Below are positions 1-64,000 of a DNA stretch of 64,000 nucleotides, piece by piece. A program made the translations under genes and the position numbers. This DNA is from Bacillota bacterium (GTDB lineage Bacteria > Bacillota > SHA-98 > UBA4971), in the NCBI GenBank assembly GCA_012842395.1, contig DUSX01000029.1, positions 64,109 through 128,108 of the forward strand, read 5' to 3'. Position 1 is the stretch's first letter. Each line of letters starts with the position of its first letter. The notes beneath the pieces were generated by a model, which worked only from the letters and a program-made list of their open reading frames with translations, was not told the DNA's origin and ran no database searches.

Positions 1-203
1 ACTCTGGCGCTTCGTACGTGAGTCTGGACCCGTTCAATTTCTACCCACCCATGACAGCGTCGCTGGCTGCCGCGATGAAGCGCCGCCTGCCCGAAAAGCT
101 CCCACGCTTCCGGGAGGCGCTTGCCCATAGGGCCGAGTTCGCCTCCGCGGTCCGGGCTGTCGGGGGCGAGCTTGCAGCGCGATACGGCTTCGACCGAGAC
201 TGA
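1..203 (+). CDS. C-terminal end of an unidentified protein, cut by the window edge
   Basis: A frame is already open at base 3 and runs to the TGA at 201-203, giving about 66 codons. The visible part begins around SLDPFNFYPP and becomes an Ala/Arg-rich, probably helical tail ending GFDRD. A GTG at base 18 could be read as a start, but no ribosome binding site precedes it, so this is more likely the 3' end of a longer gene. It converges on pgsW, which ends at 262 on the other strand. I do not recognise the family and assign no function. Confidence 0.45.
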   Translation, partial: SGASYVSLDPFNFYPPMTASLAAAMKRRLPEKLPRFREALAHRAEFASAVRAVGGELAARYGFDRD

Positions 204-261
204 TGTCCCGCCCGGCCTCCTGTCCTGCCGGTCATCGGCTTTGCAGCCGAGCCGCGGCGTC

Positions 262-1359
262 TCAGGGTTTCCAGGCCGCCGTCCCGGCCCAGATCGCCGC
301 GCAGCTCGCGACAAGCGCGACCAGGGCCACGACCCGTGAGTATCCCGTGGTTTCGTACACTCGTCCCGTGCCGATTGGAGGGAGCGGCACGGGGTCGATG
401 GGGAGCCCGTTTTTCAGAGCGAGACCGCGGACGTCAAGTAGGTTGATCACGGGCACGCCTGCGGCCGCGAACTCGAAGATGAGCCCGCGGTCGGGGGCTT
501 GTGACATGACAGGGGGGTGCACGACGAGCCCGTTGGGGAAATCCAGCGATGTGAGGGTGTTCCCGTAGTTCGGCGTGGCCCCCCCTATGTTCACGAAGCA
601 CCTTATTGGCTCGCCCGCGGCCAGTTTCCTGTACACCTCGAGTCTTCGCCGAACGCTCCCGCTCACGGTATCTTCTCTGATCAGGGGCACGCCTGCGCGT
701 GCCGCTATCTCTTCCATCACGCGCTTCCCCTCGCCGAAAAGGGTGCCCTCGCCGGCGTCCTTGTCACCTCCCAGGGACACGGCTGCCAACTTGTACGGGA
801 TGAGTCCCTCTTCGTTCAGGCGCGCCAGCATGTCCACGAATGTCAAGTTAGGCAAGGTCGCGCCATACGTGGAAGCGCCTATCGAGTATATGGTTATGGG
901 CCGCAGGCCGAGGACGCGCGCAGCTGACAACGTGGCTAAGATGAGCGAAGGGAACGAACCGCTCGCCCCGACCGCGACGACGTCCCCGGGCTCGAGGCCG
1001 GCTTCTTTGAAGAACTTTACCATGAGAGCTGCGAAAGCCGGGTTAGTCGCAGTGCGCTTGGCCTCGAGGTTCCCGGCGGTCGTCGTGATCTCCGTGAACT
1101 CGCCTCCGATGAGCCCCGTCTCGTTCGGGTCGAGGTCGCGGTCGATGGGGATTCCCAGAGAAAGGCGGTATTCCCTTATGGCGGCAGTGCACCGCATCAT
1201 GAGGTTCGCAGCCTCAACCTGCGCGTCATGGTAAGGACGCGGCGCTGTCCCGTCGCGAACGGACGTGCGGGCGACCCAGACCCCGGCGGTCGCCAGAACG
1301 GCCGCGACTAACAGGAACACCACTGATACCCGGCCGCGTTTCATCCCCCAAGCAGGCAT
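262..1359 (-). CDS. pgsW: PgsW-type poly-gamma-glutamate system protein
   Basis: A 365-residue protein with an N-terminal membrane segment (about residues 11-30) and a second hydrophobic segment near the C terminus (about 343-362), consistent with an envelope protein whose bulk sits outside the membrane. The sequence resembles the 'poly-gamma-glutamate system protein' family that accompanies pgsB and pgsC outside Bacillus subtilis. The biochemical role of that family is not established. It starts 10 bp after pgsC and is the third gene of a pgsB-pgsC-pgsW unit. A second in-frame ATG five codons downstream (M6) is a possible alternative start. No separate pgsA or pgsE gene is visible, so PgsW may be the accessory export component. 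Confidence 0.8.
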   Translation of the reverse strand: MPAWGMKRGRVSVVFLLVAAVLATAGVWVARTSVRDGTAPRPYHDAQVEAANLMMRCTAAIREYRLSLGIPIDRDLDPNETGLIGGEFTEITTTAGNLEAKRTATNPAFAALMVKFFKEAGLEPGDVVAVGASGSFPSLILATLSAARVLGLRPITIYSIGASTYGATLPNLTFVDMLARLNEEGLIPYKLAAVSLGGDKDAGEGTLFGEGKRVMEEIAARAGVPLIREDTVSGSVRRRLEVYRKLAAGEPIRCFVNIGGATPNYGNTLTSLDFPNGLVVHPPVMSQAPDRGLIFEFAAAGVPVINLLDVRGLALKNGLPIDPVPLPPIGTGRVYETTGYSRVVALVALVASCAAIWAGTAAWKP

Positions 1360-1369
1360 GTCGGCGCGA

Positions 1370-1801
1370 TCACCTCACCAAAACCAGCGCGAGACGGACG
1401 ACTGCCGCCAGGAGAAGGACAGATGCGAATGTCCGGATAGCGCCCTGCTTGGATATATCGTTAGCGATGAGGCCGGGGATGATGTATCCAATGGCCCTGA
1501 CTTCCTGGCTCGCACCGGGGATCCATACGCCGAGCTTGACGGCCAACCAGCCCAGCCAGAACGCCGTCAGCACCATGGCCATGAATCTTCGGCGTCCGTA
1601 CAGGATGATAGCATGGGACAGCACCCAGACGACCGCGTAAGTGATGCCCGCCAGGAGCAGGGTTGCGCCCACTCGCGTGGGCTGATCCAGGTAGAGGGCG
1701 AGGTAACCCGGGACGACCAGTCCGCCGCCGTACAAGCCTGTGATCTCGGTGAACAGGAAGCTTGCGATAAGTCCGATTCCAATCGATAACGCGATGGTCA
1801 C
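1370..1801 (-). CDS. pgsC: PgsC/CapC membrane subunit of poly-gamma-glutamate synthase
   Basis: A 143-residue, very hydrophobic protein with about four or five membrane spans, close to the usual CapC/PgsC length of about 150. The N-terminal stretch with EITGLYGGGLVVPGYLAL is characteristic of the family. PgsC forms the membrane synthase with the ATP-dependent ligase PgsB and is thought to help move the growing polymer across the membrane. The GTG start overlaps the TGA of pgsB (GTGA), so the two are translationally coupled. pgsW follows 10 bp downstream. Confidence 0.9.
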   Translation of the reverse strand: MTIALSIGIGLIASFLFTEITGLYGGGLVVPGYLALYLDQPTRVGATLLLAGITYAVVWVLSHAIILYGRRRFMAMVLTAFWLGWLAVKLGVWIPGASQEVRAIGYIIPGLIANDISKQGAIRTFASVLLLAAVVRLALVLVR

Positions 1802-2991
1802 AGCGTCTCACCGTCTCGTTCGAAGAACTCAGCTAGTCGTTGCCCCATGCCCTTCGTGTTTCCTACCGCAAAGAGCACTGCGCCCCCCGGAACCTGGGAT
1901 TCGATCTTGTCCAGCACCGAGCGGGGCTCATCCAGGGATGAGACGTCCACCACCCGGCGCAGGTCCATTCCGCTCCTGGCGAGCTCGGCCTCGGCAATCC
2001 TCGCGGCCTCGCCTATCAGAAAGACGTACCGCGGTCGGACCTCGCACGCCACGAGCCTGGAGAGCTCGCGGATCCTTGGAATGCGGTCTGCGCGGTTGTT
2101 CATCACGACCGCGACGGGCATACCTTCGCCGACGTCGCGCAGGATGCTCCCTTCCACGATCATCCTCCATATGAGCATGGTGGACGTGTAATCGTTGGCG
2201 GCGAATGCGTTTACCAGAACATAGTCGCCGCTTCCTCGAGGGATTCTCAGCACTCTCATTGCACCAGGATCGCCCCGTGCGCTGAGCATGCCGGAAATGG
2301 CCACATCCCGCGCGACCCCCGCGAGCTCGCACACTTTGAGCGCGCACGCGACGTTCTCCTTGAAGCTCACGTATGAGAAGGCCGCGTTCACCTCATCGGG
2401 GACCTCGGATGCGTCCGCGACGTGTACCGAGGTTCCGAGCGCCCGCGCTCGCTCCATGAAGACATCCAGAAACGCGTTCTCGGCCGTCACGAGGCATCCT
2501 TCCCGAGGTATGGTAAGCGAAAGTGCCCGGGCCACATCGAGCAGCCGGGGGCCCATCACGTCCAAGTGGTCGTCTCGGACATTCGTGATCACTCCGATCG
2601 TGGACCGGATCATCCTATGCTCGGAGACCCACTGGTTTTCCGGTTCGAGGGCCATGCACTCCAGTACGAGGGCGTCCGCCCTGCGCTTTGCCGCGAGCGC
2701 CACCGTCTTCATCTGCTCGGCGATGTTTCCCCGTCCCCGACCACGTCTGCGCACAGGCAGCTCCGATCCGTCTTCCAAGATGAGTCTCGCTGCCGTGCCG
2801 GTGGTCTTGGCTACCACGCGGAGCCCCCCTGCGCGAAGCCCTGCGGCTATCAAGCGAGTTGTCGTGGATTTTCCCCGCGTCCCGTTCACATGAACCCTGA
2901 TGGGGATCACAAGCACTCGCCTGGTGTGGCTCCAGTACTCCACGAAACCCGCGAGCGCTACGCCTGCGCACAAGAATGCAAGAAAAGCCAC
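1798..2991 (-). CDS. pgsB: PgsB/CapB poly-gamma-glutamate synthase, Mur-ligase-like ATPase
   Basis: A Mur-ligase-like amide ligase that adds glutamate to poly-gamma-glutamate using ATP. One N-terminal membrane span is followed by the P-loop VNGTRGKSTTTR, then TTGTAAR, ECMALEPENQ, DHLDVMGP and a C-terminal NNRADR and VFLIGE region, all typical of PgsB. The frame is open further upstream to an ATG at 3132. I prefer the GTG at 2991, because it yields 397 residues with the membrane anchor at the very N terminus, as in the B. subtilis enzyme (about 393). The longer start would add 47 polar residues of unknown purpose. First gene of the pgsB-pgsC-pgsW unit. Confidence 0.88.
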   Translation of the reverse strand: MAFLAFLCAGVALAGFVEYWSHTRRVLVIPIRVHVNGTRGKSTTTRLIAAGLRAGGLRVVAKTTGTAARLILEDGSELPVRRRGRGRGNIAEQMKTVALAAKRRADALVLECMALEPENQWVSEHRMIRSTIGVITNVRDDHLDVMGPRLLDVARALSLTIPREGCLVTAENAFLDVFMERARALGTSVHVADASEVPDEVNAAFSYVSFKENVACALKVCELAGVARDVAISGMLSARGDPGAMRVLRIPRGSGDYVLVNAFAANDYTSTMLIWRMIVEGSILRDVGEGMPVAVVMNNRADRIPRIRELSRLVACEVRPRYVFLIGEAARIAEAELARSGMDLRRVVDVSSLDEPRSVLDKIESQVPGGAVLFAVGNTKGMGQRLAEFFERDGETL

Positions 2992-3449
2992 TCTGACCTC
3001 GCGCTCCTTCCACAAAAACCATTTCGCCTCAGTACAGGCCGTTTCCTGCTGACTCAAGATGTCGATCCAGCAGCGCTTGGGAAGCCGTTCGGTTCCATTC
3101 GGTTCCGTGATGGCTTCACGTTCCTTGCACATCTCCTTTCTACCTTTACTGGTTTTTTATCTCGCATTTAGCAGGAGTCGGGCATAGCTTGGAGAATCTA
3201 AAAACCTATACCCTGGGCTAGTTGCCCATCGATAGGTGGGTTCAGCTGCCGATTTCGTCGGGAAACCACCCGTTGGGAGGTGATATCAGGCCTAGCAACG
3301 TCGCTTGCGCTGTCGTCGCACGACGCACGCAAGGGTGTCTAACGCATCAAGCTCAAGTTACGCTCGCCGTTCAAAAGCGGCGGACGCCAAAGAGGGACGG
3401 GAACAGCTGACGCATTGTTCAACACGGCGTAACGGAGGAGGACTGCAAG
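2992..3449. other. Divergent intergenic region between pgsB and the C69 genes
   Basis: About 460 bp separate the preferred pgsB start from the first C69 peptidase gene. No convincing gene is seen, apart from the possible 47-codon upstream extension of pgsB to 3132. The plus-strand half has several short hairpins (see the entry at 3211-3275) and a strong ribosome binding site, GGAGGAGGA, at 3432-3440. Promoters for both directions should lie here, but I could not place them confidently. Confidence 0.5.
3211..3275 (+). promoter_or_regulatory. Possible structured leader RNA upstream of the C69 gene
   Basis: Two adjacent foldable elements are visible. GGGC (3215-3218) can pair with GCCC (3224-3227). 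GGTGGG (3235-3240) can pair with CCACCC (3266-3271), enclosing a small hairpin CCGA/TCGG (3249-3261). The arrangement resembles a compact riboswitch or leader, but it does not match the conserved cores I know for SAM, TPP, cobalamin, glycine, c-di-GMP-I, ZTP or T-box elements. It could be chance pairing in GC-rich DNA. Confidence 0.25.
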
Positions 3450-5123
3450 ATGGTGAAGAAGAAAGGTTGGATATGGCGCAAGGCCTGCATCGTCCCGATC
3501 GTCATGATCCTCACGACGGCGGTATTCTCTCTCGCCGCATTTGCATGCACGTCGATATTGGTGACCCCTGGGGCCTCGGTGGACGGGTCGGCCTCGGTCA
3601 CACATACGTGTGACAGCGGCTCGAGCCCGTTCCAGATCTGGAAAGTGCCCGCCAAAGACTGGGAGCCTGGTTCCATGGTCGACGTGCTCAACCTGCCCCA
3701 ATACAGCAACGGGTATCAACTTCATGAGGTGGCAATGAATCCGACCGGGAACAAGATTCCGCAGGTGCCTCACACCTACGGTTATATCATGGCCCTTTTC
3801 GGCGTGATCAACGAGAAGCAGGTTGGGATAGGGGAGACAACAATAGGCGGGCGTCGCGAATTCCGCAACCCCAACGGGTTCTTTGACATAACTAATTTGT
3901 CGGTTCTCGCGATGGAGCGCGCGTCGAGCGCTCGCGAGGCCGTGCAGATCATGGGCGATCTCGCAGTCAAATACGGGTACAAGGACAACGGCGAGGAGCT
4001 GTCGATCTCTGACCCCAAGGAGTGCTGGGTGTTCGAGATCGTAGGCCCCGGTCCCCTGTGGGAACAGGGAAGCGAGGAGCCAGGCGCATTCTGGGTGGCG
4101 CAGCGGGTGCCGGACGGCCACGTTGCCGTGTCGGCGAACTCCGCCATCATCGGCAATATCGATTTCGACGATCATGAGAACTTCATGTACGGCCCGGGCA
4201 TCAGGGAGTTCGCGGCAGAGAAGGGTTGGTGGGACCCGGCCAGCGGCAAGCCGCTCAACTGGCGCTGGGACTTCAACGGCGCGGTCAGGACCGACTACAG
4301 CTACAGGCGTGTATGCGAGGTCTTCCGAAGGGTCGCGCCCTCGCTCGCCTCAAAGCTCAGCGAGGCGGATCCGCCATTTTCGGTGCCCGCGGAGAGGAAG
4401 CTTTCTATCCAGGACATCTGCGCGCTGCAGCGCGATCACTACGAGGACACTCAGTTTGACATGAGGACCAGCATCACCGCGGGCCCGTGGGGCAACCCGC
4501 GCAGGTATCAGCCTCAGACCTGGAAGGTCGGCGACCAGACGTACGCGTGGAACAGAATGATCTCGTCCGTTCAATGCGAGTACACGATCACCACACAATC
4601 CCGCGGCTGGCTGCCGGACGAGATCGGTGCTCTGGTGTGGTACGGCGCCGCGAACCCGGACGCAACGTGCTACGTGCCGCTTTATGCCTCGATGACCGAG
4701 ATCAACCCGATAATGAACACCGAGGCCGGCTCGCAGCAGCAGTTCACCCGCAAGTCCTACTGGTGGGCCATTTCCGCAGTGAGCACGTATGCGGACCTGA
4801 AATACTCCTACATGATTAAGGACATCAATGCTTGGCAGGAGAAGTACGAGGGCGCTGCGTTCAAGTCTCAGGCGGCCATAGAAGCCGCGGCGCTCAACCT
4901 CTACAAACAGGACCCGAAGCTCGCTGTCGAGTTCCTGACGAGGTACTGCAACAGAAACGTGGAAGTCGTGCGGGACGCATGGTGGGAGCTGCTCGATTAC
5001 CTCATCTGGAAGTATAACGCCGGCTTCATGATTGAAGACGGCAAGGTGAAGACGATAGGTTATCCCGAGTCGTGGCTCCAGAGAGTCATCCAGCTTGACG
5101 AGCCGGACCATTACAAGAAGTGA
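3450..5123 (+). CDS. Secreted C69-family dipeptidase (first of a tandem pair)
   Basis: A 557-residue protein of peptidase family C69, the N-terminal-nucleophile hydrolases that include lactic acid bacterial dipeptidase A. A positively charged start and hydrophobic segment (residues 10-32) form a signal peptide. Cys33 in AFACTSIL would become the N-terminal nucleophile after cleavage. The family signature continues as TPGASVDGS and later KYGYKDNGE. The ATG is preceded by GGAGGAGGA at ideal distance. C69 enzymes usually act on dipeptides in the cytosol, so the clear signal peptide suggests hydrolysis of peptides, or peptide-like polymer fragments, outside the cell. The adjacent pgs genes make glutamyl peptides a plausible substrate, but this is inference. 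Confidence 0.85.
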   Translation: MVKKKGWIWRKACIVPIVMILTTAVFSLAAFACTSILVTPGASVDGSASVTHTCDSGSSPFQIWKVPAKDWEPGSMVDVLNLPQYSNGYQLHEVAMNPTGNKIPQVPHTYGYIMALFGVINEKQVGIGETTIGGRREFRNPNGFFDITNLSVLAMERASSAREAVQIMGDLAVKYGYKDNGEELSISDPKECWVFEIVGPGPLWEQGSEEPGAFWVAQRVPDGHVAVSANSAIIGNIDFDDHENFMYGPGIREFAAEKGWWDPASGKPLNWRWDFNGAVRTDYSYRRVCEVFRRVAPSLASKLSEADPPFSVPAERKLSIQDICALQRDHYEDTQFDMRTSITAGPWGNPRRYQPQTWKVGDQTYAWNRMISSVQCEYTITTQSRGWLPDEIGALVWYGAANPDATCYVPLYASMTEINPIMNTEAGSQQQFTRKSYWWAISAVSTYADLKYSYMIKDINAWQEKYEGAAFKSQAAIEAAALNLYKQDPKLAVEFLTRYCNRNVEVVRDAWWELLDYLIWKYNAGFMIEDGKVKTIGYPESWLQRVIQLDEPDHYKK

Positions 5124-5251
5124 GCGATGGCCCGTCGCCCGGGCCGCTCGCAGGGATGTAGAACACACGGAGAGAGGGTGTGCCGCGGGCAAGTCAAGGG
5201 CCCGCGCGTCACGAACGTATGACCCTTCCAGTGGGTTGGAGGTGGCATAAC

Positions 5252-6919
5252 ATGGCGAAATCCGGCTGGTTCGCGCGCTCGAGAATGTGGGTGACATCCT
5301 CGGTTGTTGCCGTTGCCATCTGTCTGTTTTCTGTCGGCGCGCTTGCATGCACCACGATACTGGTTACGCCAGGGGCGTCTGTGGACGGTTCCGCTTCGGT
5401 AACCCAGACCGCGGACTGCGGCATGTGCACATTCGAGATCGAGAAGGTTCCGGCGAAGGACTGGCCTGAGGGCGCGACGGTCGAGGTGCCGTTCCTCCCG
5501 CAGTTCACGGGCGGGTACCAGATACACGACGCGATGAAATCCACGGGTGTTTTCATACCTCAGGTGAAACACACGTACGGCTACATCAAAGGCATCTTCG
5601 GGATGATCAATGAAAAGCAGGTCGGCATCAGCGAGACCACGACCAGCAACCGGCCTGAGTCCAAGAACAGCAACGGCATCTTGGACATCACGAACCTCTC
5701 GATGTTCGCGATGGAGCGGGCAGCTACCGCACGGGAGGCCATCCGCGTCATGGGTGACCTTGCGGTGAAGTACGGCTACAAGGACAACGGTGAAGCCCTT
5801 GCCGTGTCGGATCCTCACGAGGTGTGGTTGTTCGAGATCTCCGGCCCCGGCCCGCTCTGGGAGCCTGGGTGCGGTGACCCCGGCGCCTACTGGGTAGCGG
5901 AGAGGGTCCCGGATGGTCACATAGCGTCGTGCTGCAACAACGCGGTCATCGACGTCATCGATTGGGACGACTCCGAGAACTTCATGTACGGCCCGGGCAT
6001 AAAGGAGTTCGCTATCGAGAAGGGCTGGTACGATCCGTCGAGCGGGGAGCCGTTCAGCTGGAGGAAGCACTTCTGCAACGCTACTCGCTATGCCACGTGC
6101 GCGAGGCGCGTCTGGCGCATCTTCTGCCTGGCAGCCCCGTCTCTCGCGAGCACCCTCAACGAGGAGAATCTGCCTTTCTCCGTTCCTGTGGACAAGAAGC
6201 TCTCCATAGCCGACATCGCCGCGATCAACCGCGACCATTATGAGGGTACGCCCTACGATGCCACAAAGGGCATCATGGCCGGGCCGTGGGGCGATCCTCG
6301 CAGGAAGGGCACGATCCCGCCCATCGACGGGGAACGGTACGCGTTCCAGCGTATGATCGCGATACCCGGGTGCGAGTACAGCATAATAACGCAGTCACGG
6401 GCATACCTCCCCGATGAGATCGGTGGAGTGCTCTGGTACGCCCCGGCGGACCCGGACGCCAGCACGTACGTGCCGTTCTATAACAGCGTCACCAAGATCT
6501 CCAGCTCTCTGAACACCGAGGCCGGGGACCACCACACGCTCACCCGCACTTCGTATTGGTGGGCGGTATCAACGGTGAGCACGTACGCGGACCTTAAGTA
6601 CTCGTATATCAGCAAGGACATCCAGGCGGTTCGCGATCAATACGAGGGGTTCGCGCTCAAGACCCAGGCGGCCATAGACGCTGCCGCCCTTCAGCTGTAT
6701 CAGCAAGATCCCGCTCTTGCAGTGGAGTTCCTGACCGACTACTGCAACCGGAACGTCGAGGCCGCGCGCGACGCCTATTGGGCGCTCCTCGACAAGCTCA
6801 TGTGCAAGTACAATGCGCTCACGATCACGGAAAACGGCAAGATCACCACTCCGACCCTTCCTGAAGAGTGGGTGAGGATGATGATCAAGTTCGATACGGG
6901 CGACTGGTACAAGCAGTAG
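5252..6919 (+). CDS. Secreted C69-family dipeptidase (second of a tandem pair)
   Basis: A 555-residue paralogue of the preceding gene, similar along its whole length and differing mainly in surface segments. Residues 13-32 form a signal peptide, and Cys33 in ALACTTIL is the predicted N-terminal nucleophile, at the same position as in the neighbour. I chose the ATG at 5252 because GGAGGTG lies seven bases upstream and because it gives the same N-terminal layout as the paralogue. An upstream GTG at 5180 in the same frame has no comparable site. The gene follows the first copy by 128 bp and is itself followed by a hairpin with a T run. A local duplication is the obvious origin. Confidence 0.85.
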   Translation: MAKSGWFARSRMWVTSSVVAVAICLFSVGALACTTILVTPGASVDGSASVTQTADCGMCTFEIEKVPAKDWPEGATVEVPFLPQFTGGYQIHDAMKSTGVFIPQVKHTYGYIKGIFGMINEKQVGISETTTSNRPESKNSNGILDITNLSMFAMERAATAREAIRVMGDLAVKYGYKDNGEALAVSDPHEVWLFEISGPGPLWEPGCGDPGAYWVAERVPDGHIASCCNNAVIDVIDWDDSENFMYGPGIKEFAIEKGWYDPSSGEPFSWRKHFCNATRYATCARRVWRIFCLAAPSLASTLNEENLPFSVPVDKKLSIADIAAINRDHYEGTPYDATKGIMAGPWGDPRRKGTIPPIDGERYAFQRMIAIPGCEYSIITQSRAYLPDEIGGVLWYAPADPDASTYVPFYNSVTKISSSLNTEAGDHHTLTRTSYWWAVSTVSTYADLKYSYISKDIQAVRDQYEGFALKTQAAIDAAALQLYQQDPALAVEFLTDYCNRNVEAARDAYWALLDKLMCKYNALTITENGKITTPTLPEEWVRMMIKFDTGDWYKQ

Positions 6920-6951
6920 CCCGGGTCGAGCCCGTGTGGTTGGGCATGAGC

Positions 6952-7001
6952 GGGCCCCGGTTTGGCAGTGACTTCACGCAGGAGCGGGCCGGGGCCCTTT
7001 T
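6952..7001 (+). terminator. Terminator-like hairpin after the C69 pair
   Basis: GGGCCCCGG (6952-6960) is perfectly complementary to CCGGGGCCC (6989-6997), and TTTT follows at 6998-7001. The loop is long at 28 bases, so it may be a weaker terminator or an attenuator between the C69 genes and the following secreted protein gene. Confidence 0.6.
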
Positions 7002-7102
7002 CCTCTTGGCAACGGGCGTCTCGCCGTCCTGGGGAGGCGCGACGCGCATCCCGTAGCGCCTACGTTCGACGAGGAAGCACGCGACAAGGGGAGGGAGATG
7101 GG

Positions 7103-7951
7103 GTGAATTCCCGGAATCTCGTTTCCGCGACGGTGGCAGTGGTGGTTGCATTGGGCCTGTGCCTCCTTGATTCGCCTGTCGCTGCACCCGTAGCAACAGC
7201 GGCAGCGGCCGCGGAACCCATCGTGAATATCCAGGTGAGCGACGGCGAGGAGCTGGGCCCCGTGAGGGCGATGATGGATGAGCTTGTGAGACGTGGGTTG
7301 AGGGCCACATTATGGGTGAGCCGGTCGGACCTCACGCCCGAGTGGCAGGCGTATCTGAAGGAGATCGCCGGGAAGGGCTATGAAGTCGGCGTGAAGGTCG
7401 ATGCGGACATCTCGAAGCTCTCATACGAGGAACAGCTGAGCCTCGCCCAGCCCATCGCCGGCGCGGTCACCGCCTGCACTGGAAAACGTCCGAAGGGGTT
7501 CAGGGCAACGAGTTTTACGTGGAACGACGCGAGCGTGGACGTAGCCGATGAGCTCGGATTCATGTACTTCATGGCGAGCGTGGGCTCGGCGCCCGGCGAG
7601 TTCGATAGCATCCTCTATTTCCCGCCCAAACACGGCTTCGGCGTATTCGGTGTTACCAGGGCGCTCTATCCCGATGGCGCGAGTGGCATTCTCTGCGACG
7701 TGCCCGCGTCGAAGAGGATGAATTCCAAGGAGTACTTAGGCCTTCTGTGCAGGGTTCTCGATGACTGCATTGCCACGGGCAAGGCTCTAGTGATCGAATG
7801 GCATCCTGCCTCAGTCACGAAGCCCGACCCCGGGAACCCTTGGTGGCAGGCGTTCATCGGTTTCCTGGACTACCTCGAAAGCAGGCGTGGGGATGTGTGG
7901 TGCGCCACGGGCGAGGACCTCGTGGTGTTCGGAACGGCGTGCGACTGCTAG
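7103..7951 (+). CDS. Secreted NodB-like (polysaccharide deacetylase fold) protein, probably non-catalytic
   Basis: A 282-residue protein with a signal peptide or anchor in the first 35 residues. The rest follows a polysaccharide deacetylase layout: a first strand at VNIQVSDGEE, an RATLWVSRSDL segment, KGYEVGVKVD, a central KRPKGFRATSF motif and a C-terminal EWHPASV segment. The residues that normally bind metal do not fit. The TFDDG motif is replaced by QVSDGEE, and the H-x(3)-H pair expected after GHEIG is absent (GYEVGVKVDAD). I infer a binding or degenerate enzyme rather than an active deacetylase. The GTG start follows a GGGAGATGGG site. An upstream open extension has no convincing start. 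Confidence 0.6.
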   Translation: MNSRNLVSATVAVVVALGLCLLDSPVAAPVATAAAAAEPIVNIQVSDGEELGPVRAMMDELVRRGLRATLWVSRSDLTPEWQAYLKEIAGKGYEVGVKVDADISKLSYEEQLSLAQPIAGAVTACTGKRPKGFRATSFTWNDASVDVADELGFMYFMASVGSAPGEFDSILYFPPKHGFGVFGVTRALYPDGASGILCDVPASKRMNSKEYLGLLCRVLDDCIATGKALVIEWHPASVTKPDPGNPWWQAFIGFLDYLESRRGDVWCATGEDLVVFGTACDC

Positions 7952-8008
7952 CCTGCCCTACTGGGGCGAATTGTGCTTACCCGAATCTAAGGAGGCTGTG
8001 ATTCTGAA

Positions 8009-8692
8009 ATGACACGGTGTATTCTGTCCGAACATGGTGCTAAGGTGCTAGTGTTTGCGGTCTTGGTAACGCTAGTTGCCGGTAGCGTGGGGGCATGCCT
8101 CGCTCAGGAGATTCCATCCGCCAAGCTGCCTCTCTTAATCGTCTCGGCCGGACAGAGCACGGGCATCTACGTGGCCAACGCGCTTGCGGACAAGATCAAG
8201 CTGCCGTACGACTGGGCTGACGTCCCTACCGAGAAGGAGATCGCCGCCGGGGTTGGCCTCGGGGGCATGAAACCCGGACCCGGTGTGCACGTTGAATCCC
8301 ACCAGCAAGGCAAGTATGCGAGCGGCGCCCCTTACAAGACCGTCATCCTCGTGATGGGCGCGAGCCTGAAGGGAATGGGCGCCTCGGGACTTGACGTCGC
8401 CGGAGAGGTCGCACGGCTTAAGAAGATAATCAACTACTGCAAGAGCAAGGGCATCCTCCTCATCGGAATGCACGTGGAAGGAAAGTCCGGGCGGGGCCGG
8501 AAAGGCAGCGAGCAAGAAGAGATCATAGACGCGGTGGCTCCATACGTCGATTACCTCATGGTCATGAGCGCCAGCAACTTCGATGACAGGTTCACGAACA
8601 TAGCAAAGGAGAACGGCATACCGCTCTCGGTCGCCAAGAACACGACAGAGATGGCAGACCTTATGGCGCAGGTGTTCGGGATCAAGAAATAA
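8009..8692 (+). CDS. Secreted DUF6305-type protein
   Basis: A 227-residue protein with a signal peptide (cleavage probably near residue 34, after CLAQ). The mature part has an alpha/beta pattern with the motifs LIVSAGQSTGIYV, VILVMGASLKGMGASG, LLIGMHVEGKSGRG and VDYLMVMSASN. These match my recollection of the uncharacterised DUF6305 family, which has no known activity. The glycine-rich turns after hydrophobic strands suggest a ligand-binding Rossmann-like fold. It sits 85 bp before a multi-span permease and may be that transporter's extracytoplasmic partner, an inference from position only. Confidence 0.65.
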   Translation: MTRCILSEHGAKVLVFAVLVTLVAGSVGACLAQEIPSAKLPLLIVSAGQSTGIYVANALADKIKLPYDWADVPTEKEIAAGVGLGGMKPGPGVHVESHQQGKYASGAPYKTVILVMGASLKGMGASGLDVAGEVARLKKIINYCKSKGILLIGMHVEGKSGRGRKGSEQEEIIDAVAPYVDYLMVMSASNFDDRFTNIAKENGIPLSVAKNTTEMADLMAQVFGIKK

Positions 8693-8777
8693 GCCCCGAC
8701 GCTGGCCAGACGCTTGATGCTTCGTTCGTCTGTGCCTTTGCCTCTTCGCGCGAGGACCGCAAGAAAGGAGAATCGGG

Positions 8778-10064
8778 ATGCTCGCAAAGGTCGTCATTGT
8801 GCTTCTCGTAATGGTCGCGACGTACGTCATTGCCAAAGCCGCCGCCAAGCTCTCGGTGGAGCTGAGCATCTTCCTTGCCGCGGTTGCGGGCGCGTTCGCG
8901 GGCGGCATATGGTTTCCTGCCCGCCACATAGCCGAGGGGTCCATAACATATCTGGACCTCTGCCTTATCTTTTTCACAGCGACCGTTTTCATGAACATAA
9001 TGAAGGAAGCAGGGGCGGTGGACTACGCGGTCAGGGCGATAGTCAGAAGGTTCCGGAACAACCGTCCGCTGGCGCTCGTGCTGATCATGTTCATCATGCT
9101 CATCCCAGGGGCTCTCACCGGGGCCGGGAGCGTGTCCGTGCTTGTGGTAGGAGGGACCGTTGCGTCCGCGCTCAGTTTCATGGGCATCTCGCCGGAACGC
9201 GTTGCAGCCATAGTGTTCTTCCTGGCCGGCTTGTCTGCGGTTGCGCCTCCCGTGAACGTGTGGGCTATGATGACCTGCGCTGGCACGGCCATTCCGTATG
9301 TAGGGTTTGAGGTTCCGCTTGGCCTCTCTGTGCTTGTCCTCGGCGTGTTTACCGTGTTCACTCTCGGGCTCAGACGATCCGAAACGTCGTCGGAATCCAC
9401 CGTGACCGAGCTCCCAGAAGTCCCGAAGGGAATGACGCCTGCCAGGGTCATAATCCCGTTCGTGGTCCTGTTCGGGCTTATTGCGGCTTCCAGAATATGG
9501 CCACATTCAATGCCTATCCTGGGACTCCCCTTGATCTTCAGCATCTCGGCTGTGGTGGCGCTCCTCGTGAGCCCGAAGAGAATCAACGTGGTCGAGCTTT
9601 CCAGGAGCACGATGCACCAGCTCCTGCCGCTCCTCGCCACGTGCACTGTTGTGGGCACGCTGATCCAGATAATGACAGCAACAGGGGTGAGGGGGCTTCT
9701 CTCCCTGGCGGTCATCTGCATGCCGATGGTGCTCATCTATTGCTTGCTACCCATAATAATCCCCGTTTCCGAAGGAATCCTCACGTTCGGCGGCGCTGCG
9801 GTCCTCGGGATCCCGCTCATCTGGACGTTTAACGCCATCGGTATGGACCCCGTGATCGCTCTCTCGGGGCTGTCGCTCCTTTGGTTCCTCGGCGACGCCC
9901 TTCCGCCGACGGCCATCATCGCGAGGTTGGTGTTCCAGACGGTCGGGTATAAGGGCTCATACGCGACGTTCATGAAGACGTCCTGGCTTCCCTGGGTCGC
10001 GACGGCGGCCGTGGGGACCCTGATGGTTGTCTTCAGCAAAGCTCTGGGCTTTCTTGCCCTATGA
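8778..10064 (+). CDS. Ion-transporter superfamily permease (TRAP large-subunit/DctM-like)
   Basis: A 428-residue polytopic membrane protein with roughly 11-12 hydrophobic segments. The layout of two repeated halves, each with a re-entrant region (around PGALTGAGSVSVLVVGG and LWFLGDALPPTA), resembles the DctM/TRAP large permease and related ion-transporter families that move carboxylates. No TRAP small subunit or DctP-type binding protein is adjacent. Instead a DUF6305 protein precedes it and a 50-residue membrane protein follows. A carboxylate or acyl-amino-acid substrate would fit the neighbouring M14 deacylase, but the sequence alone does not show it. The ATG follows AAGGAG. Confidence 0.65.
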   Translation: MLAKVVIVLLVMVATYVIAKAAAKLSVELSIFLAAVAGAFAGGIWFPARHIAEGSITYLDLCLIFFTATVFMNIMKEAGAVDYAVRAIVRRFRNNRPLALVLIMFIMLIPGALTGAGSVSVLVVGGTVASALSFMGISPERVAAIVFFLAGLSAVAPPVNVWAMMTCAGTAIPYVGFEVPLGLSVLVLGVFTVFTLGLRRSETSSESTVTELPEVPKGMTPARVIIPFVVLFGLIAASRIWPHSMPILGLPLIFSISAVVALLVSPKRINVVELSRSTMHQLLPLLATCTVVGTLIQIMTATGVRGLLSLAVICMPMVLIYCLLPIIIPVSEGILTFGGAAVLGIPLIWTFNAIGMDPVIALSGLSLLWFLGDALPPTAIIARLVFQTVGYKGSYATFMKTSWLPWVATAAVGTLMVVFSKALGFLAL

Positions 10065-10119
10065 CTGGCGGGGGGACTTCCAGGATACTGACGGCGCTAG
10101 ATTTTGGAGGTGACACCGG

Positions 10120-10272
10120 GTGTCGGTCATAACTCTCTTGTACTACGCTCTTGTCGGCTACATGCTTATCCTCGTGATCTGGAATTTCATGAAAACCAAG
10201 AACCTAGAGGAAGCCGCCCTCTACGCTATCGTGGCGCTTCCGTTGGTCCTCCGGATACTTCGCATCAAGTAA
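10120..10272 (+). CDS. Small membrane protein of 50 residues
   Basis: A GTG at 10120 lies six bases after a perfect GGAGGTGA site (10106-10113) and opens a 50-codon frame ending TAA. The product has one strong membrane span (YYALVGYMLILVIW) and a second amphipathic or hydrophobic segment near the C terminus, with a short charged linker between. It begins 55 bp after the permease gene and ends 24 bp before the M14 gene, so it is almost certainly part of the operon. It may be a small accessory subunit of the permease, in the place a TRAP small subunit would take, though it is much shorter. Confidence 0.7.
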   Translation: MSVITLLYYALVGYMLILVIWNFMKTKNLEEAALYAIVALPLVLRILRIK

Positions 10273-10296
10273 CGCAGACCGCGAGGAGGGAATCCG

Positions 10297-11454
10297 ATGT
10301 CCAGGCACTTCATAGGGAAGCTCATCATCGTCGCCCTTGCTCTCATCGTGCTCGTGGGCGGTGGGTCCGAGCTTTACGCTCACAGGCACTTCAAGGAAAC
10401 CATCGTGAAAGGCCCGGGTGTGACCAGGGTTGCCAAGCTCAGCGACTACTTCGCGCCGCTCAAGGGGACCATTAACGACACCAACGTATTCATCCTGGAG
10501 GGCTCAAAGCCGGGAGGCACCGTGCTAGTGCTTGGAGGGAGTCACCCGAACGAGTCTTCAGGCATAGTGGCCGCCGTCCTGCTCGTGGAAAACGCTAAGG
10601 TGGATGCGGGCAAGCTAATAGTGATCCCTCATATTAATCGTAGCGGGTCCACGGGGACTCAGCCTTCGTCCGGCTACCCGCTGTATTTCCACATCAAGAC
10701 TGATTGGGGGGAACGGACGTTCCAGATGGGCGACCGCGTCACCAACCCGCTGGACCAGTGGCCTGATCCCGACGTCTACGTGCACTACCCCAGCGGCCAG
10801 CTACTCTCCTACGTTGAGATAAGGAACGTGAACCGGACTTGGCCGGGGAGGGCGAACGGCACGCTTACTGAGAAGACGTCGTACGCGGCGATGCGTCTCA
10901 TCGAGCAGGAGAAAGTGGACATAGTGATAGACCTGCACGAAGCGGAACTCCTCTACCCCGTGACCAACTGCATAGTCGCTCCCACAAAGGACATCACCAT
11001 CGCGACCATGGCATGCATCAACATCAGCTCCGAGTTTTTTGACATCCACACGGAGCCGTCTCCGCAGAACTATCATGGGTTGACCCACAGAGAGATCGCG
11101 GATCACTCCTCCGCGTATCCGTTCCTGCTTGAGGCGTCAGGGCCGTTCCTTGACCAGCCTACGGGCCCGAAGACTGAAAGTTTGATAATCGACGGCAAAG
11201 ACGATTTTCTCTTGATAGCGGGAAAGCGGGGGCTGCTCTTCACGGACTACGACGAATCCGGCAAGCCAATGAAGATGCGCGTCGGGCGCCACCTCACAAC
11301 CGTACAGGCGCTTTGCTCCGAGTGGTCTAGCGAGAATCCGGATAGGGAGATCGTCATCGAGTCACCTGGATACGAGGACCTCATGGAGAATGATGTGGGC
11401 CACTATCTGCTCAACCCGGCGGCGGTGGACCCCGATAGCGTCATACTTGAGTGA
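10297..11454 (+). CDS. Membrane-anchored M14 succinylglutamate desuccinylase/aspartoacylase-like hydrolase
   Basis: A 385-residue zinc hydrolase of the M14 AstE/AspA type, which removes acyl groups from the amino acids aspartate or glutamate. Residues 7-24 form an N-terminal membrane anchor. The zinc ligands appear as H83 and E86 in GGSHPNESSG and H214 in VIDLHEAE. A glutamate in FLLEASGP (near residue 279) is a good catalytic candidate. It ends the operon that begins with the DUF6305 gene. The anchor implies an extracytoplasmic active site, unusual for AstE and AspA enzymes. Together with the secreted C69 peptidases and pgs genes it suggests processing of glutamyl compounds at the cell surface. 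Confidence 0.75.
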   Translation: MSRHFIGKLIIVALALIVLVGGGSELYAHRHFKETIVKGPGVTRVAKLSDYFAPLKGTINDTNVFILEGSKPGGTVLVLGGSHPNESSGIVAAVLLVENAKVDAGKLIVIPHINRSGSTGTQPSSGYPLYFHIKTDWGERTFQMGDRVTNPLDQWPDPDVYVHYPSGQLLSYVEIRNVNRTWPGRANGTLTEKTSYAAMRLIEQEKVDIVIDLHEAELLYPVTNCIVAPTKDITIATMACINISSEFFDIHTEPSPQNYHGLTHREIADHSSAYPFLLEASGPFLDQPTGPKTESLIIDGKDDFLLIAGKRGLLFTDYDESGKPMKMRVGRHLTTVQALCSEWSSENPDREIVIESPGYEDLMENDVGHYLLNPAAVDPDSVILE

Positions 11455-11534
11455 CCGGCTGAGCGGCGCGGGTGACGAGCTCGGTTGGTTGACATGCGTG
11501 TCAGGGGAGCGCGAGGCGCGCGGGTCTACGGGTC

Positions 11535-11563
11535 TTGCCCTCGCCTTGCAAGTGTGCTACAAT
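11535..11563 (+). promoter_or_regulatory. Probable housekeeping promoter of the tRNA genes
   Basis: TTGCCC (11535-11540) and TACAAT (11558-11563) are separated by 17 bp, about 115 bp upstream of tRNA-Ser. No other gene start lies between them. Confidence 0.55.
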
Positions 11564-11677
11564 GACAGTGCCGACGCCAGTCACGCGGAGGGTAGCCCCG
11601 CGAGACATGGCACGGCCGCCGCGAAGCCAGAGGCGAGGCTTGCGGATGGCACCGCAACGGAATAATCGATTTCGCGC

Positions 11678-11772
11678 GGAGAGATACCCAAGCTGGCTGA
11701 AGGGGAAGGTTTGCTAAACCTTTAGACGGTTGAACAAACCGTGCGGGGGTTCGAATCCCCCTCTCTCCGCCA
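11678..11772 (+). tRNA. tRNA-Ser(GCT)
   Basis: The acceptor stem GGAGAGA pairs with TCTCTCC, followed by G and an encoded CCA. There is a long variable arm as expected for serine tRNA, an anticodon loop TTGCTAA with anticodon GCT (reads AGC/AGU), and the T-loop GGTTCGAATCC. The mature tRNA without CCA covers 11678-11769. Confidence 0.96.
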
Positions 11773-11843
11773 TTTTTCGATGACAACGGCGGCCTACGGG
11801 CCGTCTGTTCACATAGCTAGTCGCGTATGCACATAAGAGTCGC

Positions 11844-11920
11844 GCGCCCGTAGCTCAGTGGATCAGAGCATCTGACTTCGGATCAGAGGGTCGTGGGTTC
11901 GAGTCCCTCCGGGCGCGCCA
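11844..11920 (+). tRNA. tRNA-Arg(TCG)
   Basis: The acceptor GCGCCCG pairs with CGGGCGC, with discriminator G and encoded CCA. The D-arm is GCTCAGTGGATCAGAGC, the anticodon loop CTTCGGA has anticodon TCG (reads CGA), and the T-loop is GGTTCGAGTCC. It lies 71 bp after tRNA-Ser and is probably cotranscribed. The mature tRNA without CCA covers 11844-11917. Confidence 0.95.
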
Positions 11921-12071
11921 GCTATTTCGGCGATGCGATGCCAAAACCTTACAGGTCGAGGTTACTCAAGGTGAAAACCGGGTGAAAACCGACCTGTCAC
12001 TAGACGAAAGCCCAGCTAGGCGCCAGCGTGGGCTGGACAGGCAAACGTACTGGCTAGGTACCTGGAGAGCG

Positions 12072-12102
12072 AAAGCCCCGGGGCGGGTTGCTCCGGGGCT
12101 TT
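12072..12102 (+). terminator. Terminator of the tRNA unit
   Basis: AAAGCCCCGG (12072-12081) is perfectly complementary to CCGGGGCTTT (12093-12102). The 10-bp stem starts with A residues and ends with T residues, so it could work in both directions. Confidence 0.7.
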
Positions 12103-12334
12103 GTCATCCGCGCGGGCCGGTCGGCAGTCGATTTGCAGGTTGACCGCAGGTTGCCCGCCGGTTACCCACCGGCTCTCGGGAGTTTTCCGAGAGGCAAACA
12201 GACACCTCGACTTCGCCGTTTCTCGCTGGCTGCTTGTAAGCGCCCACGGGAACCTGGCGTGAAGCATCAAAGAAGGCGGGCGTGCCAGGTTTCACGGGCA
12301 CTGTAGGAGACGCTCCAGTAATGGCCAAATGGCC
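12103..12334. other. Non-coding stretch with several small repeats
   Basis: No gene is supported here. There are three degenerate 11-bp tandem units around 12130-12165 (GCAGGTTGACC, GCAGGTTGCCC, GCCGGTTACCC), a perfect hairpin CTCTCGG/CCGAGAG around 12173-12193, and an imperfect inverted pair around CACGGGAACCTGGC and GCCAGGTTTCACGG (about 12245-12300). Together with the direct repeat GTGAAAACCGG/GTGAAAACCGA just after the tRNA, the region looks like a scar of past insertions. Confidence 0.4.
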
Positions 12335-12541
12335 AAGTATGTCGCCAAAAGTTCGCGCTACCTTTCGGCGGGGCGGTCCTGCCCAGGGTTGCCGGTGCTT
12401 GCACGATGGGGCGTGGAGAATTCGGATGTCTCCCGCGCGGAATTCGAACGAGGCGTGCCGCAAGCGCGCCATCCGCGGAGGGCAACACCGGCAACCCTAA
12501 CGTCGCCAAGAAAGGAGACGAAAACCTATGGCGCCATACTC
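12335..12541 (+). repeat. Dispersed palindromic repeat, copy A (core in forward orientation)
   Basis: The outer ends are AAGTATGTCGCC (12335-12346) and GGCGCCATACT (12530-12540), an imperfect terminal inverted pair. Inside is a perfect 13-bp inverted repeat, AGGGTTGCCGGTG (12385-12397) and CACCGGCAACCCT (12486-12498), around an 88-bp core (12398-12485). The flanks match copy D at 52160-52374 in the same orientation, but the core matches D only after reverse complementation (about 79 of 88 positions). It has no coding capacity. It lies just downstream of the minus-strand gene ending at 12553. Confidence 0.85.
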
Positions 12542-12552
12542 AAATGGGTCGC

Positions 12553-13608
12553 TCATGAATTCGTTCCGCCTATCTCGAATGTCTCGACCACCTCTTCAAA
12601 AACATGTGAATACTCGTCGTAGAATTCTTGTGGGCTCTTATAGGCAAGCACATAGAAACCTTCGTCGCCCTTCACCACGATGAACCTGGCCTTTAGCCGA
12701 TATTTGATCGTGACCAGCGGCCCACGCGGTACTTCCTGGTAGACTTCGTAGGTGATTTCTGTGGCTTCTCTGCCACCAAATTCGATTTCCTTCGGCTTCT
12801 CGTACCGCGATCGGTCGCTGCCCTCTCTTCTCAAGAGCAGTTCCTCATAGTCCTTGATGAAACTTTCATAGGTCTTGTTTTGCTGATTGTCCTTCCTGTA
12901 GTATCCCACGTAGATAAGGGGGTCGGGAAAGAAGTAGCTCTCGCCGTCTTCCGGCTTGGCCTTCTCCGACACCGTCAGTCGGACCTCGAAAATACCGGCT
13001 TTCTCATCGCCTTCTGGGTCCCGCTCCAGCTTCCAACGGGTCGGGAGGTAGCACGTAAAATAGCCATGATCCATTGAGAATTCAGCAAACGGCTCCGGCT
13101 CTGCCCCTCTGGATTTGGGAGGTTCCAGAGTGAAGTGTCTTTCGATAATGGAGAGTAAAGAGTTCTCTGAAGGTTGGACCCGGGACAACGAATATACCGG
13201 GTTGGTGATGGAATAGGTGAAATCGCCTGTCAATCCGACATCTCTTGCCAGGTCAAATAGAAGTAGGACTCCGTCATCTACTATCGCCTTACATTCATCA
13301 GGTCGGACCCGAACGATCGTCAAGAGGTAGTGTGGTACTTTCGGGGATAACCCCGCTTCCTTCTTCACGTCGATCTTGAAGGAATTCTTGTCCGTACAGC
13401 CGTTACTGGCTACCCTGACCATGAATCTCGTCGGACACACCAGGAGTTCCAGTAGAACCTCTTCTCCGGTTTGGCGCGGGCCAGTGGAGTACTCCGCATA
13501 GGACGTCGGAGCAAAAAGCAGGGCGCTCAAGACTACGGTAAGGACAAGGAATACCCTCGTGAATTCTCCCCTGCAAATCCTCCTCATGGGATCTCGCTGT
13601 GCGCACAT
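12553..13608 (-). CDS. Secreted protein of unknown function with PsbP-like C-terminal part
   Basis: A 351-residue protein. Translation probably begins at the ATG at 13608, which has AAGGAG seven bases upstream. An open extension to 13737 overlaps the neighbouring gene and has no such site. Residues about 17-38 form a signal peptide ending in PTSYAEYS. The C-terminal half (CYLPTRWKLE, IYVGYYRKDN, GGREATEITYEV, FYVLAYKSPQEFYDEY) has the look of PsbP/DUF1795-like domains, which are small exported folds. I do not recognise the N-terminal half. The gene ends 11 bp from repeat copy A. A monocistronic unit or an operon with the membrane protein upstream are both possible. Confidence 0.6.
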   Translation of the reverse strand: MCAQRDPMRRICRGEFTRVFLVLTVVLSALLFAPTSYAEYSTGPRQTGEEVLLELLVCPTRFMVRVASNGCTDKNSFKIDVKKEAGLSPKVPHYLLTIVRVRPDECKAIVDDGVLLLFDLARDVGLTGDFTYSITNPVYSLSRVQPSENSLLSIIERHFTLEPPKSRGAEPEPFAEFSMDHGYFTCYLPTRWKLERDPEGDEKAGIFEVRLTVSEKAKPEDGESYFFPDPLIYVGYYRKDNQQNKTYESFIKDYEELLLRREGSDRSRYEKPKEIEFGGREATEITYEVYQEVPRGPLVTIKYRLKARFIVVKGDEGFYVLAYKSPQEFYDEYSHVFEEVVETFEIGGTNS

Positions 13609-13679
13609 GTCGATTCTCCTTCCTTTCTTCGACGGTGAATTCGAGAAACGACTTGAGCAGCGCATAGGCGGCGCGTCTT

Positions 13680-14297
13680 TCACGAGGCAGCTCGGCCGAG
13701 CCGATATGCCCAGAGAACCGACTTTTTCGTCAACCAATGTTGAGCAACGATAAGGGCCGGGCCCCCGGTGACGATGAGCGCGACAACCATGCGGTCAGTC
13801 GGCGTGAATGGCAGGCCCAGCATCCCCTGGAGATTCCGTGCCGTATCTGCGACATCTCTCGTCGCGAAGTAGCCGGAGGCGAATGAGACCAGAGTGATAG
13901 CCCACGCTGACGCTCGGGCGACCCTGAGAGCGTCGTGGGCTGCCTTCTTTTCGTCGACGCCAAGGTGGAGGAGTCTCCTTCCCCAGAAGAGGCCCGCGGC
14001 GACTCCAACCGCAAGGTTGAAGACGGGAACGCCCATGAAGAAACCAAAGACGCACACCGAATAGAACAGGAAAACGGCAAGCAAGAGCTTCTCATTCCAC
14101 GAATATGCCGTCCGCACCCATCTCTTGAGAAAGGCGATGTCGATGGCGACCCCGGTTCCGAATCCCACGAAGACCAGCATGAAGACGAGCTTCTCCGGGA
14201 CGATGCCGAGGCTAGCCCACCATCCGCACAGGAACAAGGCGATGGGTGCCACCGGCCCGATGAGGAGAACGACAAAGACGGATTCGACTTTGCTCAC
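13680..14297 (-). CDS. Multi-span membrane protein of unknown function
   Basis: A 205-residue protein with about six hydrophobic segments, short charged loops and a basic C terminus, so an integral membrane protein. No family motif is recognised. It lies 71 bp upstream of the secreted protein gene on the same strand and could be cotranscribed with it. The only other hint is a long loop containing WGRRLLHLGVDEKKAAHDAL after the fourth segment. Confidence 0.6.
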   Translation of the reverse strand: MSKVESVFVVLLIGPVAPIALFLCGWWASLGIVPEKLVFMLVFVGFGTGVAIDIAFLKRWVRTAYSWNEKLLLAVFLFYSVCVFGFFMGVPVFNLAVGVAAGLFWGRRLLHLGVDEKKAAHDALRVARASAWAITLVSFASGYFATRDVADTARNLQGMLGLPFTPTDRMVVALIVTGGPALIVAQHWLTKKSVLWAYRLGRAAS

Positions 14298-14447
14298 CAG
14301 CCAGCTCCTCCCTCCCGCCCGGGACTAGACCATTTCGCCAATCAGCGCGAGGCAGCGCCCGCCCGTTTCAGACGCTCTGTGGCGTGGCGCCGTGGCTTAC
14401 TTCGCCGCGACCACGCCGGTTTCCTTGTCTGCTGGACGGTACCATCC

Positions 14448-14720
14448 ATGATAGTGGGGCGAAAGGTCCGCAACTTCTTTTACTGGCCGTCGCTCGGGCT
14501 CCGCGCCGTCGCGAGAGGTCTTCATCAAGGACTATTCAGGTGTGCTCCGGGCACCGTCGCCGCTGTCGCAACCTCTCTCCTGGGAGGTGTCGCAACGTAC
14601 GGAGTTGCCCTCATTCTCATTCTGCTCGGGGAGCTCTGCTACCGCGAGATCGCCATGGTTCCGGTCGTGGAAGACCGCCTTGCGCGCGTTCTGACGAGAC
14701 TTGGGCTCATTCGAGCATGA
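14448..14720 (+). CDS. Possible small membrane protein
   Basis: A 90-codon frame from an ATG at 14448 encodes a basic N terminus, one clear membrane span (GVATYGVALILILLG) preceded by a weaker one, and a charged C terminus. The amino acid pattern looks like a real protein, but the ribosome binding site is weak (GGACGG) and I know no relatives. It lies between a minus-strand gene and the ars promoter. Confidence 0.4.
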   Translation: MIVGRKVRNFFYWPSLGLRAVARGLHQGLFRCAPGTVAAVATSLLGGVATYGVALILILLGELCYREIAMVPVVEDRLARVLTRLGLIRA

Positions 14721-14835
14721 ACCGGCGGCGGTGATTCCTCGACGCGCGATGCTTGGCGGTAGGGCTCTGCCCTTGGGGTGGTTGAGTTTCTCTTGCGGCG
14801 GAGGGGGCCACGCCACCGGCCGGGTGTCTGGGGGG

Positions 14836-14864
14836 TTGACGAAAGACCTAGCCGGGAGTAAGAT
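14836..14864 (+). promoter_or_regulatory. Promoter of the arsenic resistance operon
   Basis: TTGACG (14836-14841) and TAAGAT (14859-14864) are spaced by 17 bp, 52 bp before the first arsR start. Confidence 0.65.
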
Positions 14865-14879
14865 GGCCATAGCAATAAA

Positions 14880-14900
14880 GATATGTCGATATGCAGATAT
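14880..14900 (+). promoter_or_regulatory. Candidate ArsR operator with three GATAT units
   Basis: GATAT occurs at 14880, 14888 and 14896, an exact 8-bp period, just downstream of the promoter and 16 bp before the arsR start. AT-rich repeated half-sites next to the -10 region are typical for ArsR-family autoregulation. Binding here is inferred. Confidence 0.45.
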
Positions 14901-14916
14901 TAGCGAAGGTGATGTC

Positions 14917-15279
14917 ATGGGGCCGATTGACGAGACGGTCAGAGTATTGCAAGCCCTCGGGCAGGATACGAGGTTCAAGATTTTCAAGGTGTTGTGCGGA
15001 AGGACTTTTTGTGTGTGCGAGCTCGAGGAGATCTTCGGGATCACGCAGCCTGCAATCTCCCATCATCTTGCCACTCTCAAAGACGCTGGCCTTGTGAACG
15101 ATTCGCGGGAGGGCCAGTGGGTATTCTACGAAGCGAACGCCGAGCGGCTTAGGGAGTGCTGGCGAGCGCTCGAGGGCATTCTCAATGCGCCCATAGATGA
15201 GACCCCGGGGATGGAGGCGCTTGCGGACAAGGTAAGGGAGATTGAGACAAATCCCAAGGCGCCGCGACGGTGCAAATAG
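14917..15279 (+). CDS. arsR: ArsR-family metalloid-responsive repressor (first)
   Basis: A 120-residue winged-helix repressor that should release DNA on binding arsenite or antimonite. The sensor cysteines are C27 and the CVC pair C32/C34 in CGRTFCVCELEEIFG, the classical type 1 arsenic site. The recognition helix follows at TQPAISHHLATLKDAG. The ATG at 14917 is preceded by GAAGGTGATG. A longer open frame to 14701 would run through the promoter and is rejected. It is the first gene of an operon continuing with acr3 and a second arsR. Confidence 0.9.
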   Translation: MGPIDETVRVLQALGQDTRFKIFKVLCGRTFCVCELEEIFGITQPAISHHLATLKDAGLVNDSREGQWVFYEANAERLRECWRALEGILNAPIDETPGMEALADKVREIETNPKAPRRCK

Positions 15280-15376
15280 CTGCGGACGCCTTTATGCGAA
15301 TGTGAGGCAGCGCAAGCCGAATCCTGAATGAGGTCGCGTGCGGAAGTGCAGGGGTGGAGGAGGCGAAGGTGTAGCC

Positions 15377-16498
15377 ATGGCTAAGGAAGCTGTACAGAGC
15401 AGGCCAGGCAGGGCACAAGGGTTAGGGTTCTTCGAGAAGTACTTGACGGTCTGGGTGGCCATTTGCATCGTGGTTGGGATCCTGGTTGGTTCGGTGTTCC
15501 CGGGCGTTCCCGCGCTCCTGAGCAGGTGGGAGTACGCCCATGTCTCCATCCCGGTCGCCATTCTGATCTGGTTCATGATATACCCTATGATGGTGCAGAT
15601 AGACTTCGGGAGCATCGTCAGGGTGGGCAAGGAACCCAAAGGCCTGATAGTGACGCTGGTTGTCAACTGGCTCATCAAGCCTTTCACGATGTTCCTGCTG
15701 GCTTCGCTCTTCCTGAGGGTACTTTTCAAGCCGTTGATAGACCCTGAACTTGCGCGGCAGTACGTGGCCGGGGCCATCCTCCTCGGAGCCGCGCCATGTA
15801 CCGCAATGGTGTTCGTCTGGAGCTATCTCTCGGGCGGCAACGCCGCGCACACTCTCGTTCAGGTGGCGATCAATGATCTCGTGTTGCTCGTCCTCTACGC
15901 TCCCATCGTCATGTTCCAGCTCGGGCTCACGAAGCTCGTGGTGCCGTACGACACTGTGCTCCTGTCGGTGTTCCTGTACGTCGTCATACCGCTTGCTTTC
16001 GGCTACTACACCCGAGTGCGCCTCATAAGAACGAGGGGCATCGCATGGTTCGAGTCGCAGTTCCTTCCGAAGCTGAAGCCATTCACCATAATAGGCCTCC
16101 TGCTTACGCTCATAATCCTGTTCTCCTTCCAGGGCGGGATAATCCTGAGCAATCCCATCCACATACTTCTGATAGCGGTTCCGCTCACGATCCAGACCTA
16201 TCTCATCTTCATGATAGGCTATGCGTGGTGCAAAGTGTGGAAGGTGGACAGGACGGTGGCGCCTCCAGCGGCCATGATCGGCGCAAGCAACTTCTTCGAG
16301 CTCGCAGTGGCTGTGGCGATCTCTCTATTCGGTCTGAAGTCAGGGGCGGCGCTTGCGACCGTGGTCGGAGTGCTCGAAGAGGTGCCGATCATGCTCAGCC
16401 TCGTCGCCATCGCGAACAGGACCAAACACTGGTTTCCCGCTCCGAAGACGGTGCCGGGAAAGCCTGGGCTGGGACCGCAAGGGCAGCCATCGACATGA
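15377..16498 (+). CDS. acr3: Acr3 arsenite efflux permease
   Basis: A 373-residue Acr3-type (BART superfamily) arsenite exporter with about ten membrane spans. The conserved cysteine of the family is C141 in GAAPCTAMVFVWSYLSGG, and the later PPAAMIGASNFFELAVA motif is also diagnostic. It expels As(III) driven by the proton motive force. The ATG at 15377 follows GGAGGCGAAGG. Thirteen upstream in-frame codons would have no site. It lies between two arsR genes, so it is presumably induced by arsenite. Confidence 0.95.
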   Translation: MAKEAVQSRPGRAQGLGFFEKYLTVWVAICIVVGILVGSVFPGVPALLSRWEYAHVSIPVAILIWFMIYPMMVQIDFGSIVRVGKEPKGLIVTLVVNWLIKPFTMFLLASLFLRVLFKPLIDPELARQYVAGAILLGAAPCTAMVFVWSYLSGGNAAHTLVQVAINDLVLLVLYAPIVMFQLGLTKLVVPYDTVLLSVFLYVVIPLAFGYYTRVRLIRTRGIAWFESQFLPKLKPFTIIGLLLTLIILFSFQGGIILSNPIHILLIAVPLTIQTYLIFMIGYAWCKVWKVDRTVAPPAAMIGASNFFELAVAVAISLFGLKSGAALATVVGVLEEVPIMLSLVAIANRTKHWFPAPKTVPGKPGLGPQGQPST

Positions 16499-16578
16499 GT
16501 GAAACGCGGAACGGTTCGTCACCTGGTCCGGGCGCCACGTTAACCTGCGCGAGTGCAAGACGTCCGCGCAGGATTCTA

Positions 16579-16615
16579 TTGACTTTGCCATGGCTATATG
16601 GCAATATAGCCATGG
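16579..16615 (+). promoter_or_regulatory. Promoter with a perfect 28-bp palindromic operator for the second arsR
   Basis: CCATGGCTATAT (16588-16599) and ATATAGCCATGG (16604-16615) are perfect inverted repeats separated by GGCA. TTGACT at 16579-16584 can act as a -35 element, which would place a -10 hexamer near CAATAT (16602-16607), inside the palindrome. A repressor bound here would block this internal promoter. The ATA/TAT-type dyad suits ArsR-family binding. Confidence 0.75.
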
Positions 16616-16626
16616 AGGTGCCGCAA

Positions 16627-16959
16627 GTGGCTTATGATGAGATCATCAGAAGACGAGTGGCGGTGTTCAAGGCGCTGGGCCACGAGACCCGGGCGCGGAT
16701 AGTCGAAATCCTGGCTACCGAGGGGGAGAAGTGCGTGTGCGCCCTCGTTGACCGGTTGGGTTTCGACCAGTCCACGATCTCCAAGCACCTCGCCGTGCTC
16801 AAGGCGGCAGGGGTGGTCAGCTCGAGAAAAGAAGGGCTCAACGTGGTATATGGTCTCAGAGCGCAGTGTGTGTACCAGTTCATGAGGTGCATCGACCAGA
16901 TGGCTGACGACGGAGAGTGCGTCTTGGCCTGCGCCGGTGCGTTGCGGAAAAAGGAGTGA
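16627..16959 (+). CDS. arsR: ArsR-family metalloregulator (second)
   Basis: A 110-residue ArsR-type repressor distinct from the first. The metal site is the CVC pair C36/C38 in EGEKCVCALVDRLG, with further cysteines in the C-terminal tail (CVYQFMRC, GECVLACAG) that could serve a second site. The recognition helix is DQSTISKHLAVLKAAG. I choose the GTG at 16627 because GGAGGTG ends six bases upstream. An ATG at 16612 lies inside the palindrome and has no site. It probably governs its own promoter and the arsP-type permease that begins seven bases after its stop codon. Confidence 0.88.
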   Translation: MAYDEIIRRRVAVFKALGHETRARIVEILATEGEKCVCALVDRLGFDQSTISKHLAVLKAAGVVSSRKEGLNVVYGLRAQCVYQFMRCIDQMADDGECVLACAGALRKKE

Positions 16960-16966
16960 ATGCTCC

Positions 16967-18145
16967 GTGAAGGAACTGAAGGCGTTTGCGGTAATAGCCG
17001 GGGTGTTTCTCCTCGCATACTTTGCGCCACTCGGCAATCCGCGCGTGCAGACAGCGATACTTGAAGCGTTCCACATGTTGCAAGAGTACGCCAGGCAGCA
17101 CGTGCTGTTTTGCCTGGTCCCGGCGTTCTTTATCGCCGGAGCGATGCGGAATTTCCTTTCGCAGCGGTCTGTGATGAGATATCTCGGGCGGGGCGCGAAG
17201 CAGTGGCTTGCGTACGCGGTGGCCTCGGTGTCCGGGGCGATACTCGCTGTGTGCTCCTGCACGGTGCTGCCGCTTTTCATGGGGATATACAAGCGCGGCG
17301 CGGGCCTTGGCCCAGCCACGGCGTTCCTGTATTCAGGGCCGGCCATCAACGTGCTCGCAATCATATTGACCGCGCGGGTCCTGGGGTGGCAGATCGGGCT
17401 TGCCAGGGCCATCGGTGCGGTGCTCTTCTCCGTGGTAATAGGGCTTGCGATGGCGGCTCTCTTCAGGGGCGAGGAGACGAACCGGCAGAAGAGCTTCGCA
17501 TCGGCGACGGCACAGGCGGCTGAGAAAGGCGAGCGCAGCCTGGGACAGACGATTGCGTACTTCGCGACGCTTGTCCTCATCTTGGTGTTCGCCGCGTGGG
17601 GCAAGCCTGCCGAGCCCGTAGGGTTCTGGAGCGACGTCTTCAGGATCAAGTGGTACCTGGTCGTGGCGCTTCTCGCCTACCTTGGATACATGCTCAAGGC
17701 TTGGTTCAGGCGCGAGGAGCTCGCGGCCTGGGAGGACTCAACCTGGGATTTCGCGAAGAAGATCATGCCGCTCCTCTTCGGAGGAGTCATGGTCGCGGGG
17801 CTCCTGATGGGGCGGCCGGGCGTCGATAGCGGGCTCATCCCGTCGCACTACGTGGCGGCGCTCGTCGGCGGGAACTCGCTCCTCGCGAACTTTGTCGCTT
17901 CTGTGGTAGGGGCCTTCATGTACTTCGCGACGCTGACCGAGATCCCGATACTCCAGGGGCTTCTCGGGTCCGGGATGGGCCAGGGGCCGGCATTGGCCCT
18001 CCTCCTTGCCGGACCGGCGCTTAGCCTTCCGAGCATGATCGTGATCAACAGCGTTCTTGGTCCGAAGAAGACGATTGCCTATGTGTCGTTGGTGGTCGTC
18101 ATGGCAACGATAAGCGGGATGATCTTTGGAGCCATCGTCGCATAG
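16967..18145 (+). CDS. ArsP/DUF318-type metal or organoarsenical efflux permease
   Basis: A 392-residue permease of the DUF318 family, which includes ArsP (exports trivalent organoarsenicals) and Cu/Zn exporters. Two similar halves of membrane spans are joined by a charged loop. The first half has the signature VCSCTVLPLFMG followed by GAGLGPATAFLYSGPAINVLA, and the second has a matching PILQGLLGSGMGQGPALALLLAGPALSLPSM-like segment. The GTG start lies behind AAGGAGTGA. Directly after arsR2, so a metalloid substrate is most likely. Confidence 0.8.
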   Translation: MKELKAFAVIAGVFLLAYFAPLGNPRVQTAILEAFHMLQEYARQHVLFCLVPAFFIAGAMRNFLSQRSVMRYLGRGAKQWLAYAVASVSGAILAVCSCTVLPLFMGIYKRGAGLGPATAFLYSGPAINVLAIILTARVLGWQIGLARAIGAVLFSVVIGLAMAALFRGEETNRQKSFASATAQAAEKGERSLGQTIAYFATLVLILVFAAWGKPAEPVGFWSDVFRIKWYLVVALLAYLGYMLKAWFRREELAAWEDSTWDFAKKIMPLLFGGVMVAGLLMGRPGVDSGLIPSHYVAALVGGNSLLANFVASVVGAFMYFATLTEIPILQGLLGSGMGQGPALALLLAGPALSLPSMIVINSVLGPKKTIAYVSLVVVMATISGMIFGAIVA

Positions 18146-18252
18146 GTCACTGCGCAGGCGGCAGGGATTCGAATGCTCAAGCCGTGGGCCGAGACGCGTG
18201 CAGGCTCCGGATCGCGTGCACATGACGCGAAGGCGTGAAAGGAGGGACAGTC

Positions 18253-18486
18253 GTGAAGGTAGAGATACTCGGAACAGGTTGCCCCAAATGTCGTAGAACC
18301 GAGGAGATGATCGCCGAAACCATAAAGAAGCTTGGGATCGAGGCTGATATCGTCCATGTGACCGACATTGACGAGATCATCGAGCGAGGGGTGATGATGA
18401 CCCCGGCCGTGTTCGTGGACGGTGAGAAAAAGATCGAGGGGAAGATTCCCACAGAATCACAGATCAGAGAATGGTTCAGCAAGTAG
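18253..18486 (+). CDS. Thioredoxin-fold redox protein (MTH895/TM0996 type)
   Basis: A 77-residue thioredoxin-fold protein with the redox pair C10 and C13 in GTGCPKC, a cis-proline at MMTPAVFVDG and the compact length of the MTH895/TM0996 family. The GTG at 18253 has GGAGGG at proper distance. Such proteins often sit beside DUF318 permeases in arsenic loci, where they may supply electrons or receive metalloids. The partner is not known from sequence. Confidence 0.85.
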   Translation: MKVEILGTGCPKCRRTEEMIAETIKKLGIEADIVHVTDIDEIIERGVMMTPAVFVDGEKKIEGKIPTESQIREWFSK

Positions 18487-18499
18487 CGCACAGTTCGGT

Positions 18500-18526
18500 G
18501 GCCCCGTCGCACCGGGCGACGGGGCC
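18500..18526 (+). terminator. Strong hairpin between the thioredoxin and ferredoxin genes
   Basis: GGCCCCGTCGC (18500-18510) and GCGACGGGGCC (18516-18526) form a perfect 11-bp stem with a 5-base loop. There is no T run, so it may stabilise the upstream mRNA or lower read-through rather than terminate. Confidence 0.5.
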
Positions 18527-18585
18527 AGGGTGTCCCGGTGTCGCTGGACATCTGGGGCAAAGCGCGAGGGAGGAGGAACCTTGAA

Positions 18586-18915
18586 TTGGGTTACAGAGTG
18601 CCGCGCGAACAGATCCCCTGGTATCCCACGATTGATGTTGAGAAGTGCACAGGCTGCAGGACATGTTACGAGTTCTGCTCACACGGGACTTACGAGTGGG
18701 ACGAGGAGAGGGGGATGCCAGTAGTCAAGAACCCGTTCAACTGCATCGTGGGCTGCAGCTCGTGTGCCCTGCAGTGCCCGGGGGAGGCCATAATGTTCCC
18801 ACCCCTGTCAGTACTGAAGCAATATCGGAATCAAAGCCACGACGCTGTATGGCGCCTTTTCCCTCGTGACAGCCGCCTTCACCGGCGCGCTATGGGAGCG
18901 CCTGGGGCTGGTTAA
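18586..18915 (+). CDS. 4Fe-4S ferredoxin-like protein of the ars operon
   Basis: About 109 codons from a TTG at 18586, which lies nine bases after GGAGGAGG. A GTG at 18538 is the alternative. Two cysteine clusters bind clusters: CTGCRTCYEFC, then CIVGCSSCALQCPGEAI, with a WDEERGMPVV segment between, as in small dicluster ferredoxins placed next to permeases. The conserved part ends around FPPLSVLKQ. The remaining residues in this frame look random and overlap the frame of the following half-permease by 50 bp. This suggests a frameshift or a recent joint near 18820-18865. Confidence 0.7.
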   Translation: MGYRVPREQIPWYPTIDVEKCTGCRTCYEFCSHGTYEWDEERGMPVVKNPFNCIVGCSSCALQCPGEAIMFPPLSVLKQYRNQSHDAVWRLFPRDSRLHRRAMGAPGAG

Positions 18916-19408
18916 GGAGGTCAAGCGAGTCAGAGTTCTGGGGGGCAAGCACGCGTCGGTAGCACGCGAGGAGGCGGCAACCCGCGCCGAACTCATCAGA
19001 CGGAAACTCGGGTCTGCCTTCACGCAGGCTGTAGGCCTCTTTCGACAGGTCCTGCCATATCTCATTCTGGGTGCGGCAGTCGGTTCATTCATCTACGGCT
19101 GGGTCCCTCGGGAGCTTGTTGTCCGATTGGCGGGCGGAAAGAATCCGTTGGCCGTTCCCATAGCGGCGGCCATCGGAGTGCCGCTCTACATCCGCGCGGA
19201 GACCATAATACCCATAAGCTCGGTGCTCATCGACAAGGGGATGAGCCTTGGCACCGTAGTGGCCCTCATTCTGGGCGGTGCAGGCGCCAGCATTCCCGAG
19301 GTGCTGCTGCTGAACTCGATCTTCCGAAGGCGGCTCGTGATCGCCTTCGTGATCACCATCTTCTCAGCGGCGACGATAGCCGGGTACCTGTTCAACTGGC
19401 TTCTCTGA
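18866..19408 (+). CDS. C-terminal half of a DUF318-type permease
   Basis: This frame, open from 18818, encodes about 180 residues. A membrane span just at the start (YGAFSLVTAAFTGALW) is followed by a charged loop and the second-half signature of DUF318 permeases (LPYLILGAAVGSFIYGWVP, PLYIRAETIIPISSVL, GGAGASIPEVLLLNSIF). The first half of such a permease is missing and the ferredoxin stands in its place. The GTG at 18866 has no ribosome binding site, so expression may depend on translation from the ferredoxin gene or a frameshift. It could also be a naturally split half-transporter. Full-length arsP is separate at 16967. Confidence 0.55.
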   Translation: MTAAFTGALWERLGLVKEVKRVRVLGGKHASVAREEAATRAELIRRKLGSAFTQAVGLFRQVLPYLILGAAVGSFIYGWVPRELVVRLAGGKNPLAVPIAAAIGVPLYIRAETIIPISSVLIDKGMSLGTVVALILGGAGASIPEVLLLNSIFRRRLVIAFVITIFSAATIAGYLFNWLL

Positions 19409-19518
19409 CTCCGGTACTCGACGGACTCTTGCTTGCGTCCCGTTGAGTTGCCGGCGGTTCTTAGGCAGATGATAGCGGGCGAGTCAAGCGCCTTAGGAAA
19501 CATAGGGAGGTGTCACGT

Positions 19519-19761
19519 TTGAGCGCAGAGACATTAAACAACAAAGGAATCCTTGGGGGGATATTCAGACAGGGGTCGAAACACGAGGGCTCGAAGAGCC
19601 AAAAAGGGTCGACAAGCGGATCATCAGCTGCCAGGGCATCCGGCTGCTGCAGTGCCAGCAAGTCACCTCAGAAACCTTCCTCGAGGCACAGCAAGTGCTG
19701 CGACATCCGGATCATCGATCTGGATGAAGAGGAGAACGCTACGGATCCCACTAACCGCTGA
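19519..19761 (+). CDS. Small Ser/Lys/Cys-rich protein at the end of the ars operon
   Basis: An 80-codon frame from a TTG at 19519, five bases after a perfect GGAGGTG. The product is rich in Ser, Lys and Gly, with two cysteine pairs (GCCSASK and KCCDIRI) and an acidic end (DLDEEENATD). The strong ribosome binding site and the position 110 bp after the half-permease argue that it is real. Vicinal cysteines in an arsenic locus suggest metalloid binding, but I do not recognise the family. Confidence 0.5.
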   Translation: MSAETLNNKGILGGIFRQGSKHEGSKSQKGSTSGSSAARASGCCSASKSPQKPSSRHSKCCDIRIIDLDEEENATDPTNR

Positions 19762-20063
19762 ACCAGACGGCGCTGGCGGAGACGTCTTTCGGCCGCGGAT
19801 CCGTTGAGCAGCAACGCAGGCGATGCCGAAATGGCACCGCGACCCGGGGACCGTTGCGCGGGCTTCCCCTGTGCCCGCGGCGGTCGCCCCCATAGGTGCT
19901 CCGGGCGGCCCGCAGACACGGAAACGGGCCTCGCCGCATGATATCGTGCGCCAGGAGGCTAGCAGGCTTGCAGGCTAGGCCCTGCTTCCTGGGCGCCCAT
20001 GGGTCGCCGCGCCATTTCGGCAGGACAAAGATAAGATAGAATGACGAAGTGTGGCCTCGCGCT
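19762..20063. other. Convergent intergenic region
   Basis: About 300 bp between the ars operon and the convergent ABC exporter. I see no gene. A GC-rich segment around 19951-19990 (AGCAGG and CCTGCT arms) could fold, but no clear terminator with a T run is evident. Confidence 0.4.
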
Positions 20064-20912
20064 TCATGCCACCACCCGCGGATACATGAACGCGCTCACG
20101 AAGGTCACGACTAAGCCCGCGAGCACCAGGACGCCGAGGTCAAGAGGCACTCGCGCGAGGTCGCCAGTCACCAGGAAGCTTCGAAGAGCGTCGACGATGT
20201 AGCTCAAGGGATTGGCCACAGACACGACCCGGAGCCACGCCGGCATGATGGTGATCGGGTAGAGCGCGTTGGATGCGAAGAAAAGCAGCATAGTTATAAC
20301 CTGGCCTATTCCCATGAACCTTTCTCGGGTCTTCACGATGGAGGCGATGATCATGGATAGGCCGGCGAAAAAGCCAGCTCCCAGCATGATGACGACGAGC
20401 ACCCCGAGCACGCCTGGAACGGTCACGCGGAGACGAACGCGCAGGACGGCCGCCACGACGAGCACTATGATCGCTTGGCTGATCCCTCTTATGCCTGCCG
20501 AGATCATCTTCCCGAGCACCAGCGCCTCGCGAGGAGTCGGCGTGGCGAGGAACTTCTGAAGAACTCCCATGTCCCGTTCCCATATGATCGATAGCCCGTA
20601 GAAAATGGCGATGAACACCACCGACTGGGCAAGGATGCCGGGGGTCATGAACTGCAGGTAAGTGAACCCTCCCGTCGGGATGGCGCGCACCCTGCTCATC
20701 GCCTGGCCGAAGATGGCGAGCCACAGAATGGGTTGCACGGCCCTGGTCATGAGCTCGGTAGGGTCGTGTCTCAACTTGCGGACTTCCATCTCCGCCATGG
20801 TGTAGGATTTCGCGATGATTGCGGAGAGCTCTCGCAGGAAGCGTTTGGCCCAGGAGAGCTCGGTCCCCTTACCCCAATCTTCGCGCTGTTCTTCTGACTC
20901 TAAGGGTGTCAC
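20064..20912 (-). CDS. ABC-2 type exporter permease
   Basis: A 282-residue integral membrane subunit of the ABC-2 family with six spans and the family pattern MTPGILAQSVVFIAIFYG, RDMGVLQKFLATPTPREALVLGK and NALYPITIMPAWLRVVSVANPLSYIVDALR. It acts with the ATPase encoded just upstream to export drugs, lipids or polysaccharide precursors, and DrrB-like drug exporters are the closest well-known type. The GTG at 20912 has a GGGGGA site and overlaps the end of the ATPase gene by 44 bp. An earlier start at 20969 is less likely. Confidence 0.85.
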   Translation of the reverse strand: MTPLESEEQREDWGKGTELSWAKRFLRELSAIIAKSYTMAEMEVRKLRHDPTELMTRAVQPILWLAIFGQAMSRVRAIPTGGFTYLQFMTPGILAQSVVFIAIFYGLSIIWERDMGVLQKFLATPTPREALVLGKMISAGIRGISQAIIVLVVAAVLRVRLRVTVPGVLGVLVVIMLGAGFFAGLSMIIASIVKTRERFMGIGQVITMLLFFASNALYPITIMPAWLRVVSVANPLSYIVDALRSFLVTGDLARVPLDLGVLVLAGLVVTFVSAFMYPRVVA

Positions 20913-21660
20913 GCAGGGTCCCCCCTGTCTCCATAGTCGACCCTGTGAAATACGCGAAAGCGTCCTCAAGGGTGGCGTTGTCCCTGCCCACTTGTCTCTT
21001 CAGCTCTTCCGGGGTCCCAACGGCTGAGATCTTTCCCAGATGCATGATGGCAAGCCTGTCACACACGCTTTCCACTTCGTCCATGTAGTGGGTTGTGACA
21101 AGGATCGTGGTGTTGTAGGTCGTGCGGAGATTCTTGATGTGGTCCCAAACGCTGCGGCGAGCCATGGGATCGAGCCCTACCGTGGGCTCATCCAGGAAGA
21201 GCACTCTCGGGCGGTGGAGCATCGCCTGCCCGATCTCGAGCCTCCTGATCATCCCACCTGAATACGTCCTGACGAGGGAGTCCGCGGCATGGTCGAGGTC
21301 CAACAAGGCGAGCATGTGCCGAATCCGCTCGTGGCACTCCCCGGACGGCACATCGTAAAGCCGCGCGAAGAAGAGCAGGTTCTCGTAACCAGTAAGCGAG
21401 CCGTCGACCGAGAGCATCTGCGGGACATACCCGATGAGACGCCGGACCTCCCTGGCCTGGCGGACTATGTCATAGCCACCGATCACGCCTCGGCCTTGCG
21501 TCGGCCTGAGAAGGGTGGTGAGCATCCTTATCGTCGTGGTTTTCCCGGCGCCGTTTGGCCCCACCAGGCCGAACACTTCGCCTGGGTCCACGTCAAAGGT
21601 TATGCCATCCACCGCCTTATGGGGGCCGAAGCTCCTGACCAGGTCAAATACCTCAATCAT
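20869..21660 (-). CDS. ABC exporter ATPase, DrrA/CcmA type
   Basis: A 263-residue nucleotide-binding subunit with the Walker A GPNGAGKTT, the signature YSGGMIRRLEIGQAM, the Walker B VLFLDEPTVGLDP and the switch histidine in VTTHYMDEVE. The start MIEVFDLVRSFG at 21660 overlaps the stop of the marR gene (ATGATTGA). ATG 21669 and 21708 are further upstream in frame. With the downstream permease it forms a two-gene DrrAB-like exporter, coupled to and probably repressed by the MarR protein. Confidence 0.88.
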   Translation of the reverse strand: MIEVFDLVRSFGPHKAVDGITFDVDPGEVFGLVGPNGAGKTTTIRMLTTLLRPTQGRGVIGGYDIVRQAREVRRLIGYVPQMLSVDGSLTGYENLLFFARLYDVPSGECHERIRHMLALLDLDHAADSLVRTYSGGMIRRLEIGQAMLHRPRVLFLDEPTVGLDPMARRSVWDHIKNLRTTYNTTILVTTHYMDEVESVCDRLAIMHLGKISAVGTPEELKRQVGRDNATLEDAFAYFTGSTMETGGTLRDTLRVRRTARRLG

Positions 21661-22159
21661 TTTCCTCATGTGTTGTCGTCTCGCTTTCCTCGAGTTGACC
21701 GTGGGCAACCTTCTGTACTAGCCTCGCGAGCGTCATTCTCTCGTCGGGGTCGAGGGGTTCGAGGAGAGAAACAAGCACGTTGAGCCTGATCGAATCCAGC
21801 TCATCCAGGCAAGCTTTTCCGGCGGGCGTGAGCCTCAGCGTGACGACGCGCTGGTCGACCTCGCTTCTTTCCTTGCTGAGGAGGCCGGCCTTCTCGAGCC
21901 TTCTGGTCGCAACGGTCGCGGCCCCAGGAGTGATGCCCAATTCGGACGCGAGCTCGGAGACGGTGATAGAGCCCCTTCTCGCGACCCTTCTCAAAAGGAA
22001 GTGCTGCTCGAAAGTGCGGTCACCTTTGTGAACCGACCGGGAATGCCTCTTCCATAGGCGCCACAGGTCCCACAAGGCATGCGCGGCTTCGCGCGCTGAG
22101 GAGTCGCTGTCGCCGTGGGTGTCGGGGGCGTCGCGGTTTTGCCTAGGTGTCTTCTCCAC
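21653..22159 (-). CDS. MarR-family repressor of the ABC exporter
   Basis: A 168-residue winged-helix regulator with the MarR core FEQHFLLRRVARRGSITVSELA, the recognition helix TPGAATVATRRLEKAGL and the wing EVDQRVVTLRLTPAG. The GTG start follows AGGAGGG. It is first in the operon, overlapping the ABC ATPase gene, and a palindrome just upstream is a natural autoregulatory operator. The first 30 residues are polar and not conserved. The inducing ligand cannot be told from sequence. Confidence 0.88.
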   Translation of the reverse strand: MEKTPRQNRDAPDTHGDSDSSAREAAHALWDLWRLWKRHSRSVHKGDRTFEQHFLLRRVARRGSITVSELASELGITPGAATVATRRLEKAGLLSKERSEVDQRVVTLRLTPAGKACLDELDSIRLNVLVSLLEPLDPDERMTLARLVQKVAHGQLEESETTTHEEND

Positions 22160-22198
22160 ACCATTTACCCTCCTGGTACGCGTTCGGGAACAACAGTT

Positions 22199-22230
22199 TG
22201 ACTATAAAGTATTTTAACCATAAAGTCAAT
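22199..22230 (-). promoter_or_regulatory. Candidate MarR operator and promoter
   Basis: A 32-bp AT-rich dyad with outer arms TTGACT (22199-22204) and AGTCAA (22225-22230) and further pairing of the adjacent TA-rich bases. Each arm could also serve as a -35 element. It lies 40 bp upstream of the marR start, in otherwise GC-rich DNA. Confidence 0.55.
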
Positions 22231-22514
22231 AGAGAGCGCAGAACTCGAGATCGTCTTCTGCGCCATGAAGTCTTAGATGAACACCGCCCTCCCCGGCGAG
22301 TCGACGCGCGGGGAGCTTGGTCACGCCTCTGCGGGTGGGGTGGCGTGGGGGGCTAGAGCAGGGCTCCCTAAGGAGGTTCCATGCCCAAGGCGGCATGGCA
22401 AGGGATACGCCAAGCAGGGGCCGGCGATCCGATCCGGCGGGCAGGCGAAGCCAACCGGGAGGCATAGGGGGTCATAGGGACCGCGGTATCGGCATGGCCC
22501 TCGAACCGCGGGCC

Positions 22515-22925
22515 CTAGCTCGCGGAGTGCTGATCCTGACTTGCGGACGCGCGCTTCTTAGCCTTCGAGATGTAATCGAGAATGGCCAGGCGAAGAGCCG
22601 CAGGCCCTAGCACAGAACAGTGGATTTTCTGGTCTGGGAGACCGCCAAGCGCTCGGATTATGTCATCGTCGCAGATCTGGTACGCTTCCTCGAGGGTCTT
22701 GCCGATGGCAAGCTCGGTGGTTACGCTGCTCGTCCCGATGGCTGCGGGGCACCCACACAGCTTGAACTTGACGTCCACCAGTCTCCCATCTTTGACCTTG
22801 ATGGACATCTTGAGATAATCACCACACCTCGGGTCGCCAATGGTCCCAACCCCATCCGCGTCCGGGATCTCGCCCACGTTTCTGGGATTAAGGGAATGGT
22901 CCAATACCTTCTCGCTGTAAAACAT
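22515..22925 (-). CDS. IscU/NifU-like Fe-S cluster scaffold
   Basis: A 136-residue scaffold protein on which 2Fe-2S or 4Fe-4S clusters are built. The three conserved cysteines lie in GDPRCGDYLKM, KLCGCPAAIG and KIHCSVLGP, and the N terminus MFYSEKVLDHSLNPRNVG is typical. No cysteine desulfurase is adjacent. It is the last gene of the minus-strand cofactor cluster, separated from it by an inactivated MBL gene. The C-terminal tail is polar and probably disordered. Confidence 0.92.
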   Translation of the reverse strand: MFYSEKVLDHSLNPRNVGEIPDADGVGTIGDPRCGDYLKMSIKVKDGRLVDVKFKLCGCPAAIGTSSVTTELAIGKTLEEAYQICDDDIIRALGGLPDQKIHCSVLGPAALRLAILDYISKAKKRASASQDQHSAS

Positions 22926-22993
22926 ATTGTAAAATGCCCCTGCCTTTTAGATTCCGAATGTAGTTCTCCAATGCAGAGACGCGGGAATAACAA

Positions 22994-23481
22994 TCAGAAG
23001 ACGAAAGATGCGCCGACGCTCCCCAGCGCGAACTTTTGTCCTAGTTGGCGCGCCATTTCAGCACATGCTGCAAACCCTGTGCAATGAAGGGGGATCACCT
23101 TCTCTGCTCCGAGTTCGATGAGAGCCTGGATCGTAAGATGGATCCGGCTCATGGTGGCTTTCTCGAGATGCGTTCCGCCGATGACGGCGTGCACCTTTTC
23201 CATCCCGGAGACCTTCTGAATGCGCTTAATGGTATTAACGACGCCGGCGTGACCGCATCCCAACACGATGACAAGGCCCTTGGAGGTCCTAATGCCCAAG
23301 GATTGGTCGTCTGGGAGCAAATCAGTCACGAGCTCTTCGCCCCGTTGAACCAGGAACCCACGAGGCACATCCTCGAACTCAGTGGTTCCGACTACCTCTC
23401 CCGAGAGGACGATATCCTCCGCCGCTTCACCCAGTTGTCGACAAGCACGGTAATCTTGACATGCGCGGCCGCCTCACCCAC
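22994..23481 (-). pseudogene. Internally deleted MBL-fold hydrolase gene
   Basis: The 3' part encodes a C-terminal MBL segment (VPRGFLVQRGEELVTDLLPDDQ, VIVLGCGHAGVVNTIKRIQ, GGTHLEKA, VIPLHCTGFAA) as in the beta-ribofuranosylaminobenzene-type metallohydrolases often found in these clusters. Upstream, a short piece reading VKITVLVDN is the usual N terminus of the same family. The two pieces meet near 23430 in different frames, and the intervening 100-150 residues, including the HxHxDH metal site, are gone. Encoded enzyme activity is therefore very unlikely. The 3' frame alone could still make a 124-residue fragment. Confidence 0.75.
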
Positions 23482-23567
23482 ATGTATCAGCTCCTCGCAC
23501 CTATTTCACGACCCCGGGGACCACCTTCGCATCCGCGGGATCGCGGGGGCACCACAAACGCGGTGGT

Positions 23568-24497
23568 CTATTTGAGGCAGGACAAGACCTCCGTCCAAAT
23601 CCGTCGTATTGCTGCCGAGGCCTTTCCTTCCTTCCGATCGGCGCTCCGGTCGGCGGTCCCCAGAGGTGTCACCACAGGCATCCCCTTTGCCAGGGCGCTA
23701 ACTACTTCCTCGTCGAATGGGATTTTCCCTATGACCCGTATTCCATTATCCCGGCAATAGCGCTCGATCTCTTCCGCCTTGGTCTCATCTAGATCGTACT
23801 TGTTGATGCAGACCGCCGCGTTGACATCGAAGTGCCTCGCGAGCTGAAGGATCCTCTCCATATCGTGCGAGCCGGCGACCGTGGGCTCGGTTACGATGAG
23901 CGCTAGGTCCACGCCCGAAATGGACGATATCACTGGGCACCCTATGCCGGGCGGTCCGTCAGTAATGATGTAGTCCAGTCCGCGCTCCTCTGCTATAGAC
24001 CTGGCCTCGCGCCGTACCTGAGTCACAAGCTTGCCGGAGTTCTCCTCCGCAACGCCGAGTTTGGCATGGACGAGCGGGCCGTACTCTGTGTCTGAGATGA
24101 ACCAATGACCCGAGAGGTTATCGGCCATGGTTATGGCCCCTTGGGGGCAAGCGTGGAAACACACGGCACACCCTTCGCACGAAAGAGGATCGATCCGGAT
24201 CGTGGCACCGGCCATGTTGCTGCGACGGCTGTTGTCGATGCTTATCGCCCCGAAGCGGCATACGTTCACACAAACACCGCATCCGTCGCATCTCTCGCGG
24301 TCGAGCACAGCCTTTTTCGAGCCATAGAACTCTTTGGTCTCGCGTATCTTTGGTCCCAGAACAAGATGCAGGTCGGCCGCATCCACGTCGCAGTCCGCAA
24401 GCACCTTATTGTCTGCCAACACCGCGAATGCCCCAACTAGGGACGTCTTTCCGGTGCCTCCTTTGCCGCTTATGACCAGCAGTTCCTTCAACTCCAT
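23568..24497 (-). CDS. MinD-superfamily ATPase with two inserted 4Fe-4S motifs (first)
   Basis: A 309-residue P-loop ATPase with the deviant Walker A GKGGTGKT near the N terminus and an inserted dicluster ferredoxin segment (CDGCGVCVNVC and CEGCAVCFHAC). Then comes the switch region DYIITDGPPGIGCPV. This family occurs in pairs with NifX-type proteins in anaerobes and is thought to take part in cluster or metal cofactor handling. The substrate is not known. The ATG at 24497 follows GGGATGAC, and an ATG eight codons upstream is an alternative. It follows the second, similar gene by about 90 bp. Confidence 0.85.
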   Translation of the reverse strand: MELKELLVISGKGGTGKTSLVGAFAVLADNKVLADCDVDAADLHLVLGPKIRETKEFYGSKKAVLDRERCDGCGVCVNVCRFGAISIDNSRRSNMAGATIRIDPLSCEGCAVCFHACPQGAITMADNLSGHWFISDTEYGPLVHAKLGVAEENSGKLVTQVRREARSIAEERGLDYIITDGPPGIGCPVISSISGVDLALIVTEPTVAGSHDMERILQLARHFDVNAAVCINKYDLDETKAEEIERYCRDNGIRVIGKIPFDEEVVSALAKGMPVVTPLGTADRSADRKEGKASAAIRRIWTEVLSCLK

Positions 24498-24588
24498 GTC
24501 ATCCCTTCGAGGCCGTGTCACTCAGTTCACGACCAAGTCCGCCGTTCCTCGAAAAGGCGAGAGCCTTATCGCACCGCTCGGCGCCGCA

Positions 24589-25443
24589 CTATTCGGCGCA
24601 AGTGAGCACACGTATCCTGCGCCAGAGCCCCCGGAAAGCCTCACGTAGCTCTGGGAACTCCTCCACGAGCCGCCCTCCCCTGGCATAACACGCTGCGTAT
24701 CTTCTATCAAACGGGATCTCCAGTAGCACCGGTATTCCCTCTCGCCTGCAATACGTGAGAACCTCCTTATTGCCGAGCCCCGAACGATTGATCACCACCC
24801 CGAAGGGGATGTTCAGTGCCTTCACCATGTCGATCGCCAAAACGAGGTCGTTGAGGCCGAATGGCGTGGGCTCCGTGACCAGCACGCAGAAGTCGCTATC
24901 CTTGCAAGACGCCACCACAGGACACGATGTGCCGGGAGGAGCGTCGACAAGCACCACTTTCGATCGAGCGCTGTCTATCCTGGCTTTCACCGCCCTCACC
25001 ACTGGCGGGGCCAGGGCGGTGCCCACGTTCACCCTGCCCTGGACGAACTCTATCCGTCCCGCGCGCCCGCTTTCGACGACGCCTATGTCCCGTGGCTCCT
25101 CGGATATAGCGCCTTGCGGGCAGAACCGGCTGCATCCTCCGCACCCATGGCATAACTCGGGGAAAACCATGACTTGGGTGTCGATGGCGATGATCGCGTT
25201 GAAAGCGCAGACCTCGCTGCATCTACCACACCCGTTGCAGAGGGCCCGGTCAACTGCTGGCACAGGCAGGGTGACTAGTTCGGAAACGTTGATCGAGGGG
25301 CGGAGGAACAGGTGTACGTTCGGTTCCTCGACATCGCAGTCAACCACTTGAACGGGCATGTCGCCTTCCAGGGTCAAGGCGAGGTTCACTGCTATGGTGG
25401 TTTTGCCGGTCCCACCCTTTCCGCTCGCTATCGCTACAATCAT
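24589..25443 (-). CDS. MinD-superfamily ATPase with two inserted 4Fe-4S motifs (second)
   Basis: A 284-residue paralogue of the neighbouring ATPase. It has the deviant Walker A GKGGTGKTT at residues 8-16, VVDCDVEEPNVHLFL, two 4Fe-4S motifs (CNGCGRCSEVC and CHGCGGCSRFC) and VVLVDAPPGTSCPV. The ATG at 25443 is preceded by GGAGATGG. An open extension upstream lacks a site. Pairs of this kind are usually encoded together and may act as a heterodimer. The order here (ferredoxin, ATPase 2, ATPase 1) points to one operon. Confidence 0.86.
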   Translation of the reverse strand: MIVAIASGKGGTGKTTIAVNLALTLEGDMPVQVVDCDVEEPNVHLFLRPSINVSELVTLPVPAVDRALCNGCGRCSEVCAFNAIIAIDTQVMVFPELCHGCGGCSRFCPQGAISEEPRDIGVVESGRAGRIEFVQGRVNVGTALAPPVVRAVKARIDSARSKVVLVDAPPGTSCPVVASCKDSDFCVLVTEPTPFGLNDLVLAIDMVKALNIPFGVVINRSGLGNKEVLTYCRREGIPVLLEIPFDRRYAACYARGGRLVEEFPELREAFRGLWRRIRVLTCAE

Positions 25444-25481
25444 CGGCCATCTCCACCGTTTCGATTCTGACGCAGAAGAGG

Positions 25482-25640
25482 TCAATCTTCGAGGTGTATT
25501 GCTTCGAATGGACACTCGTCAACACATGCCCCGCAACTCGTGCACTTCTCCGGGTCGATATGCGCGACCCCACCTGGGCCGGTCGCGAGCCCCGGCGGTG
25601 TTGTTTTGGCTCGTCGTATCGGGCTTGCCGACCTCGTCAT
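25482..25640 (-). CDS. Short single-cluster ferredoxin
   Basis: A 52-residue protein whose ATG overlaps the stop codon of the NifX gene (ATGA). The C-terminal half carries one complete 4Fe-4S motif, CTSCGACVDECPFEAIHLED. The N-terminal half is basic and Pro-rich with no recognisable fold. It lies 38 bp before the second MinD-type gene. The normal companion in related clusters is a small ferredoxin at this spot, which supports the call. Confidence 0.7.
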   Translation of the reverse strand: MTRSASPIRRAKTTPPGLATGPGGVAHIDPEKCTSCGACVDECPFEAIHLED

Positions 25641-26014
25641 GCGCGAGGCTCGTCGTGCCGGTCGCATCCCCCGGGATGCGCGCCGTGTTCACATTGGCTC
25701 TCGCCCAGCTCGAGCGAACCTGCGAGGTACGAAGCGACCACGTCGCTCACGAGCCCCGAAGCTCCAGTCACAGTCCGAATGTTCTTCTCAGCAAAGAGCC
25801 CTTGTGCCCTCGGGCCCATGCCACCGGCGATTATGCAGGAGACTCCGAGCTTCGAGAGGTATTCCGGCAGGAACCCGGGTTCATGTCCTGGGTTGGGGAT
25901 CACGACTTTGTTGGCCACGTTTCCGTTATCGTCCACTGTGACTATCGTGTATTCGGGGCATCTGCCGAAATGTGAGGCGACCATATGGCCGTCTGTTGCC
26001 ACTGCGATCTTCAC
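25637..26014 (-). CDS. NifX/NifB-C-terminal-like cofactor-binding protein
   Basis: A 125-residue member of the dinitrogenase iron-molybdenum cofactor biosynthesis (NifX/NafY) family. Characteristic segments are KIAVATDGHMVASHFGRCPEY at the start and CIIAGGMGPRAQGLFAEKNI in the middle. The C terminus has CEHGAHPGGCDRHD, a Cys/His-rich end suited to metal binding. The GTG at 26014 is preceded by GAGGAGG. A longer open frame to 26224 is not supported. No nitrogenase gene is in the window, so it probably handles another Fe-S or metal cofactor together with the MinD-type ATPases. Confidence 0.85.
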   Translation of the reverse strand: MKIAVATDGHMVASHFGRCPEYTIVTVDDNGNVANKVVIPNPGHEPGFLPEYLSKLGVSCIIAGGMGPRAQGLFAEKNIRTVTGASGLVSDVVASYLAGSLELGESQCEHGAHPGGCDRHDEPRA

Positions 26015-26333
26015 TATTCCTGCGACCTCCTCTGAATACGGCGCCCTACATGCGTGGCGCCACAAGTCTTCGCCGCGCTCCTCTGATAGAACCCCCTCAA
26101 GGAGGTCTCTTGGATAGCCGGTGCCGACGCGCGCGCCTGATGGCGCGATTGCCTGCGGCGACCTTGTGCGACATTGCCCAACCTTGCTAGCCCGTGAAAT
26201 CGGCACCCAGAACCGAACCGCCATCGGAACGAACTACGCTGCAGGCATGTTGGCCCGGCATCAGTCTAGGTGGCGCGGACAGCTCTAATGAAAGCAAAGG
26301 CACGCGTGACACGCGACGCGTGCCGGTCTCGAT
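26015..26333. other. Spacer between the two NifX genes
   Basis: About 320 bp with no supported gene. The minus-strand frame remains open upstream of the first NifX gene, but its residues look random and no ribosome binding site precedes the upstream starts. A promoter is expected here but I could not fix one. Confidence 0.35.
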
Positions 26334-26708
26334 TCAACTGAAGCGTCCCATGCCGAAATGCGAGCCTACGGTGGCTCCCGATACTGTGTTAAGCTTTCCT
26401 TCTTTGTACGCCTTGAGTGCCTCACGCACCGTTCCCGAGGTCATGGTGTAAACTTGGATCCCGGCTGCTTGCAGCGCACGTGCGGCATTGGGACCCACAT
26501 TCCCCGTGATGACGGCACCGACCTTGCGGTCTGCGAGAAACTGGGCGCTCTGGATGCCGGCGCCGCCCGACGACATGAGGCTCTGGTTAGTGACAGCTTC
26601 GAACTCTTCACTGTCTGTATCGATGAATACGAAATACTGACACCTGCCAAAGCGCGGATCGATGGCCGAGTCCAAGTCCATGCCTTGAGCGGTTACTGCC
26701 AATCTCAC
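26334..26708 (-). CDS. Second NifX/NifB-C-terminal-like protein
   Basis: A 124-residue NifX-family protein with the pattern RLAVTAQGMDLDSAIDPRFGRCQYF, VGAVITGNVGPNAARALQAAGI and a glycine-rich tail VSGATVGSHFG. The GTG at 26708 follows AGAGGGTTGG. It differs enough from the neighbouring NifX gene to be an old duplication, and lacks the Cys/His-rich end seen there. Such pairs with DUF5320 proteins are frequent in anaerobic Bacillota and archaea. Their molecular job is not established. Confidence 0.85.
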   Translation of the reverse strand: MRLAVTAQGMDLDSAIDPRFGRCQYFVFIDTDSEEFEAVTNQSLMSSGGAGIQSAQFLADRKVGAVITGNVGPNAARALQAAGIQVYTMTSGTVREALKAYKEGKLNTVSGATVGSHFGMGRFS

Positions 26709-26779
26709 TTTGCCAACCCTCTTTCCCGGTGGTCGATTGTCAACTATCATCAGCACGATCCTGGCCCGGTGTTTGCTTC

Positions 26780-26822
26780 GGGAGAGAGGGGGCGGGTTGG
26801 GGGTGTCCGCCTCCTCTCTCCC
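26780..26822 (-). terminator. Strong hairpin between DUF5320 and NifX genes
   Basis: GGGAGAGAGG (26780-26789) pairs with CCTCTCTCCC (26813-26822), and an inner GGCGG (26791-26795) pairs with CCGCC (26807-26811). There is no T run. It probably limits read-through from the DUF5320 genes or protects RNA ends. Confidence 0.55.
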
Positions 26823-26881
26823 TCAGCGCGTGGGAGTAGCGGGTGACGTCTTGAATGGCTGGACTTTGAATCTGAAAGAAG

Positions 26882-27367
26882 CTACCTGTCCTCCTCGGTC
26901 TTACGCTTCTCGGGGTCGGACAGATCCTTCAGGCGTTCCTCGATCGCCTTGAGCTCTTCCTTCAGGAACTCCGCTTGCTCCTTCAGGTAAGCGGTTTCGT
27001 CTTCGACTGCGGCCTTGGCTGCCTCCTCCGGATTCTGTCCGGCGTACGCGGTACCCGCAAAGGGAGCGCCGTAGAACGCCGGGTAAGGGGCAGCGGGTGC
27101 GGCCCAATAACCTGGGACCGCCCAGCCGGGATAACCGAGCCGCGCCCAGCCTGGCAGGCCGGTTGCGTAGTATGTCCGTCTCCAACCCCTGCCACGGCCG
27201 AACCCGGCTCCCCAACCGAAATAGGGTCTCGGTCTCAGCCAGAATCCCGCGCCCCTAAGGCCGACGGGATTCATGTACCCAGGCACGGGGTACCCGGCGC
27301 AGTAGCCTGCTGCCCTTCCTGTCATCGGGCCAAGGCCCGCAGGGCCTGTTCCATCGCCTCTAGGCAT
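26882..27367 (-). CDS. DUF5320-family protein with coiled-coil tail
   Basis: A 161-residue protein. The N terminus MPRGDGTGPAGLGPMTGRAAGYCAG is the DUF5320 signature. The middle is rich in Gly, Tyr, Trp, Arg and Pro, and the last 50 residues (about 110-160) are a charged coiled coil (EEAAKAAVEDETAYLKEQAEF and onward). The function is unknown, but these proteins regularly stand next to NifX and MinD-type ATPase genes. A shorter paralogue lies directly upstream, and a Fur regulator beyond that. Confidence 0.85.
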   Translation of the reverse strand: MPRGDGTGPAGLGPMTGRAAGYCAGYPVPGYMNPVGLRGAGFWLRPRPYFGWGAGFGRGRGWRRTYYATGLPGWARLGYPGWAVPGYWAAPAAPYPAFYGAPFAGTAYAGQNPEEAAKAAVEDETAYLKEQAEFLKEELKAIEERLKDLSDPEKRKTEEDR

Positions 27368-27429
27368 CCTTTACACCTCCTTTCGGCTCGCTCTGTTCCC
27401 ATCACTGTTGCTGCTATTTGTCGTGACTG

Positions 27430-27648
27430 TTACCACCATCTTCTGCGACCTCTCATGACGGCCTGCCTTCTTCCCCACATGCCAAGGCCTCGCCCGAGGC
27501 CCATCCCGAGCCTCGCTGCCCACCAGGCTCTACGCCAGAATCGCACTGGATTCATGTACCCGGGAACGGGGAATCCCGCGCAGTATCCAGCGGCTCTGCC
27601 GGTCATCCGTCCCAGGCCCATCGGCCCCGTTCCGTCGCCTCGCGGCAT
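27430..27648 (-). CDS. Short DUF5320-family protein
   Basis: A 72-residue paralogue of the following gene, starting MPRGDGTGPMGLGRMTGRAAGYCAG behind AAGGAGATG. It keeps only the signature and an Arg/Trp/Gly-rich stretch and has no coiled-coil tail. The start is four bases after the fur stop codon, so the two are cotranscribed and likely coupled. Confidence 0.75.
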   Translation of the reverse strand: MPRGDGTGPMGLGRMTGRAAGYCAGFPVPGYMNPVRFWRRAWWAARLGMGLGRGLGMWGRRQAVMRGRRRWW

Positions 27649-27652
27649 CGCT

Positions 27653-28123
27653 TCACATCTCCTTCCGTTTGGCGGCTTCTTGTTTTGACTCGCACTGTTT
27701 GCAGTAGCCAAAGATCCCTATGGACCCGCTCGCGACCCGGAAGTTCCCGGCCTTCGCGACAACCTCCACGAAACCCTCGGGCAGAAGCCCGCCGATCTCG
27801 AACACTCTTCCGCAGCCGAGGCAGATGAGATGGCAATGCGGCTCGGAATGCGTGGGGACGAGCTCGTATGCCGCCGGGCCACCACCGGTGGCAAGCCGGC
27901 TCACTAGGCCGGCCCTTTCCAGACCGGCGAGTGCGCGATAGACTGTAGCCATGCTTAGCTTTGAGCCGCTATCGCGGGCGGCGCGAAGGATCTCCTCGGC
28001 CGTCAGGTGCCGGCCTGGATGGCTCTTCAGGGTTTCCAGAATGACCCGACGCTGAGGTGTGATCCGGAACCCCTCGACTGGCTTGCTTTTCGCTTGTTGA
28101 GGAGGGCAACCTATCATCGTCAT
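27653..28123 (-). CDS. Fur/PerR-family metal-dependent repressor
   Basis: A 156-residue Fur-family regulator. The DNA-binding part reads TPQRRVILETLKSHPGRHLTAEEIL with SMATVYRALAGLERAGLV. The regulatory part has HCHLICLGCGRVFEI and a C-terminal CKQCESK, giving the CxxC pairs for structural zinc. I cannot tell from sequence whether it senses iron, zinc, nickel or peroxide. It heads an operon with the DUF5320 genes, so it may control this cofactor cluster. A promoter with repeated TATGACCA boxes lies just upstream. Confidence 0.88.
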   Translation of the reverse strand: MTMIGCPPQQAKSKPVEGFRITPQRRVILETLKSHPGRHLTAEEILRAARDSGSKLSMATVYRALAGLERAGLVSRLATGGGPAAYELVPTHSEPHCHLICLGCGRVFEIGGLLPEGFVEVVAKAGNFRVASGSIGIFGYCKQCESKQEAAKRKEM

Positions 28124-28151
28124 GCTCCTGACTAGGCTCAGGTAATGGTCA

Positions 28152-28194
28152 TAGGCTCATTATTAGTATACCCACGGTTGTGGTCATATGTCAA
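28152..28194 (-). promoter_or_regulatory. Promoter of the fur operon with repeated operator-like boxes
   Basis: On the minus strand TTGACA (28189-28194) and TATACT (28165-28170) are 18 bp apart. TATGACCA occurs twice in direct orientation, once in the spacer just after the -35 box and once about 30 bp downstream (around 28146-28153), as candidate operator half-sites. Confidence 0.6.
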
Positions 28195-28242
28195 TAATCT
28201 TGATGAAAAAACCCTGCCATGTGACCCAGCGATAGGCGGAGC

Positions 28243-28503
28243 CTACTCCACGAATCCCCGATGAAAGTATGCCTTCCCATCAGCAGACCTGCTGGTTTTG
28301 ACTAGGCCCAGCTCCATGAGTGATCCGAGGAGTTTCGAGACCTCATTCGGGTTGAGGCCGAGGCCATTGGCTATGTCTTGGCTTGTGCAGGGCCTTCGCC
28401 TGAGTGGGCCGAGTATCCCGCCGTACTTGGCCTTGGTGTTGAGTCCTGCCAAGGTCTCGCGTGGCCGCCTCACCTGAGGGCGTTGCGAAGACAGGCGTCG
28501 CAT
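28243..28503 (-). CDS. Small winged-helix DNA-binding protein
   Basis: An 86-residue protein with a helix-turn-helix pattern (CTSQDIANGLGLNPNEVSKLLGSLMELGLV) and a short wing (SADGKAYFHRGF). It resembles the minimal MarR/ArsR-like regulators found next to Fe-S genes, but I cannot name a family. The ATG has AGGAA seven bases upstream. The first 25 residues are basic and probably unstructured. It lies between the fur promoter and the divergent merR gene. Confidence 0.55.
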   Translation of the reverse strand: MRRLSSQRPQVRRPRETLAGLNTKAKYGGILGPLRRRPCTSQDIANGLGLNPNEVSKLLGSLMELGLVKTSRSADGKAYFHRGFVE

Positions 28504-28679
28504 CTGTTGTTCCTGCGGGCTCGCCCAAACCGCTCCTGGGCGTCCTCAAGGGGAGAGGCGAACGCCTGGGCATGATACCCGAAAGTCATTTACGAGGACC
28601 ATTAGTACCTATAGAATGTGGGTGGGCGATTCCGAGGCGATGTCCGGCCCGCGACGGGAGCCTGGGGGAGGTGCCTCGC

Positions 28680-29141
28680 GTGATCCTCAGCGACGACATG
28701 CCAGCGTATACCATAGGAGTCATTGCCGATCTCCTTCGCGTTCACCCTGAGACCCTTCGGATCTGGGAACGGCATAAACTCGTGAGACCAGTGCGCAGAA
28801 AAGGGCATCGCTTGTACTCCGCGAATGACCTCAGGCGGCTCAGGTTCATCAGATATCTCACCGAGCAAAAGGGCCTGAACCTTGCCGGCGTCAGGGCGCT
28901 TGTGGACATGTACCCGTGCTGGTGGCTGGACAACTGCCCCGGCGGCACGCTCGCCCAGCCTAATGTGCGCACCAGGGTCTGCTGGAAAGAGGATGGCACC
29001 TACTGCCACATGGTGCTTGACAAGGCCGACCTGTGCTCTGGTTGCAGAGTATACGAAAACCAGGCGCGGTGCGCGTCGTGCTCGAGACTTGAAAAAGACT
29101 CGCGAAACCCGAATATCTCGGTATCCAAGTTCCCAGACTGA
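28680..29141 (+). CDS. MerR-family regulator with a cysteine-rich C-terminal domain
   Basis: A 153-residue protein with a normal MerR DNA-binding domain (YTIGVIADLLRVHPETLRIWERHKLVRPVRRKGHR). Its effector part contains eight or more cysteines: CWWLDNC, VCWKEDGTYC, LCSGC, and CASC. That number and spacing fit an Fe-S cluster or several metal ions rather than a small organic inducer. I chose the GTG at 28680 because GGGGGAGGTG lies six bases upstream. The open frame to 28461 overlaps a divergent gene. It stands 33 bp before mrp and probably senses cluster or metal status for it. Confidence 0.82.
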   Translation: MILSDDMPAYTIGVIADLLRVHPETLRIWERHKLVRPVRRKGHRLYSANDLRRLRFIRYLTEQKGLNLAGVRALVDMYPCWWLDNCPGGTLAQPNVRTRVCWKEDGTYCHMVLDKADLCSGCRVYENQARCASCSRLEKDSRNPNISVSKFPD

Positions 29142-29174
29142 AAAGCGCGTCATACGCGAGTAGGAGGATGACCC

Positions 29175-30176
29175 ATGAGCGAGAAGATCGAGACCCGAAA
29201 CGCGAGCCAAGCCGGCGAAGGCCGCGATTTGGAGGAACGAGCCCCGGAAAGCTGCACTCCCGAGGATTGCAGCTCGTGTCAGGCGGCGGCAGACGGCACG
29301 TGCCCGCTTCAACATGAGAAGGCGCAGGATGAAAGGGTTCGCCCAGACAAGGCGAAGTCAGCCATTGAGAAGCTTCCCCAGAGCCAGTTCAACGACATCC
29401 GCCACGTTCTGGCGGTGATGAGCGGCAAGGGCGGCGTCGGGAAATCGTCTGTCACGGCGCTTCTCGCCACGGCCTTCGCAAGAGAGGGGTACAAGGTCGG
29501 GGTGCTCGACGCGGATATTACCGGGCCCAGCATCCCGAGGATGTTCGGCATCAAAAAGCGTGCAGACAGCTTCGAGTTCGGGCTGCTTCCCGTGCAGAGC
29601 GAGACTCTGAGGATACCCGTGATGTCGATCAACTTGCTCCTTCCGCATGAGGACGACCCCGTGATATGGCGCGGCCCGATAATAGCGAACGTTGTGAAGC
29701 AGTTCTGGACGGACGTCGTGTGGGGAGACCTCGACTTCCTCTTCGTGGATCTCCCACCAGGAACGGGCGACGCGCCCCTCACCGTTATGCAGTCACTCCC
29801 CCTTGACGGGATAGTGATAGTCTCGTCGCCTCAGGACCTCGCGGTGATGGTTGTGAAGAAGGCCATCAAGATGGCAAGGATCCTCAACACCCACCTCTTG
29901 GGCCTCGTGGAAAACATGAGCTATGTCATATGCCCGCACTGCGGCAACAAGCATGAGGTCTTCGGGCCGAGCAAGGGCCAGGCCGTCTCAGAGGCCACGG
30001 ATATACCTCTCCTTGCCACGTTGCCGCTTGACCCGAAGCTTTCCGAGCTGTGCGACAAGGGACGGATTGAAGACTACAACCCCGACGCTGTTGCCAGCGT
30101 TGTGGATTTCATCGTGAAGATCTTGGATCACATGGACAAGCTCAAAGCAAAAGACCATGAGTCGAAGGTACAGTGA
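29175..30176 (+). CDS. mrp: Mrp/NBP35-family Fe-S cluster carrier ATPase
   Basis: A 333-residue P-loop ATPase that transiently binds and delivers Fe-S clusters. The N terminus has a cysteine cluster (CTPEDCSSCQAAADGTC) as in Nbp35-like members. Then come the deviant Walker A MSGKGGVGKSS, DADITGPSIPRMFG, VDLPPGTGDAPLT and a C-terminal NMSYVICPHCGNKHEVFG with the conserved CxxC that bridges the dimer. The ATG follows AGGAGGATG. With the Cys-rich MerR protein just upstream it looks like a self-contained regulator/carrier pair. Confidence 0.92.
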   Translation: MSEKIETRNASQAGEGRDLEERAPESCTPEDCSSCQAAADGTCPLQHEKAQDERVRPDKAKSAIEKLPQSQFNDIRHVLAVMSGKGGVGKSSVTALLATAFAREGYKVGVLDADITGPSIPRMFGIKKRADSFEFGLLPVQSETLRIPVMSINLLLPHEDDPVIWRGPIIANVVKQFWTDVVWGDLDFLFVDLPPGTGDAPLTVMQSLPLDGIVIVSSPQDLAVMVVKKAIKMARILNTHLLGLVENMSYVICPHCGNKHEVFGPSKGQAVSEATDIPLLATLPLDPKLSELCDKGRIEDYNPDAVASVVDFIVKILDHMDKLKAKDHESKVQ

Positions 30177-30251
30177 AGGCTGTCGCGCCGTCACCATGTG
30201 TGGCAGGGCCGCATACCGCAGGCGGCTGCTACCATAGCTAAAACGGCACAA

Positions 30252-30297
30252 AGGGTGGAGGGTGGAGGCATGGAGGGTGGCGGCGGGCTTGGCGGCG
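30252..30297 (+). repeat. G-rich tract with repeated GGGTGGAGG units
   Basis: Seven or more GG/GGG runs spaced by 1-4 bases between mrp and the next gene, for example GGGTGGAGGGTGGAGG. The plus strand could form a G-quadruplex in DNA or in a transcript leader. Expansion by slippage is an equally simple explanation. Confidence 0.4.
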
Positions 30298-30406
30298 TGG
30301 CGCGAATCGTGTATGATGGCGGTGGGTTGGGTGCGGCAGCGCACCTTGGCCTCGGGTAGTCCCCTGGTGGTCAAAGAAACTCGGTAGTTGTGCAGGTGAG
30401 GCAGTC

Positions 30407-31699
30407 GTGGTCACTGCAGGGATGCGCCTCGTGGAGCTGCTTACGAAGGAATTCACCCCCGCCGTCGGGTGCACGGAACCGGCGGCCATTGCGCTGGCGA
30501 CCGCCACCGCATACCACGCTATCGGGGGTGAGCCTCGGGAGATCACTGTCTCGCTCAGCACGAACGTGCTCAAGAACGCATGGGCGGTCGGGATACCGGG
30601 CACCAGCGACACGGGGATCGAGGTTGCTGCGCTCTTGGGCGTCGTCCTGAACCGCCCCGACGCCGGCCTGGAGTTGTTCTCTCTAGTGTCGGAGAAAGCG
30701 GTCGAACAGGCCCGCCGCCTTCGTGAACGTTGCCCGGTCACGGTGACCACCCAGGATTCGGTGCCTCGAGTATATATCCACGCGCGGGTCGTGACCGACC
30801 GCGGGGTCGCGATCGCCGAGACTCGCGAAAGACATGCGTGGGTCAAGCTTTTGGCGGTGGATGGCTGTGAGACAAACGCCAGCAGCGCGGAGCAAGAGCG
30901 CGGCGTTGTCTCCCCAAGGACTATCGGGACCCTCGCGGACGTGCTCTCCGCAGTCTCCAGCATACCTCCCGGTGACCTCGATTTCTTATTGGAGCGCGCC
31001 TCGTTGAATCTCGCGATGGCCAAGGCGGGGCTGGCGACGGACGACGGGATCGGCATAAATGCCTTGCGGCATGGCGCGATTCCCGAGGCCATACTGGGCC
31101 GGGGTATCGGGGCCAGACTGGCACTCCACGCGGCCGCGGCCTGTGACGCGCGGATGGCCGGGGTGCAGCTGCCAGTTGCGTCTTGCGGTGGCAGTGGCAA
31201 TCTCGGCATCACCGCCAGCGTGCCGGTGCTCCTAGGCGCGGAGGAGCTAGGCGCGCCGCGCGAGAAGATGGCGCGCGCTCTCGCGGCGAGCCTTGTTACG
31301 AGCCTTTATGTCAAGGAGTTCCTGGGGCGCCTGTCGCCTGTTTGCGGGTGCGCTTTGGGAGGCGGGTCCGGAGTCGCAGCCGGACTCGCTTGCCTTTGCG
31401 GTGGCGACGTCAGCGTGATGTCCGCGGCCGTGACGAACGTCGTCGCCACGCTCGCGGGAATGCTGTGCGATGGCGGGAAGGTAGGCTGTTCCCTTAAGGT
31501 CTGGTCCACCGTGATGACGGCGTGCCAGGCAGCTCTGCTTGCGGTGAACGGGAGAGCAGTCCCCGCCGGGAACGGCCTCGTGGGGCCTAACCTCGAGGCA
31601 ACCCTCTGCAACCTGGCGCGTCTCGGCTCTGAGGGGATGGCTTCAGCAGACCAGGTGCTTGTTTCAGTCCTCAAGGGGCGGACGGGTTCCGGGGCGTGA
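30407..31699 (+). CDS. L-cysteine desulfidase/serine dehydratase-alpha-like protein (UPF0597)
   Basis: A 430-residue member of the CyuA/UPF0597 family, Fe-S enzymes that split L-cysteine to pyruvate, ammonia and sulfide. Conserved parts are VGCTEPAAIALATA near the N terminus, GTSDTGIE, PVASCGGSGNLGI, and C-terminal VCGCALGGGSGVAAGLACL and MLCDGGKVGCSLKV. These hold the cysteines that coordinate the 4Fe-4S cluster. The GTG start follows AGGTGAGG. Being next to the Fe-S cofactor genes, it could supply sulfide. It appears monocistronic, with about 300 bp of intergenic DNA after it. Confidence 0.85.
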   Translation: MVTAGMRLVELLTKEFTPAVGCTEPAAIALATATAYHAIGGEPREITVSLSTNVLKNAWAVGIPGTSDTGIEVAALLGVVLNRPDAGLELFSLVSEKAVEQARRLRERCPVTVTTQDSVPRVYIHARVVTDRGVAIAETRERHAWVKLLAVDGCETNASSAEQERGVVSPRTIGTLADVLSAVSSIPPGDLDFLLERASLNLAMAKAGLATDDGIGINALRHGAIPEAILGRGIGARLALHAAAACDARMAGVQLPVASCGGSGNLGITASVPVLLGAEELGAPREKMARALAASLVTSLYVKEFLGRLSPVCGCALGGGSGVAAGLACLCGGDVSVMSAAVTNVVATLAGMLCDGGKVGCSLKVWSTVMTACQAALLAVNGRAVPAGNGLVGPNLEATLCNLARLGSEGMASADQVLVSVLKGRTGSGA

Positions 31700-32001
31700 G
31701 CCTCGCGGAGACCTAACGGAATCGTTCATCACTACTTTCACTAGTTCTGCTGCTTTCGTGACGGCCACCGAATACTCCCAGCAAGCCTCCGGCCCGGGGT
31801 CCTGTTGCCCCGATTCGCGCCACCCGGCGTGGAAGTTCCCACGTGGAAGTTCCCAGATGACTCCGCATAAATCTGCCTGCTTTAGGCAAGAGTGATATCG
31901 AACGCCACATAGTGCCACCGTAGACCATATCTCATAGACAGAAGGGTCGCGAGGGGTACGGCGACTGCTGCGCGTAATGCGTGAAACGGGGTTGACGCAT
32001 C
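31700..32001. other. Intergenic region before the ger operon
   Basis: No gene is seen. It holds a tandem 14-bp repeat (GTGGAAGTTCCCAC at 31829-31842 and again at 31843-31856 with one change at the end) and a short hairpin TGCCT/AGGCA near 31876. The gerAA start lacks a clear ribosome binding site. A forespore sigma-factor promoter would be expected here, but I could not identify one convincingly. Confidence 0.4.
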
Positions 32002-33624
32002 GTGCTCGGGACGCTATGGCGACTTCTCTTCCGACGGATAGCGGGGGTGCGCGGTTCCGGAGGAACCGAGCCGCGGCGCGCTGAGGTGTTGGTATCTGCC
32101 GACCTGTCTGTCAACCGGGAGAGGATCGAGTCCGCGTTCGGCAACAGCCCGGATCTGGTCACGAGAGAGCTGCGGGCCGGTGCCCGGGGAAGGATCTCCG
32201 TCCTCGTCACACACATAGATGGCCTCGTGGACAAGAGACTGATCGCTGAGGCGGTTGTGGAGCGGATCACCGGTCTCCAGCTTGAATGGACCGATCCTGC
32301 ACAGGCATACGAGGACCTCAAGACCCGCCTTCTCGCCTCGAGCGACGTTGAAGAAGTCGAGACCCTGGGGGAGTTCATCAGCGGCATAGCCCGCGGGGAC
32401 GGCGGCGTGCTGGTTGATGGAGTTGCAAAGGGCCTCGTCTGCGCCCTGCGCGGCTGGGAGCAGAGAAGCGTAGAAGAGCCGACCACCGAATCCACCGTGA
32501 GGGGATCCAAAGAGGGGTTCGTTGAGGCGTTGCGCACGAACACGAGCCTCCTGCGGCGGAGGATCGTGAGCCCTCAACTCTGGATAGAAGAGGTAACGAT
32601 AGGGCGCATCACTAGGACGAGGGTTGCCATCGCCTACATTGCAGGAGTGGTCAACGAGGACATCGTGGAGGAGGTGAGAGCCCGACTCAAGAGGATCGAT
32701 GTCGATGCAATTCACGAGAGCGGCAACATAGAGGAACTCATCGAGGATGCACCGTTCTCTCCTTTCCCGACGATAGCGCGTACCGAGCGACCGGACAGGG
32801 TTGCAGGGGCGCTGATCGACGGGAGGGTCGCGATCCTCACCGATGGCACCCCGTTTGTTCTCATCGTCCCGGCCACGTTCACGATGTTTCTTACATCAAG
32901 CGAGGACTACTACGAGCGGTATTTTGCCGGATCAGCCATAAGGCTCCTAAGGATAGCTGCGTTCTTTATCTCGCTCACCTTGCCGGCGTTCTACGTTGCT
33001 CTAACCACGTACCACCAGGAGATGCTGCCCACTCCCCTCGTGTTGAGCATCGCGGCTCAGCGAGAGGGGATACCATTTCCCGCCGTGGTAGAAGCGCTGC
33101 TAATGGAATTCGTCTTTGAGACACTGCGCGAGGCCGGGATCCGCCTGCCTAGGGTGGTTGGGCAAGCTGTCAGCATCATAGGAGCCCTTGTCGTCGGTGA
33201 CGCGGCCATACGGGCGGGTTTGGCCTCGCCAGCCATGGTCATGGTGGTGGCGTTCACTGGGATCGCATCGTTCGCGACTCCGGTTTTCAGTTTGGCTATC
33301 TCTGTACGCCTTCTCCGTTTCGTGATGACAGCCTTGGGCGGTGCCCTCGGGTTCTTCGGGGTGGCCATGGGGATGTTCGCTCTCCTGACTCACCTGACTT
33401 GCTTGCGCTCATTCGGAGTGCCGTACCTCGAGCCACTTGCTCCCTTGGTGCTTTCGGACCTCAAGGATGCCTTGGTGCGAGTTCCTTGGTGGGCGATGAG
33501 CCGCCGGCCCGAGTTCACCGGCAAGAAGGCTCCGATAAGGCAGGCGCCTGGCCTTAAGCCCAGGCCGCCTTCTCCTGAAAGGGAGGAGGTTCAACGTCTC
33601 CTAGACACGGAGGACGTGAGATGA
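32002..33624 (+). CDS. gerAA: GerAA-type spore germination receptor subunit
   Basis: A 540-residue A subunit of a GerA-family nutrient receptor in the inner spore membrane. The first 280 residues are a soluble region (SVNRERIESAFGNSPDLVTREL, LVDKRLIAEAVVERI, GRVAILTDGTPFVLIVPATF). The rest has about five or six membrane spans, including the PAFYVALTTYHQEMLPTPL and GQAVSIIGALVVGDAA family motifs. The GTG at 32002 is used although its ribosome binding site is poor. The stop overlaps the start of the B subunit gene (ATGA). Operon order AA-AB-AC is standard. Confidence 0.92.
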   Translation: MLGTLWRLLFRRIAGVRGSGGTEPRRAEVLVSADLSVNRERIESAFGNSPDLVTRELRAGARGRISVLVTHIDGLVDKRLIAEAVVERITGLQLEWTDPAQAYEDLKTRLLASSDVEEVETLGEFISGIARGDGGVLVDGVAKGLVCALRGWEQRSVEEPTTESTVRGSKEGFVEALRTNTSLLRRRIVSPQLWIEEVTIGRITRTRVAIAYIAGVVNEDIVEEVRARLKRIDVDAIHESGNIEELIEDAPFSPFPTIARTERPDRVAGALIDGRVAILTDGTPFVLIVPATFTMFLTSSEDYYERYFAGSAIRLLRIAAFFISLTLPAFYVALTTYHQEMLPTPLVLSIAAQREGIPFPAVVEALLMEFVFETLREAGIRLPRVVGQAVSIIGALVVGDAAIRAGLASPAMVMVVAFTGIASFATPVFSLAISVRLLRFVMTALGGALGFFGVAMGMFALLTHLTCLRSFGVPYLEPLAPLVLSDLKDALVRVPWWAMSRRPEFTGKKAPIRQAPGLKPRPPSPEREEVQRLLDTEDVR

Positions 33625-34736
33625 GAGAGGTCGAAGGCGGCAAGATATCAGGTAGACAGCTTGCGGCGGTTCTCGTGCTGATCCGGGCGGCGGCGATAAG
33701 CATGACGTTTCCGACCGCAGCGGCGGTCAAGCCGCCGCAGGACATCTGGGTCACGACTCTGCTCGGGACGCTCGTGTCAGTGATCTTCGTGCTGCTCGTG
33801 GCGCGCCTCGGGCTTAGGGCCCCTGACAAGACCATCATCGAACAGGCCGAGCTCTTGCTTGGCAGGTGCCTGGGGAAGCTCGCCGGGATGATCCTGGTTT
33901 GGTACTGGATGCTCGTCGCCTCTTGCTCCGCAAGAGAGCTCGGAGAATCATACACAACTGCCATCATGCCGGAGACGCCCGTGCTCGTCTTCATGGTCGC
34001 GACGGTGTTTCTAGCGGCCAACGCCGCCCGGAACGGCCTCGAGGTCGTGGGACGAATGGGTGAAAGCATCCTCTGGGTCGTTCTCTTCTTTGCGGCACTT
34101 GTGTTGGTCCTCCCATACGACCAGATGCGTTTCAAGAACCTCGCGCCAGTTCTGGCGCGCGGATTCCGCCCACTTATGCTCCCGACGGGGACTGTCGTTT
34201 CCTTCTTTCTTGAGTTCATTATCCTAGGCATGATCATTCCCTGCCTTGCCCGGCCACGGGATGCTGCGCGCTATTCTGTCCACGCTGTCCTCGTCAGCGG
34301 CGCGCTCATGACGTGGCTTGCAGTTGCCTTGGTTGCTGTCTTCGGGCCCGCGCTTCCAGACCTAGCAATGCCGGCATTCAGCTTGAGCAGGATGATAAGC
34401 ATTGCCAACTTCTTTGAAAGGATCGAGGCGCTCATAATGGCAGCGTGGACGCTGACCTCCGCGATCAAAGTCGCCCTGTTCCTCTGGGGATGCGCTGTTG
34501 GACTCGCTCAAGTATTCGGCATCTCGCGGTATCAGTCGTTCGTATACCCGCTTGGTGCCATGACTGTCGCGCTCGGCATGCTGTCCTTCGAGAGTGACCC
34601 CGCCCTGCGGCGTTTCCTCCGGTTCGAGGTTTTCGGGGTTTATTCCCTCATCACGACGGTCGGCACAATGGCCGTTCTCTACCTCGCCGCGTTCCTTCGG
34701 ACCAAGCCGCCGCTTGGACGCGGCCTGGAAAGGTGA
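33621..34736 (+). CDS. gerAB: GerAB-type germination permease subunit
   Basis: A 371-residue B subunit of the APC superfamily with ten membrane spans. It is thought to hold the germinant binding site. It starts with a polar segment and GRQLAAVLVLIRAAAISMTFPTAAA, and has the later SARELGESYTTAIMPETP and PYDQMRFKNLAPVLARGF segments of the spore permease family. The ATG overlaps the gerAA stop. Together with GerAA and GerAC it forms one receptor, and the germinant (probably an amino acid or sugar) is not predictable. Confidence 0.9.
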   Translation: MREVEGGKISGRQLAAVLVLIRAAAISMTFPTAAAVKPPQDIWVTTLLGTLVSVIFVLLVARLGLRAPDKTIIEQAELLLGRCLGKLAGMILVWYWMLVASCSARELGESYTTAIMPETPVLVFMVATVFLAANAARNGLEVVGRMGESILWVVLFFAALVLVLPYDQMRFKNLAPVLARGFRPLMLPTGTVVSFFLEFIILGMIIPCLARPRDAARYSVHAVLVSGALMTWLAVALVAVFGPALPDLAMPAFSLSRMISIANFFERIEALIMAAWTLTSAIKVALFLWGCAVGLAQVFGISRYQSFVYPLGAMTVALGMLSFESDPALRRFLRFEVFGVYSLITTVGTMAVLYLAAFLRTKPPLGRGLER

Positions 34737-34741
34737 TCCCG

Positions 34742-35968
34742 GTGTCGTGGATCGGATTGCGGAGAGCTGCAGCTGGACTCCTTCTCACGGCGGCGTTGAT
34801 GACCACGGCGGGGTGCTGGAATCGACGGGAGATAGAGACTATAGGGTTCGTCCTCGCGGCCGGGATCGATGAAGCGCCGCAGCAGGGCAAGATCCAGGTC
34901 ACGGTTCAGATAGCGAAGCCCTTTGCCATAGGAGGCGGCGAAGCGGTTCGCGGGGCTGCCGACGAGAAACCTTTCTGGACTGTGAGCAGCACGGGATACA
35001 CCGTGTTCGAAGCAGTACGCAACCTCCTCTCCCAGTCTCCCCGGCGGCCGTTTTGGGCGCACAACCGGTTCATCTTGATTGGTGAAGGGTTGGCGCGGAA
35101 GGGTATCAGGGACGCTCTGGACTTGTTTTGCCGTGACGGAGAGTCACGTCGTCGGATATGGATGATTGTGGCCAAGGGGGCAAAGGCATCAGACCTTCTA
35201 CAGGTGGAGTTCGAGCTCGAGCAGATGCCGTCAGAGGGCGGCATGGGGCTGGTACAGGGGGCCCGGCAAGGATTGTCGACGATCGGTGAAGGCATGCTGA
35301 ATGATTTCTTGCAAAGACTCGAAGGGGAAGGGATAGACCCCATAGCCACCCGCGCGGAGATCGTCCCGAGGCCGCAGGAGTTTGACATTCGCGGGGAATT
35401 GAAAAGGGAGACGATAGGCGGGTCGGCCAGGCTCACCGGAGCCGCGGTCTTCAAGGACGACCGGCTGGTCGGCTGGCTCAATAAGCCAGAGACCAGGGGG
35501 TTCAATTGGGTCATGGGCAAGGTGCGCAGCGGGATCATCGTCATCGAGAACCCTCGCGAGGAGGGGAAGTTCGTAGGGCTCGAGATCCTCGGTGCAAGGG
35601 GCGGTTTCAAACCTGAGGTCAGGAGCGGGAAGGTCACCGTCACGGTGAAGATTGAGGCCGATGCCAATGTCGGCGATGTCCAAGGTTTCATCGATCTGCT
35701 CGGAATGCCTGAGGCATGGTCCAGTATGGAGCGGAGGATGGCCACGGTGATCAAGAACGAAGTGCTGGCTGCTGTGGCCAGAGCACAAGAGCTTGGCTCG
35801 GACATTTTTGGATTCGGCGCCGAACTGAACCGGAGGTACCCGAAGAAATGGGCTGACGAGTTCAGGGACCGATGGGATGAAGAGTTTCGCAAGATCGATG
35901 TAAAGGTCGAAGTCAAGGCGAAGCTGAGAAGGACGGGCCTCACCGTGAAGAGCTCAGAGATCAGGTGA
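34742..35968 (+). CDS. gerAC: GerAC-type germination lipoprotein (Ger(x)C family)
   Basis: A 408-residue C subunit. The signal sequence ends in a lipobox LMTTAGC with C25 as the lipidation site, followed by WNRREIETIGFVLAAGID, the hallmark of Ger(x)C proteins. The rest shows three alternating domains as usual. I prefer the GTG at 34742, spaced well from AAGGTGAT. A GTG at 34733 overlaps the gerAB stop and is the alternative. It is followed by repeat copy B and then a small membrane protein gene that may belong to the same operon. Confidence 0.9.
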   Translation: MSWIGLRRAAAGLLLTAALMTTAGCWNRREIETIGFVLAAGIDEAPQQGKIQVTVQIAKPFAIGGGEAVRGAADEKPFWTVSSTGYTVFEAVRNLLSQSPRRPFWAHNRFILIGEGLARKGIRDALDLFCRDGESRRRIWMIVAKGAKASDLLQVEFELEQMPSEGGMGLVQGARQGLSTIGEGMLNDFLQRLEGEGIDPIATRAEIVPRPQEFDIRGELKRETIGGSARLTGAAVFKDDRLVGWLNKPETRGFNWVMGKVRSGIIVIENPREEGKFVGLEILGARGGFKPEVRSGKVTVTVKIEADANVGDVQGFIDLLGMPEAWSSMERRMATVIKNEVLAAVARAQELGSDIFGFGAELNRRYPKKWADEFRDRWDEEFRKIDVKVEVKAKLRRTGLTVKSSEIR

Positions 35969-36164
35969 CGAGGGCGACCTAGGTGGCGAATCAGCGAGCG
36001 GCTGTCGCGGCCGTGGCGGGGCGAGCAACCTCCGGCCGTCACCTGGGTATGCTCGCCAGGAGGCACCGCGCCGAGACGGACTGCCGCAGGACAAGACCCG
36101 CTACGGGTCAGGGCGAAGCCAGTGTAGGCAGACCGGTGCAGGCAGAACCGCAGAACCAATAAAC

Positions 36165-36354
36165 GAGGGTGCAAAAGTGCTGCCGACTTTCTTGGGGGGG
36201 TGCCGGTGATTGCACGACGGGGCGTGGAGAATTCGGCTGTCTTAAGCGCCGAATTCGAACGAGGCGCGCCGCAAGTGCGCCGTCCCCGGAGTGCAACACC
36301 GGCAACCCCGCAACTACCGGAAGAGGGGCGAGGACTAATGCATCCTCACTTAGG
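36165..36354 (+). repeat. Dispersed palindromic repeat, copy B
   Basis: The inner inverted repeat GGGGTGCCGGTG (36197-36208) / CACCGGCAACCCC (36297-36309) surrounds an 88-bp core (36209-36296) in the same orientation as copy A. The left flank resembles that of copy C. The right flank (GAAGAGGGGCG onwards to TCACTTAGG) is the reverse complement of the left flank of copy E. It sits between gerAC and a small gene that usually belongs with ger operons. Confidence 0.8.
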
Positions 36355-36375
36355 GGCAGTTGGGGGGATTGGTGG

Positions 36376-36606
36376 GTGCGCGTTGTGCTGTTGATCCTAG
36401 CGTTCGCCGCGATCGTCGCGTACGAGCTCCCTGGGATAATCCGGCGAAAGGAACGCGGCGAACTCGCGCTTTTCATCGCGCTCGTTGTCCTTGCTTTCAC
36501 CTTGAGCCTTCTCCAAACGATAGGAGTGCCTGTTCCGAATCCAGCTAAGGGAATCGAATTCCTCACAAGAATGATCTTTCCGAACGATCTTCGGAGCGAT
36601 CTCTGA
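36376..36606 (+). CDS. Small two-span membrane protein associated with the ger operon
   Basis: A 76-residue protein from a GTG at 36376 with two membrane spans (VVLLILAFAAIVAYELPGI and ALFIALVVLAFTLSLLQTI) and the ending GVPVPNPAKGIEFLTRMIF. I recall similar short proteins after spore germination operons in Bacillota. Their role is unknown. The ribosome binding site is only GGGGGGAT. The insertion of repeat copy B between gerAC and this gene may have separated it from its original operon. Confidence 0.65.
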   Translation: MRVVLLILAFAAIVAYELPGIIRRKERGELALFIALVVLAFTLSLLQTIGVPVPNPAKGIEFLTRMIFPNDLRSDL

Positions 36607-37015
36607 AAGCCACTCGGAGGAGACGGGGCTGGCAGCCGCTGGATAGCACGCACAGAAAACGGTCTGGCACCCAAAATGTACTTGACATAGGAGACCTAGA
36701 GCTGCTATCTTTGTGACAAGCTTAACAAGCTGCAACGATGGGATCCGGCGTCACAGCTGGGTGCCCCATACTGCCGCCGGCACTGGTCGCCAAGCCGGGG
36801 TCCTCGATCGGGCGCCTCAACGTCCACGTTAAAAACCACCGAGGGGAACAATGCCTCCCGGCCTCGCGCGCGTCCGCGGCTGAGCGGTCGGGGGCGCTCG
36901 CTTTTTCGGGCGGTATTGTCGCCTAACAAATCGTCCCAATAGATGGTCCAGAGTGGACGAGAGGGTCCAGAGTCCGCAAATAGCGGCGCTTGACTTGAGA
37001 GGAGTGATCGGCACC
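36607..37015. other. Intergenic region before the serine biosynthesis genes
   Basis: About 410 bp without a supported gene. It contains a hairpin with a T run (next entry). I looked for a serine T-box and did not find the conserved antiterminator sequence. In-frame codons from 36953 upstream of the aminotransferase are read as non-coding. Confidence 0.4.
36882..36906 (+). terminator. Hairpin with T run upstream of the aminotransferase gene
   Basis: GAGCG (36882-36886) pairs with CGCTC (36895-36899), and TTTTT follows at 36902-36906. It is a short stem, so it may terminate the ger-associated transcript or act as an attenuator for the serine genes. Confidence 0.4.
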
Positions 37016-38167
37016 GTGAGACACCGCCAGTATCTTATGATTCCCGGACCGACTCCTGTTCCGCAAACCGTCGCGCTGGCCGGAGCGGCTCCGATGATCA
37101 ACCACCGTGGCCCCGAGTTCGGGGAACTGCTCGCGGAGACGACCCGTGGGCTCCAAAAGATCCTCAAGACTCAGAACACGGTGCTGACGTTTCCATCTGC
37201 TGGCACGGGTGCCATGGAAGCCGCGGCTGCGAACCTCACAGCGCCGGGGGAGAGGGTGCTCGTGGGAGTCGCCGGCGAGTTCGGCGCGAGATTCGCCGAG
37301 ATATATAGAGCGAGCGGGGCAGATGTGGTGATAGTGAAAGCCGAGCCTGGCACCCCTGTAAGTCCCGAGGCTATCCGTGACGCCCTCTGCAAGGACAGTT
37401 CCATCACCACGGTGGTCGTAACCCATAATGAGACGTCCACGGGGGTGACGATGGACCTGAAGGGTATCAGAGCTGCAATTGACCGGGAGGACGTGCTGCT
37501 CGTGGCGGACGCCGTGAGTTCCGCGGGCGCCATCGACATCGAGACGGACGCCTGGGGGATAGACGTGCTCGTCACGGCGTCGCAAAAGGCCCTCATGTGC
37601 CCGCCCGGCCTCGCTTTCGTCACGGTGAGCCCGAGGGCTTGGGAACGGGCGGAGAAGCTGAAAGCGCGCAGCGTGTACTTCAGTTTCGTGAGTGCCCGCA
37701 AGTTCCTGGAAAAGCCATCCCCGCAGACGCCTTATACTCCGGCCGTCTCACTTCTCTTTTCTCTGCGTGAAGCTGTGCGGATGATCCTCGCAGAGGGCTT
37801 GGACGCGGTGTTCGCGCGGCACGCGCTTCTCGCGCGCGCGACGCGTGCGGGCGTGCGTGCACTAGGCCTTGAGCTGCTGGCGGCCGACGACTGTGCTTCG
37901 AATACGGTAACAGCGGTCAAGCTCCCTGCAGGTGCGGACGGCCACAAGCTTCTGGGGACGCTCAGGGACCGCTACGATGTCATCCTTGCCGGCGGAATGG
38001 GGGAGCTCGCGGGCAAGATCTTCAGAATCGGGCACGTCGGGGCCGTGGGCTGGTCCGATGTCGTCGTCACGCTTTCCGCGCTAGAGATGGCCTTGTCAGA
38101 CCTAGAGGTGCCGACTCCTGGTTTCGGCCGTGCGGTCGCCGCGGCTGAGCAAGTCTTGCGCGGTTAA
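37016..38167 (+). CDS. Class V aminotransferase (serine/alanine-glyoxylate type)
   Basis: A 383-residue PLP enzyme of the class V family. The N-terminal signature LMIPGPTPVP and INHRGPEFGELL are those of serine-pyruvate and alanine-glyoxylate aminotransferases. PLP binds the lysine in VTASQKALMCPPG. The next gene is serA, so the likely in vivo reaction is conversion of 3-phosphohydroxypyruvate to phosphoserine, or a pyruvate/serine exchange. The GTG at 37016 follows AGGAGTGATC. The pair with serA and DUF1015 recurs in many anaerobes as a serine pathway unit. Confidence 0.88.
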   Translation: MRHRQYLMIPGPTPVPQTVALAGAAPMINHRGPEFGELLAETTRGLQKILKTQNTVLTFPSAGTGAMEAAAANLTAPGERVLVGVAGEFGARFAEIYRASGADVVIVKAEPGTPVSPEAIRDALCKDSSITTVVVTHNETSTGVTMDLKGIRAAIDREDVLLVADAVSSAGAIDIETDAWGIDVLVTASQKALMCPPGLAFVTVSPRAWERAEKLKARSVYFSFVSARKFLEKPSPQTPYTPAVSLLFSLREAVRMILAEGLDAVFARHALLARATRAGVRALGLELLAADDCASNTVTAVKLPAGADGHKLLGTLRDRYDVILAGGMGELAGKIFRIGHVGAVGWSDVVVTLSALEMALSDLEVPTPGFGRAVAAAEQVLRG

Positions 38168-38298
38168 GCATTCGCGGCGCTTGCAGCTGAGGGTTGGGCG
38201 AGCGCCGGCCGGGCCGGTGAAGCCAAGCCTTACAGGACTGTGGCCAGGGGAAAGGGTTTCAACGAGGAAAGGGAACGGACCAGGGGGTCGTCATCGCG

Positions 38299-39975
38299 AT
38301 GGTGAAGATTCTTGTTACAGATGGCGTAGCAAAGGAAGGAATAGAGCTTCTTCGCACCGAGGCCGAGGTGGACGTCTCAAAGCCGCTTGACGAGGAGGCT
38401 CTGCTGAAGCGAATCCCGGAGTACGACGGGCTTATGGTGAGGTCGGCCACCAAGGTGACGGCGCGGTGCATAGCCGCGGCTGAGCGCCTCAAAGTCATCG
38501 GCCGGGCGGGGGCGGGCGTGGACAACATCGATGCCGAAGCCGCCACGAGGCGCGGGATAGTGCTCGTGAACGCGCCGGGCGGCAACTCGGTTGCCGTCGC
38601 GGAACACACGATTGCGCTGCTTCTAGCCCTCGCACGTAATATCCCGCAGGCGTGCGCCCATGTCAAGTCTGGCGGCTGGGAGCGCGCGAGGTTCATGGGG
38701 ACGGAGGTTCGCGGCAAAGTGCTAGGCATTTTCGGCCTTGGCCGCGCGGGAGCCGAGGTCGCCAAGCGGGCGCTCGCGCTCGGCATGAAGGTCCTGGCGT
38801 ACGATCCGGGCGTCTCGGCAAGCAAAGCCGCGAGCATGGGGGTGGTGCCGGCCGAGCCGGCCGAGGTGTTCGCGAACTCGGACTTCATCAGCCTCCACGT
38901 GCCGGTGACGCCGGAGACCGTGGGCCTTATCCGGCGCGAGACGATCGCCATGATGAAAGACGGCGTTCGTATTATCAACTGCTCGCGGGGCAAGGTGGTG
39001 GACGAGCCCGCGCTTGTAGAGGGCATCAAGTCGGGCAAAATCGCAGGTGCGGCGCTGGACGTTCTGGCATCCGAACCTGCGCTTCCTGACAACCCTCTTC
39101 TCGCTCTGGACAACGTTATCGTGACTCCTCACCTGGGAGCGTCCACATCGGAGGCCCAGGCGAGCGTCGCCATCGAGACCGCCAAGGCCATGCTGGCGGT
39201 GCTCCGGGGTGAGCTCGTGCCGAATGCTGTGAACGTTCCGGTGCCTTCGGCCGAGGTTTTCCGGGAGATCGCGCCGTTCATGCCGCTTGCGGAGGTCCTC
39301 GGGAAGTTCGCGTCGCAGTGGTCCGAGGGCATGATCGCTTCGGTCCGGGTGGGCTGGGGAGGCAAGCTGAGCTCTCTCGACACCCGGCCACTGCTTAGCG
39401 CCGTGCTCAAGGGGGTCCTCTCCCCGCTTCTCGGGGAGGATGTGAACACCGTGAACGCGCCGATACTCACGAGAGAACGGGGCATTGCCGTGAGTGAGCT
39501 CCGCGTGGCCGACGGGGCCGACCGCGCTCACGGAGGCGGGAATCCGACGGAGATATCCGTCGAAACCTCCACGAACAAGGGGACCACGTCGGTAGCCGGG
39601 GTGCTTTCCACAAGGCAAATGCCGCGCTTGGTACAAATCAACGGGTACCGCCTGGACATAGCGTTCACTCCGTACATGCTTGTTTGTCCCCATGTGGACC
39701 AACCCGGCATAATCGGCACGGTCGGCACGACGCTCGGGAAGGCCGGCGTGAACATCTCAGAAATGCAGGTAGCACGCAAGGCTAGAGGAGGGGACGCCAT
39801 AATGGTCCTGGGGATAGACTCGCCAGCCCCGCCAGAGGCGCTGGCTGAGATAGCGCGCCTTGCGGGTGTGCTTTCTGTGAAGCCTGTGTACCTTGAATGT
39901 GCGGTCCCTAACGGGGACGGAGCGAGGATGGACTCTGACAGCAAGGCTCAAGTCGCCGCGGCACGGGGAGACTGA
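38299..39975 (+). CDS. serA: D-3-phosphoglycerate dehydrogenase with ACT domain
   Basis: A 558-residue enzyme that oxidises 3-phosphoglycerate with NAD, the first step of serine synthesis. The nucleotide-binding motif is GIFGLGRAGAEVAKRA, the catalytic Arg lies in NCSRGKVVDEPALV and the His in VTPHLGAST. An intervening ASB domain covers about residues 315-450 and the C-terminal ACT domain about 455-530 (LVCPHVDQPGIIGTVGTTLGKAGVNISEMQVAR), suggesting feedback control by serine. The last 20 residues are an unusual polar tail. The ATG start follows 131 bp of spacer after the aminotransferase gene. Confidence 0.96.
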   Translation: MVKILVTDGVAKEGIELLRTEAEVDVSKPLDEEALLKRIPEYDGLMVRSATKVTARCIAAAERLKVIGRAGAGVDNIDAEAATRRGIVLVNAPGGNSVAVAEHTIALLLALARNIPQACAHVKSGGWERARFMGTEVRGKVLGIFGLGRAGAEVAKRALALGMKVLAYDPGVSASKAASMGVVPAEPAEVFANSDFISLHVPVTPETVGLIRRETIAMMKDGVRIINCSRGKVVDEPALVEGIKSGKIAGAALDVLASEPALPDNPLLALDNVIVTPHLGASTSEAQASVAIETAKAMLAVLRGELVPNAVNVPVPSAEVFREIAPFMPLAEVLGKFASQWSEGMIASVRVGWGGKLSSLDTRPLLSAVLKGVLSPLLGEDVNTVNAPILTRERGIAVSELRVADGADRAHGGGNPTEISVETSTNKGTTSVAGVLSTRQMPRLVQINGYRLDIAFTPYMLVCPHVDQPGIIGTVGTTLGKAGVNISEMQVARKARGGDAIMVLGIDSPAPPEALAEIARLAGVLSVKPVYLECAVPNGDGARMDSDSKAQVAAARGD

Positions 39976-39977
39976 CC

Positions 39978-41270
39978 ATGGCGAAAATCATGCCTTTCAG
40001 GGCCGTGTACTACGACCCACTCAAGGTAGGGGCGGATCTTGGCGCGGTCATCGCGCCGCCTTACGACGTCGTGAACGCGGAAGAGGGAAGGCGCCTCGCG
40101 GACCGGAGCCCTTGGAACGTAGTCCGCTTGGAACTCACTGTGCCGCCGCCGGGAGGCCAAGACCCAGCTCTCTACGCGAACGCGGCGAGGCTGTGGCAGG
40201 CGTGGCGCCGGGAAGGCGTGCTCGCCGTCGACCGAGAGCCGTTCCTGTATCTTTGTGAGCACGAGTTCGAGTGGCAAGGTACGAGATACACGCGAACAGC
40301 GGTTATTGGTCTTCTAGACCTGAGTGAGGGCGTCCTGCCCCATGAGGAGACGATGGCCCACGCCAAGGAGGACCGCATCAACCTCCTTCGTGCAACCCAC
40401 GCGCTTCCGAGTCCGATGATCGGCCTTTACGAGGATCCATCTGGGAAGGCTGCGCGAGCCCTCGCTTCCGTGCGGGACGGGTCAGAGCCGGACCTCGTTG
40501 CAACCCTGGAGGAGGAAGTCCTCAGGGTGTGGCGGATTCGCGATGCGGCGACCTCCGCCGCTGTTGCAGAGGTCGTCGGCGCGGGCCCGGTTGTCATCGC
40601 CGACGGCCACCATAGGTGTGAGTCCATGAAAAGGCTGGCCCGTGAGACCGGTGATCGGAGGCACATGCGCATCCTGGCGGCGCTCGTTTCCACGGCGGAT
40701 CCCGGTTTGGTGGTGCTCCCGACGCATAGGGTGGTGGCCGGGTGGCCCGAGGGCTCGGAAGCCCGCCTCGCGGAAAGGATGCTCTCGGTGTTTGATATAG
40801 TCGACACTGTTGACGCTGCCGCGTTCTTCATCAATAGCAAGCCGCCTGCGCCCGAGGGCTGCGAGGACTTGGCTTCCCGGCTCTGGACGCGCCTTTGCTC
40901 ACAGATCTCTAGCTCGGGCAACAGAACCTCCTTTGCGATGGTGACGCGTGCCGGCCTATGGGTCCTGGCCTACTGTGGTGATACGCCCGAGATGCTGAGG
41001 CGTCTAGACCTTGAGATCGCTGAGGAGGCGGCGTCGTGCAAAGCGGCTATTCCGGGCGCAGCGTGTGAGGTCGCGTACACTCACCACGGCCCGGCAGACA
41101 TCGCCGCGATACTCTCCGGGAAGGCACAGGTCGCCATTTTCCCGCCGGCGGTTGCCGCGAGCGAGATCCTGAAGAAGGCATGCGACGGCTATCTCTTTCC
41201 GAAAAAGACCACGTATTTCCTGCCGAAGGCGCCCGCGGGCCTGCTCATGTGGGACATGGGGTCTCTTTGA
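39978..41270 (+). CDS. DUF1015-family protein
   Basis: A 430-residue DUF1015 protein. The start MPFRAVYYDP with APPYDVV, then LCEHEFEWQG, DGHHRCESM and the C-terminal TTYFLPKAPAGLLM are typical. The biochemical function is unknown. The family is strongly linked to serA and class V aminotransferases, so a role in serine or phosphoserine metabolism (perhaps as a kinase) is often suspected. It starts two bases after the serA stop and is clearly cotranscribed. Confidence 0.9.
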   Translation: MAKIMPFRAVYYDPLKVGADLGAVIAPPYDVVNAEEGRRLADRSPWNVVRLELTVPPPGGQDPALYANAARLWQAWRREGVLAVDREPFLYLCEHEFEWQGTRYTRTAVIGLLDLSEGVLPHEETMAHAKEDRINLLRATHALPSPMIGLYEDPSGKAARALASVRDGSEPDLVATLEEEVLRVWRIRDAATSAAVAEVVGAGPVVIADGHHRCESMKRLARETGDRRHMRILAALVSTADPGLVVLPTHRVVAGWPEGSEARLAERMLSVFDIVDTVDAAAFFINSKPPAPEGCEDLASRLWTRLCSQISSSGNRTSFAMVTRAGLWVLAYCGDTPEMLRRLDLEIAEEAASCKAAIPGAACEVAYTHHGPADIAAILSGKAQVAIFPPAVAASEILKKACDGYLFPKKTTYFLPKAPAGLLMWDMGSL

Positions 41271-41390
41271 TCTTGACGGGCTGTCTCCGCAGGCACCCGC
41301 GCGCGGGAAGGGGGAAGAGAGACGGGGTGCGCCTGCGCACGTGTGCGGGCACGCGTCGGCCTCGGTCGCACGCGCGTAGCGCCGGAGGCT

Positions 41391-41776
41391 TCAGCCGTTC
41401 GGCGACGAGACCACGACTATCCCAAGACGGTCTTCGCAAACATACAGGATATCGGGCTGAACGACGTTGTGCTCGCTCAGAACCACGTCAACCGGGGCGT
41501 CATACACCTCGCCCAGCTGGTGGTCATCGACCCACTGCCTCAATGCCTTCTCGATTCTTCCGGAGACTCTTTGATGAAGAACGCTTGGAGCCGGTGTCAT
41601 CTTCCTCAGGTCTACACCTCCACGAGCTCGTACCGCTCTCCGGATGACATCCGGCGATAATCCTCATAGGTGAGACGCAATTGCGGCGGGATGTATTGGG
41701 GGGTTGTCTCCCTCACAAGCTCTTTGCGCTTCTCCAGACCTGAGTCTTTCACGGCAATCACCCCGCATTGCACCAT
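41391..41776 (-). pseudogene. Frameshifted and truncated Uma2-family nuclease gene
   Basis: The minus strand from an ATG at 41776 encodes LTYEDYRRMSSGERYELVE, the usual N terminus of Uma2 (DUF820) proteins of the PD-(D/E)XK nuclease superfamily. The frame then breaks by one base near 41608 and resumes as VDLRKMTPAPSVLHQRVSGRIEKAL, VDDHQLGEVYDAPVDVVLSEHNVVQPDILYV. It stops at 41391, well before the catalytic C-terminal part. A good ribosome binding site remains. It is a decayed gene copy, common for this highly multiplied family. Confidence 0.8.
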
Positions 41777-42348
41777 CAATCTCTTTCCTTTCTTCGCATC
41801 CTGATTTTACCAGGCAACCGATCGCTTGTCAACCCGTCGCGATGCCGCCCCGTCGGAACGCCGTCTGCTCGCGTCGTCCGACTCTTGCCACCGCCACGCG
41901 GACCGTCACGTGTTCGCGCTGTTCGTCAGCATGTGGGCACGTGGACTCCGGCAGGATGGCACGCGCTGCCTTCCGGCGGCGCCCGGGAAGCTGCGCGAGG
42001 CGGGGCGCTCCTCTCTGTGCTGTGCGGGCGCGAGGCTGTCGTCGACTCGTTGAGGGGCCGTGGGTGTTCGTGATCCGGCAAGTGTGCGCAAATTCCTATC
42101 GGACGACATAATCCGAGAAGAAGTTCTTCCATGGCAGATGGATCCTGCGAAGATTTTTCGCAAACCGGCAGGAATTCCTGTGTGAGGCAGCGAACCATCA
42201 CTTTAGTAAAGGTATGCCACCAGGGATAGACTCACCGAGAAAGGACTGATGCGATGGGGAAGCACGGTTTGGAGAAGGACGCTTTGTGCAAGATGCCATG
42301 GGTCGTGTGGGCTCTCGGTTAAAGTCTCAAGACAAGGAGGGTCTTTCG
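41777..42348. other. Upstream region of the ABC importer and cell-wall recycling operon
   Basis: About 570 bp with no supported gene. Two regular elements lie 170-200 bp before the binding-protein gene: a hairpin TGCGAA/TTCGCA with 5-base loop (42146-42162) and a perfect 12-bp palindrome CAGGAATTCCTG (42169-42180). Either could be an operator, for example for the MurR-like regulator encoded downstream. No promoter was fixed with confidence. Confidence 0.4.
42169..42180. promoter_or_regulatory. Palindrome CAGGAATTCCTG, candidate operator
   Basis: A perfect 12-bp palindrome seven bases after a perfect 6-bp hairpin, upstream of the importer genes. RpiR/MurR-type regulators bind dyad sites near their target promoters, and such a gene lies in the same cluster. 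The link is inferred only. Confidence 0.3.
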
Positions 42349-44118
42349 ATGAGACGTCTGTGGTTGGTTGTCCTTGCCTGTGTACTGCTGATGAGCGCCT
42401 CGGTACTGGCCGCGCCCTACGTCGAGCAAGAAGACCTCACTCCTTCAGCAAAGCCGATCCGCGGGGGCACGCTGCGCCTTGCGCTCCCGGCCTCGCCGCA
42501 GTCGTTCCTCTTTTATGGGGCACTTGATAACAACGCCTACACAGTCATCGGTCAGACCATGACCGGCCTGGTCGAGCTGCACCCGGTCACCAACGCGATC
42601 AGGCCCGGCCTTGCCGAGTCGTGGGAGACGTCCCCTGACGGGAAAGAGGTGGTCTTTCACCTGAGGGACGTGAAATGGTCGGACGGGGTCCCACTCACTG
42701 CGGACGACGTGATCTTTACCTTTGAGAACTTCATCATGAACCCCGTGGCCAAGGGCAATTCGGTCGACAGGTTTACCATTGTGGATACTTCCGACGGGAA
42801 GAAAAAGCCGATTCAGTGGGTCAAGATCAACGACAAGACCGTGAAAGCCGTTCTACCGTCGCCGTTCGGCCCGTTCTACATGAACCTCTCTGCCGCGTAC
42901 ATTTATCCCAAGCACAAGCTGGAGAGCAAGATCGACAAGAAGAGGCCCGACTCAGTCAACGAGCTTTGGCTCACCAACACCAACCCGAAGGAGATAATCG
43001 CCAACGGACCCTACAGGATCGCCGAGTACGTGATGGATCAGAAGGTCGTCCTCGAGCGAAACCCGAATTACTGGAAGGTCGACCGGTTCGGCAACCAGCT
43101 TCCTTACTTCGATAAGCTCGAATACCTCATCATCAAAGATGACGAAGTCAGGCTCGCGAAATTCATGTCCGGCGAGATCGATTACATGGCAGTCTCGGCC
43201 AAGGACTTCCCGGTGTTGAAGGCTAAGGAGAAGGCGGGAGCGCCGTTCACGGTCTTCATGGCCCAGCCCACCCAGCCGACGCCGAGCCCGGTCCACATCT
43301 CCTTTAATTACGACGTCGCCAACCCCGATCTGAGGGAACTCTTCAGGAATACTGACTTCCGCAGGGCCATGGAATTCCTTCTCGACAGGCAGAGGATCAT
43401 CGATGAGGTGTACAATGGGCTCGCGATCCCTGGCGGGGGCCTTGTCCTGCCCTCCAATAAGGCCTTCTACAATCCGAAGGTCGAGGAGATCATGAGACCG
43501 TACGATCCCAAGCAGGCGAACGCCATCCTCGACAAGCTCGGCCTCAAGAACAGGGGCCGTGACGGGTTCAGGCTGTTCCCCAATGGGAAGAGAGTTGAGT
43601 TCACGCTGACAGTTGCCAGCGCACCGCAGGATCACCAGGACATCGCTCTGATCTTCAAGGAAGACCTGGAGAAAGCCGGCATCAAGGTCAATCTGCAGAT
43701 TCTCGACGCGACGCTCGTCGGGAACATGTTCGGCGCGGGCAATTTCGAGGCAGGCATCAGGGCATTCGGGAACCAGCCTGACCTCGAGCTCCGCAAGGCC
43801 ATATGGCAGCCTGGAACACAGCTGTATTACTGGCACTATTCAACGCTGGACAAGAACACGCTCACGGCAATCACGAGCAACATGACTGACTGGGAGAAGA
43901 GGCTTTATACCCTCTTCGACCTAGGCTCGGTCACGACCGATCCGGCCAAGAGGAAGGCCGTCTACGACGAGGTGCAAGAGATCTACTTCGACGTGGTCCC
44001 TGTCATCTTCGTCACCAAGGAGATGAACCTCTTCGCGGCCAACAAGTCGCTGGGCAACGTTTGGCAGGACAAACAAGGCGTGGTATACTTCTCGACCTAT
44101 ACAGCATACAGGCAGTAG
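42349..44118 (+). CDS. Extracellular solute-binding protein, family 5 (Opp/Dpp type)
   Basis: A 589-residue binding protein of ABC family 5, which captures peptides, nickel or some oligosaccharides. The signal peptide covers residues 1-21 (ACVLLMSASVLAAP). There is no lipobox cysteine, so it would need another way to stay at the surface of a Gram-positive cell or be released. Family segments include GGTLRLALPASPQSFL, LAESWETSPDGKEVVFHLRDVKWSDG and FRRAMEFLLDRQRIIDEVYNG. The ATG follows AAGGAGGG. It is the first gene of the importer. Location before murQ, nagZ and namZ suggests muropeptides or aminosugar oligomers as ligands. Confidence 0.88.
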   Translation: MRRLWLVVLACVLLMSASVLAAPYVEQEDLTPSAKPIRGGTLRLALPASPQSFLFYGALDNNAYTVIGQTMTGLVELHPVTNAIRPGLAESWETSPDGKEVVFHLRDVKWSDGVPLTADDVIFTFENFIMNPVAKGNSVDRFTIVDTSDGKKKPIQWVKINDKTVKAVLPSPFGPFYMNLSAAYIYPKHKLESKIDKKRPDSVNELWLTNTNPKEIIANGPYRIAEYVMDQKVVLERNPNYWKVDRFGNQLPYFDKLEYLIIKDDEVRLAKFMSGEIDYMAVSAKDFPVLKAKEKAGAPFTVFMAQPTQPTPSPVHISFNYDVANPDLRELFRNTDFRRAMEFLLDRQRIIDEVYNGLAIPGGGLVLPSNKAFYNPKVEEIMRPYDPKQANAILDKLGLKNRGRDGFRLFPNGKRVEFTLTVASAPQDHQDIALIFKEDLEKAGIKVNLQILDATLVGNMFGAGNFEAGIRAFGNQPDLELRKAIWQPGTQLYYWHYSTLDKNTLTAITSNMTDWEKRLYTLFDLGSVTTDPAKRKAVYDEVQEIYFDVVPVIFVTKEMNLFAANKSLGNVWQDKQGVVYFSTYTAYRQ

Positions 44119-44189
44119 CGTCCGCAACGTCGGCGGCGCTTGTCGCTTGTGCATGCCGGTTCGGCTGAGCCGTGTTCGGTTGGGGCGTG

Positions 44190-44215
44190 GAGGGGGAGAT
44201 CGTCCTCCCCCTCCC
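44190..44215 (+). terminator. Hairpin between binding protein and permease genes
   Basis: GGAGGGGGA (44190-44198) and TCCCCCTCC (44207-44215) form a perfect 9-bp GC-rich stem with an 8-base loop. Without a T run it probably acts as a partial terminator or 3' end stabiliser, giving more binding protein than membrane subunits. Confidence 0.55.
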
Positions 44216-44293
44216 CCTCCGCCGGTAATCGGTGGCCCGGGCCGGGTCATGGTTTCAGCTTAAGGTCCTAAACTGGCAGGGGAGAGGGCGCGG

Positions 44294-45262
44294 ATGCGGG
44301 CGTTCATAGCGAGAAGGTTCCTCATTATGATCCCCATGATGGTTCTCGCGTCGGTGATCTGTTTCTGGATCACCGAGCTGCAGCCCGGGGATTTCGTCAG
44401 CCAGTACCTGGATAACCCAAGGATATCTCCGGAACAGATCAGGCTTCTGAGAGAGCGGCTCGGGCTCGACAGGCCCGCTTATATAAGGTACCTGATGTGG
44501 GCGAAAGCCGTGGTGACGAGGGGGGACTTCGGTTACTCCTTTGCTTACGAGCGGCCTGTCGCGGACCTCATATGGGAGCGGATGGGTTGGACCGTCATGG
44601 TCGCGCTCTTGACAGTTGTGTTTCAGTGGCTCCTTGCCGTGCCCATGGGCATTTACTCGGCCCTACACCCTTATTCACCCTTGGATTACACCATGACCAT
44701 CGTGGGGTTCATCGGCATCTCGATCCCTGATTTCTTCCTCGCGCTGATAATGATGTTCTTTGCGCTCAAGGCTGGCGCCACATCCATCGGAGGGCTGTTC
44801 TCAGTTGAGTTCATAGGCGCCCCATGGGGCCTCGCGAAATTCGTGGACCTTCTCAAGCATTTGTGGATGCCCATCGTGGTGGTTGGGGTGGGTGGCCTGG
44901 CGGGGCTCATGAGGGTGATGAGGGGCAACATGCTCGATGTGGTGGGCTCCCCGTTCGTCACGGCTCTCAGGGCCTATGGTCTAGACGAGCGACGCATCAG
45001 GACGCACGCCGTGAAGAACGCGCTCAACCCCATGGTGAGCATCGCCGGAGCGGAGCTTCCCAACATATTCAGCGGCACGATAATCGCAGCCATCGTGCTG
45101 AACCTCCCCACGATGGGTCCGTTTTTCTACAACGCGCTGCTCAATCACGACCAGTACCTGGTCATGGCCTTTTTGATGTTCATCGCGTTCATCACACAGA
45201 TCGGAAACTTGCTTGCTGACATCGCGCTCGCCTTCCTCGATCCGAGGATAAGGATGAGCTAG
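44294..45262 (+). CDS. ABC importer permease, DppB/OppB type
   Basis: A 322-residue membrane subunit with six spans. The family pattern is seen in FIARRFLIMIPMMVLASVICFWI, LRERLGLDRPAYIRYLMWAKAV and the EAA loop RAYGLDERRIRTHAVKNALNP. It pairs with the DppC-like protein encoded next. The GTG or ATG choice is clear: the ATG at 44294 follows GGGGAGAGG. Confidence 0.92.
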   Translation: MRAFIARRFLIMIPMMVLASVICFWITELQPGDFVSQYLDNPRISPEQIRLLRERLGLDRPAYIRYLMWAKAVVTRGDFGYSFAYERPVADLIWERMGWTVMVALLTVVFQWLLAVPMGIYSALHPYSPLDYTMTIVGFIGISIPDFFLALIMMFFALKAGATSIGGLFSVEFIGAPWGLAKFVDLLKHLWMPIVVVGVGGLAGLMRVMRGNMLDVVGSPFVTALRAYGLDERRIRTHAVKNALNPMVSIAGAELPNIFSGTIIAAIVLNLPTMGPFFYNALLNHDQYLVMAFLMFIAFITQIGNLLADIALAFLDPRIRMS

Positions 45263-45278
45263 AGCTGGGAGCGTCCAC

Positions 45279-46370
45279 ATGGAAGGAACCAGAAAAAGGG
45301 TTGTCGAGAGCTTTTTCAAGCACAAGCTGGGTATGGTCGGGCTGGTGGCGCTCGCGATACTCTATTTCGTGGTGCTCCTCGCCGATTTCATATCCCCGTA
45401 CAATTTCGCTGAGACCCACAGGAACTTCGTTTATGCCCCGCCTTCGAAGATAAGGTGGACGGATCCCGATGGCAGATGGGTCGGGCCTCACATATACGGG
45501 ATGAAGAGGAGCAGGGACCCCGTCACCTTCGAGCTGGTCTATGTCGAGGACACCACCACCGTGGTGCCGATAAGGTTCTTTGTGAGGGGAGAGAAATACA
45601 GGTTCCTGGGGCTTTGGGAGACAGACCTGCACCTCTTCGGCGTGGAGGCGTCCACCGACAAAGCGATGCTTCTCCTCCTCGGCGCTGATAGATTCGGCCG
45701 TGACCTCTTTTCCAGGATCCTGGTCGGCGGCAGGGTGTCCATGACCGTCGGCCTCCTCGGGACGTTCCTCAGTGTCTTCATCGGGGCGATCGTAGGGGCG
45801 CTCTCGGGTTACTACGGTGGATGGGTTGATGTGCTCATCCAGAGGTTTACCGAGCTCCTCAGGTCATTTCCGAGGATTCCGTTGTGGCTTGCGCTTGCGG
45901 TGATCATCCCGCCGAGCTGGCCCAGCACTTGGGTGTACTTCGGGATCGTGACGGTGCTTTCTCTCATCGGCTGGATGGGGGTGGCGAGGGTCATGCGCGG
46001 AATGACGCTCAGCCTTCGCGAGAAGGAGTACATTCTCGCGGCCAAGGTGATGGGCGTCTCAGATTGGAAGATCATCACGAGACACTTGATACCGAATACC
46101 CTGAGCTACCTCATCGTCGTGTCGACCTTGTCCATCCCAGGGATGATCCTCGGCGAGAGCACCATCAGCTTTCTTGGCCTCGGCATCAAGGAGCCCATGA
46201 CTAGCTGGGGGCTTTTGCTCAGCCAGGCCCAGTCTCTGAGCGAACTCGAGTCCCACCCGTGGCTGATGGTGCCCGGACTATTCATAATGGTAGCCGTGCT
46301 CTCCTTCAATTTCGTGGGGGATGCCTTGAGGGACGCGGTTGATCCATATAGGACGGTTGAGAAGGTATGA
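45279..46370 (+). CDS. ABC importer permease, DppC/OppC type with a long external loop
   Basis: A 363-residue membrane subunit, longer than the common 290-310. The extra 80 residues (about 45-130, RNFVYAPPSKIRWTDPDGRW, GPHIYGMKRSRD, VRGEKYRFLGLWETDLHLFG) lie between the first and second spans, on the outer face. Family motifs are LGADRFGRDLFSRILVGGRVS and the EAA loop AAKVMGVSDWKIITRHLIPN. Such extended loops are known in Opp-like importers of oligosaccharides or unusual peptides, so a cell-wall derived ligand is plausible. The stop overlaps the start of the next gene (ATGA). Confidence 0.92.
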   Translation: MEGTRKRVVESFFKHKLGMVGLVALAILYFVVLLADFISPYNFAETHRNFVYAPPSKIRWTDPDGRWVGPHIYGMKRSRDPVTFELVYVEDTTTVVPIRFFVRGEKYRFLGLWETDLHLFGVEASTDKAMLLLLGADRFGRDLFSRILVGGRVSMTVGLLGTFLSVFIGAIVGALSGYYGGWVDVLIQRFTELLRSFPRIPLWLALAVIIPPSWPSTWVYFGIVTVLSLIGWMGVARVMRGMTLSLREKEYILAAKVMGVSDWKIITRHLIPNTLSYLIVVSTLSIPGMILGESTISFLGLGIKEPMTSWGLLLSQAQSLSELESHPWLMVPGLFIMVAVLSFNFVGDALRDAVDPYRTVEKV

Positions 46371-47356
46371 CCGGCACGAGCGAACGCATTCTCACGGTGC
46401 GCAATCTGAAGACCTACTTCCCGACGCCCGAGGGCATCGTGCGGGCGGTGGACGACGTCAGCTTCCACCTGGACAGGGGGGAGGTCCTTGCGCTCGTCGG
46501 CGAGTCCGGATGCGGAAAGAGCGTTACCGCCCACTCCATACTGGGGCTCGTCAAGGCGCCTCCGGCGAAGATCGAGGGCAGCATCGTCTTTTGCGATCGC
46601 GAACTGGTCGGGCTGTCTCAGGCGGAGTACCGGCAGATCAGAGGGATGCGCATCAGCATGGTGTTCCAGGAACCCATGTCGTCGTTCGATCCCCTCTATA
46701 CCGTCGGCCAGCAATTGACAGAAGTCGCCCAGGCGCACATGCCGTGGAGCGCCGCGGAGGCCAAGGAGAGGATAATCGCTACGTTAAGGCTGGTCCACAT
46801 CCCCGATCCTGAAAAGCGCTACAACGAATACCCGCACGAAATGAGCGGGGGCATGCTCCAGAGGATCATGATCGCCATGGCGCTCATAACCAGCCCCGAC
46901 ATAATCATCGCGGATGAACCCACCACGGCGCTGGACGTCACCATCCAGGCACAGGTGCTCAACCTCATGCAGGACCTTCAGAGCGGGTACGACGGGTCCA
47001 TCATCTTCATCACTCACGATCTCGGCACCGTTGCGGAGATCGCCGATAGGGTGCATGTGATGTACGCCGGCAAGATCGTTGAAAAGGCGCAAGTAGTGGA
47101 GATGTTCGATAACCCTCTCCACCCTTATACCGCAGGTTTGCTTGCTTCCCGCGTCAAGCGGGAGTACAAGGGCAAGGAGCTGCCTTACATCGAGGGGTAT
47201 GTGCCTAGGGCCGACCAGTTTCCAGACGGTTGCAGGTTCAACCCGCGGTGTCCGAGAGCGATGGCCAAGTGCAAGGAGCTCGAGCCGCCCGAGTTCGAGC
47301 TCGGCCGGGGCCACACGGTGGCATGCTGGCTGTACGAGGGGAGTGAGGCCGGATGA
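46367..47356 (+). CDS. ABC importer ATPase, DppD/OppD type
   Basis: A 329-residue ATPase with the Walker A GESGCGKS, the signature [16 protein letters not shown], the Walker [15 protein letters not shown] and the C-terminal oligopeptide domain with cysteines ([17 protein letters not shown]) that often holds an Fe-S cluster in this family. It overlaps both neighbours by four bases and is translated with them. Confidence 0.94.
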
Positions 47357-48342
47357 AGATCCTTTCCGCAGCCGGTCTCAGGAAGTACTTTCCCATAAGA
47401 TCCGGCGTATTCCTCCAGGTCACAGGCTATGTGAGGGCGCTCGAGGCCGTCGACTTTGAGATCAGTGAAGGCGAGACCATAGGAATCGTGGGTGAATCAG
47501 GGTGCGGCAAGAGCACCCTAGGAAGGACCATTGCGAAGATATACGAGCCGACAGCCGGAACCATAACCTATCACGATCCGAGCGGACGGAGCCATGATAT
47601 CTCGAGGGCTTTGGGAAAGCGCGTCAAACAGACGTTCAGAAAAGACGTGCAGATGATATTCCAGAATCCTTTCGACTCACTGGACCCGCGGATGACCGTG
47701 AGGGACATAATACGCGAGCCTCTTGACACGCATAGGCTCTTCGACAGCGCGGCGGAGGTAGACGAGCGCGTCGCCGAGCTCTTGCGAAAGGTGGGGCTGT
47801 ACCCGGAATACGCTCGCAGGTATCCTCACGAGTTCTCCGGCGGCCAGCGGCAAAGGATCGCCATTGCGCGCTCGATCGCGGTGAACCCTAGGCTGCTGAT
47901 CTGTGATGAACCCACCTCTGCGCTGGATGTCTCGGTTCAGAGCCAAATCATCAACCTGCTCAAGGGGATCCAGGGCGAGACCAACATGTGCCTCGTCTTC
48001 ATCTCCCATAACTTGGATGTGGTCCATCACATGAGCGACAGGATCATGGTGATGTACCTGGGGAACGTGGTTGAATCGGCGCCGGCCGTGGAGTTGTTTG
48101 ACGAGCCGCTTCACCCGTACACACAAGCTCTGATGTCGGCTATTCCTGGCTGGAACCCGAGAGAACGGAAACTAAGCAAGGTGAAGCTCGAAGGAGAACC
48201 GCCCAGCCCGATCAATCCACCTCCGGGTTGTCCGTTTCACCCGAGGTGTCCCTATGTGTCGGAAGCGTGCAAGAGAGTCAAGCCAGAGCCGCGCGAGGTG
48301 AGCAGGGGGCACTTGTGCGCTTGCCATCTCCATGCTCGGTGA
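47353..48342 (+). CDS. ABC importer ATPase, DppF/OppF type
   Basis: A 329-residue second ATPase of the importer with [12 protein letters not shown] (Walker A), EFSGGQRQRIAIARSI (signature), LLICDEPTSALDVS (Walker B) and the terminal cysteine set CPFHPRCPYVSEAC and CACH. It completes a five-gene Opp-type system. The operon appears to end here, with repeat copy C starting 60 bp downstream. murQ follows on the same strand and may be read through. Confidence 0.94.
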   Translation: MKILSAAGLRKYFPIRSGVFLQVTGYVRALEAVDFEISEGETIGIVGESGCGKSTLGRTIAKIYEPTAGTITYHDPSGRSHDISRALGKRVKQTFRKDVQMIFQNPFDSLDPRMTVRDIIREPLDTHRLFDSAAEVDERVAELLRKVGLYPEYARRYPHEFSGGQRQRIAIARSIAVNPRLLICDEPTSALDVSVQSQIINLLKGIQGETNMCLVFISHNLDVVHHMSDRIMVMYLGNVVESAPAVELFDEPLHPYTQALMSAIPGWNPRERKLSKVKLEGEPPSPINPPPGCPFHPRCPYVSEACKRVKPEPREVSRGHLCACHLHAR

Positions 48343-48401
48343 GCGCGCATGTCGGGGCGCTCCCGCCTTCGAGAGGGACCGCCAGTGATCGCACCCAACT
48401 G

Positions 48402-48468
48402 GGGGTGTAGAAATACTTCCGACTATCGGGAGGGGTTGCCGGTGCTTGCACGACGGGGCCTGGAAGAG
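48402..48468 (+). repeat. Dispersed palindromic repeat, copy C (truncated)
   Basis: The left flank GGGTGTAGAAATACTTCC is like that of copy B. The inner repeat GGGGTTGCCGGTG (48432-48444) and the first 20-odd bases of the core (CTTGCACGACGGGGC) are present in the same orientation as copies A and B. After about 48468 the sequence diverges and the right half is missing. Confidence 0.7.
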
Positions 48469-48583
48469 AACTTGCGCACCCTCGCCGATATGCAGTGGCA
48501 TGCAGTGACCGCCATGACGCGGGCCGCATTCGTCGGTTCTCGCGCGCGAAGTGGATGTGAGGGCGCGGAAAGCGGTGGTGAGT

Positions 48584-49519
48584 GTGGACAACACTGATTA
48601 TGCTGACCTCACGACGGAGGAAATGAACCCCCGTTCCCGAGGGCTTGACCGGATGAGCACCGAAGAGATCCTGCGCCTGATGAACGAGGAGGATCGGCGT
48701 GTCCCCGAGGCCGTGGCCGAGGCGATCCCTGACATCGCAAAGGCTGTGGACATGATCGCTGCGAAGATGGCAAGCGGAGGAAGGCTCCTGTACGTGGGCG
48801 CCGGGACCAGCGGGCGCTTGGGCATTCTGGACGCCGTTGAGTGCGGGCCGACTTTCGGGGTATCGTCCGATCAAGTCTCCGCGATAATCGCAGGCGGGCC
48901 GGGGGCGGTCTTCCGTTCGGTTGAAGCGGCCGAGGACGACGAGGCGTCTGGAGCTGGGGATGTTGCAGGGTGCGTCACCGAGAAGGACGTGGTGGTGGGG
49001 ATATCTGCGAGCGGGGTCACGCCGTACGTGAGGGGTGCGCTGAAAGCGGCCAGGGATATCGGTGCCGCGACCGTGGCGATCGTGTGCAACCACGCAGCCA
49101 AGCTGGACCTGAACGTCGATGTCGCGATATCGCTTGCCGTGGGGCCGGAGGTGTTGACCGGCTCCACCAGGCTGAAGGCCGGAACCGCGCAGAAGCTCGT
49201 GCTGAACATGATATCCACCGCGACCATGGTAAGACTCGGTAAGGTGTACGACAACTTCATGGTCGACATGCAGGCGACCAACAGGAAGCTGAAGCGCCGT
49301 GCCGTCAGGATCGTATCCACAGCTACTGGCCTTCGCGGCGAGGAGAGCGAACGGCTCCTGGACGAGGCGGGCGGGAGCATCAAGACGGCCATCGTAATGG
49401 CGCTCGCGTCGGTCGGACGGGTTGAGGCGGAGCGGGCCTTGGAGGCGGCGCGCGGTCACACGAGGGATGCGGTGCGAATCGCGGCCTTGGGCGACGCGCG
49501 TGCTTCGGGCGCCATATGA
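48584..49519 (+). CDS. murQ: N-acetylmuramic acid 6-phosphate etherase
   Basis: A 311-residue cytosolic lyase that splits D-lactate from MurNAc-6-phosphate to give GlcNAc-6-phosphate. The signature region is LLYVGAGTSGRLGILDAVECGPTFG, including the catalytic glutamate. SASGVTPYVRGALKAA and the C-terminal SIKTAIVMALASVGRVEAERAL segment complete the SIS-fold enzyme. I take the GTG at 48584, where the usual N terminus begins (DLTTEEMNPRSRGLD follows). A GTG at 48551 would add 11 residues. nagZ follows 37 bp downstream. The phosphorylated substrate requires a kinase or PTS not seen nearby. Confidence 0.93.
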   Translation: MDNTDYADLTTEEMNPRSRGLDRMSTEEILRLMNEEDRRVPEAVAEAIPDIAKAVDMIAAKMASGGRLLYVGAGTSGRLGILDAVECGPTFGVSSDQVSAIIAGGPGAVFRSVEAAEDDEASGAGDVAGCVTEKDVVVGISASGVTPYVRGALKAARDIGAATVAIVCNHAAKLDLNVDVAISLAVGPEVLTGSTRLKAGTAQKLVLNMISTATMVRLGKVYDNFMVDMQATNRKLKRRAVRIVSTATGLRGEESERLLDEAGGSIKTAIVMALASVGRVEAERALEAARGHTRDAVRIAALGDARASGAI

Positions 49520-49556
49520 GTCGGGCGAGATATGATCGAAGAAGGGAGCATCAAGC

Positions 49557-51197
49557 GTGGACCGCGTGGGCTCCATGAGCATTGACGAGAAGATCGGTCA
49601 GATAGCTATGGTCGGTATCGACGGGCCTGAGCTGACCCCATCCGACGAGGAGTTCATCTCCAAGTATAGAGTGGGGAACGCGGTGTTCTTGGGAAGGAAC
49701 ATAGTCAGCCCAAGCCAGGCCCAGTCGCTCACACACAGATTCCAGGAGATCGCATCCCGCCGCAGACACCCAGTGGGGTTTCTCCTCTCCATAGATCAGG
49801 AAGGCGGGGTGGTAGCCCGGCTCACCCGCGGCGAGACGGTATTCCCGGGGAACATGGCGCTCGGCGCCACGAGGTCGGAGGAGTATGCGCGCAGGGCCGC
49901 CGAGGTTACAGCGGACGAGATGACAGCTCTAGGGTTCAACATGAACCTCGCGCCCGTCCTCGACATCAACAACAACCCCAGGAACCCCGGAATCGGGGTG
50001 CGCTCGTTCGGAGAGGACGTGTCCCTGGTCACGAGGCTCGGCGTGGCCATGATACGAGCGTACCAGCGTTCGGGGGTGGTCGCGACGGCGAAGCATTTTC
50101 CCGGCAAAGGGGACGTCACGGTGGACTCCCACCTCGACCTTCCGACGGTCGCACACAGCAAGGAACGGTTGGCCAGCGTGGAGCTTGCTCCATTCGAGGC
50201 GGCCATACGGGCGGGCGTGGAGGCGATCATGACCGCGCACGTGTTCTTCCCGGCTGTGGAGCCTGAGCCGGCCATTCCGGCGACTCTCTCGCGCAGCGTG
50301 CTCACTGGGTTGCTCAGGGACGAGCTGGGGTTCGAAGGGGTGGTCCTCACGGACGACCTCTTCATGGGCGCCATCCGGAAGAGGTTCACTACGGGAGAGG
50401 CCGCCGTCCGCGCCCTGGACGCCGGCGCAGACATGGTCCTCCTCTGCCACAATCAGGCAGAACAAGGTGCCGCCCTCGACGCCGTGCGCGACGCCGTGAG
50501 GAAGGGGACGCTTTCCGAGGAGCGGCTGGATGAGGCCGTCGGGCGTGTGCTTGCGTTGAAGGCGCGCTACGGATTGCTCGACCCGGAGAGATATCTCTCA
50601 CTGCGCGGCCTGGAGCGCGTGGGAAGCGAGGAGAATCGCCAGGTGGCCCTTGAGATCGCCAGGCAATCGGTGACGCTCCTCGCAAACCGCCAGGGGCTCG
50701 TGCCGCTCGCGCCGCGGGAGTGTCGGAACCTCTTGGTGATGTCCCCCGACATCCGCGCGCTGACGCAAGTGGAGGAGGAGCAGCTATCGGAGTCGCCTCT
50801 CGCGGTCGCGATCAGGCGCTTTGTCCCGGGCGCGCGCAGCTTCGTGTTCTCCCAGTCGCCAACCGCCGTCGAGATAGCGGATGCGGTAAAGCTCGTGCTC
50901 TCGAGCGACGTAGACGTGGTCGTGGTTGGATCCTACAATGCGCACCTCTACGAACAGCAGGGCGCGCTCGTGAACGCGCTGCTCGATACAGGGGTGCCTC
51001 TCGTCGTCGTGGCCATGAGGAACCCCTATGACATCCAGATGTTTCCGTCGGTAAGCACGTACATAGCCGCGTACGGCTTTAGGGAGTGCACCATGCGAGC
51101 TGTGGCAGAGCTCATCTTCGGCCTGGCGAAGCCGAAGGGGCGACTGCCCGTGTCCATTCCAGGGATATGCGAGTACGGAAGCGGCCTGACCTTGTAG
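49557..51197 (+). CDS. nagZ: Beta-N-acetylglucosaminidase NagZ (GH3), cytosolic form
   Basis: A 546-residue GH3 enzyme that removes non-reducing GlcNAc from muropeptide sugars. The family signature is KHFPGKGDVTVDSH, carrying the Asp/His dyad characteristic of NagZ. The nucleophile is the aspartate in VVLTDDLFMGA. The second half (about 350-546) is the C-terminal domain typical of the Bacillota type. Unlike B. subtilis NagZ, there is no signal peptide: the N terminus MDRVGSMSIDEKIGQIAMVG is already the barrel. It should therefore act inside the cell on imported substrates, in line with the ABC importer upstream. Confidence 0.92.
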   Translation: MDRVGSMSIDEKIGQIAMVGIDGPELTPSDEEFISKYRVGNAVFLGRNIVSPSQAQSLTHRFQEIASRRRHPVGFLLSIDQEGGVVARLTRGETVFPGNMALGATRSEEYARRAAEVTADEMTALGFNMNLAPVLDINNNPRNPGIGVRSFGEDVSLVTRLGVAMIRAYQRSGVVATAKHFPGKGDVTVDSHLDLPTVAHSKERLASVELAPFEAAIRAGVEAIMTAHVFFPAVEPEPAIPATLSRSVLTGLLRDELGFEGVVLTDDLFMGAIRKRFTTGEAAVRALDAGADMVLLCHNQAEQGAALDAVRDAVRKGTLSEERLDEAVGRVLALKARYGLLDPERYLSLRGLERVGSEENRQVALEIARQSVTLLANRQGLVPLAPRECRNLLVMSPDIRALTQVEEEQLSESPLAVAIRRFVPGARSFVFSQSPTAVEIADAVKLVLSSDVDVVVVGSYNAHLYEQQGALVNALLDTGVPLVVVAMRNPYDIQMFPSVSTYIAAYGFRECTMRAVAELIFGLAKPKGRLPVSIPGICEYGSGLTL

Positions 51198-51272
51198 AAG
51201 GTCGCTATCAGTCGCTACCAGTTAGTTGCGCGAGGCGAGCTGAAGAATCTGAAAACAAAGGGCGAAAGGTGC

Positions 51273-52163
51273 ATGGCTGAAGCGAGAGACGAAAACGTGA
51301 TGCAGGTTGCGAAGACACCTGACTACTGCCTTGCGGTCGTCCGAGGGGGATACGGGTCCCTCGCCCCCGCCGAGCAGAAAGTGGCGTTCTTTATAATGGA
51401 ACACCCGGAGTCCGCCGCGGGAATGACCTCCACCCAGCTGGCGGTGGCTGCGGGAGTGAGCGAGTCGACCGTGGTGAAGTGTTGCCAGCGGTTGGGATTC
51501 ACGGGTTTTTTCCAGCTCAAACTGGCTTTGGTTCGGGAGCTTGCCACGAGCAGAGAGGGCGCCTTCGGTAAGGTGGAGCCTGAGGACGACGTTCCCACCA
51601 TCTGTGACAAGATATTCACCACTACCCTCCAGGCGATTGAGGACACAGCCAAGGTACTGGACCCGAATGCTGTGGCCCGCGCCGCGGAAGCCATCCAGGG
51701 CGCGAAACGGGTATTCTTCTTTGGTGTTGGCTCGTCGGGGGTGGTAGCCCAGGACGCGCAGCTCAAGTTCATGCGCATAGGCATGACGGCTTTCAGCTAC
51801 CTCGATACCCACGCCCAGCTTACGCAAGCCGCCCTGCTCGGCCCGGAGGACGTGGCGGTCGTGATAACCTACTCCGGTCGGACGCGCGAGGCAACCGATG
51901 TCATAAACCTCGCGCGCAAAGGCGGCGCGCGCACCATCTGCATCACGAACTTCCCGACATCACCAGCGGCCACGGCCTCGGACATCGTGCTCTGCACCAC
52001 GGCTCACGAGGCCACCAGGCTCAGGGGGGGCGCCATGACATCCCGGTTGACCCAACTCGTCGTAATCGACTGCCTTTTTACCGCGGTGGCCATGAGGCGG
52101 TCCGACGAGGCGATGGAGCTGCTCATGAAGACCGTGGACGCGTTGGCATCGCGGAAGATCTAA
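51273..52163 (+). CDS. RpiR/MurR-family regulator with SIS domain
   Basis: A 296-residue regulator. The N-terminal helix-turn-helix (AEQKVAFFIMEHPESAAGMTS, VSESTVVKCCQRLGFTGF) is followed by a sugar-phosphate-binding SIS domain (FFFGVGSSGVVAQDAQLKF, AVVITYSGRTREATDVINLA). MurR relatives bind MurNAc-6-phosphate, and the surrounding genes make that the likely effector here. The ATG follows GCGAAAGG. The stop codon TAA (52161-52163) lies inside the terminal inverted repeat of repeat copy D, so the element defines the end of the protein. Confidence 0.9.
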   Translation: MAEARDENVMQVAKTPDYCLAVVRGGYGSLAPAEQKVAFFIMEHPESAAGMTSTQLAVAAGVSESTVVKCCQRLGFTGFFQLKLALVRELATSREGAFGKVEPEDDVPTICDKIFTTTLQAIEDTAKVLDPNAVARAAEAIQGAKRVFFFGVGSSGVVAQDAQLKFMRIGMTAFSYLDTHAQLTQAALLGPEDVAVVITYSGRTREATDVINLARKGGARTICITNFPTSPAATASDIVLCTTAHEATRLRGGAMTSRLTQLVVIDCLFTAVAMRRSDEAMELLMKTVDALASRKI

Positions 52164-52374
52164 GTATGTCGCCAGAAGTTCGCGCTACTTTTCGGCGGAG
52201 GGGTCCTACCCAGGGTTGCCGGTGTTGCCCTCCGGGGACGGCGCGCTTGCGGCGCGCCTCGTTCGAATTCGGCGCTTAAGACAGCCGAATTCTCCACGCC
52301 CCGTCGTGCAAGCACCGGCAACCCTAGCGCCGTCAAGAAAGGAGACGAGAACTATTTATTGGCGCCATACTTAG
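52160..52374 (+). mobile_element. Dispersed palindromic repeat, copy D (most complete; core reversed)
   Basis: A 215-bp element with terminal inverted repeats CTAAGTATGTCGCC (52160-52173) and GGCGCCATACTTAG (52361-52374), one mismatch in 14. Inside, AGGGTTGCCGGTG (52212-52224) and CACCGGCAACCCT (52313-52325) are perfect inverted repeats around an 88-bp core (52225-52312). Both flanks match copy A in the same direction, but the core is reversed relative to copy A. It has no coding capacity. The terminal repeats and small size are like a miniature inverted-repeat transposable element. Confidence 0.8.
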
Positions 52375-52418
52375 GCGGCTCGGGCGCTTATCCTTATAGG
52401 GCGTTTCAGGAAGGGGAC

Positions 52419-53720
52419 ATGGAAATGGCGAGTGGACGTCCGACCGCCCGGGACGGGGGCCGACGCGGTACAGGGGCCGCGAGCACGCCAGCCTTGTGGC
52501 GTAGTGGCAACGGCAGGGACAGACCCGCGAGCGCCGCAAGGGGCGATCCCAGGGTTAAGCTCGGGGTGACGAGGCTGCTCGAGGAGCCCGAGAGGTATTT
52601 TGGCAAGGCGCGGGCGCGGGTCGGGCTCGTAGCGAATTACAACGCCGTGGACGAACGGGCAGTGCCGATCATAAAGCTTTTCAGCGAGTGCTCGGGGATA
52701 AAGCTCGCCCGGATCTACGCGGCGGAGCACGGTCTATGGGGTTGTGAACAGGCCGGAGTAAAGGTGTGGCACGGGACGGACGAGCTCACCGGCGTGGAGG
52801 TCGTCAGCCTGTACGGGGAGGCCGTGAAGCCCACCCCGGAGATGCTTGATGGCATCGATGTGCTGGTCTGTGACGGCAACGACATCGGCTCGCGCTATTG
52901 GACGGGCCTTGCGACGGTGGCCCTGTGCATCGAGGCCGCAGCCGAGGCCGGGAAGCCTGTGATAGTTACGGACAGGCCCAACCCGCTCGGCGGGACGGTC
53001 ATCGAAGGGAGCCTCCTCGATCCCCGGTACCGGTCGTTCGTGGGCTATGAGCGTATTCCCATGCGCCACGGCATGACCGCTGGCGAGCTTGCCGCCATGT
53101 TCGCCGCGCGATCGCGGATCGACGTGGACCTCACGGTGGTTCCCATGGATGGCTGGGAAAGACACATGCTCTTCCCTGATACGGGTCATTTCTGGACGGG
53201 CACCCCCAACATGCCGGGCTTTGAAACAGCCCTGGTGTACCCGGGCACCTGCCTCTTCGAGGGCACGACCCTTTCCGAAGGAAGGGGAACGACCAAGCCT
53301 TTCAGGCTCATCGGCGCGCCTTGGCTCGACCCCTTCGGCCTTGCCGAGGTATTGAACGATATGAGTCTAAAGGGCGTGCGCTTCAGGCCGGCACGCTTCA
53401 GGCCCATGTTCTCGAAGCACAGCGGGGTGGAGTGCGGCGGAGTTGAGGTGCATGTGACAGACCCTGGGGAGGTTCGTGCGGTGCTTCTCGGGGTCTCGAT
53501 GCTCCATGCCGCAAGGAAACAGAACGAGCTGGAGTTTCAGTGGCGAGGCGCCGATGGAGGCAGCGCCAGCCACCGTCTTTTCATCGACCTTCTCGCCGGA
53601 GGCGCGGAACTCAGAGCCTGGCTCGAGGAGGGCGCGTCCCCGGACGAGATTATTGCGAGATGGGAGCCAGGGCTACGTGAGTTCGCGGAGATTCGGGAGC
53701 AGTACCTCATGTACCGGTGA
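52419..53720 (+). CDS. namZ: Exo-beta-N-acetylmuramidase NamZ-like protein (DUF1343, GH171), cytosolic form
   Basis: A 433-residue DUF1343 protein. The family's characterised member, B. subtilis NamZ, releases MurNAc from the non-reducing end of peptidoglycan chains. Signature segments are VGLVANYNAVDE, RIYAAEHGLWG, VVSLYGE, DRPNPLGG, MRHGMTAGELA, WTGTPNMPGFETALVYPGTCLFEGTTLSEGRGTTKPF. The ATG at 52419 follows AGGAAGGGGA. An upstream start at 52359 would begin inside repeat copy D. The first 45 residues are polar and not a signal peptide, so the enzyme is probably cytosolic, unlike B. subtilis NamZ. It completes a murQ-nagZ-murR-namZ set. Confidence 0.9.
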   Translation: MEMASGRPTARDGGRRGTGAASTPALWRSGNGRDRPASAARGDPRVKLGVTRLLEEPERYFGKARARVGLVANYNAVDERAVPIIKLFSECSGIKLARIYAAEHGLWGCEQAGVKVWHGTDELTGVEVVSLYGEAVKPTPEMLDGIDVLVCDGNDIGSRYWTGLATVALCIEAAAEAGKPVIVTDRPNPLGGTVIEGSLLDPRYRSFVGYERIPMRHGMTAGELAAMFAARSRIDVDLTVVPMDGWERHMLFPDTGHFWTGTPNMPGFETALVYPGTCLFEGTTLSEGRGTTKPFRLIGAPWLDPFGLAEVLNDMSLKGVRFRPARFRPMFSKHSGVECGGVEVHVTDPGEVRAVLLGVSMLHAARKQNELEFQWRGADGGSASHRLFIDLLAGGAELRAWLEEGASPDEIIARWEPGLREFAEIREQYLMYR

Positions 53721-53736
53721 AGATGTACCGGTGAAG
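53709..53736 (+). repeat. Tandem 14-bp duplication at the namZ stop
   Basis: ATGTACCGGTGAAG occurs twice in a row (53709-53722 and 53723-53736). The first copy contains the last codons and the TGA of namZ. The second lies in the 3' non-coding region, so the protein is unaffected. Confidence 0.85.
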
Positions 53737-53944
53737 GCCTGCACCGGCAGGGGCCTGCGCCGTGTCAGGGGGTGCGCCAGGATTCGCGCCTCCGAAGGGT
53801 GCTGCGTATCAATGAAGGCTCTTGCGCGCGCACCGGCAGGCGCTTTCTCCTACCGGTCTGCCCGTTGGCACGTCGACCTGTTCGGCTGCATGGCCGCGGA
53901 GGGCGCGCCCGTTCGCGGGCGCGTATCGGCGCATGTCGCGCCTG

Positions 53945-54811
53945 TCAAGCTCCTGGCCGCGGAAGCGCCTTGCAGATCCCGACGCACTCGCGGCAGCGGA
54001 TGCAGTTGAGACCGTTGATTTCCTTCGGAACGTCAAGGTCCATCGGGCACACCTCAGTGCACCTTCCGCATCGCACGCACAGGTCCTCCCTGAAAGCGAT
54101 GGAGCTCGGCGCTATCCTGTTAAATGGAGCGTATATGGCGCCTAGCGGGCACACGAAACGACAGAAGGGCCGTTTGACAAAGACCATCATCAGCAGAAGC
54201 GCTGCGGTGATCCCGACCTTGAGCCAGAAGAACGGGCCGATGAGCGAGCGGATCGTTCGGTCCCCAAGGGCGAGCGGCACGCCGGCCTCGAGCGTGCCCA
54301 CGAAACACAGTTTGGAGAACCAAGGCTCTCCAGTAAGGAAGGGCACTGCAAACACGAGCCCTGCGAGCACCAAGTATCTCACGAACGTGAGACGGTTCGA
54401 GACTCGAACCTTTCGTACCGGGGCCTTATACAAGAGCTCCTGAAGCCCTCCTACCGGGCACGCCCAGCCACAGACCGCTCTTCCGACGACTGTCCCGATC
54501 GCTCCCAAGATGCCGAGGGTGAAAAACGGAACCCGGCGCGTCGCCGCGAAGTGTTGGAGCGTGCCTATGGGGCAGGCGAAGCTTGCGGCGGGACACGCGT
54601 AGCAGTTGAGCGTGGGGCAGGGGACGTACTTGAGGAACTTGACGAAATACGAATTGGCCAGGACGAAGCTCAAGGCCTGCCAGAGGCCTCGCCTGCGTGT
54701 CGTCGGCCCGTACGCGCGGGCGAGCCGTGGGAGCGCTGCCATCGCGCTCCGAGGTGCGCTTTCCGCCTGCGCGAGCTTGGCGGCGGCCGGCCGCGTCGAC
54801 TGTATCGACAT
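53945..54811 (-). CDS. Membrane-bound 4Fe-4S protein, NapH/RnfB-neighbour type
   Basis: A 288-residue protein with about five membrane spans and several cysteine motifs. There is CPTLNCYACPAASFACPIGTL near the N terminus, GRAVCGWACPVGGLQELL, FCRFVCPLGAIYAPFN, then a C-terminal dicluster ferredoxin (CVRCGRCTEVCPMDL and CIRCRECVGICKALP). This layout is that of NapH/CcoG-like quinol-linked electron transfer proteins. The ATG at 54811 is my choice. The frame remains open to 55051, but that part looks non-coding. A small CxxC membrane protein is encoded 300 bp upstream on the same strand, an arrangement seen in other anaerobes. Confidence 0.82.
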   Translation of the reverse strand: MSIQSTRPAAAKLAQAESAPRSAMAALPRLARAYGPTTRRRGLWQALSFVLANSYFVKFLKYVPCPTLNCYACPAASFACPIGTLQHFAATRRVPFFTLGILGAIGTVVGRAVCGWACPVGGLQELLYKAPVRKVRVSNRLTFVRYLVLAGLVFAVPFLTGEPWFSKLCFVGTLEAGVPLALGDRTIRSLIGPFFWLKVGITAALLLMMVFVKRPFCRFVCPLGAIYAPFNRIAPSSIAFREDLCVRCGRCTEVCPMDLDVPKEINGLNCIRCRECVGICKALPRPGA

Positions 54812-55115
54812 GCTGGCAGGTCCTGATGCTGCTTTGGGTTCATGAGGCTGGTTCAACCACGAATGGTCCAGCGAAGAACGCTTCCGCAACGTTGCATATC
54901 CCCCCTCGTCGGCGCGGCCAGGCCAGGCCGGGGCGCCGGATGCAAGACAATTGAAACGGGGCCTATGCGTGAGCGCCGTCTTGTCGCCCCTGTCCGACTC
55001 GCCCCTGTCGGCCCTGGCCTGCTTGCTCTGGCCCGGCCTCCCGTATCCCATCTGCCCATCTGCCGTGGCCCGTCGCGGGCCTGTCCTGAGGGTTTCCCCA
55101 CGCGAGCAAGGGCGG
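54812..55115. other. Spacer between the small CxxC gene and the Fe-S membrane protein gene
   Basis: About 300 bp, very GC-rich, without a supported gene. The minus-strand frame is open but its residues show no pattern. I found no promoter. Confidence 0.3.
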
Positions 55116-55262
55116 TCACTGTATCCCTATACAGGAGAGGCACACGACCACCGCGTTGGCGAAGACGCGTGCGGGATCGCCTCTCAGAAGTCCCACAGCT
55201 ATGAGGGTGACGGACAGGGCAATTGACGCGAGGAAAATCCCTCGTTTCATGGAGTTGGACAT
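55116..55262 (-). CDS. Small CD1871A-type membrane protein with C-terminal CxxC motif
   Basis: A 48-residue protein from the ATG at 55262, seven bases after AGAAGGGAG. One membrane span (GIFLASIALSVTLIAVGLL) is followed by RGDPARVFANAVVVCLSCIGIQ, the CxxC ending of the CD1871A-type family found beside 4Fe-4S membrane proteins in clostridia. It probably works with the Fe-S membrane protein encoded downstream, for instance in its thiol chemistry or assembly. That role is inference from repeated co-occurrence. A longer frame upstream is not supported. Confidence 0.7.
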   Translation of the reverse strand: MSNSMKRGIFLASIALSVTLIAVGLLRGDPARVFANAVVVCLSCIGIQ

Positions 55263-55649
55263 GCTCCCTTCTGCTGTGCGCGCCATGCGTGTTTGGGCGC
55301 AGAGATGCCGCTCGGCCGATCGCCGGAGCGCGGGCGCCTTCGGGGGGCGCGCTCGCGCACGGGTTGCCGTGCTCCTTCTAGCGAGCGGTACCGACAGCAT
55401 ACCGGTCATTATGCCGGTACTGCGATTGTACCTGTGATTATACCATTGTGCCAGGAGAGATCGTCGGTCATCAAGAGGGTCCCGGGGCGCTGCTCACCTC
55501 GTGCACTTTCGCTGAGCCTTCGTTTTCGCAAGGCCCGTACAGGCGGCATATTATGCTACAGGCAGGTGAAAGCGCACAGGGCGCCGAAAGGAGGTACAAG
55601 GCTGCGCGCCGGCGCTACCAAACGGTGTCTTTACGTAGGAGGTGAGACC
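55263..55649. other. Divergent intergenic region before the M50 protease gene
   Basis: About 390 bp without a supported gene. It includes related short palindromes around 55391-55425 (TACCGGTCATTATGCCGGTA) and a possible -10 hexamer TATTAT at about 55551-55556 with TTCGCA 17-18 bp upstream, which could drive the protease gene. Confidence 0.35.
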
Positions 55650-56768
55650 TTGCGTCAGTCGTTCACTCTGATAGAGGTCGCCGGCATCCCCATCCGCCTT
55701 CACTGGTCGTTTCTTCTGTTCCTGGTATTCATGTTGATCTCTGGTGTGGTCGGGGCGGGACTTGCTTCGAGCTTGGGCGGCCTGGGGTTCATCATCGCTC
55801 TCTTCGCCTCAGTCACCCTTCACGAGCTTGGGCACAGCCTCGTGGCACGCAGGTTCGGCATCAAGGTAAAGGAGATCACGCTGCTTCCCATCGGCGGCGT
55901 CTCGCAGCTCGAGGAGATCCCCGATGATCCCAGGCAGGAGCTGCTCGTCGCGATCGCTGGACCCGCCGTAAGCCTAGGGCTCGCTGCGGTATTCATCGCG
56001 GCACTGCGCGCCACCGGGATCGCAATGGGACTCGGAACGATCGAGTATCTCTGGGGCGGGCGCTTCGTGGCGAGCCTTGCCTCGGCCAACGTCATCCTGG
56101 GCCTGTTCAATCTCATCCCCGCGTTCCCGATGGACGGCGGGCGTGTCCTGAGAGCCATCCTCGCGATGCGGATGAACTACCTCGAAGCCACCCGCATTGC
56201 CTCCTCAGTGGGGCAGGGGTTCGCGTTCCTGTTCGCCCTGCTCGGGCTCTTTACAAACCCGTGGCTCATATTCATCGCCCTTTTCATCTACATGGGAGCG
56301 GGCACTGAGGAGCGCACAGCGGAGATCCGACGAGTCCTGGGCGGCGTGCCGGTCAACCGGGTCATGACGACGAGGTTCGAGATAGTGTCGCCCACCGAGC
56401 CTCTGGCCGCAGTCCTTGAACGGGCATACCGGGGCTGCCAGGACGACTTCCCGGTCGTCGAGGGTGGGGTCGTGAAAGGGATCCTGACTAAAGCCTCCGT
56501 GCTTGCGGCCCTTCATGAGAAGGGCCCCGAGATCAGCGCGGCCGAGGCGATGCAGGTAGAGTTCGTTACGCTCAGCCCCACGGACATGCTGGCCCAAGTG
56601 TATGAGAAGATGCGCGGCTGCAACTGCTCGTCGCTGCCGGTGGTTCAAGATGGGAAACTCGTGGGCATGGTTGGACTTGAGAACATAGGACGCTTCTTCG
56701 CCTATGAGAGCGCAAAGCAGAAGCTTACGAGGGAGGAAGGGGACGCTCCCGGCGGGAGGGTGCTGTAG
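55650..56768 (+). CDS. Site-2-type membrane metalloprotease (M50) with CBS pair
   Basis: A 372-residue intramembrane protease. The zinc motif HELGH lies in SVTLHELGHSLVARRFG, and the third ligand is in NLIPAFPMDGGRVLRA. About six membrane spans are followed by two CBS domains (about residues 245-360, VNRVMTTRFEIVSPTEPL and MQVEFVTLSPTDML), which in this subclass bind adenosine nucleotides and may tune activity. The TTG at 55650 is chosen because GGAGGTGAGACC is directly in front. The frame upstream is open to 55293 but not protein-like. The natural substrate is unknown. Relatives cut anti-sigma factors or pro-sigma K. Confidence 0.88.
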   Translation: MRQSFTLIEVAGIPIRLHWSFLLFLVFMLISGVVGAGLASSLGGLGFIIALFASVTLHELGHSLVARRFGIKVKEITLLPIGGVSQLEEIPDDPRQELLVAIAGPAVSLGLAAVFIAALRATGIAMGLGTIEYLWGGRFVASLASANVILGLFNLIPAFPMDGGRVLRAILAMRMNYLEATRIASSVGQGFAFLFALLGLFTNPWLIFIALFIYMGAGTEERTAEIRRVLGGVPVNRVMTTRFEIVSPTEPLAAVLERAYRGCQDDFPVVEGGVVKGILTKASVLAALHEKGPEISAAEAMQVEFVTLSPTDMLAQVYEKMRGCNCSSLPVVQDGKLVGMVGLENIGRFFAYESAKQKLTREEGDAPGGRVL

Positions 56769-56982
56769 GGGGCAGCAGTGAAGCCAAGGCGATGCGAGAC
56801 GGCGAACGCGGCCCGCGTCGCCTTTCCTTTTTCCTGTCCCTGCGGGCCGTTGGCAGCCCGAGCCCCGCGCCGCGTGGCACGCGAGGAACGGCACGCAACG
56901 CGCTGTCGGGCGTGCGACGCGGGGCTTCGCTTCTTGCCCCCGCTTGGGCGTTGTTGGGAAGTTGGACAACCTCGCGCGCCTC

Positions 56983-58584
56983 TCAGACGCGCCTCGACAA
57001 CGTTCTGTGCCCAGGCTCCTCACAGGCTCCTTCGAGCACGTCCCTGAGCTCCGCAGGCGTGGCCGGCCGCGCCGGGGTGCCGAATGTCGGGTGGTTTTCC
57101 AGTTCCCTGGCGACTATCCAGTCCAGGTCGGGGCCGGCTAGGCCAGCCTCTATGAGGGTGCGCGGCAGGCCGATCGCCTCGAAGAGCGCCGGGATTCTCG
57201 AGGCCAACCACCGGAAAAGTGGTTCGGGTCCGGATCGGACGGACTGTGGCATAGCAATCCGAGGGGCCCGGCTTCCTCCCTCCCTCTCCGGTGCTGGAGC
57301 ATCTCTGTCCTCCGAGGCCTTGTGCTGCAAGGCTTGGTCCAACGCTCGAGCCGCCCGCGCCAGCCGCGTCGAGGTTTCCGTGTCGCGTGCTTGCACCCTG
57401 AGCCCAGGCACCAGCAGGATCCCTACCATATTGCCATGAGATAGACCGAAGCGGTTGCAGAAGTGGACGAGTCCATGGGGTAACCCGAGTCGCCCGTTGG
57501 CGAAAGCCATGCCCATCAGGAGGCTTCCCCAGGACAAGGTGTCGCGGGTGGCAGGGTCCACCCTGCTCGCGGAACCAGGCGACTCGGCCCGGCTGACCGC
57601 AGGCGTGCGGTGCCGGTCCGGCGTGGCGGGAGCCGTTCCATCCAGCTCGGTTTCTCGAACGGCGTGCGATGCGACTGCGTACAAATCCTCCATACCGCGC
57701 GCGAGCGCGACGAACGCCGCCAACGCCACCTGCTGGACCTCTTCTGATGCAGCGGGGCTCGCCAAAACCTCGAGCGCCTGGGCGATAGCATCCACCGCCG
57801 CGATGATCGTTGGGGCGAGAGGAAGCGGGTCTGTGAGCGCGGGGTCGGCCGCGATGAAACGTGGGGACGGGATGCCGCGAAGGCTCCTCTTTTCTTCGCC
57901 AAGCTCAATAACGGCGTTGTCCGTGCTCTCCGAGCCTGTGCCGGATGTCGTCGTCACAGCAACCCAGGGGAGCGTCCTCTCTGATGACAACCTCCTCCGG
58001 CCCAGTTGGTAGGCGGCAATATCCACTAGAGCCTCCGATTTGTCGTGTCCATCCGCAGGACGGAGACCGGGACTTGTCAGAAGGTCTAGGTCTTCTCGCG
58101 AAGTCGCTCCCGAGACGGACGAGGCACCGCCCCCGCTGCCCTGGTCCTGATACGCAAGGGCTGCGATGGATTTCGCGACGTCGATGACCGTGCCGCCACC
58201 GATGGCGACTACGAGACCCAGACGTCCCCGCCGGACAGATTCTATGCCCGCCCGGATGGTTGCGTGGTCGGCGTGGCCGCGAACGACGAAGACCCTGGCA
58301 CCGAAGCTCTTCATGCCGTCGACGAGCGCGGCTATTCCCGGCGCTCTGGAACTCGATTCTCCGACGACCACGAGGACGCCGCGGCGCCCGGCCTCCGCGA
58401 GCCCGGCCACCGCCTCGGGCACGACGCTAGTGGCAAGCCCGCGTCCGAAGACTATCCGCTCTGCTGCGCGCGGCAGCGCGGCACGATTGAGGCGCACAAC
58501 GCCGGTTCGCGCCTCGAGCTCCACAATTCCAGGTACACATCTAAAGCCCGTTATGTCTCCCCCACGCTCGTGTTGCGTTCCCAT
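56983..58584 (-). CDS. Divergent iron-containing alcohol dehydrogenase family protein
   Basis: A 533-residue protein, much longer than the usual 380-400. The family fold is clear: VPEAVAGLAEAGRRGVLVVVGESS, the nucleotide site AIGGGTVIDVAKSIA, VTTTSGTGSESTDNAVI and LPHGLVHFCNRFGLSHGNM. One metal ligand differs: the normal D-x3-H pair reads DAIAQALE, with Gln in place of His, so metal binding may be altered. Three insertions rich in Gly, Ser, Arg and Pro (about 150-185, 325-365 and 425-465) explain the extra length. I use the ATG at 58584. It lies between the M50 gene and repeat copy E. Confidence 0.75.
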   Translation of the reverse strand: MGTQHERGGDITGFRCVPGIVELEARTGVVRLNRAALPRAAERIVFGRGLATSVVPEAVAGLAEAGRRGVLVVVGESSSRAPGIAALVDGMKSFGARVFVVRGHADHATIRAGIESVRRGRLGLVVAIGGGTVIDVAKSIAALAYQDQGSGGGASSVSGATSREDLDLLTSPGLRPADGHDKSEALVDIAAYQLGRRRLSSERTLPWVAVTTTSGTGSESTDNAVIELGEEKRSLRGIPSPRFIAADPALTDPLPLAPTIIAAVDAIAQALEVLASPAASEEVQQVALAAFVALARGMEDLYAVASHAVRETELDGTAPATPDRHRTPAVSRAESPGSASRVDPATRDTLSWGSLLMGMAFANGRLGLPHGLVHFCNRFGLSHGNMVGILLVPGLRVQARDTETSTRLARAARALDQALQHKASEDRDAPAPEREGGSRAPRIAMPQSVRSGPEPLFRWLASRIPALFEAIGLPRTLIEAGLAGPDLDWIVARELENHPTFGTPARPATPAELRDVLEGACEEPGHRTLSRRV

Positions 58585-58637
58585 GCGCGATCCCTCACGA
58601 CGAAAGCACAATGCTCGGGCGGGGCGCTCGCCGCTCG

Positions 58638-58868
58638 CCTAAGTGAGGGCGCATTGATCCGCGCCCCTCTTGCAGCAGTTGCCGGGTTGCCGGTGATTGC
58701 CCTCCGGGGACGGCGCGCTCGGGGCGCGCCTCGTTCGAATTCGGCGCGCCGGATAGCCGAATTCTCAACGCCCCGTCGTGCAATCACCGGCAACCGGCCC
58801 CAATGGCCCAATAGCCGGGAGTGTCTTGCACGCCCACTTGGCGCCGTCAAGAAAGGCGACGAAAACCT
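58638..58868 (+). repeat. Dispersed palindromic repeat, copy E
   Basis: The inner repeats GGTTGCCGGTG (58685-58695) and CACCGGCAACC (58785-58795) surround an 89-bp core in the same orientation as copy D. The left flank (CCTAAGTGAGG to GCGCCCCTCTTGC) is the reverse complement of the right flank of copy B. The right flank ends with GCGCCGTCAAGAAAGGCGAC, as in copies A and D, after about 40 bp of extra sequence. The right end overlaps the last codons of the aldo/keto reductase gene on the other strand. Confidence 0.8.
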
Positions 58869-60079
58869 AACCCGTCTCCGTCTCCGTCCCCCGTCCCGGT
58901 CGCGGTCACTAATGCCTTCAGCCGGCGGCGAATGCCCTCGAGAACGCCGCTGTCCAGGTGTTTCCCGTGTTCACCGCCCGCCCCTTGGAAAGCCAACAGC
59001 TCCTCGAACAGGGGCACGATCTGCGCCTCGGAGCACATTCCAGTCGTGGCAGCGGTGTCCAGGGCGTACACCAGGTCTCTGAAGGCGGCCGCCGGGTCTT
59101 GAGGCAGGGCTGAGGTTGCGATCGTGACCACCGCCTGCCTCCGTTCACGGTCCAGCCTCGCGTCCTCCTCTGAGAGAAACGCGTCAAACGACGCCAGATC
59201 CTCGTCCGAGATCTTCCACCCAGAGCCGCCCACGTTTTCCTCGAGGTGCGGGACGCTAGACGGGCCGGTGAGAGCCGAGACTACGCCCGGCTGGGCAAGC
59301 ACCCACGCTATTGCGGCCTGGGCGGGGGTTTTCCCGTAGCGGCGCCCGACGTCCGCGAGCCTTGCTGCCACCCTGAGCGCGGAGCGGAACTGCTCGCGTT
59401 GGAAGAGCGGATCGTACTGACGGATGTCGCCGTCGGGGAACACGTGACCCTCTCGGATCGCCCCGGTGAGGATGCCGCGGCCTGTCGTGCTGAACGCTAT
59501 GGCGGCCATCCTGTGCCTTCTGCAGAGAGGGAGGAGCTTTGAGCGGGCGTCCCTGGCCGCCGCCGACAGCTCCATGAGGACGGAAAAGGGGCGACCGACC
59601 TCAACGTATCTGGCGATCTTCTCCGCCGCCAGGTGGCCCACGCCGTAATGACGGATCTTGCCTGAAGCCACCAGGTCCTCCAGAGCGCCGACCACGTCCT
59701 CGACGGGGGTCTTCGGGTCGTCGAAGTGGACTTGATAGAGGTCGATATAGTCGGTGCCGAGCCGCGCGAGGCTCTCCTCGCACGCTCTTTTCACCCTCGC
59801 GGGGGAGAGGTCCATGCTTGCGCCCGACACCACGCCCACCTTGGTGGCAATATGTATCGCGCTCCGGAAGTCACGCACGACCCTCCCGAGGATCGACTCC
59901 GCATCGCCATATGCGTCTGCCGTGTCGAAGAACGTCACCCCGAGCTCGTAGGCGCGCCGAATCATCCTCGCGAACTCGTCCAGGTCCTTCCTGCCGTACG
60001 CTCCTGCCAGGCTATAACAGCCCACGCCCACTTCTGAGAACCGAAGACTCCCACACTCACGGTAGTTCATTGAGTTCAT
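58847..60079 (-). CDS. Aldo/keto reductase with C-terminal extension
   Basis: A 410-residue NADPH-dependent oxidoreductase of the aldo/keto reductase family. The tetrad is visible as Asp in FFDTADAYG with Tyr, Lys in IATKVGVV and His in [23 protein letters not shown] is a family hallmark. Residues beyond about 310 form an unusual extension (DRERRQAVVTIAT and onward) containing a Gly-Asp repeat GTGDGDGDGLG. The last six codons and the stop come from the flank of repeat copy E, which shows that the element has reshaped the gene end. The ATG at 60079 follows GGGAAGGGTG. Confidence 0.85.
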   Translation of the reverse strand: MNSMNYRECGSLRFSEVGVGCYSLAGAYGRKDLDEFARMIRRAYELGVTFFDTADAYGDAESILGRVVRDFRSAIHIATKVGVVSGASMDLSPARVKRACEESLARLGTDYIDLYQVHFDDPKTPVEDVVGALEDLVASGKIRHYGVGHLAAEKIARYVEVGRPFSVLMELSAAARDARSKLLPLCRRHRMAAIAFSTTGRGILTGAIREGHVFPDGDIRQYDPLFQREQFRSALRVAARLADVGRRYGKTPAQAAIAWVLAQPGVVSALTGPSSVPHLEENVGGSGWKISDEDLASFDAFLSEEDARLDRERRQAVVTIATSALPQDPAAAFRDLVYALDTAATTGMCSEAQIVPLFEELLAFQGAGGEHGKHLDSGVLEGIRRRLKALVTATGTGDGDGDGLGFRRLS

Positions 60080-60222
60080 CACCCTTCCCGTGGTGTCTTC
60101 TGCAGGCGACGAGGAACGGCCCCTCGGGAGAGCACTCTCACTTCGCACCCCACATGCGCGCAAGATGCGTGCAAGGTCGCGGCGGCAGTGGGCCTGTCCT
60201 GGTTGCGGCCGGCGTCTCGGTA

Positions 60223-61092
60223 TCACACCGGATGGAGCACGACCCCGATGATGCCCGGCCCGCCATGGACCGCGAGGGGAGGACCGATATCGGACAAAAC
60301 GATGTCCCCGCAGTTCAGAACCTGCTTAAGCCGGTCGCGCAACCGCTTCGCCTCGGCAAGAGCGTTTCCGTGGACGACCGAGACCCTCACCCTTGAGTCC
60401 CCCGCGGCCTCTCTCGTAAGCTCAACGAGCCTGTCCAGGGCGCCTTGGTAGGTTCTGACCCTGTCCACTACCTCGACGACCCCTTCCTTCACGGAGATCA
60501 AGGGCTTTATCGCAAGCAGGGAAGCGATGAGCGCTTGGCCCCTGTGAATGCGCCCGCTTTTCAGGAGGTGTCTCACGGACTTTATGACCGCGTACGCGCT
60601 GATGCGCGGCCTGAGTTCCGACAGGAGGCGGAGGATCTCCTCCTTCGTCTTTCCGCGCTGTGCGGCCTCGGCGGCGGCGAGCACCATGAATCCCGTGCCC
60701 ATGGACGCGGAGAGCGAATCGACCACCTCTATATCGGCACCGGGAAAACTCGCCTTCGCGAGGTTGGCCACCTGGAACGTCCCGCTCCCGGTGGACGTGA
60801 TGTGGATGGAGATGATGGTCTTGACACGCTGGAGCAATCTGCGATATATGGAGATGAACTCCGCCGGTGCAGGTTGGGAAGTCATCGGGATGTCCGGTCC
60901 GTTGAGCTTCTCATAGAACTCCTCTCGCGTGATATCCACGCCGTCGCGGTATGATTCGCTCCCAAACTGTATCCCGACAGGCGCGACCGCTATGTCGTAC
61001 TTCTCGATCAGTTCTTCTGGCAGGCTTGCGCCACTATCGGTCACGATCGCGATCCCGCTCTTCGGAGCGCCGTTGTCGATGTTCTTCATCAC
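60223..61092 (-). CDS. DegV-family fatty-acid-binding protein
   Basis: A 289-residue DegV protein. These bind fatty acids, and in Bacillota some act as FakB subunits that present fatty acids to the FakA kinase. The pattern IAIVTDSGASLPEELIEKYDIAVAPVGIQFG, GPDIPMTSQPAPAEFISIYRRL, HITSTGSGTFQVA and the last PGIIGVVLHP is complete. No fakA gene is nearby. A good promoter lies about 150 bp upstream. The ATG follows AGGTGCAGTG-like sequence. Confidence 0.93.
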   Translation of the reverse strand: MMKNIDNGAPKSGIAIVTDSGASLPEELIEKYDIAVAPVGIQFGSESYRDGVDITREEFYEKLNGPDIPMTSQPAPAEFISIYRRLLQRVKTIISIHITSTGSGTFQVANLAKASFPGADIEVVDSLSASMGTGFMVLAAAEAAQRGKTKEEILRLLSELRPRISAYAVIKSVRHLLKSGRIHRGQALIASLLAIKPLISVKEGVVEVVDRVRTYQGALDRLVELTREAAGDSRVRVSVVHGNALAEAKRLRDRLKQVLNCGDIVLSDIGPPLAVHGGPGIIGVVLHPV

Positions 61093-61242
61093 TGCACCTC
61101 TGATTCCCGGTCTATTGGCCCCTTAATGGCCGACTCCTCGGCCTCGGCGCCGAACGTGCCAATCCTGGAGCCGCCGAGACAGCCTCCTTTGGCATAGCTG
61201 TTACCTGACCGCGCCACCGAAAAGCTCTCTCGCGACACCATC

Positions 61243-61271
61243 ATTATAGGCCCCTGACGCCGAACTTACAA
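61243..61271 (-). promoter_or_regulatory. Promoter of the degV gene
   Basis: On the minus strand TTGTAA (61266-61271) and a consensus TATAAT (61243-61248) are exactly 17 bp apart, 150 bp before the degV start. Confidence 0.7.
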
Positions 61272-61436
61272 GCAGTACGGCCTCGTGCATCACGTTGGGT
61301 GGATCACGCTGGAAGGAAGCAACCTTCGCGCGGGGGCGGCGCGGTCACCATCTGGGATTTTCCAGTGCTGGTGCTTGGGAACCTCTTCATACTTCCGCGG
61401 GTGGTAGGTGGCATACTCCTTGTTGTGCAGTCTTAG

Positions 61437-61629
61437 GGAGACGCGTTCCAGAGCCGTGGGTTCATAGCGGTCGTCCCTGCTGTGCGCGGCATCGATGAGA
61501 TAGTCCCGTTCATCGGGCCGGCCGCCAGGCGCGGCGTCAGGGGCTACATCATCACCGGGGACAAGGACCAGTTCTACCAGGACGTCAGGCGTCTACATGC
61601 GGCAATGGAGGACAGGGACCTCCGCGTCC
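61437..61629 (+). pseudogene. Relic resembling the C-terminal part of an alpha/beta hydrolase
   Basis: An open plus-strand stretch reads SRGFIAVVPAVRGIDEI and then [25 protein letters not shown], similar to the region around the catalytic aspartate (TGDKD) of alpha/beta hydrolases of the esterase type. A stop lies just upstream (61434-61436) and the frame runs into a relic of another gene, so neither a start nor an end remains. I am not certain of the family. Confidence 0.35.
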
Positions 61630-61790
61630 TCGACGGGAGCCTTCGGATCGTCCAAGTGGACCTGGTAGAGGTCTATGTAGTCCGTGCCAAGCCGCGCGAG
61701 GCTTTCCTCGCACGCCTTTTCACCCTCGCCGGGGACAGGTCCATGCTTGCGCCTGAGACCACGCCCACCTTGGTGGCAATTCGGACTTAT
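61630..61790 (-). pseudogene. Fragment of an aldo/keto reductase gene
   Basis: About 160 bp are clearly homologous to the aldo/keto reductase gene at 59698-59860, with the shared [21 protein letters not shown] encoding segment and an internal frameshift before it. Nothing else of the gene is left. It is probably the remainder of a second copy lost by deletion. Confidence 0.75.
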
Positions 61791-61870
61791 GTCATGGTTC
61801 CATGGAGACCACCTCGACGCCTGTGCCGACGAAAGTGGATCCGTCACATGGCCTTTGCGGATGGTCCCGG

Positions 61871-62302
61871 TCAGGGCACCAACTGGAACCCCAGCCCCAC
61901 TTGGGTGAAATGCCTGTCTTCAGTGAGCACATGCTTCACCTTGCAATCCCTCATCACTATCATGGACGTCAGGTCTGTGAACGAGATCCGCACTTTGTCC
62001 TTTAGGCGGACGCGCAGATCCCAGGCTGCAGCAAAACGTTCTGGAGTGATGCGCTCAACGCTGATGTATCCCATACGGGCTGCCGCGATGATGCCGTTAA
62101 CGAAACGGGTGGCCTCGTCGAAGCTCTCCCTGCGAAAGATGAGAGTGATCACCTCGTCAAGGACGTAGTCGCTCGTGTAGACCCGCTCGCCTTCGGAGCG
62201 GAGGGTTCTGTAGTACTGGGCTGCTTCATCGTGCCGCGGGTCCTTTCGATGTCCGAGGGCGATCCAGCCCCACGTGTCTATGAAAACCGGCCCAGACACC
62301 AT
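61871..62302 (-). CDS. PIN-domain ribonuclease toxin (VapC-like)
   Basis: A 143-residue PIN protein. Acidic active site residues fall in [21 protein letters not shown] and [12 protein letters not shown], with ending [16 protein letters not shown]. Such proteins cut RNA and act as toxins. The ATG follows AAGGAGC, 22 bp after the stop of an HTH gene that would be its antitoxin. A solitary housekeeping role is less likely. Confidence 0.88.
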
Positions 62303-62324
62303 GCTTCAGATCCGCTCCTTTTCG

Positions 62325-62657
62325 CTAGTAGAGTTCCTTCTCGATGTCTTCGGCCGAAAGCGGGTCTCCAGAAAGGGAGCCGAGGACATCAAGTATCGGG
62401 TCTGTCTCTTGCAGCTGCGACTCTGCAGTCTCACGCACAAAGCCTGGTTGCGTAGCACGACCCGCCGTATCTGAATACAACATCCCGGCCTGTTGCAGGA
62501 ATGCCTCCAGGTCCTGGCGCCTCACCCTGGCAACCCCCTTTGCCAGCTTGTATATGCGGATTCTCGACTCCTTCGCCCACCGGTATATGGTAGGGCGTGC
62601 CACTCCGAGGTAATCCGCCACTTCCTGCACAGAGAGCCACTCTTGGTCAGTCTTCAT
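62325..62657 (-). CDS. Excisionase-type HTH antitoxin partner
   Basis: A 110-residue protein with an N-terminal MerR/excisionase helix-turn-helix (WLSVQEVADYLGVARPTIYRWAKESRIRIYKLAKGVARVRRQDLEAFL) and an acidic C-terminal tail (DILDVLGSLSGDPLSAEDIEKELY-like) that could clamp the PIN toxin. The ATG at 62657 follows GGGAGG. The longer open frame to 62783 crosses the promoter and is rejected. It is first in a two-gene toxin-antitoxin operon. Confidence 0.8.
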   Translation of the reverse strand: MKTDQEWLSVQEVADYLGVARPTIYRWAKESRIRIYKLAKGVARVRRQDLEAFLQQAGMLYSDTAGRATQPGFVRETAESQLQETDPILDVLGSLSGDPLSAEDIEKELY

Positions 62658-62747
62658 GGTAACGCCTCCCATACGGCACCGGTTCGGACAAGTGCCTGTG
62701 TCGCCGCAAACAAACCTCGGTGGCGACTCCAACAGCGCATCGTACAT

Positions 62748-62777
62748 AGTATAACATAGCGTCACTGCTGTCATCAA
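62748..62777 (-). promoter_or_regulatory. Promoter of the toxin-antitoxin operon
   Basis: On the minus strand TTGATG (62772-62777) and TATACT (62748-62753) are 18 bp apart, about 90 bp before the antitoxin start. Confidence 0.5.
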
Positions 62778-63060
62778 GAGCAACTCTCAGACACCTGCCA
62801 ACTCTCGGGTGCGTCCATTCGCGTACGCGAGTAGTGGTGAGTATGTCGTCGGCAGTATACGCGGGCTTCCCTCCTTTGGCGGGCACGGCTGCCCAACTGG
62901 TATGTCTGTTGGCGCCGCGGGGTCTGATGAACCGTCCGAGAGGCGTTAGACGGCGCAGGAGGAAAGCAAAGGAAGGGAAGGGAGGGGGAGCATAGTATAC
63001 ATTGAGGAGGGTGGACACAGTGTTGTTGCGAGGCAATGGCAGTGCAGGTTCGTGAACGCG

Positions 63061-64000
63061 TCATCGTATTCCGGCCACGTGATCGTGGACGAATGGCCCC
63101 TGCACGGTGAGAAGCGGGGTCAGAGGTTTGCCGGGGCCGGGAGGCTGAAGGTTGTGCGCCGGCGCTAGATGGGGCGCCGTCCGTCCGAATATGGGTTGAG
63201 TTGGTTTCGCGCTCTCGATTATGCGCCCCGCGGGCGGCGCTTCGAGGCGAGTGCCATGCTGCTTGTTGGGTGAAGATGAAGATGAGGATGAAGATGCGTG
63301 TCCTCGAGTGCGCCCTGGAGCGGAGCCGCGAGGGGTTTCGAGGAGCGCAGCCCGGCGGCTTGCGACGTAGATTGCGAAGCCGAGGCCTACCGATCCCAGG
63401 ATCACCAGGGCGGTGCCCGGCCCGAGGCGAGAGGCGAGCCAGCCCGCGAGGAAAGCGCCTGCCGGAGTGACACCGATGTAGATGAGCATGTATACGCTCA
63501 CCACGCGGCCCCGCAGTTCGTCAGGCGCGGTGAGCTGGGTGGTGGCATTGGCTGTGGTCGTGAACAGTATCATGGAGAACCCCAGGAACGCGATGGTTGC
63601 TACAGACGACATATACTGCCGGGTGAGGCCAAGGACGATCGTGAATAGGGGGAGGAGGATGGCTCCTGCCAGAAAGCGAGTTACACCCCTCTCACGGGAG
63701 GCAAAGGTGGCCAAGGTGAGCGCGCCAACGAAGGCGCCGAGGCCCATGGCTGACGTGAGGAAACCGTAACCCGAGGCCTCCTGATGGAGTACGTCCCTTG
63801 CGAACGCGGGCACGAGGACGTTGAAATTCAGCACGAAAAGGCTTATCACTCCTACCGTTACGATTATCGTGGCCAGCTTCCGGTTGCCGCGAATGTACCT
63901 CAGGCCTTCCGCCAGGTCTCTCATCACGCTCTTCGACTCGCGTTTCGAAGTTGGCCTGTTGACCCTCATGAGGAGCAAGCCTGCGATGACCGCTATGAAG
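63061..64000 (-). CDS. MFS transporter, 5' end outside the window
   Basis: About 313 codons of a major facilitator, still open at the window edge (FIAVIAGLLLMRVNRP). It has seven or so spans with SVMRDLAEGLRYIRGNRKLATII, GLGAFVGALTLA, FTTTANATTQLTAPDELRGRVVSVYML. These features resemble EntS-type exporters and related macrolide or siderophore exporters. The normal protein would end near ALLETPRG. Here about 85 additional residues follow, beginning with a run of eight serines encoded by a GATGAA-type simple repeat, then a Pro-rich tail. The tail may be a recent extension caused by repeat slippage. Confidence 0.8.
   Translation of the reverse strand, partial: FIAVIAGLLLMRVNRPTSKRESKSVMRDLAEGLRYIRGNRKLATIIVTVGVISLFVLNFNVLVPAFARDVLHQEASGYGFLTSAMGLGAFVGALTLATFASRERGVTRFLAGAILLPLFTIVLGLTRQYMSSVATIAFLGFSMILFTTTANATTQLTAPDELRGRVVSVYMLIYIGVTPAGAFLAGWLASRLGPGTALVILGSVGLGFAIYVASRRAALLETPRGSAPGRTRGHASSSSSSSSPNKQHGTRLEAPPAGRIIESAKPTQPIFGRTAPHLAPAHNLQPPGPGKPLTPLLTVQGPFVHDHVAGIR
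63271..63296. repeat. Simple GAAGAT repeat in the MFS gene
   Basis: A TGAAGATGAAGATGAGG-type tract of about 26 bp encodes the serine run in the C-terminal tail of the MFS protein on the minus strand. Slippage here would change the tail length in steps of one residue or shift the frame. Confidence 0.7.

Follow-up and report, generated by a model that had tools for sequence, protein, structure and literature searches.

Among the systems described so far, the PgsBCAE/CapBCAE operons of Bacillus are closest to the locus studied here, and PgsA is essential in B. subtilis. Breakdown of the polymer has also been studied: in B. subtilis, ggt contributes to degrading poly-gamma-glutamate (PMC5751247), and phage poly-gamma-glutamate hydrolases have a zinc-carboxypeptidase fold (PMC6506827). 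Among uncultured anaerobes, a 2026 paper describes a CapBCA operon in Cloacimonadota, with the polymer detected in an enrichment by DAPI staining (PMC13082233).

Our window, the whole analysed stretch of 64,000 nucleotides, covers contig positions 64109-128108 of a 3.1 Mb genome. PgsW, PgsC and PgsB lie on the minus strand at its start, and across a 317-base divergent gap seven plus-strand genes follow, with two tRNA genes downstream of them. The features, in window positions, are:

262..1359, minus strand: PgsW (TIGR04332, 'poly-gamma-glutamate system protein'; 341 bits against a subfamily cut-off of 100)
1370..1801, minus strand: PgsC, membrane subunit of poly-gamma-glutamate synthase (TIGR04011, equivalog; 123.6 against 96.45 bits)
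1798..3132, minus strand: PgsB, Mur-ligase-like ATP-dependent glutamate ligase (TIGR04012, equivalog; 389.6 against 222.7 bits)
3133..3449, no strand: divergent spacer separating pgsB from the cassette, with no sigma-70-like match that rises above background
3450..5123, plus strand: C69 (Ntn) peptidase, predicted secreted (Peptidase_C69, E=9e-58; matches the C69 dipeptidase 5iau in the PDB)
5180..6919, probable start ATG at ~5252, plus strand: second C69 peptidase, predicted secreted (Peptidase_C69, E=1e-59; cleavage between ALA and CTT)
6962..7951 (open frame), probable start at ~7103, plus strand: polysaccharide-deacetylase-like protein, predicted secreted (Polysacc_deac_1, borderline at 23.4 against 23.1 bits)
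8009..8692, plus strand: DUF6305 protein (PF19823, E=1e-36), predicted secreted or lipid-anchored, alpha/beta
8778..10064, plus strand: divergent TRAP DctM-like permease (profile match to TRAP DctMQ 9pym; hhalign to the DctM profile)
10120..10272, plus strand: tm50, a conserved protein of 50 residues that has two hydrophobic segments and a C-terminal LRxLxIK motif
10297..11454, plus strand: M14 zinc amidohydrolase of the AstE/AspA subgroup (AstE_AspA_cat, PF24827), predicted membrane-anchored

All genes named in the original prediction are present with curated family matches (PgsB, PgsC, two C69, DUF6305 and AstE_AspA_cat), while its list was incomplete, leaving PgsW (262-1359) out of its title and missing the deacetylase-like gene (6962-7951). 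Gaps of less than 100 bases between the plus-strand open frames suggest that the seven genes form one operon. The Pgs genes are divergent from them and so do not share a transcript with the cassette in this genome; a promoter scan of the cluster gave no excess of sigma-70-like matches over shuffled sequence.

PgsB and PgsC both exceed their equivalog cut-offs, and their genes are adjacent with an overlap of 4 bases. Measured against the classical PgsBCA(E) operon of another genome of the window's phylum, PgsB has 36% identity, with the P-loop NGTRGKSTTTRL kept, and PgsC 44%. Family membership supports the pair as the putative polymerase. PgsW has hydrophobic segments at both ends by hydropathy, and its middle domain is probably extracytoplasmic. 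The predicted PgsW model (pLDDT 83) had no match among PDB folds, and kinship with DUF6305 was rejected (hhalign probability 0.5%). CapA/PgsA (PF09587) has no match anywhere in this genome; it is present in most other cassette genomes, but elsewhere, and was not seen beside PgsBCW there. Given that PgsA is absent here though essential in B. subtilis, polymer synthesis without it is putative, a point against polymer turnover.

The original prediction gave the C69 and M14 enzymes signal peptides or anchors, and the single hydrophobic N-terminal segment that both C69 proteins, DUF6305 and M14 each carry (by hydropathy only) supports secretion or anchoring. In both C69 proteins, which have the Ntn fold and a Cys nucleophile, that Cys directly follows the predicted signal peptide (cleavage between AFA and CTS in the first), whereas other lineages have a short spacer. 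They score below the NCBIfam dipeptidase equivalog cut-off, so the substrate is not fixed by the family. The deacetylase-like protein lacks the NodB metal-binding residues, as judged by eye, and is probably catalytically dead; no homologue of its gene was found in other cassette loci. In the M14 enzyme H83, E86, H214, E279 and R180 are invariant in 103 homologues, giving the HxxE...H zinc ligands, the Arg for a substrate carboxylate and the catalytic Glu of the AstE/AspA group. Conserved catalytic residues and N-terminal sequence together support a capacity to act on the outer side of the membrane, both for the M14 enzyme with its anchor and for the secreted Ntn hydrolases, which are C69 here and gamma-glutamyltransferase (GGT) in a sister cassette. 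The nearest relatives of M14 are N-acyl amino-acid deacylases, an observation that counts against polymer turnover.

The permease matched nothing in Pfam or NCBIfam. Its profile found only TRAP DctMQ (9pym) in the PDB, over the whole length (E=0.017), and hhalign to the DctM profile gave a probability of 97.8% (E=6.5e-13); these sequence comparisons support a distant, divergent TRAP DctM-type secondary transporter. Beside it neither a small subunit of the DctQ type, which would have four membrane segments, nor a DctP-type solute-binding protein was found, and no DctP-type protein among the window genes; this gap, too, speaks against turnover. Only tm50 adjoins the permease. In nearly all loci tm50 neighbours both permease and M14, and it had no match in Pfam, NCBIfam or PHROGs; PgsE was rejected as its identity on grounds of place and topology.

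DUF6305 is predicted with confidence (pLDDT 95) as one small alpha/beta domain and in this does not resemble TRAP binding proteins, a further point against turnover. The model had no PDB match at E<=1e-3, and its profile matches in the PDB (spike fragments, dihydropteroate synthase) were judged chance. The family conserves GQ, ExxR and SxKG motifs, with no conserved serine nucleophile. An SGNH hydrolase would have a conserved nucleophilic Ser after the first strand and a C-terminal His; DUF6305 lacks this combination, the Ser of its GQS motif varies and fold matches are weak (TM-scores ~0.4), and this assignment was rejected. DUF6305 occurs in 34 of the 249 genomes of the window's phylum, in two settings. 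One combines DUF6305, permease, tm50 and M14 with C69 or GGT genes, often with PgsBCW. In the other its companions are a histidine kinase and a response regulator, and an ABC transporter of the oligopeptide type is usually close by. The same kinase-regulator clusters lie beside it in both, and two loci (L036 and L038) hold a DUF6305-M14 fusion between PgsW and the kinase-regulator pair. Because in some loci DUF6305 accompanies the two-component genes instead, the protein may signal the presence of ligand, whether to a transporter or to a sensor. This two-component link had been overlooked in the original prediction, as had the permease's TRAP relationship and the GGT-bearing sister cassette of the same genome.

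Our preferred reading, to which we give an even chance, is a turnover system for poly-gamma-glutamate or a closely related gamma-glutamyl polymer. As we infer the substrate, the direction of transport and the roles of the partners, PgsB and PgsC would polymerize a glutamate polymer, with PgsW, anchored and extracytoplasmic, in place of CapA/PgsA. At the surface, M14 and the Ntn enzymes would cleave the polymer itself or gamma-glutamyl conjugates derived from it. The permease would re-import the products, with tm50 standing in for DctQ. DUF6305 would bind ligand outside the cytoplasm as partner of the permease, or alternatively would be a partner of the histidine kinase.

The conserved cassette consists of permease, tm50, M14 and DUF6305, and recurs across phyla. 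A profile scan of genome contigs confirmed 511 relatives of the permease. Among the best 80 of these 511 loci, many on short contigs, M14 is nearby in 74, tm50 in 73, DUF6305 in 68, C69 in 53 and PgsB/C/W in 11-12. Record titles name Bacillota, Aminicenantes/Acidobacteriota, Thermotogae, Spirochaetes, Atribacteria, KSB1, Gemmatimonadota, Deferribacteres and Bacteroidetes, although single labels may be wrong because most records are metagenome assemblies. Secreted GGT equivalogs recur in many cassettes, including one on a complete Aminicenantes chromosome (L177) and the second cassette of the window's own genome (L044), ordered M14-DUF6305-M14-GGT-permease-tm50-HK-RR. Two cassettes also hold a D-glutamate cyclase-like gene (PF14336), and both this gene and GGT fit the turnover reading. 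Cassettes with an NlpC/P60-type PgdS were not seen.

The cassettes might instead import various environmental amides, peptides and gamma-glutamyl conjugates, PgsBCW making an ordinary surface polymer, with both suited to an anaerobic, amino-acid-fermenting life; we consider this unlikely, though it has real points in its favour. Permease copies reach seven per genome against one PgsW, and a tree of the permease has two clades, one for GGT (13 rows, GGT nearby in 12) and one for C69 (90 rows), each matching a different type of Ntn hydrolase. Some cassettes adjoin oxalate oxidoreductase genes, which means that substrates may vary, and a GntG-type aldolase is also among these varied catabolic neighbours. 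What the importer explanation does not account for is that the permease essentially never occurs without PgsBCW in two phyla. Of the 249 genomes surveyed in the window's phylum, 14 carry the true permease (E<1e-90), and all 14 have PgsB and PgsW above cut-offs; PgsW without permease occurs in one genome (G218), and PgsB without PgsW in four more (Fisher exact test, permease versus PgsW, p = 5e-22, treating as independent genomes that are not, the 14 spanning nine families). G218 ends one contig with M14-M14'-PgsBCW-HK-RR and another with GGT, and since both loci stop at contig ends its permease is probably in an assembly gap. In a second phylum, that of the Aminicenantes chromosome (Acidobacteriota-type), 149 genomes contain seven with PgsW and eight with the permease, overlapping in seven (p = 3e-11, genomes again treated as independent); the eighth permease is a truncated gene on a contig fragment. 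PgsW is likewise present in 45 of the 50 genomes, from other groups, behind cassette loci outside the first survey. The association also holds inside the window's own genus, where the sister species that lack the permease also lack PgsW above cut-off.

Physical adjacency argues in the same direction. By coordinates, 13 of the 14 genomes have PgsB or PgsW no more than 7.1 kb from a permease, and in the remaining one (G078) PgsB stands at a contig start. One locus (L039) is a co-directional run of gamma-glutamyltransferase-DUF6305-permease-tm50-M14-M14'-PgsB-PgsC-PgsW-HK-RR, and another (L162) runs likewise from permease through PgsBCW to HK-RR. Grouping of the cassette with PgsBCW exceeds chance, and the families were not found to occur independently. 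Co-occurrence, adjacency, the co-directional runs and the recurrent secreted GGT strongly support the proposal that these families belong together functionally, around a glutamate polymer made outside Bacillus. Synthesis, trimming and uptake may form one process.

The copy number of the permease exceeds what plain recycling needs, which keeps alive the idea of the polymer as a donor. In an extracellular gamma-glutamyl cycle, Ntn enzymes would transfer gamma-glutamyl groups from the PgsBCW polymer to outside amino acids or other acids, and the conjugates would be imported by the permease and deacylated by M14. One PgsW serving up to seven cassettes with different hydrolases suits such a cycle, as do the transferase activity of gamma-glutamyltransferase and the place of M14 in the N-acyl deacylase group. 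PgsBCW adjacency, moreover, is scattered over both permease clades; together with the split of the tree by Ntn hydrolase, this points to a permease whose specificity is matched to that of its hydrolase, with PgsBCW serving the two clades alike. We nevertheless hold the cycle to be quite improbable: it is purely inferential, the anchor of M14 suggests an outside catalytic domain and so deacylation before import, and we know of no C69 enzyme that is a gamma-glutamyl transferase. A broader formulation, speculative and rather unlikely in our estimate, is nutrient capture, in which a self-made exported gamma-glutamyl polymer would be obligatorily coupled to a family of substrate-specific uptake cassettes. 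Every cassette would bring a secreted Ntn enzyme of its own to make gamma-glutamyl conjugates or set them free, and these would enter through a new type of transporter (TRAP-M-like permease, 50-residue subunit and DUF6305).

Cell-wall peptide recycling, in which M14 would cleave gamma-D-Glu-diaminopimelate bonds as MpaA, the murein tripeptide amidase, does, while C69 would trim and the permease import muropeptides, draws on the gamma-D-glutamyl bonds of peptidoglycan, a weak MpaA match of M14' and a D-glutamate cyclase-like gene (PF14336) in two cassettes. It is very improbable: MpaA is not the best match, AspA and DoeB being better, further genes of murein recycling do not recur among the loci, and the link to PgsBCW and gamma-glutamyltransferase is left unexplained. 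An ordinary PgsBCA-type capsule operon with unrelated neighbours, to which the typical PgsB and PgsC might point, is scarcely credible and was already disfavoured by the absence of CapA/PgsA from the genome, the conservation of the neighbours across phyla and their co-occurrence with PgsBCW.

If the turnover reading is right, poly-gamma-glutamate in these lineages would be a dynamic, recycled material and not merely a capsule, and CapA/PgsA would be replaceable, as the data suggest. DUF6305, PgsW, which has no known role, and an unnamed TRAP-like permease family now have a function-bearing context in mostly uncultured bacteria, and with genes coupled almost perfectly, a few purified proteins would suffice for a direct test of the substrate. 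None of the enzyme classes is new; what appears undescribed is the system that couples them, together with the permease family and the two folds without a match (DUF6305 and PgsW). The expectation that the combination is new agrees with the open-access literature, in which we found no description of it, no paper on DUF6305 or PgsW (absence there is not proof), and no relevant description of Aminicenantes polyglutamate or of TRAP transporters with gamma-glutamyl compounds.

The Cloacimonadota operon (PMC13082233) resembles the locus in bringing poly-gamma-glutamate genes to uncultured anaerobes, but consists of CapB, CapC and CapA (PgsF), without the DUF6305/permease/M14 cassette. With PgsBCAE/CapBCAE of Bacillus the locus shares PgsB and PgsC, homologous at equivalog level and in the same gene order, whereas CapA/PgsA is missing from the genome and PgsW takes its place in the operon. 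PgsE of a comparison locus (L158) has one hydrophobic segment and a charged tail, while tm50 has two segments and follows the permease. TRAP systems (DctPQM, SiaPQM; DctMQ 9pym) have a DctM with which the permease aligns over its whole length, but here the 50-residue protein and DUF6305 occupy the place of DctP and DctQ, neither of which was found beside it. As in B. subtilis degradation (PgdS, CwlO, Ggt; PMC5751247) and in phage PghP/PghL (PMC6506827), there is a gamma-glutamyltransferase and an M14-fold zinc enzyme, here beside the polymer synthase; PgdS of the NlpC/P60 type is not seen, and C69, DUF6305 and a dedicated permease are added. Finally, the cassette M14 keeps the catalytic residues of the AstE/AspA/DoeB deacylases, but differs from them in its predicted membrane anchor and in its conserved link to the permease and tm50.

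At two of the compared loci (L043:6130-9266 and L052), the cassette contains three ORFs of the gamma-glutamyltransferase (GGT) family and adjoins genes for the alpha, beta and delta subunits of oxalate oxidoreductase, all NCBIfam equivalogs; a regulator of the GntR type is also encoded beside it, as is an AAA ATPase. These neighbours suggest that the substrate of this cassette subtype is oxalate-related. A PF14336 D-glutamate cyclase-like gene lies immediately upstream of GGT-DUF6305-permease at L047:5350-7924 and L053, and L047 additionally carries a GntG-type PLP aldolase gene. The window's own genome has another cassette (L044, G000:C1:71500-91400), which is of the GGT type, ordered M14-DUF6305-M14-GGT-permease-tm50-HK-RR (tm50, 50-residue membrane protein; HK and RR, histidine kinase and response regulator).

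DUF6305 also occurs without the permease, adjoining a membrane histidine kinase and a response regulator (L034, L037, L041, L054-L058 and L060-L064), in what looks like a distinct sensing unit; most of these loci have an oligopeptide-type ABC transporter close by.

Next to the DUF6305/C69 cassette of L068, L070, L072 and L073 is a conserved secreted protein of ∼310 residues, whose L070 copy had no match in Pfam. The deacetylase-like gene at 6962-7951, found only in the window's cassette, encodes a protein apparently devoid of the metal-binding residues. Left of the window, ∼5 kb past PgsW, are gamma and alpha genes of a pyruvate-type 2-oxoacid:ferredoxin oxidoreductase (L032:7529-9680). Read by eye, 32002-35968 of the window resembles a gerA/gerB/gerC spore germination operon, and on this likeness the organism may be a spore former.

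Genome G014, from which PgsW and the cassette are both absent, has a classical PgsB-PgsC-CapA locus followed by a gamma-glutamyltransferase (L165, G014:C7:214000-223000).
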